NCBI GenBank assembly: GCA_037951105.1
Contig: JBAMJV010003946.1
Coordinates: forward strand, 1 to 64,000
Source of the DNA: Echinarachnius parma
Lineage: Eukaryota > Echinodermata > Echinoidea > Clypeasteroida > Echinarachniidae
Length of the DNA stretch: 64,000 nt
Reading direction: 5' to 3'
Below the pieces are notes generated by a model. It had not been told where the DNA came from, ran no database searches, and was given only the letters and a program-made list of their open reading frames with translations. Positions 1-64,000 of this stretch are shown here, in pieces; the first letter of the stretch is position 1, and each line of letters opens with the position of its first letter. The translations under genes were made by a program, and so were the position numbers.

Positions 1-3000
1 AGAATCATTAGTCTTTACAAAAAGAGATACAATAAGTGTAGTGGAGAATTTATTCAGTAAATTGACTGTGCAATACTGAAACAGTTAACACGGTTTTCTT
101 GGACTTATAATATACCAACTACTATACACTGTTCGATGAATTTATTCCAGCCAAAACGTCAATATTTACTCATTTTACTGATGTACAAACACTGGCGAGG
201 TCGAAAGACGTCTGCTCACATCGCCAAGAGATACAAGTTACAACTGATATAAAAAATACCGTGTATATCGATGAGAGATACCAGTCTGTGTGTTTACAAA
301 GGATATTATGTGTGCTACTGAGTATATGCCTATTGTTTGAACCAAAGTGGCGTAGCCAGACAAACGGAGAACGGAGGACAAACGTTAAAAAGGCAAAACA
401 ATTTTTTTAGCGACCTGCCCTTTTTAATAAGAGGAAGGAGGAGCCCCCCCCCCCCCCCCCCCCCCTTTTCTTGATGGCCACACGGCACATTTTTCAAGAT
501 GTCCGACCGGGCTATTTTTTTTTCTTCTGAGAAAGATCAAATATTCATGTTTTGTGGGGTATTTTCGTTAAAAAAAACAGGCGGCCTCAAAAAAGAAAGC
601 GGGCGTTGGCGCTAAACATGATTTGTTTTAATTTTTGTATTTGACCTAATAACGGATAGGAGTGGCATAATATACATTGGATGTAAAAATAAAAGTCTAG
701 AAACTAGAAATCGAGGGATATTGCGCAATATTATAGATCGCTATACCGATTTATTTTTTCAAGTCGTTGCATGGCCATTTGTTATATTTGATTACAAAAA
801 CAAATTAAACACAACTTACTGGGAAAAAAAACATGTAGATGATTTATCAAAACAGTACAAACAAAAGTTATTTATAATGTATAAATGAACTTATATAGAG
901 TTAAAAGGTAGAAACATGTGTTACAAGTTTATAAACATGTGAAAAATAGTGCCCGCAAATAATGGCATAAACCGCTTTCTTATAAACACCAGTTCCTTCA
1001 ATTTCTGCGTGAATGGCGGAATCGTGTCATTAGTGCTGTAGGTAAACGAAAATTAAATCATAACAGATAATTTTGTCTCGTGTTCAAAGAATTCACTTTG
1101 TACTAAAATATGACCAAATACCCAAATAAGCCATTCCATTTGGTCTACAAATTTGCTCAGGCTAAATAGTGGACTCCGAATCAATCACAAGTAAATTTAC
1201 TAAATTGTGTTATAAAAATGCATCTAAAAACTTGTTTGAGTATTTAGTTATGACCAGCTATACAGCCGCTCCTATATAGTTCACTGATATGTCAAAGGGT
1301 TTTTAACTGCAAAGTCAGTCTACAATATGAAATAGTCTCTCAGTTATGAAGAATATGAGTAAAATGCATTGTGCACTTGCATGAATGCGCAATAAAATTA
1401 AATAAATATGTATAATGCCGCTTCCTCAGCTTACTCAAGTACTCAACTATTTAGTGTGGGCGGCCATGGATGGTGAGAATTCGTATTGTATTCGGCGCCG
1501 ACGAAGCGTAACACAGTGAGATTATTACAGTATTAGTTACACAAACACACTGAAACATAATATCACCGTCAACATGACTCACAATGATAAACAGTTTGTT
1601 AGAATTACTGCCTATTTACTGTAATTACATTATGAATGGAATCGGAATAAAAGATAATTTTTCTTTTTTTATACATTTAAAATAAAAATGACAATTGCAA
1701 ATATTATGTAGGCTTGTCTGAGCTAAAATTAATTAATTCATTAATCATATTTCACTGGGTAGGCTACTTCGAACCATATATTAGAATACTTGACAATAAT
1801 TATGATAAGGTGCGTTTTATATACATCTAAAATATATACAAAAGGAGCCATCTTTAAAAAAAATGCGTTCGAACCGACTAGCTATACGAAATCTGTTTCA
1901 AAGAAAAAAATAACCGTAAAAGGTATTAGGTGATATTTTTAATCTCCATCAATCAAAGCACATGTTTTAGGACTGACGTTGTCATGTGATACAGGTGGAA
2001 GTGTATGAGCCTTTTTCTTCACGAATATACCGAAAATAAAATGTAAATTGCAAATATTAATTAAAGATGAGGAATTGAATTATAAAACTGTTTTCGAATT
2101 AGGTTTTAAGTTCACGTGTCGAAAAATGTACCAAATAATAAAACACACTGGCAAGCTTAGTAATCCTGACACCCTGATACCAATCCCTCCCAAAGTCAAG
2201 GGTCATACATGTATCAAAATAACTAAACATACTTTATTATGTACAACAAAAACATAGCATACAGGTGAGGGCATGGAGTACCAAAATAAACTTGCGGTAT
2301 ATGGCGTATATACATTATTGTGACGCGTTTTCATGCAGTTAACTTTGAATGTGTTTTAATGCTCTAGAAGCCCGTTTTCAGTACCCCACCCCCAAAATGG
2401 AGATATGTTTACCGCGCGTGGGAGCTAGGGTCATGCCCCCCCCCCCCACCCCCCCCCCCAAAAAAAAGAGCATGTAAGAGTGATTAATGCCCCAAGTAGA
2501 ACGATATTGATGGAGGAGATCTTTCTGCAAAGGTCAAAGGTCATGTCAAGAAAATGAAATGGTTCCGACAGGTGTAATCAGCAATGGGTGAAAACCACAA
2601 CATGAACTACTCTGTATGCAAGTTTACAACACCGTGGACTTGGCGCCGATGAAGGACAGAATATATCGATTGATCTATGGACGTTATTTACTTAGACGTG
2701 TGTGATGAAAATCATCTTCTACAAAGACATGTTACCATGGTTACGTCAATACGTTCGGCTAGGATCTGCTATATGTTTCCGTATAGTTACAAACAAAACA
2801 CGTTTGATTAGGAGAAAATATGAGGGAAAGTTGATTTCTTCTAAGATATGAGAAATTGTATATTTATAGCAATTTATTTATCTTCTTCTTCTTCAGCCTA
2901 CTGTACTTCACTCCACTGCAGGAGGAAGGCCTCTTTACCAATTTTTCATTTTGTTCTATCTTGAGCTATTTTCTGCCAAGCAATCCCTCCATCTTCTGCT

Positions 3001-3055
3001 TTGTCTCCCTCCTTTTCCGGTTAGGTGTTGTTTTGTGTGTTATTTATATGCATGA
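1..3055. other. Upstream intergenic DNA
   Basis: AT-rich, no supported gene. C tracts at 444-465 and 2436-2459; a short CTTCTTCTTCTTC run near 2882. Short frames here have no recognisable domains. Confidence 0.6.
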
Positions 3056-3840
3056 TTAAAGGGATACCTAACGGTAGTTGAGTTTTGGTAAAGAGAGTAC
3101 TACCAAAACCTGCACCATTACATTACAAACTGCCATGCAGTTACATAACTACACCATGCTCGAAAGGAATACAAATTACAAACGACTAAATCAAAAGCTT
3201 ATTATCATTCAAAAAGAGCCCTTAAAACTCAAGAGGACGCTCTCTAAAAACTCATTGGTTTCAACCATTAAAACAAAATATTGTGCATAATTATAATGGT
3301 TTGTTGAAATAGTGATTAGATAGAGAGATAATCAACAACTAATTAAAAACCTCTTTTGTAAATTTTGAAAAGGGGAAGCATTTAAAAAAAACAATTTAAT
3401 TATCGAATAATTGCGAGGCCCCACAATTATTACAAATTGTAATGTTTAAGGATATTTCAGCCGTTTCTGAACCGATTTTAATCAAATAAAGTTTATTCTG
3501 TCATGAACATTGTATGCTCTTTCAAATTTTACACTCAGTTTTTCATTACCTCACAACAATTATTTTGTGCAGCGCCCTCTATACCAAAATTGAACTACCC
3601 CTTTAAAAAAAATGTAACGGTTGGTTCAAAATTATCGAATAATTGTGGGGCCCAACAAATATTACAAATGGTAATGTTAATGGATATTTCAGCCGTTTCT
3701 GAACCGATTTTGATTAAATAAAGTTTATTCTGTCATTAAAATTATATGCTCTTTCAAATTTGACACTCAGTTTTTCATTATCTCACAACAAAATAATTTT
3801 GTGTAGCGCCCTCTATACCAAAATTCAACTATCCCTTTAA
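3056..3840. mobile_element. MITE family A, copy 1 (TTAA-flanked)
   Basis: Begins TTAAAGGGATA..GTTGAGTTTTGGTA and ends with the inverted form TCAACTATCCCTTTAA. The right-hand part, with ATTTCAGCCGTTTCTGAACC and GCGCCCTCTATACCAAAATT, occurs twice in a row (about 3390-3610 and 3611-3840). Non-coding. TTAA at both ends fits a piggyBac or Kolobok (T2-type) target duplication. Confidence 0.75.
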
Positions 3841-5448
3841 AAATTCAAATTCAAATTCATTTATTTATTCAAATTCAGATAACAAACATTTGAACAGTAC
3901 GAATAATAATAGTAAAATATACCATTCCAATAATAACAGCGTCGATCAACAACAAATCCATCAGCAAATGTATATATACCAAGTGTCGTAGCACCGCGGG
4001 GGTGGGGGACGGGACATGTGACCCCAATAATGTAATACAGACAATACAAACATAAAGGAAGGCCTTTACAAAATAAAGAAATGTGAATTAAGAGTATATA
4101 TACCCGTATTCGCATGCCCCCTATCAGTCTGACCACGCTACGCCACTGCATGCCATTCCAATTCGCATATATCGTAAAAATAATGTGGTTCGTAAATTGT
4201 GTTTATATTTTTTTTAAAAGTATTGTGATTGATATGATTATGTTCTAACATGTTGGTACAGAGACTACTACTATGGCTAATCGAGAGTGATTCCCAATGA
4301 GTATAATTGGATCCATGATTGAAAGGCATAAACCATAATGATATAAGCTGATATAGGATGACCGAATACCTACCTGTCATGTTTAGGACTGCAGGTTTGA
4401 TAGCATTACAACTGGAATAATATTGACTATATTGTCATATTATTAATTATGATGTTATGATTGGTGTTTCGCATCCTCTTACATTTTAAAACATTATCGA
4501 GTATTATAGTACAGTGTGGCACATTTATAAAGGGTGTTTCTTTAGGCTATGGTTACGCTGGTCATCGAGCTATAGATGAAATAGTCACGAGATTTCCTCG
4601 TTTTCCTTAGTTTCCAAAAGATTCTGCTAATCTCTGAGGTCATCATGTTTAAGACCAGAGACACCCATTGTCTACTTCTAAACACCCCGTTATGAAAAGC
4701 CCTATAACATGCACTAGCTGATACCAATGTCTATATACAGCTCTGACCATCGGGCGTTCCGCTCCCCAAAAGAAAGTGGGGCTTCGCTGGAAAGCATTGT
4801 TCATCTTGACGAGTGAGCAAACACAATAGCCTCCCAGAGGGAGAGGACCGGTTTCCCCTATTGTGCAACAGGGCTTTATACAAATAGAATCGAAAGAGTC
4901 GCGAAAACATAACAAGATTGTTGCCTGTACATTCGCAGTGGACGTTTCATCCTATGGAGTGTACATGCACCTATACCAACGGAATTCCGTTATCAGTAAA
5001 TTGACGATCATCACAAGGATTAACTGTCTACTTAAAACGTGTGAGCATGATACACGAGCCATTTCAAAATAACGTTTGCGGCAATAATAACATGATGTTG
5101 GCGTAGAGGACAGAGCGAATGAGAATCCACCTGTTTCAAATTGACCACCCTTCTTAATTAAACAACCCTCTTTGGGCAATAAGCATTAGTCATAGTGCTC
5201 AGTTGCGGACCACACCTATCAGCACAGGCGCACTATTGAATTTGTCATAGGTTCGCTCAATGCGAAGTGTGTGAATAGTGCGTGAGTGATTCCGAACGGA
5301 GCGCTCACACATTCTTTCCCACGTTCGGTTTTAATATCAGTCTGTCATTTGGTAACCGCGCAACATAACTATAAGGACAGACGGGCATCGTCCTGCAAAC
5401 TCTTTTATTTCGTTCAACTTCAGCCAAACTCACACAAATACACGAAAG
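3841..5448. other. Intergenic DNA and 5' flank of the reeler gene
   Basis: No gene recognised. GACCACGCTACGCCACTG at 4131-4148 belongs to a short dispersed motif (also 61590). The promoter of the reeler gene should lie near 5200-5290, but no TATA or initiator could be identified. Confidence 0.5.
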
Positions 5449-5659
5449 ATGGACGAGTTTGCCTTGATATCAAGAACTTTGAGTTTGCTGTCAATTCTTG
5501 CCCTATTCGCGCCTGTAATTTACGGATATCCAACTGGAGCCCCCACAACAGCATGTGTGGACCTCACCCCCCAACATGGACCTAGCCCCCAGACCAGTGA
5601 GAGCCCCTTCGTGATAGTACCAAAATATCTCAACTACGGACCGAGCATTGCATTGGAAG
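5449..5659 (+). CDS. Exon 1: signal peptide and start of reeler domain
   Basis: The ATG at 5449 follows an A-rich leader (CGAAAG). It opens a 26-residue secretion signal with a long Leu/Ala/Phe core ending in VIYG. The mature chain begins YPTGAP..AC and continues with PQTSESPF, the usual opening of a reeler domain (reelin N-terminus, FRRS1, defense proteins). The donor is AAG|GTGAGTG, leaving phase 1. An upstream frame from 5286 overlaps but has no signal peptide, so this start is preferred. The 5' UTR probably includes 5290-5448; no TATA box was seen. Confidence 0.9.
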
Positions 5660-8600
5660 GTGAGTGCCCTTCATTGCCCTTTTACTTTTATCGTACCATC
5701 CTAATAATAAGTAAAGTAAGCGCCTTGTCGTACTGGGCCGGGGGCGAGAGAAGAAGTAATATAGATTTGTCATGTGAATATGTTTGATTTGAATATGTGA
5801 ACGAAATTATCATTTTAAATTTCTTGCCAAAGTAATTTAAACGGATGTAAAAAATATATATGTAATGCTTGTAATATTCTTGTTTGATAATACTATACTA
5901 GTTGCATGACTGTGTTCTCAGAAGGAATACTTATGTTTGCTTGGATGTCTTTACGCCTTGACTATGACCGTCAGTTAATCATGCAAAACTAGAAAAATTC
6001 TGAAGCTCAATTTTGTATAATGTATACGTGAGGGGGAGCATGCCTATGGCATGACTCGAAACAGAGCAACATGACTGCGTTGTTGCATATGGGTTACCCC
6101 CCTTATGGGGGAACATCACCCCCTCGTCAACTCTCCTTCACGCTGAGCACTGTAATGTATGTTAGATCAGGTAAGAGTCGACACCTGTCTGGGCACCCCT
6201 TCACCTGTCACAAGTCATGCCACCAGCATTACCCCTCTGCACTGACGAGGAAAGAGAGAGGGAGAGATCAGTTTTTATTTCACCCAAGGCTTCTGAGTTC
6301 TGAATGATAATCCTTGTTAAATTATTATAATAAAAAGAACCACATTTTGTTGATAGTAACAAGACAGTGTAATATATAATGTATGCATGCTGGACGATAC
6401 AAATCTAGAGGGAATATGAGAATGGAGGGAAACTCTTATAGCCGAATGAAGCATGCTGAAATACGAAATTATAACTCAATTATTCATTTGTAAGGACAAA
6501 CACAGTACTGCATTGTATGGCAATGCGTAAAGAGTCGTATAATTTGTGTCATTGCAGTGAATAGTCGCCTTTGTTGATTAGTACGATGACTAATACAGCA
6601 CACAAACACACGTGTGTTTCGCTCTGTTGATTGTTGATTGCTAACGACCTTTCCTCCCAACCTGCATTCGTTACACTCTGTCATCATCAGCACCGACGGC
6701 ACGGGCGTATATTGCTGTTGATGTTCATTTAAACTGAATATTTACGCCATAATAAAGGTTGTTTAAAACAAATGTGTAAAATAGAATATGCATATCTCAT
6801 TGCAGCAAAATCAACAATTTGTGTGATAAGCAATGAGCAATGATCAATTTTGTTTTTGCATGCATGGTAAGGGGAGGTAGGTTTTCGAGGAGCGCGCGCA
6901 GCGACCGAGCCGTGGGGAGTTTGTGGGAGAGAGTTTAATAACCTCTTTCAAGGTAGGCACTTTTGGAATGTTGGGTGTTGAAAAATGTGTTGCTCAATGG
7001 GAAATTCGTTTATATAATGTTAAGACATTTTACCACATTTGATTTTTTTTTCGGGGGGAGGGGGGGGGGGGGGGGGGGGGGAGTTTAGCAGCCCCACCTC
7101 CATCTGTATGGCTTAGCAATTAAAAGCAGAGTGGTAGACTCGGCGTACGACCCATGTTTGTATATTAAAAATGGAACATTGGTAGCACTGTGATGAAATA
7201 ATAGTGTTTGGGACAACTATATTAACGTCTTGGGTGATTACGTGCAATACTTCTGTATTAATTCATTGTTACGAAGATAATGAAAGTAACCGTTTTACCA
7301 CATCTCGACGGTGTTCATGTAATATTTTCTTTATGATTTGATTGTTTTCTGGGATTTTCTTTAGCGGATTTCCAAAACTGTTGTTGCAATATCGCTATTT
7401 AGTCAACGGGGTTTAATACCGATTCATTCATTTAGTCCCCATTTAGTGCATTCAACAATTTAATCAACATGTTTGTAAATGGGTGACCCTGACCATATGG
7501 ACATGCAAACTATATTCCATACAAGTTTGTCTACCATATCAGCCACAAAACATGCGTATCTTTATGAAAACAATCTAGCTGGGTGAGGCATTGGCTGAGT
7601 AAACTTTGTGGGGTCTGCCAATCAATACAAGCCATTAGCTGTCATCCACGTTCGTTACGAAAAACAATATTATACAATGTAAGGTGGGAGATTTAATTAG
7701 TCGTTACAATTTGAAATCGATGATTGATACGCACACATACATATTTTTTTGTTGGTTCATGTTTTATTCCTCCAATATTTTATTCCCCCACGTTTTATAC
7801 ATACACACGCACACAGAATCACGCACACACACACACACACACACATACACATACTCATACATACACCCCACATACACACATACTCACACATACACATACA
7901 CACTTATATACGGTAACTATATTCGATATCAAACAGTGTAAACGTTCATATTGAAACAGTATGGAAATATGTAACAGATATTTTTTTTTTTTCTTTTTCT
8001 TTTGCCCCATTCAGGGAACTTTATTTTATTCAAAAATGTACAAGTTATATGGTTACATTATTCATAAAAACAGAAACAAAAACATATAAATATTGTATTA
8101 TACATACACAATTATGACAAGAAATCAATGAACTGTTTTACTTTGTTTAACCCAATTGGAAAATATATTTTGCAATTGAGATAAAATATTAAATCATATT
8201 TTAGCTCTTGTAGCATAGTTTTGACATTCATTATTTTCCCTTTCCGTGATTTTTTAATGTAATTTTTATAAATGATATATTCGGTAAAGTTAATCAGTAT
8301 AAGATTAACCAAATAAAATTCATTATTTCCAATCTTATAACCAATAGTTAACAATTCCTCATTTATCTCCAATTCTATGCCACAAAAATAAAATATTATC
8401 TTTGATATAATTTTCCAAAATAATTTCAGATTTTTACAATCTAACAGCATATGCTTGGTTGTTTCTGGTGTATGACAAAATAGACAATTATCATCATTGA
8501 CGATCTTCCATTTACATAAATTTATATCTTGATGGCAAAAACAAATACAAATATTTGAAATTGAATTGTCTAATTTTATTATGTTTCAATGTCTTAAATT

Positions 8601-11600
8601 TAAACAGAAGAACATAATGTAACAGATATAGAAGTCATGTTGATATAGGTTTTCACACTTTGTTTTCACTAATCAATTACATCGATTGTCCGTCAAATTT
8701 GTTTTGCCCATGAGTTCTAAAAAAAGATTCATCCATAATAATACACGTCTCTCAAGTCATGTAAAAACACGTTTAATACATTATTCTCCTTTTCTAGGTG
8801 TTATAATTAATCATGGTATGGTGAATTTGCATTTACATGAAGTAAATGCGATTTTTAAATCAAACACGCAAACCTAAATAAAATGCACCTATTTAGATCA
8901 AGTTAAAATATGGAAAAAATTATAATGCTTCCTACAAATTTTACTGCATTGAATTTGAGTTCTCATAACGGGCGTGTATACTGACCGTCTCATCATCATG
9001 CAAGGAAAGGCTGACACAGTCTTGTATAAGCAGGGGTGCGTGTTTGGTTGCCATAGCAATGATGGTGATTACCGTAAATGGAGGAGGCGAGTTTTTCCAT
9101 GTGGAATTCATCATTTCATAGGGTCTTCTTGCACATGCGAGTTCCTATTTCATTTCGAAGATGATTACACGGTGAATGAAGCCATGCATTGCCTCTCAAG
9201 TATACATGAAAACACACACGCATGCACGTGCGCACGCTCACATTGTACGCAAGTTCATTGACACACACGCATATTAAAAATTACATCCAAAAACATATTA
9301 TTCCGCATAATTTACATACATGTATACATGCATTTCCGTTATTCTTCCTCTGAAAATATGACATCATAATTATTCATGCAAATTGTTGTGCACAACACCG
9401 ACATTTATATTACTTTGCAGTAATATTCCCATTTCCCAATTACATGAATCATCCTGATTTTTGATATAAATTCGTACTATAAATTTGTTCATCTTATACT
9501 ATACTGAGCAACCTTAATTCCCCTTACTGGTCCACTATACATGCAGGCATAATTATATTATCTTCGTGATGATTTATGGGAGTATGAATCTGGTATACTA
9601 TAACAGTTACTGTTTAATTAGACGATGCTAAGGCAGGCCTAGATTTCCATCGGCTATTGATCGCACCATGCAGGGAATATTTGATAAAAGTGACATTTCC
9701 TTCAAGAACGGAAGAGACTCTGTGCCATATCGAGTATAAAGTAACATATTTTTTGTAACAGTATACAAACAACGAAGATTTAAGACAATTATTATTGCCA
9801 TGACAACCGATATTTTGAAACGAATGCCAAGCTCAATGAAAATAATGTAAAATCTTCTCTTCATTCATTATATTTAAAAAAAGTATCTCTGACGTCATAA
9901 ATACGCCCTGGCCCGTTTTAACATTGATATCAGAGTGGATTTTTATAACGGGAGCAAAACAAAATCATGATCATTCCTTCAAAATAGGTACTATAATATT
10001 ATGACTTTGTTACATATCCAAAGAAAACTGCTTGTTAATTGTAATTCCCATTTTGTTATTGTAGCTTTTTAAAAAAGAGCGTTTCTGCTACGTGTTTGTC
10101 TCGGTAAATACATTTGAAACCCGATCTAATTTATTTTAAAAAGTGGCGTTTAGTTAGAAAATCCCATAACTTTGAACTTTAGTGTGCAATGCGATCTGAA
10201 TATTATTATGTATGGTGTATTTGGTCAAATTGTACCCATTGTATTCCCGTGTGATGTCATCAGATAGGTATGCAACTTCTACCGTGCGAATCGCATACAA
10301 TCACAACGCACAGCGAAATGGACTGGCGTTGAGTTATTGTTAGAAAAAATGGGTTCGTCTCGCTTTCTTTTGGAATAATGGCATTTAAATAATATTTACA
10401 GATGATTGCGTCTTGTTGGTTGAATTGAACCGACACAATGTAGCGCTTTGTAACCTGGGGAAACTATGAACAAAAAGGGAGACACATTTGTTGTAGTTTT
10501 GTAGACAATATATACAATTGTACAGGTGACAAGAGTAAACACTCGTCATAGTTTCATTGTTGTACTTTGCTCCCATTTGTTCAAACATGTACACCCCCTT
10601 GCATGGAAACATACCTGACCGGAAATACATTTCAGAAAACAAAACACTTAAAATACAATGTAAGTAAAGATAGATATAGAATGTTTGATACTTGTAGAGA
10701 TAGCCTACATACCATGATACATGAATAAGTACTTTTTATTGTCCACGTTTGAAAACAAAATACACATGAATATTATTCATTTAAATATTATACACTTGAA
10801 TAACAAAACTCGATGACGTGCATATAATAATTTAACATAGATATTATAATATGATAAATTGAAGAAATTTTAATAATTTTTCATGAAGAGGAAAATTACA
10901 CTCTAAATCTCATTTTCAATGTCCCAAATTCCTGAAAGTCCCCTCCCACTTTTCATCCCACTCCCCCTCCTATCCTCTCCAAAACTCGATCGTTACGATA
11001 CATCAATATCTGAGCCCCCTTATTACGCCACTGATGTGCAGGCATGTACATTGTACGCCGATACCGTTCAACCTAATCATGACCTCAGCAGAGATAAGCG
11101 CCAACATTTCCATGAAATTAATCGCCATAGTCATGCGACAAATATTTACAACTAATACAGGGCCATAACACATCAACTAGTCACATTGTATTGTTTTTAA
11201 TTCACGGATACACGTATTATACCGTTTTGTTAATTTTAATAAACAGCATGTATGCATGACATACATGCTATTTAAAGTGCTTATACCCAACATAATTGAT
11301 GATAATATAGCGATTGCAGTCACGCACTATTTATACTTATTCCTATTATTCATGCATAAATCATCATTATGTTTTTGTTTGCTTAGCAAACGTTGGGTTA
11401 TATATATATTTTTAAATACTCTTTTGGGTCACGTATTAATTTTGTTAAATGTACACTTGAGTATTGGTACTTCCCGAAATGCCCCATGACACTAAATTGG
11501 TTGGTTTTAATTCCATTTGAAAGTTCATTGAATAAAACATGTGAAATGAGAATCATTTCCTTTCGTATGCTCTCATAGTTGTAAAATTTGATTTCAAATA

Positions 11601-14600
11601 TTTTATTTATATATCGTTTGGCTAGACGATATCTTGACCTTTTTTTCAAACAAATTCAAAAGAGGTTTTAAATAGTTGTTGATGATAGCTCTATTTATTA
11701 CCATCACATGCACAATTTTGTATGAAAAATGGTTGAAACCAATGATTTTTTAGAGAGCGCCCTCTTGAGTTGTAATGGATATTTTTGAATGATAACCAGG
11801 TTTTTATTTAGTCGTTTGTAATTTTCTATACCTTTCGAGCATGTTGGAGTTATAATTAATTTGTACTGTAAGGGTGCAGGTTTTGGTTAATAAAATTAAG
11901 TTTGACCGAAACTCAACTATCCCTTTAATTGACATAATATGCTAAACATACGTCCGCCGGTATAGTTCGTTGTCCCTTTCATATGTTCATTTGCAGAACC
12001 ACTGCCACCATATATCTCATCCACGTAGCTGTCAGCACTTGTCACAACATATAACCGTTGTAATAATCAACACCAACCATTATAATCATCACCATATTCA
12101 CTGTCATCAAATCATGTTAAAACATTACTCATTACATTGTTCTTTACCGTTAATATAAAAATATGATTTGAGTTTGATTTTGATTTAATTGTCGCATTTT
12201 CCCCTTCAAAACAAGTATTAGTACTATCGAGGCCATCGATAGGAGAAACCATAATACCGTTTTGTCAACATCATGCGAACGACCCATCCCCATCGTCTCA
12301 ATATCTTGCCGTTATCATCGATCACCGTCGTCATCGTTCCATGAACACAACCCATAACAGTCTTTACTCCACATTTTATCTCTCTCTCTCTCTTTCTGGA
12401 CTGTAGTGAACGTGACGCTAAGGAGCGGGTTCTCCTTCGAGGGCTTCATCACCCAGGCTCCTATCGTCATCATATGCCTGCCGTTATCATCGATCACCGT
12501 CGTCATCGTTCCATGAACACTACCCATAACAGTCTTTACTCCACCTTTTATCTCTCTCTTTCTGGACTGTAGTGAACGTGACGCTAAGGAGCGGGTTCTC
12601 CTTCGAGGGCTTCATCACCCAGGCTCTAGCTATCGTCATCATATGCCTGCCGTTATCATCGATCACCGTCGTCATCGTTCCATGAACACAACACATAACA
12701 GTCTTTACTCCACCTTTTATCTCTCTCTTTCTGGACTGTAGTGAACGTTACGGCGAGGAGCGGGTTCTCCTTCAAGGGCTTCATCATCCAGGCTCGCATC
12801 CAGCACACCACGTTCCCTGTCGGTATCTTCAGTACTATTCACTCCGATGACGGGCAGAAAATATACTGCGATAACGGGTTTAATGCGGCGAACACCATCA
12901 CACACACGAGTAACACCGAGAAGACCGGACTCTCCGTCGTGTGGACAGCGCCAAATAATATCGCGGGGGCGAAGATTGAATTCGTGTAAGTTGAAATAAA
13001 AATTGAAAATTGAAATTGAAACTGAAAAGGTATATCATTCGCAGCCAAACGGCTGAATTTTAAAAAGATAGTAATAACACATAAACATGGAGTAATAGAA
13101 ATTCTGCATTTGAATCAATCAAAAACGGATACATTTTTGTTTTAAAGGGACTTAGTAACATTGTCCAAATCCTCAAAACTTACTTGGAACTCTAGTGGTT
13201 CTCTCATGTATCTTGTCAACAATAAAAGCACGGGACAGGTTTCGGTTTTTCAAATTTCCATTTTGTTCAAAAGATATTTACCATGTTTACGATTGAAGTG
13301 TTCAGATGAAATGATGAACATCTCAAGTGTCAAGTTTGAAAAGCATACAATTTTAATCACAGAATAATCTTTATTTGATCAAACTCGGTTCAGATATGGC
13401 TGAAATATCCATACACATTTGAAATAATTGTGGGACCCCACAATTTTCGATAAAATTTTGAACCAGCCGTAAATTTTTTTTTTAATGCTTCCTCTTTTCA
13501 AAAATGTACAAAAGAGGTTTGTAGATAGTTGTTGATTATCTCTCTATCTAATCACTATATTTCAACAAAACATCACATGCACAATATTTTATTTTAATTG
13601 GTTGAAACCAATGAGTTTTTTAGAGAGCGCCCTCTTGAGTTTTAACGGTTCTTTTTTTAAATAATAACAGGCTCTTTACTTAGCCATCATTCCCTTTGAG
13701 CATGGTGGAGTAATAAATATTAGTTTGTAAGGTTAATTAATTGTGCAGGTTTTGGTTACTAAAATTCAGTTTGACCAAACTGTACTCTCTTTACCAAAAC
13801 TCAAGTATCCTTTTAAACTGTCTACGGGATAATGTAAGCCGTGAACAAAGTGCAATGAGTTAGTGAATACCACTTTGCATTTTTGCTCATTTCTCGGCCA
13901 AAAAACATCCAATTAACGTGAATTGTTCACACATTACTTTGTGGACATATCAGATCACACCAATACACATTTTATTAATCACTCATCAATGTTTGCACTA
14001 GTCAACAAAGTTACTAGATCCCTTTAATCATACATGTAATTATATTATTTTGTTTCTAATTTTTACAGGGGCACCTTCGTTCAGCAACGCAACACGTTCT
14101 GGGTTGGTGTCAAGTCGGCTGTACTAACAGGTAAGTGGATAACGCATATCGATTGATCATCGAGAATCACTCTGTCAACACTCACCTATAGATACGATTG
14201 GGGGGAAATTATTAGATTTTTTAGAATAGATCGTGTCCTGTCAGTTTCACAGACACCCGGTCCGGTCATCAAACTGCACTGTATTTTCACCTTGACTTTT
14301 GCCGCTACATTGAAAATGTAAACTATGTGTATAGAGACCCAAAATCTTGCCAATAGTCCATGCTCGCATTTATAAATTCACCGACAGTAAAGGTTATTAT
14401 AAAGAATATTAGTTCCAATTCCATACTGTCTATATTTGGGATATTGGTATGCAAATCGTGTCTGTCAATGCGCTCCGGGTACTATAGGAAGCAAGGAGTA
14501 TGGTTACCTTGGATGGCATGTCATAACTTACTAACCTAGCTCTACAATGGGCAACTATTTGTTTTGTTATTATAAACAATATGGCAATATCATTGGAAAT

Positions 14601-17600
14601 ACTGTAGACACAGCATAGTGAGTTCTCACGAATAGAATTATCTGGAGTGTCCATGTTTACTGAAATGCTTGGACATTCTCGAACGCTCGATCGGAAGATC
14701 ACCCGAGAACAGAGTCTAGTATGGACGCGTTCAATATCCCCAAAACGAGGAAATACTTCATCCTCACCATCCATGTCCGGTGATCATTCTCTAGTGAACA
14801 GTTCATCCCGTTAATACACACGTTATTGTTCTAGGGTTGATGCTGTTTATCTCACGCGTTTTGCCATAGGCTGCATGTTGGACCTCGTAATTAATTACTT
14901 CGTTTGATATTCTAACGATTGTATTGATCTTTGGTGATGACAGTTAAACAAAATAATGCTATTCCACATGGTCGTATGATTGGCGTATGTCCGTGCCAAA
15001 ATAACATCCAAGCATATTTTAATGTTATACCATATATGTTAGTAACACACACTCAGAGGCGTAGCTGGTACGGGGGGGGGGGGGGGGGGGCACAAACCCT
15101 TTAGGCAAATTACCAGAGGGGGCACGAACCCCCCCCTGTGTCTCCGTGTATATAGCTGCATCACTGTACATCACACCTGTTTGAAGTTGTACTTCTACCC
15201 GATTGTATATAGAGTACACTTACTGAATATTATTATGAACATTAACTAATGCTTATTGAAATTCTGGCTTATTTTACAAACATCAGAAGCAAGACAAATG
15301 ACTGATTATGGACTACGCGGGATGGAATATCTCCACGATTAAACGCACTTTTCTTTATTGAATAATGATGCTGGTATGCGGAACTCACATGGGACCCGAC
15401 TTCTTACATGTCTTATGATCCAAGATTAAACATGATAGAAAGGAAAAGAGAGAGAAGGGGAGGGAGAAAGACAGATTGGGAGAGGTAGAAAGAGGGGGGG
15501 GGGGGGGGGGGGAATGGAAGGGGTGAAAGAAGGTCAATGATAAATATATATGGCGAAGACAAAAATGTATTTGGTTGGGTGAAAACTATTACAACGTGAA
15601 CTATACAACGGCATGGACATGATGACTTTAATATTTTGCTTTCCAAAATGAAAACCACCACAGCTCCTATTCAGCCGAATGTGGCTTGAGTCTGTAATAA
15701 TTCAAGATGACTGTATATTTTCATTGACGATTTGGAATCGTTCCTGAAACATAGACAGTTTTATCGCAGTACACCCGTTTGGGACGTTCGCGCACCCCCG
15801 CATGACCTACTTAAACAAAATATGGAAACAACATCACGTTGTACATTCATTCGTTCATGTAACATACCAATGTTGGATAGGATCTTGTTTCATTTCAATG
15901 GCAGCGAAACTGTACGTGTATAATGGGTGACATGGAAACTGAGATCAAAACCCTCCACCACAGACCTCAATTTGTACTGCTTTTAAAGGGTACCACCACC
16001 CAAAAATAATAATCTTTTTATAGAAAGGTAACATCTTTAGTATTCCATTCCTTCAATAAGTTCACAAAAATATGTTTTCAGAAAAAAATATATAATTGGA
16101 AAACGCATCACCATTCTCAGCCATGCGGTCATGCGGTCTGAATGCGCAGACTATTATGCGAGCAGAGCCAGCGGCGCTCTATGCAGAGCGAACGAATCAT
16201 CCGGGATTCTATTGACGTACGCGTGAATTGCATTGGCGCACTCGCAAATGCCTGGCCCGTGTGGAACCACGAGATAGCCGTGGTTCCGTAAGTGGTGGAA
16301 ATTAATTGCTTTGTTTATGAATTACACGACCCTTTGCGAAATGTTGGGTATCTATTTGATATCACAAAACGGTACCAAAACATATAATAATGTGTTGTCC
16401 TTTGCCTGGTGGTCCCCTTTAACGCAATTTTCATCAGCATGATAGATGTTGGACGCGTTGGACGGATTTTCGCCCATTTTCGCCTCAAAATTGTATGTGC
16501 GTTGTTCATGTAGTCCCTATAAACATGGAACTATTTCTTAGAGACAAGTTTTATGATTTAAAGTTTAAATTTAAAACATCAAATACATGCAGGAATGCAA
16601 CCAGGTGTGCACCCCTTTCAAAGATAATATAGATTATTAAAGGGTTTCATTTGGAAAATCTTCATTTTTTCCAGAATTATTGTTAAAGATTCTGATTTTG
16701 AAAAGGGCATCTGTAATGGAAATCCCCCACGAACAAATTCACGAAGCTGTAGTTTCGGTTTTCACGTATAACGTAAGAATGATAAACATTATCGTTTGTA
16801 ATAAAATGGCCGTATAGTCATAATTAATCAGAGCATTGTCAGGTCCGCTTTTTTTTTTAGATCATCGATTTCATTTGTTTTCTATCATATGGGCACATAG
16901 GAGCGTTTTTTTAAAAATCGTTCGATCCATTACCATGATTACGTCAAAGTACATAATGCTCCTTCAAGTCACTCGTGATTGCATTATAATGCAAATACAA
17001 GAGCTGGTTAGTAACCCGGAGTACTGTATACCGCGTCCGCGTACATATAGTGTTGGGATTATTCCAGTGATAATCATCCTGAGGTTTTATGAATATTCCG
17101 AGGGTTGAGCAAACTGGGTGCCCAAATACTCAACAAGAACTATACTTGACCACAAATGTTATATCTCTGATTGCCCTTATATACCGCACACCTTCCTTCA
17201 AATGTATGTAAGTCCAGGGCCCCGTTGCAGAAAGAGATAATCGATTGCAAGTTACGTAAGTCAGAGCCCAGTCAGAGTCGTCTGTTCTGAATGCGCAAAT
17301 CTTATTAGTTGAAACAGGCAAACTTTCTGACTTACAATCGATTGTATCCCTTTCTGCAACGGGGTTCGTGTGTTCAAATCTGATTGGTTCAAATTATTGG
17401 GCACGTGGCCCAATAATTTGACAAATACAATAAACAAACAAATAGAGAAATATGGTGTGCCCCCCTATAATGTGTATGCCCCCTCCCTCCCCCCCCCCCC
17501 CCAATCAAGTCTGACCACACCACGGCAAAGCTCTCTAAGATGCCTAATATTCACATCCTCCTGTGTGTTGGGTATGCTTGCCATACCCTTTTTCCAATTA

Positions 17601-20600
17601 GGTTCAGAAAGGCAGTAAGCTTTAACAAAAGCGAACACTTTCACACAATCCCAAGGTTATAAAGCCAAAAGTAAACACAGTTGTGCACGGTTCAGACCTC
17701 GTCGAGGCGGAAATATGAATATAACGCCCCATTATTTGGGCAAACATTGTCACCAAGGTAAACCCACACGGGACCCACATTCCGTGATTGAAAGTGTAGT
17801 ATATATCCTGTCGAAATATAATTAAATGTACCTCCACCCTGCATGCCCTTATATGTCGGGCCAAACCTGGAAAGTTTGCTGAAAGCTCTCAAAGTCAAAC
17901 TCGTTTACCACATGTTTTTAAAGAGGATTTATTATATATCATTAGGTCAAAAATATCCAACTCTGAATGCATTTGTTAAATATTTGTTTATAAACCTCGG
18001 GAAAAGAAGCCCCCCTCGATCAATACGCCACTAATTTTAAGAGGTCGATTTAAATCTCTATCTTCTTAATAATTCTTTTCTTTAGTATGTAGTTTGATAC
18101 AACTCTCATTTTGTGATGAGCTTCTCACAACATTGCACAAGATCATTCATATCTAGTACACGATGGAGCATTATGTCGCATTATGTTCCCGTTACGGGTG
18201 TGGGGTGGCACCGCCGGGCGCGCGGGTTCATGATCTTGGTCTAATATACTGAGATCTTGGTCTGATACGTACACTAACTGTGCTAAAAATAGCATGCATA
18301 ACTCAAGACTATGTTTGCACATTCCCTTGTAATTTTGTTCGAGTAAGTACCTCTCACATTTTGATCTTCTCACGTATGTAGATGCATGCGACCCTTCACC
18401 CTGCCACAATGGAGCGACTTGTTTCCGGGCCAGCAATGAAGGTTACATCTGTAGGTGCACAGATGGGTTCACTGGAACAAACTGCACTGGTACGTTGTAA
18501 TGATGATGATGTTGGTGGTGATGCATGATGATGATGATGACGATGATGATGATAATGATGATGATGATCATCATCATCATGTTGATGGTGATGATGACAA
18601 TATGATGATTGTGATGAACTGATGATGATGGTGATGGTGGCGGTCATGGTAATTCGGGCGATTGTGATGGTGATAGTAATGTAGATGATGGTAGTGATGC
18701 CTGATGCTGCTGGTGCACATGGTGATGATGGTGATTATGCCTAATGATGGTGGTAATGTTGATAATGATGGTCATGTTGATAGTGATGATTATGGTGATG
18801 ATGACGATATAATGATGGTGATACTAGTAATGGAGATAATCGATGATGATGGTGATGGTGATGATGACGATAATGACGATGACAATTACGTTGATGATGA
18901 TGATCATGACAATGATGATGATATGATACTGATGGTAACAGTTAATATGATAACACACTTTGTCATACCCTATTTTGCCGGGACTATGTGTCAACCTATT
19001 TATCCTATATTTCATCCTGCTATGTCTAAATAGAAGTCATGTCTGATGTGTGCTCGGCTGGACCATGTGGGGACTACGGGGCCAACTGCCTGGTGTCGGG
19101 GGATAACCCAAACTCCTTTGTATGCGTGTGCATTGATGGGTCTTACTCGTTGGACCAGGCCTGCTCCCCTCCTACTACACCATCTATGACCACCCTACCA
19201 GACCTCACAACACCCACAGGTAGGTGTCAACCATGTATGCAAGTCTCTTACTTGTAAATGTTTTAAAATAATGAATTAACATTCAACTTACCATTTTAAC
19301 ATAACAAACATTCTTTGACGAACATCGAATCCCGTTTGAAACTTTGAATCCCATTTTCTTTGCTCTTTTTCAATCACATTATATATTTCTGGTCAGTTTC
19401 TCTATTATTTAAAAAGCTGCATCACTTTGGTGATCCCTCGCATATCCCTAAGTTGATTTCTATCCTTCGGGTTTATGTCAGGTTCATAATAGCTTCTGAC
19501 CTCACGAGCAATGAAAATTAAGGGGTTTCAGGGAAGAACGCTGTACTAGGGTTTTCTATAGCTCAGTCGGTAAGAGTGCCGGTCTAGCAATCCGGAGGTC
19601 TTGGGTTCAAATCCTGCTGGAATCCCATGTTAACATGATGGATGTCTCCATTAAAAAAAAAACTTTGGAAATGGAGGGGGTAGAAGTGGGGGCTCATGGC
19701 TGCAGACCATTGACTAAAATTTAATTCAGTACACAATGTGTGTTTAGACTGAAATAATTTGTCTTGTTGTTGGGCAAATCCCTGGGTCTAAAACTATATT
19801 TTAATGTTTAACTTTTATTCATGATGATTATTTTTTATCTCTCTCATTCTGCACCTTTCCATTAACCCTTGATTACCCTGTGCACCCACCCTTTCCTCAT
19901 CCCCACCCTCCTCCTCATCCTCCACACACCACCCTCATCCTCCACCCTCATCATAATCCTCTACATACACAGTTCATCCTTGTGATATGGACCCTAGCCC
20001 CTGCCAAAATGGAGGAATCTGCTTTGAAAACTCTGCAAACGTTATTCAATGTATATGCACCGGCGGTTACACAGGAACGCTCTGTGAAATTTCCCGAGGT
20101 AAATAAACATTTTGTCCAATAATGGCAAGTTAGGAAGATTTAAAAATTTTGAATAACTCTCTTATTCATTATTGGCTAATATATTTTGGGGCATGTGTTT
20201 CTTTCTCCTTACATGCTATATGAGATTATAATTTAACATGTTAATACTGATAATATCATACTAATAAGAATAATAGTTCTATATCCTTGACAATTCTTGG
20301 GGTGAACAGCAATCTAAACATTCACAATAGTCTTGTTCACATGATAAAATGCATAATCACATAATATATGCAAGCTATCTGGTATTGATGCTCTTTGCCT
20401 CGTTATCAGATTCCATGTTTGTTTATATAAATAGTATGAGAACTTGATCGCCATACATTACAAATCAAATTACCTATCGTTACCTGATATAATGCTACTA
20501 CTGCAAGCAGTTATTGTCTAAACATCAAAATGAAAGTATATTGGTTACAGAAATATCTGAAATTCCTTTCCTTATTTCTTTCGTTATTGAACAAGGGATT

Positions 20601-23600
20601 TTTGGTCTTGAATTTCAAGAAGTAAAAGCTTCCTTTTTTAAAATAGAAGATACATAAATATTAATTTGGATGCTAACTACTTAGTCAAATAAAAACAACC
20701 TGTTTACATACATTGAGAGAATTATGTTCAATAAAAATGAAGACGTGTAGGGTTAAATACGGACGTCAGTGACTATAGTCCCTATACTCCCTGTTTTTTT
20801 CCCTTCTTTTCACAGGAGTGGAGGCCTGGGGGCTTAATTTGGCCCCATGCAACCTCTTGATTATTTTGAACATTCTTTTTTTGATAATATTATATATGGC
20901 AAGATATTACTCAAACTCAAATATAGGCCCTATATCATAAACGATCATAGGCCAACGAATAGTAGGCCTACACATAATCAAGGTAATATTCTTAGGAAGA
21001 GCTAATTGATTATCTCAATTTTCTTTTGATAGTCAATATGGGGCCTAAATTTCCAATCCCAGCAGAGTCAAAGGCAAAGTGACTAATTTTCTTTTGTATG
21101 TTTTGCTACTTCCAGCTTGTCAGTCTGCGCCATGTCAGAATGGTGGGTCGTGTTCCATGAGTCCGGACGGCAGCCATGTTTGTGAGTGCGTGGGCCTCTT
21201 TACCGGACCAGAATGTCAAGACATGGGTACGTACAGATCATTACTCTGACAGAAATTCTGTCTGCATTGTTGCTTCAGCCTACATTGGTCTAGACAATAA
21301 AATTGGTCTCTAATATATTCTGATGGATGTTTCACTTACCGCTCCATTTAGCACTGACGACCATTGGCCTAGCTTACTGAAGGCCTGATGTGAAATAATT
21401 CAAGCTTACATGACCCAATTAATATATGTCTTAATAGTTAAACATAAAAAACAACATTTAATTAGAGAATTTATTGAACAAACACAAATCGTTCAAAATA
21501 GAACACATTTTGGTTTGGTTAAATTGAATTACTGAATGTTTTGCTGCAAACATGAGTGGGTAATTCAATGACTACCATATGTGCTGTAAGTTGAAGCAAA
21601 ATTCTTTATTTAATTTGTAATTATTAAAATTTGATAAAGATCAAAAATTAATAATTAATGACATGAACCGAATTTGCAAATAAAGAATTAAATTATGAAA
21701 GCTGAACATGATGGATAGCAGGGATTATGAAGAAAAAAACAAATACACAGAGCACTGGTAGATTTATCAGAAGTGAATAATTAATATTATTTGTAGTAAG
21801 ATGTATTATGTAAACCCCCAGTAATTAAACTTACTATAACTTTGTGATTTCTATACACATGTAGTTGGTTGTGCATCATTCCCCTGCCAAAATGGTGGTG
21901 ATTGTACCAGCACCGGAAGCTATGCAAGGGACTACAGCTGCAATTGTGGTGAACTATATACTGGCACAGACTGTGAAACAAGTAAGTCATACTTACTCCT
22001 GCAATTATACACACACTGGTACAAATTCTGAAACAAGTGATCAGATTATTTTTTTATTATTTATCAGATGTTATATACGCAGTATAGTATGCTGAACCTT
22101 TCTTTCTTTTATTTCAATTTCTAACAGCGCATAGAGGCATATGTGATATGCGCGTTATGAATACATTATTATTATTATCAATATACATTGATAATTATTA
22201 TCATTGTTTTATGTCTCTCACTATCTTACTGTAGAATTAGAATAACCTAAAGATCTAAATATGTTTTCATATTTGACGTTGTTAGGATCATAATATAGAA
22301 TGCACTAGAAGAACAAATATGATTATGACAAATTTTGTTATGGTATCTGGACTCATGTTCTTCAAAACATACTACAATTTAAAAGGAATTGTATGTTGAA
22401 TGTTTAATTAAATTTACATACATACAATCCGCCTGGTTCCAAGGACTTGTTAATTGCTGCTCTAATGCATGTTACTGAGCTTTTTAGAGAGAACCACAAA
22501 GTCACTCAACTCTTATGTCATGAAAGATTAATTGATTTATTTTATTTATTTACAACATAATCTCATAATATAATTAATTTGTACAAATGATCATAAAAAG
22601 AGGTAGCCGTTAGACATGCTTCTTCTGTATATTATGAAAAAACTCAAAAAGTGGGACATATTGTTGTAGACACTTGGTGGTTATAGAGTGTGGGCCCATT
22701 GTGTGAATACTAGTAATGCATAATCAATTAAACAAAGTCACCAAACATATCCGATTGGTGTTGATCATTTCAGTTATAGATGCGTGTGCGTCGTCCCCCT
22801 GCTTGAATGAAGGCTTCTGCAACAGGCGAGGTGACATGGTGGGGTACGTCTGCACCTGTTCCAATAATGGCTTCACGGGGATGCATTGTGAGAACCCTCC
22901 ACCACCTACCACTCCAAGCCAGAGTACAAGCAATCCACCTTCCACTACAGGTACGCATGCTTCCATGGGTTTTTTAAAAATATTTAATTTTTTTTAATAT
23001 AAGATACAAATGTGAAGAATAGCCCACCAGGGCATTATTGTAACTCTGGAGGGCCAATCAAATGGTCCACTGCATTTAACTCAAAAAGTGTAATTAAACA
23101 AAATGAGTATGAATACTAAAAACTACTTTGATAGGAGGTGAGCATGTGTTGGGATTGGATCGGTTAAGATTGGATTGGGGGAGTGGGGTCACAGAGTTGA
23201 TGTTTCTTTGCCCATCTTTGCCCATCTGAGATCTGAGATGTAACTACAAAACCCTCTGTAACACGCCTTCTACTACAAACACTTTCGTAAGTAGGTTTAA
23301 AGGTTTCAGTTGATGATTTTCATTTTTCATGCATATCCATTTGGGTAGTCTTGCAAATTAAGGGCCAATATGAAAACAACAAGCGCTGATTTGGATTGGG
23401 CTAAGATAAAGAACAAGCTGCTCATAATTAAGGGGCCAGCAATATGAGTTGTAAGGAATGCGTTCATGAGGTAGCCTGTAATATTTGTTACACGAGAGGT
23501 ACATTTTTCTTTTCTTTTCTTCATAATCTATATAAAGCAGGTTAAAAGGAACCACCACAGTTTTAGCGAGTTTTTGTTATTTTGTTTAGTATTCGCTTAG

Positions 23601-26600
23601 GCCTTTGTTCGATCACAATCTGTGCGCTGGTCACGCAGTGGTCACGCACAGCAACGTGGTACTCCGTGGAATGCGCCATGATCAAAATTTTCGCACCGGG
23701 TGAATACTCGTATAATGCACAATTAAACGTGCTGTGTCGTTTTATTATTTTGAGGTCTATAACTCCACGAAAAAGAGATTTCAAGCCCTAATTTTTTCAG
23801 GCATGCTATTAAATGAGATTTTCTTTCATATAAGACAATAACCTCGCAAATTTGTCTTGCAAAAGTCGGACAGTCCCTTTAACGTAGAAGATCTTTGAAA
23901 CGTCACGTCAAAGTAGTAAGTTGATCGTGTGAATATAACGTTTTTTGATTAACCATTATTATGATGATGTCTAAATCTGCAGAGTCTGTGCCTCGGTGTA
24001 ACCAGAACTGTCTGAATGGAGGGACCTGTACCGATGGAGTATGCATGTGTACTCCTGGATATGGTGGACATCTCTGTGAACAAGGTATGTGGTATACCAC
24101 TTGCCATAGCCTTTGAATGTACCACCATGTATGCAAGTGTAACTCTATTTGGAGTATCAATGTGTGGCATGACAGCTATTTATTAATGTGGGTAATACAG
24201 TCAAACATGTGTATAATGACCACCCAAGGAAAACAAGAATATTGACCACTGTAGACAGGTGAACTTTATAGATGGGTTTCATTAAATTGTTTTGCTCTGT
24301 AAGCTAGGGCTCACTTTTGGTGGCCACTATGAACAGGTTGGCTGATATAGACAGGTGGCCTCTAAGGCAGGTTCTGTAGTTCCAAATAATATCAGGCAAG
24401 CCAACTGTGTCTGACTTAGAAGTGGTAAGGTTATTATCTGATTAAATTGGTAAGTTATTTAGAATGATTTCTATTTTTTTTTTCTAACAAAAGAATGTCA
24501 CGTCACTGATTCGATACTCTTGCACAAATATATTATGCTATAAGATTTCCATGGAGAAAGACAAGTAAGTTTTTATGAGACATTGTCAACAAAATTTGGA
24601 CTCTATACATAAAAACACAACAAATATAGATGGCTATAATGTGTTGAGTTTTAGATCCCACATGAGGAGAACTATTCACTTTAAAACTAATCAAATTTGG
24701 CTACATCCAATCAAACTTTGGCTTACATTGTATAATGATGTATATGATAATATTCCTCTCTATTCATGTCTGCTTTGTAACCCACACAGACTACAGACCA
24801 CGCTTCACGAATTGTCCAGAGGGCGAGACCCTCATATACGCCTTGAACCAAGACAGCAATGTGGCTACCATCGACGTCGACACCATTGGTGCCACAAACT
24901 ACGAAGGCCTTGTTTCCCTCCCTGTCAACTTTGTCGAGGGCCCGGACATCAACGCCATATCATCGTTGACATTCTCCACGGAGTTTGCAGAGGGACAGGA
25001 TGTGGTGGCCCGAGCAGTGGATGGTCAAGGAAGGAGCCAGGAATGTAGCTTCACCATTCGCTTAGAAGGTGAGACTTGATTCTAAAGTCAACCATGCAAT
25101 GATGCAGACCTAAAATTGTAACAATATATGTTTTTATGCCTCCGCAACGAAGTAGCCGGAGGCATTATGTTTTCGGGTTGTCCGTCCGTCCGTACGTACG
25201 TACGTACGTCCGTACGTCCGTACGTCCCGTTCTCGTGATCGCGTTATCTCAAGAACCGATTAACGGATTTTCACCAAACTTGGGTCATGTATGTATCTTG
25301 GGGGGCCAATGATCTGATTAGATTTTGGGGTCATGAGGTCAAAGGTCAAAGGTCACAGAGCTCATTATATATGCAAAAATAGCTCGTGATCGCGTTATCT
25401 CAAGAAGGGATTGACAGATTCTGACCAAACTTGGTACATGTATGTATCTTGGGGGGCCGATGATCTGATTAGATTTTGGGGTCATGAGGTCAAAGGTCAA
25501 AGGTCACAGAGCTCATTATATATGCAAAAATAGCTTGTGATCGCGTCATCTCAAGAACGGATTGACTGATTCTGACCAAACTTGGTACATGTATGTATCT
25601 TGGGGAGCCAATGATCTGATTAGATTTTGGGGTCATGAGGTCAAAGGTCAAAGGTCACAGAGCTCATTATATATGCAAAAATAGCTCGTGATCGCGTTAT
25701 CTCAAGAAGGGATTGACAGATTCTGACCAAACTTGGTACATGTATGTATCTTGGGGGGCCGATGATCTGATTAGATTTTGGGGTCATGAGGTCAAAGGTC
25801 AAAGGTCACAGAGCTCATTATATATGCAAAAATAGCTCGTGATCGCGTTATCTCAAGAAGGGATTGACAGATTCTGACCAAACTTGGTACATGTATGTTC
25901 CTTGGAGAGCCAATGAACTGATTAGATTTTGGGGGTCATGAGGTCAAAGGTCAAAGGTCACAGGGCTCATTATATGTAAAAGTAGCTTGAGATTGGAAAT
26001 CTCAAGAACTGAATATCAGATTTCAATCCAACTTGATACCTGAATGTATAATAGGGAACAATTGTAGTCATTAGACTTTCGGGTCATGAGGGCAAAGGTC
26101 AAGGTCACTTATAGCTCATAATTGTGATACGTCAAGATCTAAAATCAAAATTGAGTTGACAGAATTAATTCTGTGTACATGTTGATTTGGGCTTGACATA
26201 AATCAATTGCGTAATGGCGGAGGCATCATTTTCGACTGCGCGCAGTCGAAGATCCATCTAGTTTTTTAACCATTTTTCTAATGCCGCCTACCATTTTGAT
26301 GTCTTCACTATATTTGTTTGACGTGATAACTATTCTAAATTTAATGAATTCTGACATGCAAGTAACACTTCCCAAATTGAATCATAAGGAAACATTCATG
26401 CATGATTGGTGTTTGAATGTTACCGTTTCCAACATTGTTTGATAAAAGCAGTTATCACTTGTCAAGCTAGGAGACCACAATGTCTATAGATGCAAATGGA
26501 AGTTACCTGACCGGATCCTGAGGTGGTGGACAATGCTAAGTGATGGACCCATTTCTAGTTAGGACCAAATATAGCCATTTAAAAATGTTGCTTCCAACAG

Positions 26601-29600
26601 TACTGATAATTGCTATTTTCGTTTTCCATCTCATTTATAGATCGCCAAATACCTAGTATCACCTGTCCAGGAGACATTACGCTAACCACAACATCTACAT
26701 CCATGGAAGTGACCTGGCCGGATGCCGAAGTGACAGACAATGCTGACCCTTCTCCAGAGGTGACCTACTACCCAATGTCCAGTGGCGATAGTTTCCCAGC
26801 CACGGGCAATAGCGTGTCCATCATTGTCAGGGCAACAGACTCCTCCCTTAACTACCAGGAATGCATCTTTAGGGTCACCGTTTATAAGAGAGGTAATTAT
26901 TTATTTAAAAGATTAAAATGATTTTATTTAGGGTTATCGTTTACAAAGAGATCTTTTAGTAAAGATTGTCATGGTCATTTTCCATGGAGGTATAACTGGT
27001 GTATGACAATTCAAAATGATGATTTTATTCAGCCAGTGCATAATAAAAAAATAATATAAGATTCTATTTATTAGGGTCGAAATTTTAAGCTGGCTGTCAT
27101 AATAGCATCCTGAAGTTTGTTTTCCTTTGTGACCTTTGATATATTACAGGGGCTCGTAGACAATTTTTAGGGGCTTATTCTAGTATTTTGGGGTCTAAAC
27201 TGCCCTAAGCCCCCAGATATTTCTGTCACTGATGTTCTGTCGCAGGGACTTTGTCGAGGACAGTGGGAATAATAAAGATTCTAATGACATCCCTTTTTTG
27301 TTGTCAATACAGTGTATGATTGTGAGGACTTCCAAAAGATGAACAATGTAGAGGTATCCTGCGTGGTATCAGAGCAGAGTAGACATGTGCAGGGTGAATT
27401 GCGACAGTGGCTTTATCAACACGGTGAACAGTTAAATAAAACCACTTCTCAAAAATACCAGAAAATTGGGTAATTCACATGATTCTAATTCTTATTCCTT
27501 TATTTGTTGTCAATACAGAGTATGATTGTGCGGCCTTTCCAGAGATGAACAATGCAGAGGTATCCTGTGTGGTATCAGAGCAGAGTAGACAGTGCAGGGT
27601 GAACTGTGACAGTGGCTTTATCAACACGGTAGGCAGTGACAGGGTCTACGTTTGCATTGCGGACAGTGCAGGGACATTCTGGGATCCTCTTCCTCCAGCC
27701 GAAGTCTGTGCAAGTGAGTATGCGATTCCATCACATTTGACCTTTTGCCTTGTACATTGTACCTTCTTGAAACCAAATAATCCTGAATTCTCTACAAGGG
27801 TTTCATTTACCCTTGGGTGATATTACAGCATACGATGCCAGTTTTAGTCAGTGGCTTTGTCAACATGTATTTGTGCATTGCTGACAGTGCAGGGACATTG
27901 TTGGATTCTCTCCCTCCAACCGATGTCTCTGCAAATGAGTATGACATTCCATGGCACCCAATTCAATGCTAGTAAGGCATGATTTTTTTATTTTTTAAAA
28001 ACTTTAGTGACCTCAAACAAAGGAAAACATTACAAATGGCGTTAGATTTTGATACCCATTTGGGATCCTTGCCCTCCAACCCATGTCTGCACAATTGAGT
28101 AAGCAATCCCGTGTCACTTTTCTTTTGGATTATTCTTAATGCAGCTTTATTACTGGATGCATCTATTATTGTTTAAAAGATTACATACAGATCTCTTTGA
28201 TTGATTGTAAAATGAAAATAGTCGATTAAATTATTTCTCTTTGTGAATTCAGGAGCAGAGATTGGCAGCGACATCACCAAACTTGTCCAGCTTCGCTTCC
28301 CTCTCGGGGTTGCCCCGTGCCCCGGGGAAGACGCATCTTTTGCCTCGGCTATCGCAAGGAACATCACCAACACCCTGGAAGCCAATGATCTATGCGAGGT
28401 GGGCTCAGCATCTGCTTGTGGCGAGGACAGCATCACCTCTAGTTGCTTCAGCAACAGAAGTAGGAGGCGTAGGAGCAGCATCAGAGTCGGTCTCGAAGAC
28501 ATCAACCCAAGGATGAGAAGACAGTCCAGTGACGAGCTCTTTGTCGACATTGGTGTCTCTTCGCCGACGGCAGCTGGTGGAGACCAGAGACAGATTGAAG
28601 CTGATGTCGATTTGCTGGCTGATGGGATTAAAGTCATGGCGGACAGTGGGGGCTTTGAACTGACAGCCGGAGTAGTCGTAGCAAACGATCCCACAGGAAC
28701 ACAGGTGGCTAGCGAGTTCCTGTGGTCTTGTGGTGAGGGGCAGGTGTCTCTCAGCTCAGGATGTGGTAAGTACAGTACATAGTGGACACTGTTCACCTTT
28801 TTACTTCGCAAGTCAATACTGTAATATAGACTAAGCTTCTTACAGATTAAGGAGAGCTCTGAGATATTTCATACTGCCAGGCCTTTGAAATGTAGATTTT
28901 TTCTAAAATTCAAATAGACTTAATTTGTTAGTGGTCAGCAAAATGTTTAGTTATACAATAATGTGTTATAAAATGTGGGCAGAATTACATTTATCGTTTA
29001 AAAAAACATGCATTACCACTTCAATTATGCATTTCCAAATAATGTATTATTTTATTCATACATGTGTATATGTCCAAAACAATTCTTTATTATTTCTAGC
29101 ACAAGAATTATACTGTTAACATGATTGCTATACTGACATGAAACAGAATTCCATTTGTTAAATAAACAGCTTTATTTTGTAACCTTATTTTGTTTTTTAT
29201 TCATCATGCCGTTATGTAATTAGTTAATATTATGATTCTTTTGAATATTCCCCAGTTTCCTGCCCGAGTGGAACGTATTATGATGCATCAACCGAGACCT
29301 GCACTTTCTGCTCTCGGGGGACCTATCAGGCTGAGCGGGGACAGATGTCATGTGACCTGTGCCCTACCGGTCACCTGACCGATGCCACTGGCTCTACTGC
29401 TCTCAATGATTGTAAGTGGAAATATCTGCTCATGTTACTGACATAATAGGACTGTCTTTCGAACAAAAACATTAGTAAAAGTAGAAGAATACTTCTTGGG
29501 TCGTTCATTTAACCCACGGAACATATTAGTTGTTTTAATAATATAATAACAGTTAAAGTGTCAGATATTGCACAAAATGACATTTGAGACTTCAATCCTA

Positions 29601-31766
29601 TATCAATATCATTGTAAAATACAATTGAAAGATTTGTGAAAGTTTGAAAGAAAACAAACACTGTTTACCTAGTGAAAAAAACGAATATTGAGTTCATATT
29701 TTATCACCGAATACTGATGGTCTGCCATACATTTGTCGCAGTAATAATCATCCGTTTGAGATATTCGCACCCGTGTATGTTTACAGACGTAGTACAGAAA
29801 TTCATGGAATTTGTGCTCGCTCGGCTCAAAGTTCAATCTCCGGAATGTTTCCCACGCGTGCTGCATCCGGACGTGTTAAGCTAGGACAATTGTACTTTTT
29901 ATCAGAAACGTTGATCAACGTTTTTCAAATATAAGATTTCAATGATAATTATCTTCATACTAAAGGGACATTTGAAAAAATCAAACCCTATTTTATTCTT
30001 CTTTTACCATAAGCTAAACAACATGGTAGAAGAGAAACAAGGAAGCTCCAAGTAATTTTCGTGGACTTTACAGGCAAGGTACACTCGAGTATTGGTACTT
30101 ACCGAAATGCCCCTTGACACTAAATTGGTTGGTTTAATTTAATTCCATTTGAAAGTTCCTTGAATAAAACATGTAAAATGAGAATCATTCCCTTTCAGAT
30201 GCTCTCATAGTTGACAAATTTGATTTCAAGATATTTTATTCATAAGTCTACCGGCCGGGGGACATCTTGACTTTTTAGAAAACATTTTAAAAATGCTTAT
30301 AGACTACTTTGAAAAAAATCTAGATAGGTTTTTAAATAGTTGTTGATGATATCTCTATTGAATCATTATTTTAACAAAACATCAAATTTATGCACAATTT
30401 TGTATTAAAAAATGGCTAAAACTAATGAGTTTTTAGAGAGCGCCCTTTTGAGTTGTAACAGCTCTTTTTAAATGATAACAGGGTTTTTACTTAGGGTAGT
30501 CGTTTGTAATTGTGTATACCTTTCAAGCATGGTGGAGTTATAATTATTAGTTTGTATCGTAATGATGCAGGTTTGGGTTACTAAAGTTAAGTTTGACCAA
30601 TACTCAACTATCCCTTTCACAAGCATTCTCCAAAAGACCTTGGCCAGAGTATATTAATAAATGTCACATTAAATGTTAGTCAACCAGGACATGAGAGAAT
30701 AATTCAACAGTCATCTGAAAAATTCTTTTTTATACATTGATCAGCATTATTTCCATTTGTTTGCACCTCTTCAAAAATGGACTTTATCTTTGAGTGAAAC
30801 AGAAAAAGTTAGTACTCGATAATAGAAGATAAATTGAAACATACTTCTATTCATATATGATACAGAATATGTAGATTACTGATGTGAATTCTATCATTTG
30901 TATTCCCTTTATTGCCAGGTGTGGAAAGTACAAGCTCTTCCTTCCAGCTAACCCAAACCCAGTGGATCCTAGTCTACATTGCATGTGGTGTGGCAGGTAC
31001 CTTCATCATCGTCCTCTTCATCACACTCCTCTGCTGCTGCTGTCGCCATAGCAACGATGATAGTCCTAGAGAGAAGAGGAAGGAGGCTGCTGATAACCTG
31101 ACGTACCTAAACAGAGCCTTTGAGGATGATTCCATAGGGAACGAGATGCAGTACAGCGGCACCCTGGCTAGTAATGGCACTCTGCCCTCCAACGGACATT
31201 CCAGGAATGGTCATGCTGCTATGGGCAATGGCGAAACGAGACTGATCGAGATTCCGAGCGACCCGGAATACTTGTATGCGGAGGTTCCTGTGACCAGTTT
31301 TAACCGGCATTATGATGATATCGATTCAAGGAAGAAGAATGGACACGCCAATGGCCACGCCAATGGCCACATCAGCAGTGTGTCTGCAAGTGTGGATATG
31401 GAAGTGCCCAGTCCCCCATCTGCAGGGGCACCACCCCCTCCCCCACCCCCTCCTCCATCTGAACCCAAGCCCTCAAGGACCCCCTCTAGGGTCACAACAG
31501 AAAATGAGTTCTACACCCTACCTCCTCAGATGGGCCACCAGTTTGGTGACATGGCTGGGGACAGCATGCCAGTAAGTCATCCCCCTCTCCCTCCTGTAGC
31601 TCCAGGGGGGAATGTTCCACCCCCTCCCCCTCCCCCTCCTGTGTCAGGTGGTCCTCCTCCGCCCCCACTACCTCCTGCACTCTCTGGCAGTAACAACTCC
31701 TACCCAAGCTCCCCCTCGGGGAGCACTGCCAGTTACCGCAGTGGCAGGACCCAGTTCAGGATCTAA
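5449..31766 (+). CDS. Reeler-EGF-HYR-CCP single-pass membrane protein, 16-exon gene model
   Basis: Exons: 5449-5659, 12742-12985, 14069-14130, 18382-18489, 19034-19219, 19973-20098, 21116-21226, 21865-21981, 22774-22950, 23983-24084, 24790-25068, 26641-26892, 27519-27713, 28253-28765, 29256-29411 and 30919-31766. The sum is 3687 nt, or 1228 codons plus stop, with GT/AG and matching phase at every junction. Domains by residue: signal peptide 1-26, reeler about 27-172, seven EGF-like 173-481, HYR 482-574 and 575-658, CCP-like 659-723, unnamed module 724-894, GCC2/ephrin-receptor-like 895-947, membrane helix 962-984, cytoplasmic tail 985-1228. Family knowledge makes it a cell-surface adhesion or recognition receptor; ligand and function are inferred, not seen. 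Every junction from the end of exon 3 to exon 16 is phase 1. I know no named orthologue with this domain order. An additional exon inside the 4.2-kb intron 3 cannot be excluded. Confidence 0.88.
7800..7905. repeat. (CA)n / (CATA)n microsatellite
   Basis: CACACA and CATACA units with short interruptions in intron 1 of the reeler gene. The Thr/His-rich frames across it are artefacts. Confidence 0.9.
7982..8616 (-). mobile_element. 5'-truncated L1/Tx1-like non-LTR retrotransposon with target-site duplication
   Basis: A minus-strand open frame (8112-8450, continuing upstream to about 8540) reads a Cys/His knuckle CLFCHTPETTKHMLLDC followed by LFWK, typical of the C-terminus of L1-like reverse transcriptases. 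Upstream, another frame gives NKIRQFNFKYLYLFLPSRYK, so a frameshift has occurred. The 3' end is a poly-A tail (T tract from 7982 on the plus strand). The element is bracketed by a 13-bp direct repeat ATGTAACAGATAT (7969-7981 and 8617-8629), the expected target-site duplication. It lies in intron 1 of the reeler gene, antisense to it. Confidence 0.85.
11450..11928. mobile_element. MITE family A, copy 2 (left end altered)
   Basis: Shares the block with GAGAGCGCCCTCTTGAGTTG and the ACTCAACTATCCCTTTAA end. The left end is a variant (GAGTATTGGTACTTCCCGAA) also seen in the copy at 30080. In intron 1 of the reeler gene. Confidence 0.65.
12304..12741 (+). repeat. Tandem copies of the exon 2 splice acceptor (about 167-bp units)
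   Basis: Two full units (12304-12471, 12474-12641) precede the intron side of exon 2 itself. Each carries a GCCGTTATCATCGATCACC block, a CT-rich tract, CTGGACTGTAG, and 53 exon-like bases (12407-12459 and 12573-12625). These still read VNVTLRSGFSFEGFITQA, against VNVTARSGFSFKGFIIQA in the real exon. The two upstream copies share differences from the real exon. Neither has a donor, and both frames meet a stop soon afterwards. Confidence 0.85.
12742..12985 (+). CDS. Exon 2: core of reeler domain
   Basis: The acceptor is TTTCTGGACTGTAG. The reading begins VNVTARSGFSFKGFIIQAR, matching the reeler block with F-K/R-GF-x-x-QAR, followed by a central Cys (IYC) and a THTS..K..LSVVWTAP block. The donor is GT|GTAAGT, phase 2. 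Its first 53 bases and acceptor are present twice more just upstream (12407-12459 and 12573-12625) as truncated copies. Confidence 0.9.
13142..14027. mobile_element. TTAA-flanked MITE (family K) carrying a nested family A copy
   Basis: Outer ends TTAAAGGGACTTAGTAAC and its inverse GTTACTAGATCCCTTTAA. Inside, about 13305-13816 is family A sequence (AATCTTTATTTGATCAAACT to CTCAAGTATCCTTTTAAA). It fills most of intron 2 of the reeler gene and stops 41 bp before exon 3. Confidence 0.65.
14069..14130 (+). CDS. Exon 3: end of reeler domain
   Basis: A 62-nt exon between TTTTTACAG and GTAAGTGG. It reads GTFVQQRNTFWVGVKSAVL, the FWVGV..S block that closes reeler domains. It enters in phase 2 and leaves in phase 1, joining the reeler exons to the phase-1 array of modules that follows. 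Confidence 0.88.
15983..16422. mobile_element. TTAA-flanked MITE (family L), 440 bp
   Basis: Ends TTAAAGGGTACCACCA and TGGTGGTCCCCTTTAA are inverted copies with TTAA on both sides. No open frame of note. In intron 3 of the reeler gene. Confidence 0.6.
17220..17364. mobile_element. Small MITE with CCCCGTTGCAGAAAG terminal inverted repeats
   Basis: The left arm CCCCGTTGCAGAAAG..GATAATCGATTG is mirrored by CAATCGATTGTATCC and CTTTCTGCAACGGGG, giving arms of about 40 bases around a core of about 60 bases. A truncated relative is at 61491-61575. Confidence 0.7.
18382..18489 (+). CDS. Exon 4: EGF-like domain 1
   Basis: A symmetric phase 1-1 exon of 36 codons. Six cysteines in EGF spacing (DAC, SPC, ATC, YIC, RC, NC) with the CHNGATC and GFTGTNC signatures. 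A (GATGAT)n-rich stretch of about 440 bp begins some ten bases after its donor. Confidence 0.93.
18492..18935. repeat. (GATGAT)n-type trinucleotide-rich stretch
   Basis: Almost pure GAT/GGT/GAC triplets for about 440 bp, starting just after the exon 4 donor. It produces Asp-rich frames on one strand and His-rich frames on the other, which I do not treat as genes. Confidence 0.9.
19034..19219 (+). CDS. Exon 5: EGF-like domain 2 plus Thr/Pro linker
   Basis: A phase 1-1 exon of 62 codons. Six cysteines (DVC, GPC, ANC, FVC, VC, AC) form a divergent EGF domain without the usual G-x-x-C end. A Ser/Thr/Pro-rich linker of about 20 residues follows and is probably O-glycosylated. Confidence 0.88.
19425..19640 (+). 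repeat. tRNA-derived SINE copy
   Basis: A tRNA-like segment (19549-19625) has a perfect A box TAGCTCAGTCGG, an anticodon-type loop CTAGCAA (AGC, Ala-like) and a B-box-like GGTTCAAATCC. The acceptor and T stems have mismatches, so it is not a working tRNA gene. About 125 bp before it, starting GGTGATCCCTCGCA and containing GGGTTTATGTCAGG, recurs ahead of another tRNA-like segment at 50620-50695. An A-run follows at 19652. In intron 5. Confidence 0.7.
19973..20098 (+). CDS. Exon 6: EGF-like domain 3
   Basis: A phase 1-1 exon of 42 codons with canonical CQNGGIC and GYTGTLC signatures and six cysteines. The acceptor follows a long C/T/A-rich tract (about 19880-19970) that looks like an open frame but is the polypyrimidine region. 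Confidence 0.93.
21116..21226 (+). CDS. Exon 7: EGF-like domain 4
   Basis: A phase 1-1 exon of 37 codons. It contains ACQSAPCQNGGSC and six cysteines in EGF order, ending FTGPEC. Acceptor ACTTCCAG, donor GTACGT. Confidence 0.92.
21865..21981 (+). CDS. Exon 8: EGF-like domain 5
   Basis: A phase 1-1 exon of 39 codons. Six cysteines with SFPCQNGGDC and YTGTDC. Acceptor CACATGTAG, donor A|GTAAGT. Confidence 0.92.
22774..22950 (+). CDS. Exon 9: EGF-like domain 6 plus Pro/Thr/Ser linker
   Basis: A phase 1-1 exon of 59 codons. The EGF domain (ACASSPCLNEGFC to GMHC) is followed by a linker rich in Pro, Thr and Ser, so the array has a second flexible, probably O-glycosylated hinge. Confidence 0.92.
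23542..23882. mobile_element. TTAA-flanked MITE-like element, 341 bp
   Basis: Left end TTAAAAGGAACCACCACA, right end CAGTCCCTTTAA. The left end resembles family L; only the outer ten bases match between the ends, so the call is tentative. In intron 9. Confidence 0.4.
23983..24084 (+). CDS. Exon 10: EGF-like domain 7, tenascin-type
   Basis: A phase 1-1 exon of 34 codons. The short form RCNQNCLNGGTC..GVCMC..GYGGHLC, with two or three residues between central cysteines, resembles tenascin/teneurin EGF repeats more than the six preceding domains. Confidence 0.9.
24790..25068 (+). CDS. Exon 11: HYR domain 1 (divergent)
   Basis: A phase 1-1 exon of 93 codons. It opens RPRFTNCP and closes DGQGRSQECSFTIRLE; the CP near the start and the C-x-F-x-I/V end typify HYR (hyalin repeat) domains. 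The middle lacks the usual W-x-x-P and D-N-x-x-P landmarks, so it is a divergent copy. Confidence 0.85.
25136..26262 (+). mobile_element. Helitron-like non-autonomous element with central 151-bp satellite
   Basis: The left end is a 9-bp-stem hairpin ATGCCTCCG..CGGAGGCAT, then a GTCC/GTAC microsatellite (25180-25228). Almost five tandem units of about 151 bp follow (starts near 25233, 25383, 25533, 25685, 25837). The right end repeats CGGAGGCAT, then a perfect 20-bp palindrome TTCGACTGCGCGCAGTCGAA and CTAGT after seven bases, followed by T. A 3' hairpin shortly before CTRRT is the Helitron hallmark. Microsatellite plus central satellite is known from non-autonomous Helitron-like elements of other animals. 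No replicase/helicase is encoded. In intron 11. Confidence 0.6.
26641..26892 (+). CDS. Exon 12: HYR domain 2
   Basis: A phase 1-1 exon of 84 codons. A canonical HYR: ITCPGDITL, V-T-W-P-D-A, V-T-D-N-A-D-P-S-P, a G-N-S-V-S-I-I-V-R-A-T-D block and the closing ECIFRVTV. HYR domains are immunoglobulin-like folds linked to adhesion and commonly sit next to sushi domains. Confidence 0.92.
27313..27430 (+). pseudogene. Decayed copy of exon 13 (sushi), frameshifted
   Basis: It follows the same TTGTTGTCAATACAG acceptor as exon 13. It reads YDCEDFQKMNNVEVSCVVSE before an extra base in AGACATGTGCAGG (exon 13 has AGACAGTGCAGG) shifts the frame. It ends in GTGAACAG with no clear donor. A failed tandem duplicate about 100 bp upstream of the real exon. 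Confidence 0.8.
27519..27713 (+). CDS. Exon 13: CCP/sushi-like domain
   Basis: A phase 1-1 exon of 65 codons. Cysteine spacing YDC..SC..QC..NC..YVC..VC and the late W (FWDPLPPAEVC) fit a complement control protein module, with extra cysteines relative to the four-Cys norm. Decayed relatives lie on both sides (27313-27430, 27847-27950, 28062-28117). This is the only copy with an open frame and both splice sites. Confidence 0.85.
27847..28117 (+). pseudogene. Two further fragments of the exon 13 3' half
   Basis: 27847-27950 resembles the end of exon 13 and its donor flank (GACAGTGCAGGGACATT..TCTCCCTCCAACCGA..GCAAATGAGTATG). 28062-28117 repeats only GGATCCTTGCCCTCCAACC..GTCTGCACAATTGAGTAAGC. 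Both have lost the frame and the GT donor. Confidence 0.6.
28253..28765 (+). CDS. Exon 14: 171-aa extracellular module with furin-like sites
   Basis: A phase 1-1 exon of 171 codons. I do not recognise a named domain. The first half holds cysteines (APCPG, DLCE, SACGE, SSCFS). Two strongly basic motifs follow, RSRRRR near residues 792-797 and RMRR near 810-813, both fitting furin/proprotein convertase sites. The second half has alternating hydrophobic residues and ends WSCGEG..SGCG. In HYR/sushi proteins such a region often precedes the GCC2/ephrin-like module. Cleavage here would leave the ectodomain as two chains; this is inference. Confidence 0.85.
29256..29411 (+). CDS. Exon 15: GCC2/GCC3 (ephrin-receptor-like) Cys module
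   Basis: A phase 1-1 exon of 52 codons. Pattern CPSGTYYD..CTFCSRGTYQ..SCDLCPTGHLTDATGS, the typical GCC2_GCC3/Ephrin_rec_like module. Its last Cys codon is split across the next intron (T|GT). Confidence 0.92.
29553..30076. mobile_element. MITE family C, copy 1
   Basis: TTAAAGTGTCAGATATTGC at the left and CGTGGACTTTACAGG at the right. The interior is shared with the copies at 37528, 45770, 50025 and 51876, including a short frame seen in more than one copy, which is repeat sequence rather than a gene. In intron 15 of the reeler gene, directly followed by a family A copy. Confidence 0.7.
30077..30617. mobile_element. MITE family A, copy 4
   Basis: Left variant GAGTATTGGTACTTACCGAA as in copy 2. 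The right end TACTCAACTATCCCTTTCAC has lost the TTAA. Abuts family C copy 1 on the left, suggesting insertion of one beside or into the other. Confidence 0.65.
30919..31766 (+). CDS. Exon 16: transmembrane helix and proline-rich cytoplasmic tail
   Basis: The acceptor TTGCCAG restores the split Cys codon. A 23-residue hydrophobic helix (962-984, starting WILVY) is followed by CCCC (possible palmitoylation) and basic residues, placing the tail inside the cell. The tail of about 240 residues has candidate tyrosine motifs YLNR (1009, fits Grb2 SH2 Y-x-N), EYLYAEV (1064/1066), HYDDI (1078) and EFYTLP (1145). It also has proline tracts of nine (1118-1126), eight (1180-1187) and five residues followed by LPP, usable by SH3, WW or profilin-type partners, and a GHAN repeat. 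The stop is TAA at 31764. Confidence 0.9.
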
Positions 31767-34700
31767 CTGATGTAATCAGTGCCAGGTAAAAAGGACACAG
31801 TGCCAGATAAAGAGGCAAGGACACTTTGCATTGACTGAAAAAAGATGGCTTGATGTACGTTGGAAAATCTTTATCAGTCAGAAGCAGAAACAAGTCGGCG
31901 TGATTAACGTAAACGGACAGCAGGATGCATTTCATAATAATGGCAAAATGACATATCTGTGGATATGATTGGAATCAATGGTACAGTTAGAATCTATGAT
32001 TTAGGAATTAATTCAAAGCTAGTGAATATCGATATAATACAGGATCCAAATACAGATAGTGGTGTGACACAATATTAGGATCTAATTAAATGTACCTGGT
32101 AACCTAATTGTGGTGTGCAAACAAATTAGTTGCATCATTTTCAGATTAATTGTCCATGCTCTTTATGTTTTACAATTAATGACAAAGTGATGAGTTTTGG
32201 TTAGATATATGATCAAACTTTAAAACAGAAAGTACAAAGGGACACATGCATGGTTCAAAGTAGTGTTGCATATATAACACTTTGATACAAACTCTTAGAT
32301 ATGTTCATACATACGCATACCACTACCAATATTTAACCTCCAAATGAAACAGTTTTGTGATTTGTTCTCTGACAATGTTACTGAAAAAGGTTATTTGGAA
32401 TTGATTAATTCAGATACATTGCGTGATTTGATTAATGATCTTATAACATAGTGTCAAAACAATATTTTATATATATGACAGCACAGTAAGACAACCAATT
32501 TGAATTGAGGAATTCGTCTTTTATAATTTTGTATTTCATAAGCAAAATTTATCAAGGGTAAATATTTATATACTTGAAGTTATATGTGTAGTTTCTGTGT
32601 ATTTCTGAAAATGAAATTACATTTAAATCAACTGGTTCGTATAGGATTTGTTTATATTTTTATTATGAAAATACATGTACACTATACATGTACATTTATA
32701 TGAATTCCTGACAAATTAAAGTATTCTTTCCACAAAAGATACACATTTTGTTGTAGATCTCTCAATTACACAAAACGATAGTGCCTACATTTTTGTGCAA
32801 AAATATCCTTTTCATCAGGCTTACAATTGAAAATATAGAGAAAGTGCCTCAAAACAGCAGATTTTACGTACTACATGTAGATATTTTATACATTAATACT
32901 CTTTTCAAATGTGCATTTTAGATAACATAATAGTTATCCCATTGAGGATAATTGGTATAACATTAATTATCCTTAGACCACAGCTAAGTATTTTACTAGT
33001 CCTGAACGGCTTACTGTCATGCAAACATATGACCACAATTAAGCCACCTTTATCACAGCCACTGATAATTAGTGTGATTTCAAACAAATTACCTTTAAAT
33101 CATTGTTTTTTAATGGTGTATATGTGTTGTAGAGACTTCAGGTGCTTTGAGTTCAAGAATGCATGTATTTGAATCTGGTGCTTAATTAGAATATTGTTAG
33201 CGCTTTCTTCCAGTTTGAACGTTGCATGAAGAAGCCAGTTTGGTTTGTGCATGCGCAAATAAAGGTCCTTTGGACCAATATTGACATGTCCTTGATATTC
33301 ATAGAGTTGGAAAGACTGGAAGAGGTTCTTTACTTCAATTGGACTTTCCTTTAAGGTGGATATATTATTTGTCTGAGAAGGAACAAACAATATCCCATGT
33401 CAACCAACTGCTGCATAAAGCTGTAAATCCTATCCACGAGTATATAATTTAGTGGGTATTATTTAAGGGGTTCTTGGGCAAAGGTAATACCAAATTTGCT
33501 TATTCAATGAATTACCAAGTGTCAATGTGTTGCATCTATATGTAAATGGTCAGTAGTTTAATGGAAATGTGCATTTAAGCACATACTTATCCTTCTATTT
33601 ATGTTTCTAATGGTTGTTAGGTATGGATTGTATGCATGAGCCAGTACTTTAGGAAAACTATTTCTGATATTGTGGTACAGTGAAACCCCTTTATAACGAT
33701 GTCCGTAATAATTAGGTGCCTGATATATCGAGGTAATTTCACAGGTCGCGTTTCTGATATGAGACATCTGATATGAGATATATTCAATGGACCGAATGTG
33801 CTCATTATAATGAGGTTTCACTGTATTGTTATTCTTTACAATAAGTAAAATAGAAAGCAATATAATATGTACATCAATATTGATGACATAAACGGAAAAA
33901 CAACATTTATCTGCAAACTTCATGCAACTGTTGCTCAGACTACATGTTTTTTAAGTTTAACACGGCGGTTTCTGGTAGTTTAATTTCTAGTATAATTAAA
34001 AAACTCAAAATAAAGCAGATACTGAAATCCACAAGATAAAAGAGGAATAGTGAGCAGGACTCATGAAATGTTTCCATTTTCTTTTACCTCAAAGTGCAAA
34101 TATTAATTCCTTTCCTTTATCTTGTGCAAAATGGCATCATTACAAACAGAATTGTATTATACAATGTATTACAAGCTCTATGATCCAAGATGTAAATGTA
34201 ATAAGTCCTAATTGGTTGCTAAATGCTCCGCTGGAAGTAATGCATGTGATCATGTACTTTAATTTTGAAGTATTCACAGTTGATAAGAATTGAATGTCTC
34301 TAAATTTATGATTAGTTTCCATGTATTCTTGTTCCATGTTACACTAAGTATTATTTGAAGCAATTTTTACACAAATTCATTACCTATATAATAATATCCC
34401 AATATATTTAGATTTTGTTTTATTTCATGGTCAGTTTCAATTCAATATGCCAGACAAATTTGTATTCATGAACATATTGATATTATCATTTATTTATCAA
34501 CTATTAGAAAATATGGTATGAGTAATGTTTACTATAAAGTCACCTTGCTTTTCTAAAATGTTATCTACAGTACAAAGTGTTGTAAATATATATTGTGCTT
34601 TCAGCTTTCTTGTGTATATTTTGAGAATATATTGCATGAATATTTGCACTTCTAAATTAACCTTGCTAGAAGCAAAAGTTAATGAATATCTGTATAAAAT

Positions 34701-34895
34701 TCTATTGTATAACTTCAACCTGCACATCCTCATATTTCTTATGTACTCATCACCTGTCTTTCACCTTTTTGTATCATTGTTGCTTTTACATGTATGTTTG
34801 TAAAGTGTCTCATCATACTAGAGACAAAACGTCAAATGTAAGAACTAATTTATAATTATTTTTCATAAAATAAAGGCTGTACTACATTCACAAGC
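31767..34895 (+). other. Probable 3' UTR and downstream DNA of the reeler gene
   Basis: No coding signal. Two candidate polyadenylation signals on the plus strand: ATTAAA at 32715-32720 and AATAAA at 34869-34874. The stretch is unique-looking AT-rich DNA apart from a mariner-like MITE at 33676-33825. A 3.1-kb 3' UTR would be long but not unusual. Confidence 0.4.
33676..33825. mobile_element. Mariner-like MITE, 150 bp, TA-flanked
   Basis: TACAGTGAAACCCCTTTATAA at the left and its inverse TTATAATGAGGTTTCACTGTA at the right, with TA at both edges, as expected for Tc1/mariner targets. A second copy is at 40636-40801. Confidence 0.75.
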
Positions 34896-37527
34896 CATGT
34901 ACTTTTCTACACGAGAGCTGTAAATGAAAATGAAAGCTCAAATAAGGGCAAGATTGACAGAAGAAAGTTTATATTGCTATTATGTATTTATTAATAAAAA
35001 GTGGTAATACATATATGTTACAACCTACGTGCATTTCCGTTCATTCCTGTCTTCTCTAGTTTCCCTTTATGTAGCTTCCCCTCATGGCATGTGTGTTTAA
35101 CGAGAACATGCATACAAAGGGTTAAAAGTTCAGCATGCCAAGGAAATGACCATAACAATTTTGGCAGACACCAGCTAGTGCATATAACTAAAAATAAAAT
35201 AACATAAGTACTAAAACAGGCACACAGCTGCCAGGGTCTGGGGATCCAGTTACAATTTGTGTGTGTGATGGAAATATGCACCTTGTGTTGGAGCTTGTCA
35301 ACCAAACTAAGTCTTACAGTATAGGCCCACTGAATCTAGCTGCACAGCTTTTTGAAGCTACATATATGTGCCTCGCCATCCGCAGGGAAGCCAGAAGTCG
35401 CAAGATGTCGAACCTCAGAAATCACGATTGATTTGAAATTGCATGAAAAAGTGAAACAAAATATTATTGCCTCATGCATTTCCCTGATATCTGTTCTACC
35501 GGTACGCAAAATATCCAGTAAAAATATCCAGTGGAAAGGTAAAAATTAAGCAGAGTTTTGAAGCATGTTTTTTGCAGGTTTGAAAAGTTTGCGTTCCAAA
35601 ATTATTTGCCACTAAAAGCGATCGATATTAAGCTCTGCCTCTTAACAACCCCTTTGTGCTAAGTTGGAATCTCGGTCAAGAGCGGCCAGCGCACATCGAG
35701 ATTCTTTAATCCCTATTGACTGCGCGGTCGCTTGCACGGAGATTAGTAATCCAAATGGCCTCCATTGCATAGTGGCCCTATTGAGTTTGACAAAGTATGT
35801 GTATGACAATACGACCCAAGTCCTTGAACCTTGAACCTTGAACCTTGAAGAGATAATCCCTATAGCAGCTCACTGGGGAAGCTAAACTGGGATGACTAGT
35901 GATGTGACGTCAATGGCCGACGTGAAAAGTGAGGGTATTTACAGTGTAGGTGAATGTCCATTATATACAATAAGAAATGGAGTGTTTAAGTGCAAGTAAA
36001 AACCAAGCTCTGATCTACAGCATCCTGGATCCCACCTATCCAATTAACTGCACACCCACCCCCCCCCCCCCCCCCCCCCTCCAACCTCATACACTATGTA
36101 CACCACTGGTTGAGTGTGAGTATTATATAGATTAAAGAATTGGGCCCTGTAACATAACATTCATTAATCGTATGTAGAATTAATTTGTCGTACTAAATAT
36201 TTAAGTAGTTCATAATAATTTTATAATAAGGCATACCCCCCCCCCCCCCCCCCACACCACCAAAAAAAAAAACAACGCTATTTAGAGCTTGTTTTAAGTT
36301 GGCTAAAGCACAATCCCACTCTTTTATATACCCTCATTTTGAAGTTGACCGAGGCTCGCCTCCGTTACTTAGACACCTGTTTCAAAATTTTCTAAGGGAC
36401 ATCCCCGGGCATCCCCGCCAAAAGAACGAAAACAAACCCTGTACCAACGGATCCCCCCCCCCCCCCCCCCGCTACCCCTTTGGTACCTGGGGCCTCCCCC
36501 TCCAAAATGTCTAGCTTCGATACCCCGTTTTACTTTTCACGTATCAACATACTGTTCTTTGTAATAGTTTTTACATTACGCACCAGACGCAAGTTTGCAT
36601 TCCTAAAATCAAACTGCCAGTCAATACCGATTAATCGAACAATAAACAGAGCCAGAGCGGAATCCCTTTTGTTACCTGAAAGTGCTCGCTATTGTATCAT
36701 GTGCTCGATGTGTACAGTTTATCGTTCCAAACCCACTTAAATTGTAATTAAATCTGTTCATATCTCTACAATGCATGGATAATATTCAACAGTTTCTGGA
36801 GGGAAGGTGTATATCATACATATTTACTGATATGCAAGTTTTCAAGAAAATTGAATAAAGGTTGCTACGACATTCTATTCATGCAATCGGTTCATTTATG
36901 GCCTGCTTAAAACGCTAATTTCACTTTCGAAATGGATGTAAAGTTTCTTGAGCTATTTTCTCGGCATCTTATTTCCAGACCGTTCAATATTTGCCTTAAA
37001 AAAGCGTCAATAAGAACTCCGCGTTGCAGAATCATTATGAGACAAACTTTATATCATATTAAAGCTTAGATATTGCTGAATCGAACTAAATACAAATCCA
37101 GAAAATCAACTTTGTCGACTTCTGGTTCTTCTACGTAGGACGGGTCACATATACTCTTCAAGGATTGGGGCAACGAGGGGGGATGCAGATGGTGTTTGCG
37201 ACGGTGATAGATGCACCCATGTTGGAGTGTATTGACCAGTAGGACGCAGTATAGGCCTACTATGTCTGATAGCTCCACAGCCTATAAGAGGCACTGTACT
37301 GCCAGTGAGTGATTGAAGTTTACTTGTTGGTGATGAGCATTTGGGCAAGAGTGATAATCCAGTTGATGTTTGTAATTGCGATGCTATTTGTTAATTGGAA
37401 TGTGTCGACCAATATGAGGTTTCCATTACAGTGTGCAAACTTTACGCTCCACAGCTTTTTGGCTCCACTAAATTTCTACCAGTCTAGCCTGTACTGCATG
37501 CAGTATATGGAAAACCCAGTTGTCGAG
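34896..37527. other. Intergenic DNA with three C tracts
   Basis: No supported gene between the convergent reeler and CCDC122 genes. It holds C tracts at 36059-36079, 36236-36253 and 36453-36470, a short CCTTGAA tandem at 35817-35848, and otherwise AT-rich unique-looking DNA. A minus-strand frame at 37145-37348 looks moderately protein-like but has no recognisable family or splice support. Confidence 0.6.
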
Positions 37528-38100
37528 TTAAAGTGATTCAGGTAAAGTGTCAGATATTGCACAAAATGACATTTGAGACTTCAATCCTATATCAATATCA
37601 TTGTAAAATACAATTGAAAGATTTGTGAAAGTTTGAAAGAAAACGAACACTGTTAACCAAGTGAAAAAAGCGAATATTGAGTTCATATTTTATCACCGAA
37701 TACTGATGGCCTGTCATGGATTTGTAGCAGTGATACTTGTAATCAGCCGTTGACGATATCCGCACTCGTTTATGTTTACAGACTGTATACAGAATTCGTG
37801 GAATTTGCGCACTTAGGATCAAAGTTCAGTAGCGTCTTGAATGTTTCCCACGCGTGCTAGCTGGCTCGGACCATAGACTGTTCTGGGACGTGTTTAGCTA
37901 CAACAATTCTACTTTTTTTGATCAACGCTTTTGAAATAATGATTTTCAATGATAATTATCTTCATACTAAAGGGACATTCGAAAAAATCTAACCCTATTT
38001 TATTCTTCTCTTACCATAAGCTAAACAACAAGGCAGAAGAGAAACGAGGAAGCTCCAAGTATTTTTCGTGGAGTTAGACACTTTACCTGGATCACTTTAA
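37528..38100. mobile_element. MITE family C, copy 2, ending 17 bp past the CCDC122 stop codon
   Basis: Perfect-looking ends TTAAAGTGATTCAGGTAAAG and CTTTACCTGGATCACTTTAA, 573 bp, TTAA on both sides. On the minus strand it follows the CCDC122 stop by 17 bp and carries AATAAA (37998-38003 on the plus strand reads TTTATT), so it may supply the transcript's 3' end. Confidence 0.8.
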
Positions 38101-38117
38101 GCCCCACTATAATGTGT

Positions 38118-38261
38118 TCATGTATCCTGAGTCTGTTGTCCATCAGTGAGTTGCTGGATCTGATTCTCTAGCTGGGTAGCCTCTTGGCTCCACTGCCAGT
38201 TCCTCAGCTGTGCCTCCTTTACCTGACACTTGAGTCTCGTCAACTGGGCCTGGTTCCGCTT
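38118..38261 (-). CDS. CCDC122: CCDC122 exon 8 (stop codon)
   Basis: 48 codons including TGA (38118-38120). It carries TRLKCQVKEAQLRNWQW, the best conserved block of the family, and ends QTQDT. Acceptor CTTTTCTAG. MITE family C starts 17 bp downstream. Confidence 0.87.
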   Translation of the reverse strand, partial: KRNQAQLTRLKCQVKEAQLRNWQWSQEATQLENQIQQLTDGQQTQDT

Positions 38262-41200
38262 CTAGAAAAGAGTGGACATTTTGTAGATTTTGTAGCCATT
38301 CATTTAAGAATTTATAATAATACATCATAATAATGGTTAATTGATATATCGCTATTCACGCTAGTTTCCAAGTAACTGCTCATTTATAGTTTTCTGAGGG
38401 GCTAAGATATCTCGGGCATGGAAATGTTTTGACAAATTCTAACAATATGTACAGTCAGATAACAATCACATTTTTAGACATTTAATTTCCCCATCTCATG
38501 ATAGTCGTGTGCTTAAATTTGGTGCATGTATAGTCAAGGTGTGAAATATATACCACTCAATCCTAATACAATCAATGATCCTGTTTAGATTTACCTGTAA
38601 CACTTCTATGTCCTGTCTGATGCTTGCCTGTATAGACTCTTCTTTTGATACCTTAATATAAAATCAAACAAATGGACAGACAAGAGATTCATATGAATTG
38701 GTAGAGGATTAATCATGAATAAAATAGTTATACAAATGTAAACCCTCTTTTGCCTATAGGCGATAGCAATAATCATTATAAAAAACCACTTTTGTCCATG
38801 AATGAAGGAGTTACACAATACACACTGGTATCAAAATTAAACAAGCCAACATACTTCCTGTTCAAGCTGGTTGTAGCCCTCCTGTAGTTCTGCTCTCTCA
38901 ATCTGAAGTTGATGGATGTCCATCTCTAGCGTAACCTTGGCAACAAGTTCTCCACTGTCCTCATCAACCACCATCTCCTCCTTCAGTTGATCTCCTTTTG
39001 GAAAGGATGAATTAAATGATGATGCAGAACAGTTTTAAGCTTTTGAAGGTTACCTACAAATTACTCTTTACAAATAGATGGCACTCCTGAGCTAACAAAT
39101 CTGATCAAGGCCGAACTCAGCAATAAATCTGGACCCCTCATTGCCCAGACCCCCACCCCCCCCCCCCTCCTTCTTTAAATCATACCTTTGTTACCAATGC
39201 CAGCTTTAGACAGTTGTAAGGCATGAAAGAAGACATGCAGATCAAGCTTCCTTTTTTCAAATTGCTATTGTGTATCTAAGACTAAGATGCAATATTTCCA
39301 AACTCCTGCAAGATTCTTACCATTTGAATAAACTGTTTCTTTGAAAAGAAATAATTATCAATCTGCACATAACTAGATTAATGGCCAACTTACTCTTTTC
39401 TTCCTATAAGGGATCTTGTAACAAATAAACTAGTTTCCTTTAACCCAACATTTTATGGAAAGTTATTTGGACTGTTATTTTTTGTGTGTGTGTGTGATAC
39501 AAATTTATACCAAAGGAATCTGTCAACCATCACTTTTTAGTGCATCATTGTATACTCTTTGTAATCCTGTGAACATAAAGGGCAATTCCACGCCAAAGTG
39601 GACATAAAGTGGAAACATCAAATGAGGATTATTTCTGATCTTGTTTATTTTTTCTGGATTGTTTGTTCATAAATCATGATCACATAATGATATCTTTCAG
39701 TTTACATGATAAAAAAAAATATTAGGCGTCTCCTGATAGGAGAAACAGACACCATACATGAAACTACACACATGGGACTACACAGTGCCTATTTCTAGAT
39801 TTTCTTCATTTTGTGCAATCCTTTCTAGTATTTTTCTGTTTTAAGGTACCAAATTGGATGATTAAATATCACAATATGTGTTCAGATGAAAATTTCAGTC
39901 TTTTGAGCGCCCTAAAGTATATTTTTAATGAATCAAAAACTCTGTCCTTCCGTTACTGTCCTTCCGTTACCGAACAGTGAAGCAATTAACTTCTTGTAAA
40001 TAATATACCAATAGACATATTTTTTTCAAATAAGTGTTGTAATACTCTGTGAACATTAGGGAATGGACTATGAGCCAATATAACATGATAGTCCTCTTAA
40101 CTTCACAGAGATTGGATCATAACTAAACAACTTGAAAATCCATGTCCATTTTGGCGTCCTTCCGTTACCGGCCTCATTAGTGTCGATATCTAATTAACGT
40201 AATGTAAACAAAATAATTTAGAAATAGGAAATCAAAGGTGTCCCACCAAGAGTCTCAGAAATGTAGTTTACAATGATGAATCATAAGCAGGATCCTGACA
40301 TTATTTCATTACGTTTCACTAAGTTAGCCGTGATGTCCACCACGGTGGAAATCAACTCAACTATTTTAATAGCTTTCGTCAACATTCCATGCCCTGTTAA
40401 CTGCCCCCGAGACCTAGTGGTATTATAGATATAATCTCCTCCGGTTACACGCAGTAAACCGATAAGAACGGTGTAAACGGTGATACAATTCTACTAGAGG
40501 CACGAATCTCTCAACCTCTCCTCAGGCCTGAGAAGCGGTTATTTTCTAACTTGGGTGAAACGTAATGGATTCAATTTTGAAAATTGCGTCTGAATGTCCT
40601 TCCGTTACCGTGGAATTACCCTAAAGTATAACTTGTACAGTGGAACCTCTTTATAACAAGCACTGTTATAAGGAGGTAATTTCGCAGGTCCCGGTCCTAT
40701 GTATTTTATTATTTTTAAGCCCAGCTTATACAACGAGAAATCTGATATAATGAGGTAAATACAAAAGTACCAAGGTGCTTGTACAATGAGGTTTCACTGT
40801 ATTAATATGGATCAAAATTACACATCAGAGGAAAAGAAGACTTACTCATCCTTTCTAAATCCCTGATGCTTTCTGCCTGCTTCTCAAGGGCCATGTTCTC
40901 TGTGTGCTCTGCTTCCATTCCTTGCACCAACTGTTCGTGTTTCTGGATCTTCCTTCTGTACTCCTGGAAAAGTCTTACAGAGAAAACAGTTTGCATTTAA
41001 TTTACTAGCAAATATTAATACTTACACAAGTTTGAGGTTATTTGAACTTATTGAACTGTATGCTTCATGACATTTTCTTAAATGATGCGTGATGTTTGCT
41101 CTGGTGACAAACACAAACAAAACAAGTGTTATCATGTCATTAGATGGAACATGTTTTTCCTTTTCTTTCATTCACTGTTTGATTGGGTATTTGTATTTTA

Positions 41201-44023
41201 AAAAGCTACAGCTGAGAAACTTTAAATGATTTCTTAGCACCAAGCATAAATATTATTAGTCTGTACTCTCCATATTTGTATTAAAAATAAAACAAATATC
41301 ATTTATAGCTATATCCTGGAATAGCATAATTGCGACATATTGAAGAGCGGTGGGACTAACAAGGACCCGATTACTGCCCATGAGCTTATTGTTTCAATCC
41401 AGAGAATGCAATTTAAAACAATTATGAAATGTATTACCTAATTGAGTTTCACAAATGCATTCACAAGTTTCAAATTCATTACAGAACCCAATATTCTATT
41501 TTGGTAATGAACAACACTCACAGTGAGGGAAAATATGAAATTGTTGAAATACCTTTCTTCCTTTTCCATTTCCTGCTGCACTGTCTGTAGTTGGAATTTT
41601 AGGGAAGCGTTGGTCAAGACTTCCTCATTGATGGCTGAAGGAAACAGAGGGAAAGCAATGTGTTATACAATATTAAAGGGATAGTTGAGTTTTGGTATAG
41701 AGGGCGCTACACAAAATAATTTTTTGCGAGATAATGAAAAACTGAGTGTAAAATTTGAAAGAGCATACAATTTTAATGACAGAATAAACTTTATTTGATC
41801 AAAATCGGTTCAGAAATGGCTGAAATATATATGGTCATGCGTCGTGAGGTCGCCTCCTTTTGCGTTACATGCCATTTTGGGCTTCTGCGGGACAATGTTA
41901 CAGTTGAGAGCAAATATTTTCTGAGGAAGACCCCCTACCCTATCAAAACTATACATTTTCTGAAAGGAAATCTTCCAAGGAACCCAAATATGCACTCAGA
42001 ATTAACACTGGGTATACAGTTAATTATTCATATTAACCAAAACATGAAATTTTGTTTACAGTTTTATAGGTCAACAATTTCCTGATAACTTTTTCTAAAG
42101 TAGCTCTAGACAAGAAATTATAATGTTTTCTTGCAGAGCAGACTTAGACCTTTACAGCAATATAATATTGTATGGGGTAAATTATTATTTTGCAAGAGAT
42201 TTTTTCATTCATACTTCATTATTTTTTTAATTTTAATAATCATTAATTTTCACTAAGTAGGAGTCACTAGATGAATGGAATATAGAGTAAAGCCTAAATA
42301 TGATGAGCCATAATACAGTTTGATAAGTAAGCTTTAATTTGATACCAAATTTGTTTTCTGAAACCTGTTATTTTTAAAGACATCAACGTTTTTATGAAGA
42401 ATTCACCAAATGTATCGGTCAAGATTGTGCCCCCATTACGTTTCACCCAAGTTAGAAAATAACCGCTTCTCAGGCCTGAGGAGAGGTTGAGAGATTCGTG
42501 CCTCTAGTAGAATTTTATCACCGTTTACACCGTTCTTATCGGTTTACTGCGTGTAACCGGAGGAGATTATCTCTATAATACCACTAGGTCTCTGGGGGGC
42601 AGTTAACAGGGCATGGAATGTTGACGAAAGCTATTAAAATGGTTGAGTTGATTTCCACCGTGGTGGAGATCACGGCTAACTTAGTGAAACGTAATGCCAT
42701 TGAGTCTGTACAGGAAACCCCCAATTTTCTTTGTTTGTGTTGATTTGATAAAAATTTGATTTGGCAAAGACACTTTTCAATCATTTGACATTGAAGTTCA
42801 ATGTTTTAGCTTTCATTTGATACCAACATTGTTGCTATACATCCAGTTTTCACAAAGTTATTGACGTTTTAGGAAAAATTGCACTTTGAGAGGCATTTCC
42901 CCATAGACTTTGTACACGGGCGCCGCTTCCTGTGCCACCCTCTTGCTCCAACCTTCAAATAGCTGTATCTCCATTTTGGAAAGAGGTATACCTTTGAAAC
43001 TTTGCATACAGATAGCATTCTGGTAGTTCTTTAAAATGATACCAAATTTGTTAGGAAAGGTTTTGTAGTTTTGAAACAAATTAGGAAAATGTTTGCAAAA
43101 AATCCCAAAATGTAACGGTGCCACCCTATTTGGGAGGCGAGTTCATGACACATAACCATATCCATACACATAATCATTTGTAATAATTGTGGGGCCCCAC
43201 AATTATTCGACAATTTTGAACCAGCCGTTAATTTTTTTTTTTGTAATGCTTCCTCTTTGCAAAAATTTACAAGAGGTTTTTAAATAGTTGTTGATTTTCT
43301 CTCTATCTAATCACTATTTCAACAAAACATATCACATGCACAATATTTAGTTTGTAGAGAGCGCATTCTTGAGTTTTAACAGCTCTTTTTGAATGATAAC
43401 AGGCTTTTTACTTAGTCATTTGTAATTTTTCATTCCTTTCGAGCATGGTGGAGTTATGACTATTAATTTGTAATTTAATTGGGCCGGTTTCAGTTACTAA
43501 AATTCAATTTGACCAGAACTGTACTCTCTTTACCAAAACTCAACTATCCCTTTAAGGAGAGAAAACATAACCTCTGGTGACAACTGATGACAGTTTATTC
43601 CAACAGGTGATTTTACTTTTAGGTCAGAGATAGTTTTAAGTTTATAGGATCATAGCAAAGGTTATAGTTAAGGTTAGAATGTAACATTTGCAACTTTATA
43701 TAATGACTAAGATCCTATGTTGTCTCCACAATGCACATCGATCCACATGACCCAAATTCATAGGCGTACCCAGGGGGGTTCAAACCCCCCCACCCCCCCC
43801 CCCCCCCCTTCACCCAAAAATGGCTGTTTTGGGGGGTTTGAACCCCCCTTTTTAAAAATTTAGCCGGTTTCGAGACTACTTTTAAGCGGTCTTGACCGTC
43901 TGAAACCTGATCTCGACCGCCTAAAACATGATCTCGGCCCCAAATTTGTTTGAAAATTTCCGGTCTTGGGCTCTAAAACTTATAAAGTACTTGGTCTCGG
44001 CTTCAAATTTTTTTTTTACGGAC

Positions 44024-44057
<34 letters not shown>

Positions 44058-45464
44058 ACTGAGAGGAGTTTTCAACTTTGAAGGTACCTGGTCTCGGTCT
44101 CGAAAATGTTGAAAGTACTTGGTCTCGACTTCAAAACAAATTTACGAATACCCCCCCCCCCCCCCCCCACTGAGAGGGGTTCTCAACTTTGAAGGTACTT
44201 GGTCTCGGTCTCGAAAATTTTGAAGGTACTTGGTCTCGGCTTTAAAATTTTTACAAAATAACCCCCCCCCCTTAAAAAAATCCTGGGTACGCCGTTGCCC
44301 AAATTAGACAGGTTAATAGATTTTTTTTTAAGAAGGAAAAAGGAGTTACAACCCTGTCATGACATTCCTAAAGTAACCAAGTAATATCATTTATTATTAT
44401 AAAAGTACAAATCAATCGTGGCCATAATCCTGGATGAGGTATCATTTGTTTTTGAGATAGGTTGAGGCTCTTTTGATAATGTTAGTGACATTATTAATGA
44501 CTCTATACATACCTTCTTGTAGTCCAATGCATTGGTTCTTCTTCTTGGTTGTATCTTCCTGATAGAGACAGATCTTCTTCAGACAAGTTCCAAGCTCTTT
44601 CTTCAGAGCCTCTTCTCTATCCTTCTCTGTTTGGAATTAACATTTAAAAGGTAGAGCTCTTTAGTTAGTGAATGTTAACATTAATTAGAATGTACATTAC
44701 AAACATAACCTATCTCTACATTATAGCCCAATAACTAGAGCTGCAAATGATAATTTAGTAAAAACAATTACATTTCTATGCTAATCTCACATGTTTTCAC
44801 CAAAAATATATTTGTTATTTCTTAGAAGAAAAAAAAACCCTTTAATTAATATAAAAAGCACTGTAATATCTCAATTTTTAATGATACTTTCATTTGTCAT
44901 GCTCACCTTTATGAAGTTTCTCCTTCAGCGGATAATGGAAGCATCAACAAGAAAAGAAATAAAGAATTGATTGTGAATCACATTACTAACATGTCAGAAT
45001 AGCGTTGTGACAAAACATTTTAGATCTGGTTTCTTTTAACATTTCACATCACTGAATGTTTACAGATTATTGTATCGTCTTAGAAAAACTTGAATGATAT
45101 CACAATTTCCATCTGGTACTTTTCATTGTTTAATAGGATGGCCTAAAGGCTAAACAAAACTGAATTGCATACTTCTTACAATACTGGGACAAAATTGCAA
45201 ATACCCAGAGGCATAAAATAAAAAAATTTTTTGGTTAACAGAATAACATTCTGATTTGGGGGTATTATGTAAATATAATAGAGTGTAGATATATCTAGTG
45301 TCTACCTGTAACTGAGCAAGGATCTTTTGGTGAAATTCAATCTCACAACTCTGTTGTTTCTGGGCCTGGGAGACACTCTCTACTACCCCAGGGAGACTGT
45401 CCAGCTGGAACTGTCCTTGGGTTGGCCCAGCTACAGGCGCAGCAGGATCTAATGAAAGGTCCAT
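38118..45464 (-). CDS. CCDC122: CCDC122 homologue, coiled-coil protein, 8-exon gene model
   Basis: Exons in coding order: 45306-45464, 44907-44922, 44513-44626, 41553-41634, 40846-40973, 38855-38994, 38595-38651, 38118-38261. They sum to 840 nt, 279 residues plus stop, with consistent phases. The human family member is of similar length (about 273 aa, from memory). Nearly the whole chain is heptad-rich, Glu/Lys/Gln-rich coiled coil. Two segments match my memory of CCDC122: an N-terminal stretch with SQAQKQQSCEIE and a C-terminal RLKCQV..LRNWQW block. The molecular function of the family is not established. The gene is convergent with the reeler gene. The 5' UTR is unresolved. Confidence 0.82.
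38595..38651 (-). CDS. CCDC122: CCDC122 exon 7
   Basis: 57 nt, phase 0-0, 19 codons: VSKEESIQASIRQDIEVLQ. Acceptor TATATTAAG, donor CAG|GTAAAT. Confidence 0.82.
38855..38994 (-). CDS. CCDC122: CCDC122 exon 6
   Basis: 140 nt. DQLKEEMVVDEDSGELVAKV through EGYNQLEQE; acceptor CCAAAAG, donor GAA|GTATGT. A short acidic break (VVDEDSG) interrupts the heptads. Confidence 0.85.
39580..40621. mobile_element. DNA transposon family E, copy 1 (internally deleted)
   Basis: Ends GGGCAATTCCACG and CGTGGAATTACCC with a 4-bp direct repeat TAAA on each side. It carries four copies of GTCCTTCCGTTAC (inverse of GTAACGGAAGGAC) and hosts a nested family B MITE at 40307-40567. Both ends match those of the 2.6-kb relative at 59681-62270 on the opposite strand. 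No transposase frame. In intron 5 of CCDC122. Confidence 0.75.
40307..40567. mobile_element. MITE family B, copy 1 (nested)
   Basis: 261 bp with ends CATTACGTTTCAC and GTGAAACGTAATG. The interior includes ACGCAGTAAACCGATAAGAA and CTCAGGCCTGAG. Inserted inside family E copy 1. Confidence 0.85.
40636..40801. mobile_element. Mariner-like MITE, second copy
   Basis: TACAGTGGAACCTCTTTATAA to GAGGTTTCACTGTA with TA at both edges, 166 bp. Lies between family E copy 1 and CCDC122 exon 5. Confidence 0.75.
40846..40973 (-). CDS. CCDC122: CCDC122 exon 5
   Basis: 128 nt. Phase requires the acceptor CTCTGTAAG rather than the nearby TTTCCAG, giving LFQEYRRKIQKHEQLVQGME onward. Donor ATGA|GTAAGT. A mariner-like MITE ends 44 bp beyond the donor. 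Confidence 0.83.
41553..41634 (-). CDS. CCDC122: CCDC122 exon 4
   Basis: 82 nt, phase 1 in and phase 2 out. It reads AINEEVLTNASLKFQLQTVQ through EMEKEE. The intron before it (41635-44512) holds a three-level transposon nest and a C-tract tandem repeat. Confidence 0.83.
41833..43157. mobile_element. Unclassified DNA element (family N) inside family A copy 5
   Basis: Inverted ends of about 50 bp: GGTCATGCGTCGTGAGGTCG at the left matches the inverse of the right end GGCGAGTTCATGACACATAACC, including a shared TTACAT..ATTTTGGG stretch. ATAT flanks both sides, a likely 4-bp target duplication, supported by the uninterrupted family A copy at about 13405. It hosts MITE B at 42434-42696. Confidence 0.75.
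42434..42696. mobile_element. MITE family B, copy 2 (inverted, nested)
   Basis: 263 bp, CATTACGTTTCAC to GTGAAACGTAATG, opposite orientation to copy 1 and very similar in sequence. It is the innermost layer of a three-level nest. Confidence 0.85.
43760..44290. repeat. C-tract tandem repeat with GGTCTCGG units
   Basis: Units of about 115 bp with CACTGAGAGG, TCAACTTTGAAGGTAC, TTGGTCTCGGTCTCGAAAA and a long C run (44025-44057, 33 C; 44151-44168, 18 C; a shorter third). It is bounded by GGCGTACCCAGGGGGGTT at the left and CCTGGGTACGCCGTTG at the right. A related fragment is at 48712-48812. In intron 3 of CCDC122. Confidence 0.75.
44513..44626 (-). CDS. CCDC122: CCDC122 exon 3
   Basis: 114 nt, phase 1 to 1. 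It encodes EKDREEALKKELGTCLKKIC and continues to GLQE, a continuous charged helix. Acceptor CCAAACAG, donor G|GTATGT. Confidence 0.85.
44907..44922 (-). CDS. CCDC122: CCDC122 exon 2, 16-nt microexon
   Basis: GAGAAACTTCATAAAG between CCGCTGAAG and GTGAGC, reading EKLHK. It is needed to move phase 0 to phase 1 between its neighbours, and it fits the family (QLQ-EKLHK against a D-E-L-H-x stretch recalled from the human protein). A shorter 13-nt version using the next AG also keeps frame. Confidence 0.65.
45306..45464 (-). CDS. CCDC122: CCDC122 exon 1 (start codon)
   Basis: 53 codons from MDLSLDPAAP to KILAQLQ, then CAG|GTAGAC. A non-helical N-terminus of about 25 residues precedes the first coiled coil. 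The ATG context is GAACATGG. Upstream on the minus strand lie short CTAG-rich repeats, so a 5' non-coding exon may exist. Confidence 0.82.
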
Positions 45465-45767
45465 GTTCTAGTCCCACTTGAGCTAGAACTAGGCCTATTG
45501 AAAAAACAAATACAAACATAAACATGCAATACTCTACAACTTAAATCATTTCAAAACTTGTTTATTATTCTGGTAGGATCTGTCTTAATATTTGTCAAAA
45601 AATACAGCCATATTTGACAACTTTTACTCAATATTTCCGGGATAGCGGTACCTTTTTAAGAAGAGCACTTACAATCGATGACAAATGTTAGCAATAATTC
45701 CACCACACAAAGTAACTAACACAGCTATAAGTACAAATACTAACAAAAAACCTAAACCTAATCTTAC

Positions 45768-46131
45768 AAGTTACAGGTGCACCTGGAGTCCTGTAAAGTG
45801 TCTAACTCCACACAAATTATTTTGAGCTTCCAAATTTTTCTTCTACCCTGTTGTTTGGCTTATGGTAAGAGAAGAATAAAAAAGGGTTAGATTTTTTTAA
45901 ATGTCCCTTTTGTATGACGATATCTATCAATCATTGATATTCGTTCAGCTCAAGAGCGTTAATGAACGGTCATAAATTTTCGCTTTTTTAACCAGGAAAG
46001 CAGTGTTCTTTCTTAATGAAACTTTCACACATCATTCGGACATATTTATTACAATGATTTTGGTATAGGATTGGAGTCTCAAATGTCATTTTAGGCAATA
46101 GGTATCTGACACTTTACACGTGCACCTTTAA
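45768..46131. mobile_element. MITE family C, copy 3 (inverted, short)
   Basis: CCTGTAAAGTGTCTAACTCC at the left and TCTGACACTTTACACGTGCAC..TTTAA at the right. About 360 bp, the short form of the family as at 50025. Upstream of CCDC122. Confidence 0.65.
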
Positions 46132-46368
46132 CTTTTAGACCTTGTTTTAAATTCAACTAGGACTAGGTCTAGACGTGGAGTACAAAACTACAATACAAAT
46201 ACTAAATAGCGCCGCAAATCCCTGATCTGCACTAGATGTGAACGTATTATTATTGTACCAAATTACATGCAATTAAGAATTATCTAGTAGTAGTAGTAAA
46301 CTAGTAGGCCTACTAATAATAGTAGCTAGTGACTAGGGTAAGCTAGCCTAGGCCTAGGCTGCCTAGGG

Positions 46369-46411
46369 GGCGCTAATGCAGTTTCTCACGAAACGAAACT
46401 GCATTAGCGCC
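46369..46411. repeat. Perfect 17-bp hairpin
   Basis: GGCGCTAATGCAGTTTC, a 9-base loop, then the exact inverse GAAACTGCATTAGCGCC. It lies in a CTAGG-rich stretch between CCDC122 and the LINE fragment. Confidence 0.85.
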
Positions 46412-46449
46412 AGCTACTAGGGCTAAGCCCAAGGCCAAGTTCTAGTTCT

Positions 46450-47412
46450 AGTTCTATGGTAATACTCATCAACGCCTGTTCAGCATCTAGATGAGGGAAA
46501 AGCATAGAGTTGTTATATATACAGCTCTATGCGGTACAGTTCCTGTAAAGGGAACTAAATTGTTTCAAGAGCCACCTTGAACTGCTCCAAAGAAGGCAGT
46601 TCGACGATGTTCTGAGGTAGCTCGTCCCAGTCCTTTAGTGTCCTGGGGAAATAGCTAAATTTGTAAGTGTCCATTGAAGAGCCTAGTCTCATATATCGTT
46701 GTTGTTGACTCCTCCTTGTAGTTCGCTCCCTCGGTTTGATGTAATCCGGTATTGGAATCGCAATGTTGTTATTTGCTATCTTGTAGAACATTGACAATCG
46801 TGCCCGTTTTCTTCTTTCTTCAAGAGTTTGGAGATTAAGTTGTTCTCGCATGGATGTTACACTGGCATCACGCTGGTAGTTTCCACAAATGAAACGAAGT
46901 GCACGTCTTTGGATCTTCTCTAGTTGGTCTATCTGGTTCTGCTTGTTGGGGTCCCATACTACCGAAGCATACTCTAGCTGGGACCGTACGAGAGAGATGT
47001 ATGCCAGTTTTTTCACTTCTGTTGGACATTGTCTTCCAAGATTTCTCCGAATGAATCCAAGGGTCCTCGAGGCCTTGTTTGTGACCGCATCTACATGAGA
47101 TTTCCAGCTTAGACGCTGCTTAGACGCTCATGTAGCTCGATACCAAGATATGCTTTGCTGGCCACACCTACCGATCATCTCCCCTCATAGTATAAGTGTG
47201 CATAATGGGATACCTCTTTCTGTGAATTCGCATTGAGTAGCATTTCTTGGCGTTGAATTGCATTTGCCACCGATCAGCCCACTCCAAAAGTCTGTCCATA
47301 TCTGATTGAAGTTTTACCGTGTCAAAAGGCAATCGTCCGCAAATAATTTGATGGTAGAATCGACCTCGTCACCAATGTCATTTATGAATATTAAGAGGAA
47401 CATCAGAGGCCA
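46450..47412 (-). mobile_element. CR1/Jockey-like LINE fragment: reverse transcriptase C-terminal part
   Basis: Minus strand. A 153-codon open frame (46555-47016, readable upstream to about 47105) has YISLVRSQLEYASVVWDP and LEKIQRRALRFI, typical of the post-catalytic region of CR1/L2/Jockey-type reverse transcriptases. Further upstream, in other frames, come KLFADDCLL (the F/Y-ADD catalytic motif) and LEWADRWQMQFNAKKC. At least two frameshifts are present; one comes from an 11-bp tandem duplication (AGCGTCTAAGC twice, near 47107-47128). 5'-truncated before the palm domain. The 3' end runs into TAGAAC repeats (46440-46455). Confidence 0.85.
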
Positions 47413-47532
47413 AGCTTAGGGCCCTAGGCCAAGCCTAGGGCCCTAGGCCTAGCAAGGCCAATGCCAATGCCAAGGCCAAGCCTATGCCTAGCCTAGGGCC
47501 CTAGCCTAGGCCTAGCAAGGCCAAGGCCAAGG
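47408..47532. repeat. CCTAGG/GGCCAAG-rich low-complexity repeat
   Basis: Repeated GGCCCTAGGC, GCCAAGG and CCTAGGCCTAG units. Similar CTAGGCCTAGG runs occur at 46300-46370, on the other side of the LINE fragment, so the LINE may have landed in a repeat now split in two. Confidence 0.7.
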
Positions 47533-47559
47533 GAGGCATTTATATTTCAACTGCTTAGG

Positions 47560-47663
47560 GTTAACGTCACGCGCGCCAGAGTGGCAGAGCGCCGGCGCGG
47601 CCCCGCTGCGCTGCCGCGCGCCGCACCAGCTAAGCTCAGCTAGCTAGCTAGCCGCGCCGAATT
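47560..47663 (+). promoter_or_regulatory. CpG-rich stretch, possible promoter
   Basis: The most GC- and CpG-dense non-repeat segment of the window (CGCGCGCCAGAG, GCGCCGGCGCGGCC, GCCGCGCGCCGC), followed by (CTAG)n. In an AT-rich genome this suggests a promoter, perhaps for a plus-strand gene at 47664 and/or for CCDC122 on the other strand. No TATA box was seen. Confidence 0.35.
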
Positions 47664-47872
47664 ATGGACTATGAATTTACTAAAGACGTTGAGCAGGTGA
47701 GGTAAAAAAATGCAAATACATGACTAGCTATTATTTTATGTTATAATTTATGACGTTCAATTAAAATGAAACGGTATTTCATACCTCAAAACAGCGGAAA
47801 GACAAGCAAAAGACGAGCAGAAGCAGAAGCAGAAAATATCCTCCCTCGTCTATATCTACGGAAGTGTCTTTG
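47664..47872 (+). CDS. Candidate first exons of an unrecognised gene
   Basis: An ATG at 47664, just after the CpG-rich stretch, reads MDYEFTKDVEQ and meets CAG|GTGAGG at 47696. A possible second exon at 47795 (acceptor CAAAACAG) continues in frame with RKDKQKTSRSRSRKYPPSSI and meets TAA at about 47875 unless spliced at TTTG|GTATAA. No homology recognised and no downstream exon found, so this may be chance. Confidence 0.25.
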
Positions 47873-47979
47873 GTATAATTATTAGTATACGTACTGCACG
47901 TACCGGTTCCCGGTACGTTTCCTTTCGATCGAATCGGGTCGTGCATGCATATCGCATTGCAGTGGCCGGCATTGGGGCC

Positions 47980-48271
47980 GGGGGGGGGGGGGGGGGGGGG
48001 GGAGGAGGGCCTTACGCCTTATGTTACTTTTGTATATTTTTAAACTATTTTTATTACTATAACTTTTTTTTTGGGGGGGGGGGGGGGGGGCACGTGCCAA
48101 ACGTGCCCCCCCCCCCCCCCCCCCCCCCCCAGGAGCAGAACAAAATTATAAAACGGCCGAGTTTTAAAATTGGGATGCAAATAGGCCCTTTTGGTGACAT
48201 TTTGACATTTTCATGCTTTCTATGTGTGCCAAATATGACAGTCATAACCATACCCGGGGGGGGGGGGGGGG
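47980..48271. repeat. Cluster of G and C tracts including a G18/C25 palindrome
   Basis: G tract 47980-48002. A G18 tract (48073-48090) then CACGT, GCCAA, ACGTG and a C25 tract (48106-48130) form a potential 23-bp stem. Another G tract is at 48256-48271. Gly- and Pro-rich frames here are artefacts. Confidence 0.85.
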
Positions 48272-48284
48272 TTGGGGTTTGAAC

Positions 48285-48708
48285 AAAATTACAAACGACT
48301 AAGTAAAAAGCATGTTATCATTCAAAAAGAGCCATTAAAACACAAGAGGGCGCTTTCTAAAAAGGCATTGGTTTCAACCATTTTTCATACAAAATAATGC
48401 ATGTGATGTTATATTGAAATAATGATTAAGTAGATAGATCATCAACAACTACTTAAAAAACGCTTTTGAAAATTTTTGAAAAAGTGTAAGCATTTTTTTA
48501 ATTTTTTGAAAAAAATCATCTAATTATAAGATCAAAATATATTTATTGATATTTCAGCCGTTTCTGGACCGATTTTGACCAAATAAAGTTTTATTCTGCC
48601 ATTAAAATTGCATGTTCTCTCAAATTCGACACTCAGTTTGTTCATTATCTCACAAATAAATTGTGATGTGCAGCGCCCTCTCTACCAAAAACTTAACTAC
48701 CCCTTTAA
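48285..48708. mobile_element. MITE family A, copy 6 (inverted, left-truncated)
   Basis: Begins inside the family at ATTACAAACGACTAAGTAAA and ends AACTTAACTACCCCTTTAA. It is inverted relative to copy 7 at 49140, so the two face each other across about 430 bp. Confidence 0.7.
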
Positions 48709-49139
48709 GTGGTCTCGACCGTCATCGGTGGTCTCGGAAAATTCCCGGACTCGGCTTCGAAAATTGTCTACGACTACCCACCCCCCCCCCCCCCCTCCCC
48801 CTGGGTACGCCACTGATGACAGTTTATGTTTTAGTCAAAAAAAAATCGGAAATGTGGGTGGGGGTCCTGGGAATTACGCCAACAACGGCTTGTGCTTTAC
48901 ACGGTTTCAAATGTTCTAGAAATTAGATTGGATGAACTGATGAACCAAAGAAAATATTCATAAATGTAAAGTTTCAAAGTTCGAAAGTTTTATTCAGGCA
49001 ACGACTCATATAATAGGGTATAATATAAGAAAACAACACAATTGAAGTGTAGGCTAACCATTATTGGGCCATTATTATAAATTTACATGATTTATTCTTT
49101 TACATTGGAATAGCATGCGAAATATAAAGAGATACAGGC

Positions 49140-49678
49140 TTAAAGGGGTAGTTTAGTTTTGGTAGAGAGGGCGCTGCACATCACAATTTGTTTGTAAGGT
49201 AATGAAAAACTGAGTGTCGAATTTGAGAGAACATGCAATTTTAATGGCAGAATAAACTTTATTTGGTCAAAATCGACCCAGAAACGGCTGAAATAGCAAT
49301 AAATATATCTAATCTTATAATCATTTGGGGCCCAAATAATATTAGATGATTTTTTCAAAAAATTAAAAAAATGCTTGCACTTTTTCAAAAATGTTCAAAG
49401 GCGTTTTTTTAAATAGTTGTTGATGATCTCTCTATTTAATCATTATTTCAATAAAACATCACCTTTTGTATGAAAAATGGTTGAAACCAATGCCTTTTTA
49501 GAAAGCGCCCTCTTGTGTTTTAATGGCTCTTTTTTAATAATAACAGGCTTTTTACTTAGTCGTTTGTAATTTTGTATACCTTTCGAGCATGGTAGAGTTA
49601 TAACTATTAGTTTAAAATGTTACTGTCCAGGTTTGGTTACTAAAGTTCAGCCTTACCAAAACTGTACTACCCCTTTAA
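49140..49678. mobile_element. MITE family A, copy 7 (539 bp, complete)
   Basis: TTAAAGGGGTAGTTTAGTTTT at the left and its inverse form CTGTACTACCCCTTTAA at the right, TTAA at both edges. The cleanest full-length copy of the family here. Confidence 0.8.
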
Positions 49679-49959
49679 GGGGAAGAGCTTAGAAAGAGTA
49701 ATGAAGATAGGCATAGCCTGACCAAGGAAGATACATGGTGGAAATAATATTTTACGCACATTGAGAAAACAAAACATTTTTTTTTTTTACAAAATAACAT
49801 TACATAATATAGCTACCAAAGATAGTTTAACCGGATAGCACCGTTTTTAAATTTACTTGACTTTTGTTAGTTTTGAGTTGTACTTATCCTGTGAATGAGA
49901 CACTGATTGTGATGCCTGAAACACATAAATAAATGATGTCTCTTGTACTAGTTTCCTGT

Positions 49960-50024
49960 AGTTCAGTTGGTACAGCACCGAATGAGCAATCCGTGAACAT
50001 ATTCTTTGCTAATTTTCATTCATA
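49960..50024 (+). repeat. tRNA-like SINE fragment
   Basis: TAGTTCAGTTGGTACAGCAC fits an A box and D arm, followed by GAGCAATCCG, like the anticodon arm of the 19549 copy. The B box is missing; a family C MITE begins directly after it at 50025. Confidence 0.45.
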
Positions 50025-50393
50025 TTAAAGGTGAAACTGTATAGTGTCTACTCCGCAAAAATTAATTTGAGCTTCCACATTTCTCGTCTACCGTTTTGTT
50101 TGGCTTATGGTAAGAGAAGAATAGAAAAGGGTTAGATTTTGTTCAAATGTCCCTTTAATATGACGATATCTATCACTGATAATCATTCAGCTCAAGAGCG
50201 CTATACACGTCATACAGTAATTCGTTGTAAAAGCTGACGCAAATTTTCGCTGTTTTAACCAGGAAAGCAGTGTTATTTTTCAATGAAACTTTCACACATC
50301 ATTCGGACATATCTTATGATGATTTTGGTATAGGATTGAAGTCTCAAAATGTAATTTTGGGCAATATCTGACACTTTACTGGTGAACCTTTAA
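50025..50393. mobile_element. MITE family C, copy 4 (short form, 369 bp)
   Basis: TTAAAGGTGAAACTGTATAG at the left and TCTGACACTTTACTGGTGAACC..TTTAA at the right. The same internal deletion is seen in copy 3. Confidence 0.7.
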
Positions 50394-50494
50394 AAGTATA
50401 AGTCAATGTAGCCGAACTTATGACATATATATATATGACACATTTCAGGTTAGTTTTTCCTAATGGTTATAATAACTATATTCATGATAATACA

Positions 50495-50700
50495 AAATGC
50501 AACCGACTTCGGTGATCCCTCGCACAAATCCATAATAAGCTAATTTCCTAACCTCCGGGGTTTATGTCAGGAATGCACGAGCATTGAAAAGGGTTTATGA
50601 GACGGCAACTATTACAAGAGCTTTCTTGCCCCAGTAGGTGGAGCACAGGTCTAGAAATGTTGAGGTCTTGTGTTCGATCCCTGGAAAGCCTAATTTACTT
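50495..50700 (+). repeat. tRNA-derived SINE, second copy
   Basis: The same leader (TTCGGTGATCCCTCGCAC, GGGGTTTATGTCAGG) is followed by a decayed tRNA-like part CCCCAGTAGGTGGAGCAC..GGTCTAGAAAT..GTGTTCGATCC. The order leader-then-tRNA matches the copy at 19425. Confidence 0.65.
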
Positions 50701-51395
50701 TGCTCATTTTCATTTCTATTTTTTATGGTCAATTTTCCCCGTGTTTTAATAAAATAGTGCATAAAGTATGTAGGAAGACAGTGTATTGTAAAAATGCATT
50801 GGAAAACAATAGGAAACCTGTGCATTATACCAACATAGAAGTAACTAATAATCCTACAAGACTTATTTAGAAATGCAATTAGAAAAGGGAAACATTCATT
50901 GTCTGAATATAATTGTGATCGTGATTTCAGACATTATGGTAATAAAATAAGCGAATTCCAGAATAAGCATACGTAACAAACCTTTCTCATCGCTGATGCA
51001 TTCTATATTATACAACTAAAACTTGGCTAAACCTCCTTAAAAATTAAAATATTAGTTATGCCGACAAATATAACGAGCGTCAAAAACGGCATTTAAAATA
51101 ACCCGCCGAGCCCGGAAAAAAAGGTAAGATAAAAACAATACAGGTGGTTAACCGTTGAAAGTTTTGTTTTGTTATTATGTGGTTTATTGAACATCAAGTG
51201 TAAACACGAAATAAATGAACGGTCTGCATGAAGGTAACCATGGTAACGACATTTCATTATTTGAAGATCTTTGTGTGATTATAATTCCACTAAAAGGTAT
51301 ATTTAAATTTAAGTCCTAATCTTTTCTAGATGTACATAGGCTAGCAGCATATGGTATGTTCTTTCATAACATGGGCGAAGGGGCACATTCTTATC

Positions 51396-51745
51396 GGGGG
51401 GGGGGGGGGGGGGGGGGCTGAGGTCTCTTGCCCGAATTTTCTAAATAGGTTCTCGCCTCTTTGATGCTCGAAAATGACATGTTTTCAATTGTTTTGCCCG
51501 AAATGACACGAAATGGTTTTGCCCAAAAATAACATGTCACTGCCCAAATGAAACATGATTTTGCCCAAGTATGACATTATTTTGCCCGAATATGTCATTT
51601 TTTTTGCCCGAATGTGACATGGATTTGCCCGAATATAAAATAAAGTTGCCCGAATATGACATGATTTGCCCAAATTTCTGTAACTTTTTGCCCGAGTATG
51701 GTCGTTTTCAAAACTCCTGGGGGGGGGGGGGGGGGGGGGGGGGGG
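51396..51745. repeat. G tract plus degenerate (TTTGCCCGAATATGACAT)n repeat
   Basis: Two G tracts (51396-51418, 23 G; 51719-51745, 27 G) enclose about ten degenerate copies of a 20-24 bp unit centred on TTTGCCCGAATATGACAT, with CGCCTCTTTGATG at one side. Related segments lie at 59405-59604 and, inverted, at 62590-62760. The LPEYDM-type frames through it are artefacts. Confidence 0.8.
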
Positions 51746-51875
51746 CTGCAGCCCAAAATCAGAAATTTTTTGTGTAAAACATGCATTGACATACAAACAT
51801 TTTTGTATCAAAATACAATATATAAAAAATGGCATAAACATGTATTTCTACCATACTACTATCAACTTTCCAATA

Positions 51876-52436
51876 TTAAAGTCATACCTGTAAAGTGTCC
51901 AAATCCACGAAAATTACTTGGAGCTTCCTCGTTTCTCTTCTATCCGTGTTGTTTAGCTTATGGTAAGAGAAGAATAAAATAGGGTTTGATTTTTTCAAAT
52001 GTCCCTTTAGTATGAAGATAATTATCATTGACAATCATTATTCCAAAAGCGTTAATCAACGCAATTGAAAAAAAGTACAATTGTTGTAGCTAAACGTGTC
52101 CGCATTGCAGCACGCGTGGGAACATTCCGGAGATTGAACTTTGAACCCAGCGAGCACAAATTCCATGAATTCTGTACTACGTCAGGTAACATAATCATAC
52201 ACGGGTGCGAATATCTCAAACGGCTGATTATTACTGTGACAAATGTATGGCAGACCATCAGTATTCGGTGATAAAATATGAACTCAATATTCGTTTTTTT
52301 CACTAGGTAAACAGTGTTCGTTTTCTTTCAAACTTTCACAAATCTTTCAATTGTATTTTACAATGATATTGATATAGGATTGAAGTCTCAAATGTCATTT
52401 TGTGCAATATCTGACACTTTACAGGTATCACTTTAA
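51876..52436. mobile_element. MITE family C, copy 5 (561 bp)
   Basis: TTAAAGTCATACCTGTAAAG at the left and CTTTACAGGTATCACTTTAA at the right, with TTAA flanks. Its right-hand end and flank are tandemly duplicated: 52411-52489 recurs at 52490-52568 (79-bp period). Confidence 0.8.
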
Positions 52437-52569
52437 CTTAAATGTAGTGTTGACTGGTGCTGAGTATTATTTGGTATGCCCCGAAGTGCCTGACACTTTA
52501 CAGGTATCACTTTAACTTAAATGTAGTGTTGACTGGTGCTGAGTATTATTTGGTATGCCCCGAAGTGCC

Positions 52570-53086
52570 CCCCGATAATTGTTTGTGAGCAAAATGAAAA
52601 ACTGACTGTCAAATTCGAAAGAACATACAATTTTAATGACAGAATATACTTTATTTGATCAAAATCGGTTCAGAAACGGCTGAAATATCCATAAATATAG
52701 TTTTATTCAAAATGTTCTTCACCGGCAATCACCGGGCGATATTTAGACTTTTTAGAAAAATTTCAAAAAATGCTCGAAGACTACTTTGAACAAAAATCAG
52801 AATAGGTTTTTAAAAAGTCGTTGATGATATCTCTATTGAATCATTATTTTAACAAACATTACATGCACAATTTTGTATGAAAAAAGGCTAAAACCAATGA
52901 TTATTTATAAATAGCGCCCTCTTCAGTTGTAACGGCTCTTTTTGAATGATAACGGGTTTTACTTAGTCGTTTGTAATTGTGTATACATTTCGAGCATGGT
53001 GAAGTTATAACTATTACCTTGTACCGTAATGGTGCAGGTTTTGGTTACTAAAGTTAAGTTTCACCAGTACTCAACTATCCCTTTAA
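52570..53086. mobile_element. MITE family A, copy 8 (left end missing)
   Basis: Family A sequence from GCAAAATGAAAAACTGACTG to ACTCAACTATCCCTTTAA. It abuts the duplicated family C flank. Confidence 0.7.
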
Positions 53087-53238
53087 AATCATACAAATGT
53101 ATCTAAGTCAGATCATCATAATTATGAAACGAGAACAAATACATATTTGTGTTTAAATATTAACTTACATATGAGTATTGGCTAAAACAATCTTAATCAT
53201 ATATCCTAATCCCATATCAGTGCATTTCATACATTATA

Positions 53239-53411
53239 CAAATATACCAAGCTGTGAGAAAGTATAGTGGAATTATATATCTGAGGAGGGACTGGCATAG
53301 AACTATTTTTTCCGAGGGGCGAAGCCCCGAGGACAAAAATAGTAACTATGCCAGTCCCTCCGAAGATATATAATTCCACTATACTTTTGAACTAAAAGCT
53401 TGGTATATTTG
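53239..53411. repeat. Long hairpin, family F copy 1 (173 bp)
   Basis: Outer arms CAAATATACCAAGCT / AGCTTGGTATATTTG, then AGTATAGTGGAATTATATAT and GGAGGGACTGGCATAG with their inverses. The centre is GAGGGGCGAAGCCCCGAGG, which contains GCGAAGC, known to form an exceptionally stable DNA mini-hairpin. Confidence 0.85.
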
Positions 53412-54662
53412 TTTTATATCCCTTCTGTTTGCTCTATATCCTTCGCATGATTATAATCATCGCACAAATAAATGATTTCAATTAAACTTAAGTATTATTA
53501 TAAAGGAAAAGAAACCATTGATCATAGAACCATCACTGCACTATGTTCTGTTTGTGACACTGGCCCCCTTAGCGCAATAGCAAAGACGCTTAATGGAAAG
53601 ACCGACCACTGGACAATTTTCTTGTACAAAGTGAATGGGCAGCGCGCGATGTCCTCAGTTAATGCGCGCAATTACAGTCCTGACGTCACAATGCAAATTG
53701 CACAGGGGGTTCCCCACATATGTATTGTTGCAGTTGTTGTTGTTGCAGCTGGCTTAATGTGAATGACTCGGCTATTTTTAGCCTAGCAACAACACTATTT
53801 TCGGAAATAAATCAGCTGACTAAGCGCACCGATTTTAATGCGCACACATACGCAGTTATCATTGGTCAATTATTCCACAAAGCAGTATCATGTTGGGAAG
53901 AACAAAGTCGATTGGTTTGTTGGTGCGTATATTCCAGACAGTGTGCGTGATAATATGCAAATATCCAAATATGCCATTGCCTGTTTATTGTGCACGTTCG
54001 AGATCTGTGAATTTAACAATTCTTTATTTTAAAAATGTGAGTGAAAATCTCTAAAAGCTATCGACTATAATTTTTAAATATTTTTACCTATACAAAGACA
54101 ATATTGAATTAGAAAAGCAATGTGTCCCCCAGGTGTACCCAACTTGGAGATAAGCTGATGTTCAATCGTCATACTAGCCTGAATTTGCCGAGTTTAAGTA
54201 AGTACGTTCTGATCCTCACTTTTGTTTAAATTAATACTAACAAAGGGAACATTTGTTCCAAAAAAGCTATCGACTATAATTTTTTAATGTTTTTTCATTA
54301 ATTTAAATGAACAAGATTCAGTACTGTAGCCAAACCTCTGGGTGTACCCAACTTTCTCTTTAGCTCGATTTGAATCTTCATTCTGTTTGAAGGAACATCG
54401 CTGCGCGGCCGCTAGTGATCTGTCTTGTAATTCTACAGTCTTTGGCAATAGTCCTGGCACAAAGCGCGTATTGCGCTATCTTTCAATTCATGGTTACGCG
54501 CATTAACAACTAATGCGCACACAAATGCAAAACGCGCGCATCAAAGTGAATAATTGCCACGCTTTACATATATACACACGTGTGTAATTGAATGGGAAAA
54601 TAGCTATTCGTACATATCATTACATACATTACATGAAATGAAATGAAATGAAATGAATTACT

Positions 54663-55217
54663 AGCCGCATTCAGACGATAAAAGCAAATCTCGTGGTTAT
54701 CTTGTGGTTATCTTGTGGTTTGCAATTCTTAAGAATATCTTGTGGTTTGCGCTCGTTTGAACACGCAAAACTCGTGGTTATCTTGTGGTTTCCAAACCAC
54801 GAGATTGCGCACACTGCAAAAAATGCGCAATCTCGTGGTTATCTTGTGGTTATCTTGTGGTTTGCAAACCACAAGATAACCACAAGATACTTGTAAGATT
54901 TTGCGCAGAATGAGCGCGCGATAAGCGCGCGACTGCGCGCAGTCTACTTTTTTTACCGTCTGAACACAATCAGCTTCGAGACTCGTGGTTTGGGTTGACC
55001 TCATGACCGAGATATGCTTCCGGTGTGAAAACAAGTCAAGTGAGCGCGCGTGACCTCAAATGAGAAAGGCGCGCATGCTACTTCCGGTTTTAATTCTTAA
55101 GAATTGCAACTCTCGAGAATTGGCATCGTTTGAACACACATTTTGAAGTTCTTAAGAATTGCAATTCTTAAGAATTGCAATTCTTAAGAACTTGGCTTTC
55201 ATCGTCTGAATACGGCT
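54663..55217. mobile_element. DNA element with AGCCGCATTCAGACGAT ends (555 bp)
   Basis: AGCCGCATTCAGACGAT at the left, ATCGTCTGAATACGGCT at the right, ACT directly repeated on each side. The related block at 56740-56770 lacks it and reads GAATTAGTGTCACGACC, an empty-site comparison that supports insertion. The interior is dense in ATCTTGTGGTT and its inverse, plus TTCTTAAGAATTGCAA palindromes. No transposase. Confidence 0.8.
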
Positions 55218-55526
55218 ACTGTCACGACCATGGAAGGACAACGATGCAAAATGTGCACCATTTTCGAAATTGTTTACTTCGAAATCAGCCATGTTATACA
55301 TGAAATGCATCTCTAGAATATTTTGTGGAACTTGTTGATATTCACGGGTGAAAATATTCTGTATTTCGTTTTAAATTACTCTTTGGGAAATCTTGTCGAG
55401 CATCTTTCGCAAGCTAAACAAGACCTCCGCTCGCAGAGAAGCTGTTATTACACGCATCTCTACGGGCAATAATTATGATCTATAACGTTATTTTCCTGCT
55501 ATTTCTGCTATCGGCAAAGATAGTAA

Positions 55527-55696
55527 ACAAATATACCATGCACTGAGAGCCTCTAGTTGAAATTATGGATTCCGAGGTGACAGGAAAAGCACTATGTTCT
55601 GAGGGTCGTAGACCCGAAGAACATAGTGCTTATTCTGTCACCGAGGAATCCATAATTTCACTAGTGGCTCGACTAAATAGTGCATGATATATTTGT
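55527..55696. repeat. Long hairpin, family F copy 2 (170 bp)
   Basis: Outer arms ACAAATATACCATGCA / TGCATGATATATTTGT. The stem has GAAATTATGGATTCC, GGTGACAG and GCACTATGTTCT with their inverses, around the loop GAGGGTCGTAGACCCGAAG. The ends and loop resemble copy 1 but the intervening stem sequence is unrelated. Confidence 0.85.
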
Positions 55697-55758
55697 TTTA
55701 TATCCTTCGCATAATCATAATCATCGCAAAAATAAATGATTTCAATTAAATGATTTCA

Positions 55759-56215
55759 ATAGCGCCTTCGAACGCGCGCGTGGTTTTTTGGCTTCACAAG
55801 TTCGAAGTGTTTTTAATACCGGCACCCCCTCAACTCTCGTTGACAATGCACGCAACTCCAAATTTCTTGTGCGATGCTAATTTTATTGGCATCATTTTAC
55901 AAATTTACTCGTAGCGGACGCCGATCTACGCATTATTTCTCCTCAAAATTTCGACCAGTTTAATTTTTAAGGGTAGCGCGCATCATCACATGCGCGATTG
56001 TTCACAACACGCGCAAAAACAAATATTACGCGGTGTGCCGATATTAAAAACAGTGCCAATGTGTAGTACACCTACCATACATGTATATTTCCTCATTAAT
56101 AAAACATATTTAAAGTGTTTTAAATAAGTCGATTTAAACAAAGGCATTTATAATCATAATACTATATTCATAAAAGCAGAACAAATATATCTTGTGTATG
56201 AATATTAATTTCCAT
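55759..56215. repeat. Direct repeat D, copy 1 (457 bp)
   Basis: From ATAGCGCCTTCGAACGCGCG to AATATTAATTTCCAT. Nearly identical to 57671-58125, apart from a 3-bp indel near 55920 and a few substitutions, so the duplication is recent or gene-converted. Confidence 0.9.
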
Positions 56216-56362
56216 TAGATTAGATATAATCTCCTCCGGTTACACGCAGTAATCCGATAAGAACGGTGTAAACGGTGATACAATTCTACTAGAGGCACGA
56301 ATCTCTCAACCTCTCCTCAGGCCTGAGAAGCGGTTATTTTCTAACTTGGGTGAAACGTAATG
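56216..56362. mobile_element. MITE family B, copy 3 (truncated)
   Basis: Matches the last 145 bp of copies 1 and 2 and ends GTGAAACGTAATG. The left half is missing where it joins repeat D. Confidence 0.8.
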
Positions 56363-57022
56363 AAATAGTGCATGATATATTTGTTTTATATCCTTCGCAT
56401 AATCATAATCATCGCAAAAATAAATGATTTCAATTAAATTTAAAAAAATATAAAGAAAACCAAAACATTGATCATGGAACCATCACTGCACTGACTATGT
56501 TCTGTTTGTGACACTGACCCCCTTTGCGCAATAGACCTAGCGCAGAGCGCGTATTGCGCTATCTTTCCATTCATGGTTACGCGCATTAACAACTAATGCG
56601 CACGCAAATGCAAAACGCGCGCATCAAAGTGAATAATTAACCTGCTTTAAATACTACACACGTGTAATTGTATGGAGAAAATAGTTATTCGTACATTACA
56701 CATACAGCTAGTGCAGTGTACACCGCGGCCGATTGTTAAATGACGAATTAGTGTCACGACCACAGAAGGACAACGATGCACTATGTGCACCATTGTCGTA
56801 ATTTTAAAATTCGAATACCGCTACGTTATACATGAAATGCATCTCTAGAATATTCTTTTGAACTTATTGATATTCACGGGTGAAAATGTGCTGTATTTCT
56901 TTTTAAATAACTCTTTGAGAAATCTCGTCGAGCATCTTTCGCAAGTTAAAACAATACCTCTGCTCGCAGGGAAGATTTATAACACGCATCTCTATGGGCT
57001 CAATATGATCACCCGGCGTCTA

Positions 57023-57068
57023 TGACGTCATTCATGGAATAGCATTTACTATTCCATGAATGACGTCA
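57023..57068. repeat. Perfect 20-bp hairpin with CRE-like palindromes
   Basis: TGACGTCATTCATGGAATAG, a 6-base loop, then its exact inverse. Each arm holds TGACGTCA, the full cAMP-response element palindrome. It sits where family F hairpins occur in the neighbouring repeat copies. Confidence 0.85.
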
Positions 57069-57670
57069 CGCATAGCACATTTTTCTCCATGGGCATAACT
57101 ATGTTTGGTCACATGACGCTATGTAGACCAATCACTGAACAGGATTTCATTCATGTAGGATATAATGAAACATATTCCCCGATTTCAGATTTATAGTGGA
57201 AATAATCTTTATTGTGAGAGCCCCAATTGACCAATCACGGTTCTAGAATACTCATGAATATTCATAGAAGGGATATAAAATCCAATATGCTTATATAATT
57301 GATATCGTTCCTTAATAATAATACATATTTCAGGTGCTTTAAGTAAGTCTATTTAGACAAAGGCATTTGTATAATCATAATACTATATATTCATAATATA
57401 AAACCAAAGCAAATATTTAGTGTGTATAAATATTAATTTCATGTGAGTATTGCATAATCAAATAACATAATCCAATAAAGTGCAATATCATGCATATCAA
57501 ATCTGTTTGTATATATGATTGAGTAACCCCCGCATCGGCACACTAACACATTTCCGACAGTTTAAGACTTAACAATTGTACACATTTCTTGAAATTGTAC
57601 TCACACATTGAGAAAATAGTGCAGATTCTGATGCGATGATCAGATTTGCGATGTATTAATTATATTTTGA

Positions 57671-58125
57671 GATAGCGCCTTCGAACGCGCGCGTGGTTTT
57701 TTGGCTTCACAAGTTCGAAGTGTTTTTAATACCGGCACCCCCTCAACTCTCGTTGACAATGCACGCAACTCCAAATTTCTTGTGCGATGCTAATTTTATT
57801 GGCATCATTTTACAAATTTACTCGTAGCGGACGATCTACGCATTATTTCTCCTCAAAATTTCGACCAGTTTAATTTTTAAGGGTAGCGCGCATCATCACA
57901 TGCGCGATTGTTCACAACACGCGCAAAAACAAATATTACGCGGTGTGCCGATATTAAAAACAGTGCCGATGTGTAGTACACCTACCATACATGTATATTT
58001 CCTCATTAATAAAACATATTTAAAGTGTTTTAAATAAGTCGATTTAAACAAAGGCATTTATAATCATAATACTATATTCATAAAAGCAGAACAAATATAT
58101 CTTGTGTATGAATATTAATTTCCAT
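57671..58125. repeat. Direct repeat D, copy 2 (455 bp)
   Basis: See 55759-56215. Here the copy continues into AATTTCCATGGACAGTATTG, not into a MITE, and so shows the likely original right-hand flank. Confidence 0.9.
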
Positions 58126-58367
58126 GGACAGTATTGTATAATCAAAACTTCCTTAATCATATAACTTAATCCAATAATAAGGTTCATGCATATCAAATGT
58201 TTGTATAATTAATATAATTCCTTATAAATAACACATATTTAAAGTGCTTTAAGTAAGTATATTTACACAAATGCATTACATTATAATCATAATACTTTAT
58301 AATTCAATTAACAATCTCTCTCCCTACTTTATTTAAAATTATACAAAATCTACTTAATAATTAACAC

Positions 58368-58373
58368 TTTATT
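58368..58373 (-). promoter_or_regulatory. Candidate polyadenylation signal of the sialyltransferase gene
   Basis: AATAAA on the minus strand, about 185 bp past the stop codon. A second one lies at 58328-58333. Confidence 0.4.
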
Positions 58374-58556
58374 GTATTATTCTAATAATATTATTCGAAT
58401 ATTCTTCTCAACATTGCTCAACGAAGGTCAACGAATGTTTTGTTGTCGCTCGACCATTTTGATCAGGCTTTCGATTAACCGCTCCCTCATTCACCTTATT
58501 TCGTAGCAAATATCACATTTTTATATTGCATCTCATATTTGTCAAATGATCTTGCG

Positions 58557-58783
58557 TCAACACGACCCGCCGTGCATCCGCAGGACGCCATTAACATGTA
58601 ACTGCAGTAGGAGATTGAACTCGTGGTCCATACTGTGATGCTTGTTGTCCGTGTACATAAGGTCGTCGAAGTAATGGTAGGCGACGTCGATCTTCTTGTC
58701 GTCATATCGAGAATAGAATGGCCAGAAGCCATACAGGTGCACCTCCTCACAGAGCTGGATCGCTGTCATCGTCAGGTACAAGC
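58557..58783 (-). CDS. Sialyltransferase last exon
   Basis: Acceptor CCTGTATATAG|GCTTGTACC; 75 codons and TGA. It contains EEVHLYGFWPF, YHYFDDLMYTD, HSMDHEFNLLLQLH and ends GGSC. The first 17 exon bases with the acceptor are copied many times in the adjoining intron. Confidence 0.87.
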
Positions 58784-61700
58784 CTATATACAGGGAGGGA
58801 CATAGCCAAGTTACATCGTCAGTTACAAGCCTACAAGGAGGGACATAGACAACTTACATCATCAGGTACAATCTTACAGGGAGGGACATAGCCAAGTTAC
58901 ATCGTCAGTTACAAGCCTACAGGGAGGGACATAGGCAACTTACATCATCAGGTACAAGCTTACAGGGAGGGACATAGCCAAGTTTCATCGTCAGGTACGA
59001 GCTTACAGGGAGGGACATAGCCAAGTTACATCGTCAGTTACAAGCCTACAGGGAGGGACATAGGCAACTTACATCATCAGGTACAAGCTTACAGGGAGGG
59101 ACATAGCCAAGTTACATCGTCAGGTACAAGCTTACAGGGAGGGACATAGCCAAGTTACATCGTCAGATACAAGCCTACAGGAAGGGACATAGGCAAGTTA
59201 CATCGTCAGGTACAAGCCTACAGGGAGGGACATGATATAGGCAAGTTACATCGTCAGGTACAAGCCTACAGGAAGAGACATAGCCAAGTTAACATGGTTA
59301 CCATTATCGACCCGTCTTGATAAGTCAGGGGATTATAATGTTTCGCCCTAATAGTTATTCTTCCCGTTTTTTACCTGACAAGCAAAAACAAAAAATACAA
59401 AATTGGGAGCAGGTCTTCGCCTCTTTGATGGCCGAAAACAATAATATTTGTTTATGGTTAAGTCCGAAAAACTCATTTCCCCCGAAAATGACAATGAATT
59501 TGTCTAATATGACATAGAATCCCCGCAAGACATGTTGTCCTAATTAAGGTGCTTTATGCCCGAATGTGTCCGTTTTCAATTCTCCCGGGGGGGGGGGGGG
59601 GGGGCATCCTCATCCTCCAGTCTCCTTCGCCTATGTTTGTATTGATTTGAATCATTTGATTTCAGTCCAAATTTAAAGAAGGGCAATTCCACGGTAACGG
59701 AAGGACATTCAGACACAATTTTGGAACTTCAATCAAATAATTCCAGGATCCTACTTTTGATTTTTTATTCTAAATGGCATGTCTTTGATCCTTGTTGGGA
59801 CACCTTTGATTTCCACTATTTCTAAAATTTTGACCGCATTATGTAAATTAGATATGGACACTAATGAGGCCGGTAACGGAAGGACGCCAAAATGGACATG
59901 GATTTTCAATTTTTTTAGTTATGACCCAATCTCCGTGAAGTTACGAGGTTTATCATGTTAAGTTGGCTACTAGTCAATTTCCTTATGTTCACAGAGTATA
60001 ACACCACCTTTTAAGAAAAATATCTACATTGGTATATTAATTATGAGAAATTAATTACTCCAGTGTTCGGTAACGGAAGGACGGTAACGGAAGGACCTCT
60101 GAAAAGTCTATTGGAATTGTACAATAAAATTAATTTTGAAATGTAAAGACCATTTATGAGAAGGAAACATCTCTTTTGTGGTCTAAAATGAGTTTGTATC
60201 ATAGATAGCATATGTGACCTTACACCACAAAACGACCAATAAGTCGGGGAAACTGATTGTGCTGCTTTTCATAAAACATTAAAATAGAAGTCATTACCTT
60301 TAAAATGGTATATCATTCGTCACATTTGGACTAAGCAAACCCTCTCAAAATGAACACCAAAGATTTGGAATATGGCTGAAGCATTTTTAAAATAAGGGAG
60401 AAACGGGCCATTTAAAAGATCAGTTTCCATTAAAGCGCTGTAATAAGATCACATTTATTAGATGAAAAAATAATATTTAAACATGATTTCCGACCCTCAA
60501 AATGTTACAGAAGCTAGATTAAAATATGCTTATTCAGGAAATACCAAAATCCTAAATCTCATATTTTGAACAAAATTTGATTATTTTAGCTAATAAAAGA
60601 GAAACTACCACAGCGACATAACGGTCGTTTTGTGGTGTAAGGTCACATATGGACATCACAAGCAGTTACATTTCTATTTTTTTCTTACTATATTTCATGC
60701 TCCAATGGCTCTTATTCATGGTCAATCCATGGTAACGGAAGGACACTCAGACACAAATTGTCAACTTTAAGAAAGACATTTTTAAATACTTGTGTTGTTA
60801 GAACAGTCTATTTTGATAACAATACTTCCAAAACATACAGTTTTAAGGTCCCATAATTTTTATTTTTTTAAATCTCCGCACAATATTGAATATGCATACA
60901 AATGAGGTCGGTAACGGAAGGACACTAAAATGGACGAGGTTTTGTTATCAAATCAGTTTTAACTAAAACTCTGTGATATTAAATAATACAAAATATTTTA
61001 AGGGTACACATTTCATTCTCTGAAGGGTTAAGAAGAATTTACTTGTTCTTTGATTAAAATTTGTCCACAGATATTTGAGTTATTTCACACAAAGCGGACC
61101 AATGTTCGGTAACGGAAGGACATAATGGACTATAATGTATGATATGACACAGTAGGGTCATTCCATGTCAAATCACCTTAAAAAAAATAATTTTTAGAGT
61201 TTGTTTTGCTTAAATCTTGGCTTGATATAATTACTACAACATATGAAAGAATTGGAGATATGTTATTTCTTGCTTTTTCTACAGCCTTGTTTTTAGTTTG
61301 CAAATTTCATGTAAAATTTAATTATTTTAGACCTACACCCATGTCCAAGAATTCTATAGGGGTGTATTGTATAAAAAAAAACCTATTCAAAGTCATGATC
61401 AGAGCCTATTCACACCCTGGCTCACCACAGTTAAATAGACCTACTAATCCCCATACAATAGAAATCCAGACAAATGGCATCATGGTACAAGGGCCCTGTT
61501 GCAGAAAGGGATAAAATCAATTGTGAGCCAGATCAAATGTTCTAAATGCACAAATCTGATTGGTTGAAACACAGAAAATTACTAGTCTGACCACGCTACG
61601 CCACTGATAGCTGGCCATTGCAGGTATTGTCTCATTATTTGGGGTTTTCATATATGAGAGACAAATTTTTGAACATAAATTTTGTCATAATATGTAATAT

Positions 61701-63252
61701 GAGGTACCTTGTCCATCTGTTACCATGTGTATGGTAACGGAAGGACATTTTCTTTTGTTATTTATTAATTAACGAAGAAACAATGAGTAATACAATTGTT
61801 AGCAATGGGAAGGCCTACTTGAACTTGCTTTGCACTGAAGATTGGTCTGCTCTCTAACAATTATGTGAGCCACAAAATTAAAAATATTGATTTTTCGGTA
61901 ACGGAAGGACATTTTCATAGGCTGAAAATAAGAAGTCATTGAAGCATAACAAATCAAATAAATCATAAAAATTTACTATTTTACGAAATGGTCATATCTC
62001 AGGAGTCAGAATAATGGTTTTTAGGCTTAACTGGGGAAATATAAAACAAACACAGGATCAAAACACTTTTTCACAAAAATGTCAAATTTGTGGGGTTCAA
62101 TTATGGTTATAAAGTTATTATAAAAAAAACAACTAAAATTATGTAAAACTAAAATGTTCTCATTGAATTCCAAAAATATAGAATTTAAGCTTTGATTTGA
62201 TACCAAATTTGTATCATAAAAATGCTTGTAAATGTTTTGGTCAAATGTCCACTTTGGCGTGGAATTGCCCAGAACGTGATATAATCATTTGTTTTAGAAT
62301 TTGTTATATTTAACGCGCCTGGAGTTAATAGTGTATTTCTCGCCTCTTAATTATATTTTAGAAGCTGGGCTAAACATTCATAGACTATAGGACGTCACGA
62401 TCGAGGGCAAATTTGTACTCTTACATAACCAATGCAGGCCATGGTATACAGTGAGCTTACTTATTGGGGGGGGGGGGGGGGGGGGAAGCATGCTCATCGT
62501 TTTTATTTTGGTTGGTCGCACATACCCACCGAATGCAGGTAAGGACGCTGAGATTGCAAACATGTTGATTGAACCCTTTAAACATATCGCCCCCTGGGGT
62601 TTTTAAAACGGCCATATCCGGGCAAATTTAGCACCTGAAATTCGGGCAAATCATGTCATATTCGGGCAAAACCGTCTCATATTCGGGAAAAATCGTATTA
62701 TTTTGGACTGTAGACAATGACATTATGTGAATATCGGGCATCAAAGAGGCGAAGGCCTTTGTTCCCCCTTTTGTTTGTTTGCTTGTCAGGTGATTCGGAC
62801 AAGAGACCTAAGCCCCCTGATGAGACCGTGTCCCTACGCACATGCCTTGTGAAGCCTTCGGACTCTGATCATACTAGTCCAGATACCACATTGAAATAGA
62901 AATTAAAATTGATCTATATTTCAGTAGTCAATAGCAATACACAACGTAGTGCATACAAATTTAAGAATTATATTTACGACTAAGAATACAACAATAAAAT
63001 AATGCAAATTTGTTACCTGTTGTCAACCGGTGCACGTGACCCCTCGCTTTCCAGAAGTCAGTTAAGACCTTCTGGTGCGTAGGGTTGCCACAGACCAGCT
63101 TGGCTTGTTTCCCTTTGTATGACTCCATGGCAGTGGTGCAAGCGTTTAGCCAGCGTGGCATGGCAAAGCATGGCATGAAGATGAGACCGTTGAATTCTGC
63201 AAGGGCTGCGTTGAATTTTTGGACGTCTGCCTCGGTCTTCAGCTTGTCGTAC
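58557..63252 (-). CDS. GT29 sialyltransferase (ST8Sia-like), last two exons; partial
   Basis: Exons 63017-63252 and 58557-58783 join in frame to encode the last 154 residues of a type II Golgi glycosyltransferase that transfers sialic acid from CMP-sialic acid to glycans. Seen: sialyl motif S (LTTGLYLTMTAIQLCEEVHL then YGFWPF, spanning the junction), motif III (HYFDD), motif VS (HSMDHE, H-x4-E) and a terminal Cys, which family knowledge links to a disulphide in ST8Sia enzymes. The stem, membrane anchor and motif L must lie beyond 64000. The ST8Sia assignment over other GT29 subfamilies is inference. Confidence 0.85.
58784..59290. repeat. 43-bp minisatellite made from the sialyltransferase splice acceptor
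   Basis: About eleven tandem units of 41-49 bp. On the minus strand each reads CCCTCCCTGTAG followed by GCTTGTACCTGACGATG (variants allowed) and TAACTTGGCTATGT. The unit therefore repeats the real acceptor (CCCTCCCTGTATATAG) and the first 17 exon bases. Two higher-order unit types alternate in part (CATCGTCAG against CATCATCAG). Confidence 0.9.
59681..62270. mobile_element. DNA transposon family E, copy 2 (2.6 kb)
   Basis: GGGCAATTCCACG at the left, CGTGGAATTGCCC at the right, AGAA directly repeated on each side. Nine copies of GGTAACGGAAGGAC, all in the same orientation (near 59693, 59874, 60069, 60083, 60733, 60912, 61108, 61735, 61897). A second inverted pair GACCTTACACCACAAAACGA / CGTTTTGTGGTGTAAGGTC spans about 60210-60650. 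A truncated small MITE sits at 61491-61575. No transposase frame. In the last intron of the sialyltransferase gene. Confidence 0.78.
63017..63252 (-). CDS. Sialyltransferase penultimate exon
   Basis: 236 nt. Acceptor CATGCTAAAG, donor ACAACAG|GTAACA. It reads YDKLKTEADVQKFNAALAEF, then the LIFMPCF stretch and FWKARGHVHRLTTG, the lead into sialyl motif S. It enters with two bases supplied by an exon outside the window or unrecognised here. Confidence 0.83.
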
Positions 63253-63559
63253 CTTTAGCATGTTTAGTAAAATGTAAACGGCAAATGTTTGAATTGAATT
63301 AGTGATATTTAAGGATTCAGTTGGTGATATCAAGGATTCAGTTGGTGATATCACATGAAAAGAAATATTAAAGCGGCTTGCCTTGTGCACGAGAATAGCT
63401 GATGAGTTAAAACTTGTCTCAAAATTTTCAGTTGCACCTTGTCCAAGCTTTCAGTCCCCTTCAGCCCGATATACCGCATATTATTACCATAACCGAACAA
63501 CATCCGGGGCGGGGTTTTGGGGAGAGATAGAGCTGTAGAGTCAACTGTAACAACAACGT

Positions 63560-63890
63560 ATACTTCAGGAGTTTTTAACTTTGTCAAATTCAACCAAATT
63601 ATCATAGAGTATTTAAATTTCTCTTGTAACTCGTTGTTTGTCTTAGAATAACCGAAGAATGAAAAAGGGTTTTGATTTTCCAAATGTCTCTAATTATGGA
63701 GATATTTATGATTGAAAGTCAAATAAATGGGCGTTCTTCTATGTTACTTTCACACATCATTCAGAAGTATCTTACGATGCAATCGTGTTATGATTTAAAT
63801 CACAAATATCGCAATTTGGAAATAAATCTTATGACGCTAATGGATCATGCCTTTAACTACTTACTACTGTCAGAATTATAACCAAATTTG
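63560..63890. mobile_element. Diverged MITE family C fragment
   Basis: AACTCGTTGTTTGTCTTAGAATAACCGAAGAATGAAAAAGGG and TTACTTTCACACATCATTCAG follow the order of the 50025 copy with many changes. No ends recognised. Short frames here are treated as repeat. Confidence 0.4.
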
Positions 63891-64000
63891 TTGTTTGACC
63901 ACTTTGTACACGTGCCTATGGGAATATGAAAATTTAACTTTCTATATTTTGATTTTAGTGAGTTATTTGTCATAAAATGTGGATTCCTAGATAGCTACGT

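Follow-up and report, generated by a model that had tools for sequence, protein, structure and literature searches.

The minus strand of the analyzed window, by which we mean the whole stretch of 64,000 nt, carries the end of a GT29 sialyltransferase gene, and a minisatellite with a 43-bp unit lies across the acceptor of its last intron. The features at this locus, together with a second array on the opposite strand, are the following:

58557..58783, minus strand: last exon (coding part with the stop) of the GT29 sialyltransferase gene, behind the genic acceptor AG at 58785-58784; Pfam PF00777 match, 75-codon open frame.
58784..63016, minus strand: last intron of 4233 nt, phase 1, with the donor ACAG/GTAACA (GT at 63016-63015; the slash marks the splice junction); read from the sequence, the joined frame giving GT29.
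63017..63252, minus strand: penultimate exon, ends set by eye from its acceptor and donor; alone without a Pfam match.
58767..59291, minus strand: 43-bp tandem array of 12.0 copies including the genic acceptor copy, with 11 decoy acceptors; from TRF, unit lists and a pattern search against shuffles.
59020..59105, minus strand: adjoining unit pair of a higher-order repeat, recurring exactly 129 bp on at 58891-58976; from pairwise unit identities.
59266, 59218, 59175, 59131, 59088, 59046, 59002, 58959, 58917, 58873 and 58831, minus strand: G of the AG of each copied acceptor.
12292..12795, plus strand: second acceptor-spanning array, 169 bp in 3.0 copies across a Reeler exon start; from TRF and the Reeler profile PF02014.

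The last exon alone is recognized as PF00777 (Glyco_transf_29; E = 7.2e-14, 52.3 bits against a cut-off of 23), and when it is joined to the penultimate exon the GT29 match reaches 73.6 bits (E = 2.3e-20, cut-off 23). Two solved-structure sequences are matched by the exon, both of an alpha-2,8-sialyltransferase. The position and phase of the last intron are common to 24 of the 25 paralogous loci examined (L010-L033), the exception being L037, in which the AG is absent at the shared intron position. Compared with its best-matching paralog, the exon shows 16, 16, and 31 differences at the first, second, and third codon positions, respectively, with all 75 codons open. Among the open reading frames listed up to the end of the 66.7-kb contig, no upstream exons were recognized; one reading frame in the upstream contig stretch resembles, by eye, another reading frame of the window. 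In the assembly that we searched (1.2 Gb, 14,790 contigs), the GT29 last exon has 40 matches, some of them partial and several falling within one exon, which represents a large expansion of sialyltransferases.

The initial annotation had proposed an acceptor-derived minisatellite with a 43-bp unit and about eleven copies at this junction, and this proposal is borne out: TRF reports a period of 43, 12.0 copies including the genic one, 87% matches, and a score of 780, and the unit, read on the minus strand, joins 26 nt of the intron end (TAACTTGGCTATGTCCCTCCCTGTAG) to 17 nt of the exon start (GCTTGTACCTGACGATG). The genic intron end as first given was corrected to TGTATATAG, and the genic acceptor thus reads TGTATATAG/GC, four bases longer than the TGTAG of the copies. 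A pattern search with one unit, allowing up to three mismatches, yields eight matches in the window versus none in 100 dinucleotide shuffles. The 17-nt exonic part agrees exactly with the genic exon start in 3 of the 11 copies, with one difference in seven and with two differences in one. The array crosses the last intron/exon junction of the gene, which is the boundary position characteristic of the minisatellites termed mirages.

Pairwise comparison of the nine regular units revealed that units 3 and 6 are identical, as are units 4 and 7, and that the mean unit identity is higher at lag 3 (0.94) than at lag 1 (0.89); such identical unit blocks, 129 bp apart, are a sign of recent block exchange within the array. 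At the edges of the duplication, ATG occurs both in the left flank, ACCATGTTAAC, and in the exon, ACGATGACAGC, which suggests, short of proof, that the duplication may have originated at microhomology. With a 701-bp query laid over the array (40 of 67 candidates scored, very common words skipped), no second copy of the array was found in the assembly; 40 of the 41 matches fall at query positions 626-701, in the flanking stretch, and the remaining match is the locus itself. Next to the array, the segment 59325-59400 constitutes a dispersed repeat, for which the genome has at least 40 further matches. The derivation of the array from a dispersed element is unsupported, only the flanking stretch being dispersed in this search. 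A second allele of the array locus, searched for in the assembly with the 701-bp and last-exon queries, was not found.

The AG is kept in all 11 copied acceptors, of which six read TGTAG/GC, and five read TGTAAG/C or TGTAAG/A, the AG of the latter being displaced by one base and the frame therefore shifted. Read on from the penultimate exon, each of the 11 runs into a stop 2-6 residues on (after GLYLTM in three cases, after GL in another three, and after three residues of the shifted frame in five), so that the use of a decoy would, as initially claimed, cut the protein short where the last exon begins, in a region that we take to be motif S in the sialyltransferase nomenclature. The wider claim that any upstream choice runs into a stop stands for all copied acceptors but not for every AG. 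Three extra AGs with poor tracts lie inside GTAAGT; two of them lead to a stop after 21 residues, whereas from the third (G at 58853) the frame remains open as far as the true stop, with 23 residues added (98 vs. 75). Among the twelve unit-type acceptors, by frame reading, the complete enzyme is obtained from the genic acceptor only.

The motif CTGAC or CTGAT, a match to the branch-site consensus, stands 31-36 nt before 10 of the 11 copied acceptors, and at the genic acceptor the distance is 35 nt; since it was copied with the exon start, exon sequence became a candidate branch site through the duplication. In the leftmost copy, TTAAC is found 23 nt upstream of the acceptor. An AG intervenes between motif and acceptor in three copies (59046, 58917, and 58831), all of the TGTAG type, and 7 of the 10 intervals are AG-free.

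Acceptor strength was scored with a positional weight matrix (PWM) based on 16 non-redundant acceptors from 23 paralogous loci, a small set from one gene family, after seven near-duplicates were dropped and L025 was excluded because of its lack of upstream sequence. Of the 184 AGs in intron and last exon together, six decoys take the first to sixth ranks (scores 10.3-12.8); another four decoys score 3.2, the genic acceptor ranks 27th (1.1), and the eleventh decoy ranks 32nd (-0.1). When the paralog acceptors were left out in turn, 14 of the 16 ranked first, one second, and one, that of the best-matching paralog L010, 17th (of 88). With the three exon columns removed from the PWM, the genic acceptor ranks 25 of 69, and the left-out acceptors come first in 10 of 16 cases. 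The PWM is usable despite its small size, and a low-scoring acceptor occurs in at least one further family member. Three decoys (59266, 59218, and 59175) combine a strong tract with an AG-free branch-like motif. Given such decoys and the low genic score, clean use of the genic acceptor is not predicted by the sequence alone, and leakage to the decoys, with a truncated enzyme as its product, is plausible.

The initial annotation had also pointed to a second acceptor-derived array in the window, and the array over the Reeler exon is indeed of this kind: about 54 nt of exon are included in its repeat along with the acceptor, and the AG is retained in all three copies. Elsewhere in the genome, the GT29 paralog L028 contains a 186-bp array of 2.2 copies (positions 1184-1597 of that locus) over the acceptor of the same intron; its complete upstream copy reads AATG versus the genic AAGG, thus the AG has been lost there. 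A survey of arrays with a period of at least 15 and a TRF score of at least 100 identified 3 of 55 exon starts as spanned, or 1 of 53 when the two index cases, found before the survey, are set aside. For GT29, 2 of 25 acceptors (index included) are spanned, versus a flanking coverage of 4.4% (3.4% minus the spanning arrays), in a set that keeps near-duplicate paralogs as well as L025, whose upstream sequence of 6 nt is too short to reveal an array, and that omits L034-L038, where the match begins elsewhere than at this acceptor. For Reeler, with the start of the profile match standing in for the exon start, the proportion is 1 of 30 (the index case) versus 3.1% flanking coverage (2.6% minus the spanning array). 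Ten further GT29 and four further Reeler matches, for which no locus was cut out, are omitted from these counts.

Within the window, such arrays occupy 2460 of 64,000 bases (3.8%). Exon starts are spanned at about the rate of flanking coverage, with no sign that acceptors are special targets; the targeting of acceptors, considered as a separate explanation, is accordingly unsupported, and two acceptor-derived arrays in one window represent no clear excess. A further tandem array of the window (25232-26108, 151 bp in 5.8 copies) lies where no exon was recognized. At another locus than that of the 43-bp array, two near-identical GT29 contigs, L020 and L021 (1509 of 1618 aligned columns), which are either alleles or recent duplicates, share a 228-bp array that covers the end of the exon and continues past it, in 2.6 and 3.6 copies, respectively.

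Tandem repeats of this anatomy have been described in lancelets under the name of mirage minisatellites, in Adh3, the globin genes BflGb6 and BflGb9, and troponin C, with similar repeats in PGBD5; regular splicing is reported as undisturbed (PMC3087553, PMC3902484), and the copied signals are considered able to act as cryptic sites (PMC3087553). The present array resembles the amphioxus mirages in its position over an intron-exon boundary, in its copied AG and GT signals, and in the exchange between its units. Amphioxus mirages keep many, not all, of the copied splice signals; here the AG is kept in 11 of 11 copies and the GT at 10 of 11 junctions. The unit is 43 bp with 11 decoys here, compared to 150-160 bp in BflGb6, with six and three units in two haplotypes, and 10-72 bp in Adh3. 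Unlike in the lancelet cases, the genic acceptor scores below its decoys, and the array is known from sequence rather than RT-PCR. The host in the two papers using the term is a cephalochordate and here probably an echinoderm, a matter of lineage and not of kind. The echinoderm assignment follows from the mitochondrial contig of the assembly, where one AAA codon read as Asn, three AGA as Ser, and 17 ATA as Ile yield conserved residues in cox1, and where the genes are ordered cox1-trnR-nad4L-cox2-trnK. Turri et al. are said to have described in 1995 a minisatellite with multiple splice donors in human 6-16/IFI6; a splice site is likewise multiplied there, although donors take the place of the acceptors. 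Among open-licence PMC papers, we found no report of echinoderm mirages; the array is a further member of the known mirage kind, probably in a phylum for which we found no reported case.

We consider, with a probability of about 0.72, that the array is a mirage-type minisatellite that arose by chance duplication, was expanded by unequal exchange, and has no dedicated function, the genic acceptor being mainly used. The structure and derivation of the array, the block identity within it, the intact exon, and the coding outcome of each AG are directly established. The history would have begun with a short tandem duplication comprising 26-30 nt from the end of the intron and 17 nt from the beginning of the exon. 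Three bases of microhomology, ATG, may have been its site (ACC-ATG-TT in the left flank, ACG-ATG-AC in the exon), and the duplicated unit would subsequently have grown into an array by unequal exchange. The array would be neutral, splicing would proceed mainly at the genic acceptor, and the copy number is expected to vary between individuals. Chance duplication is suggested by the composition of the unit from the intron end and exon start of this very gene, and by the Reeler and L028 arrays, which cross acceptors in the same genome with different unit lengths (169 and 186 bp). The lancelet mirages of the same anatomy, reported to have no effect on regular splicing, argue for neutrality (PMC3087553, PMC3902484). 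The position of the genic acceptor below six decoys, and four more, on the PWM is evidence to the contrary. The lancelet phenomenon would hereby extend to what is apparently a further phylum of deuterostomes, represented by three cases in a single genome, which suggests that mirages are a random product of an array-rich genome and not of a process directed at splice sites; the locus provides a natural test of how the spliceosome chooses among twelve near-identical acceptors.

Alternatively, the array could act as a splicing rheostat, in which the repeat number, via the competition of decoys with a weakened genic acceptor, sets the proportion of truncated, inactive enzyme and thereby the amount of active sialyltransferase in each individual. 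Six decoys that clearly outscore the genic site, the branch-like motifs and their largely AG-free intervals, and the early stop behind every decoy are consistent with such a role, which we nevertheless regard as unlikely, since an AG separates motif and acceptor in three of the six TGTAG decoys, and the lancelet mirages are reported to leave splicing undisturbed (PMC3087553, PMC3902484). As another possibility, the array and the weak genic acceptor could mark a sialyltransferase copy that is being lost, for which the many last-exon matches, some of them partial, leave room for redundancy. The exon is intact, however, with differences mostly at third codon positions, and this possibility appears quite improbable; the absence of recognized upstream exons says little here, since the contig ends there.

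The exonic part of the units supplies potential donors as well. A GTAACT donor in each unit, as initially described, is present at 7 of the 11 junctions, while three have GTAAGT and one has lost the GT (GAAACT); the potential microexons, initially given as 14-15 nt, measure 16 nt in TGTAG units and 15 nt in TGTAAG units (three units being read by hand). From a junction donor, the next acceptor is 27-32 nt away and the next but one 70-75 nt. Recursive splicing through an AG/GT ratchet was dropped as a candidate because the copied acceptors read AG/GC, AG/CT, or AG/AT. Intron birth under way, with new introns no shorter than about 70 nt between the junction donors and downstream acceptors, would exploit these donors, but introns between adjacent units, at 27-32 nt, would be too short, and each microexon contains a stop or shifts the frame. 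There is a precedent in the RdRp gene of potato, where the tandem duplication of an intron-exon boundary gave rise to a real intron; a GTAAG donor is likewise available in the exonic segment there, with the branch site, tract, and AG coming from the intronic part, whereas that case involves one duplication and a proven new intron, in contrast to the many copies here (PMC4974935). We rate intron birth as very unlikely. Finally, a misassembly of the repeat number or of the entire array, of which the two identical unit pairs and the apparently aberrant assembly of one lancelet mirage in a draft genome, mentioned in PMC3087553, might be taken as signs, is extremely improbable, as the nine regular units otherwise show identities of 84-98% and both edges of the array pass into single-locus sequence of this gene.
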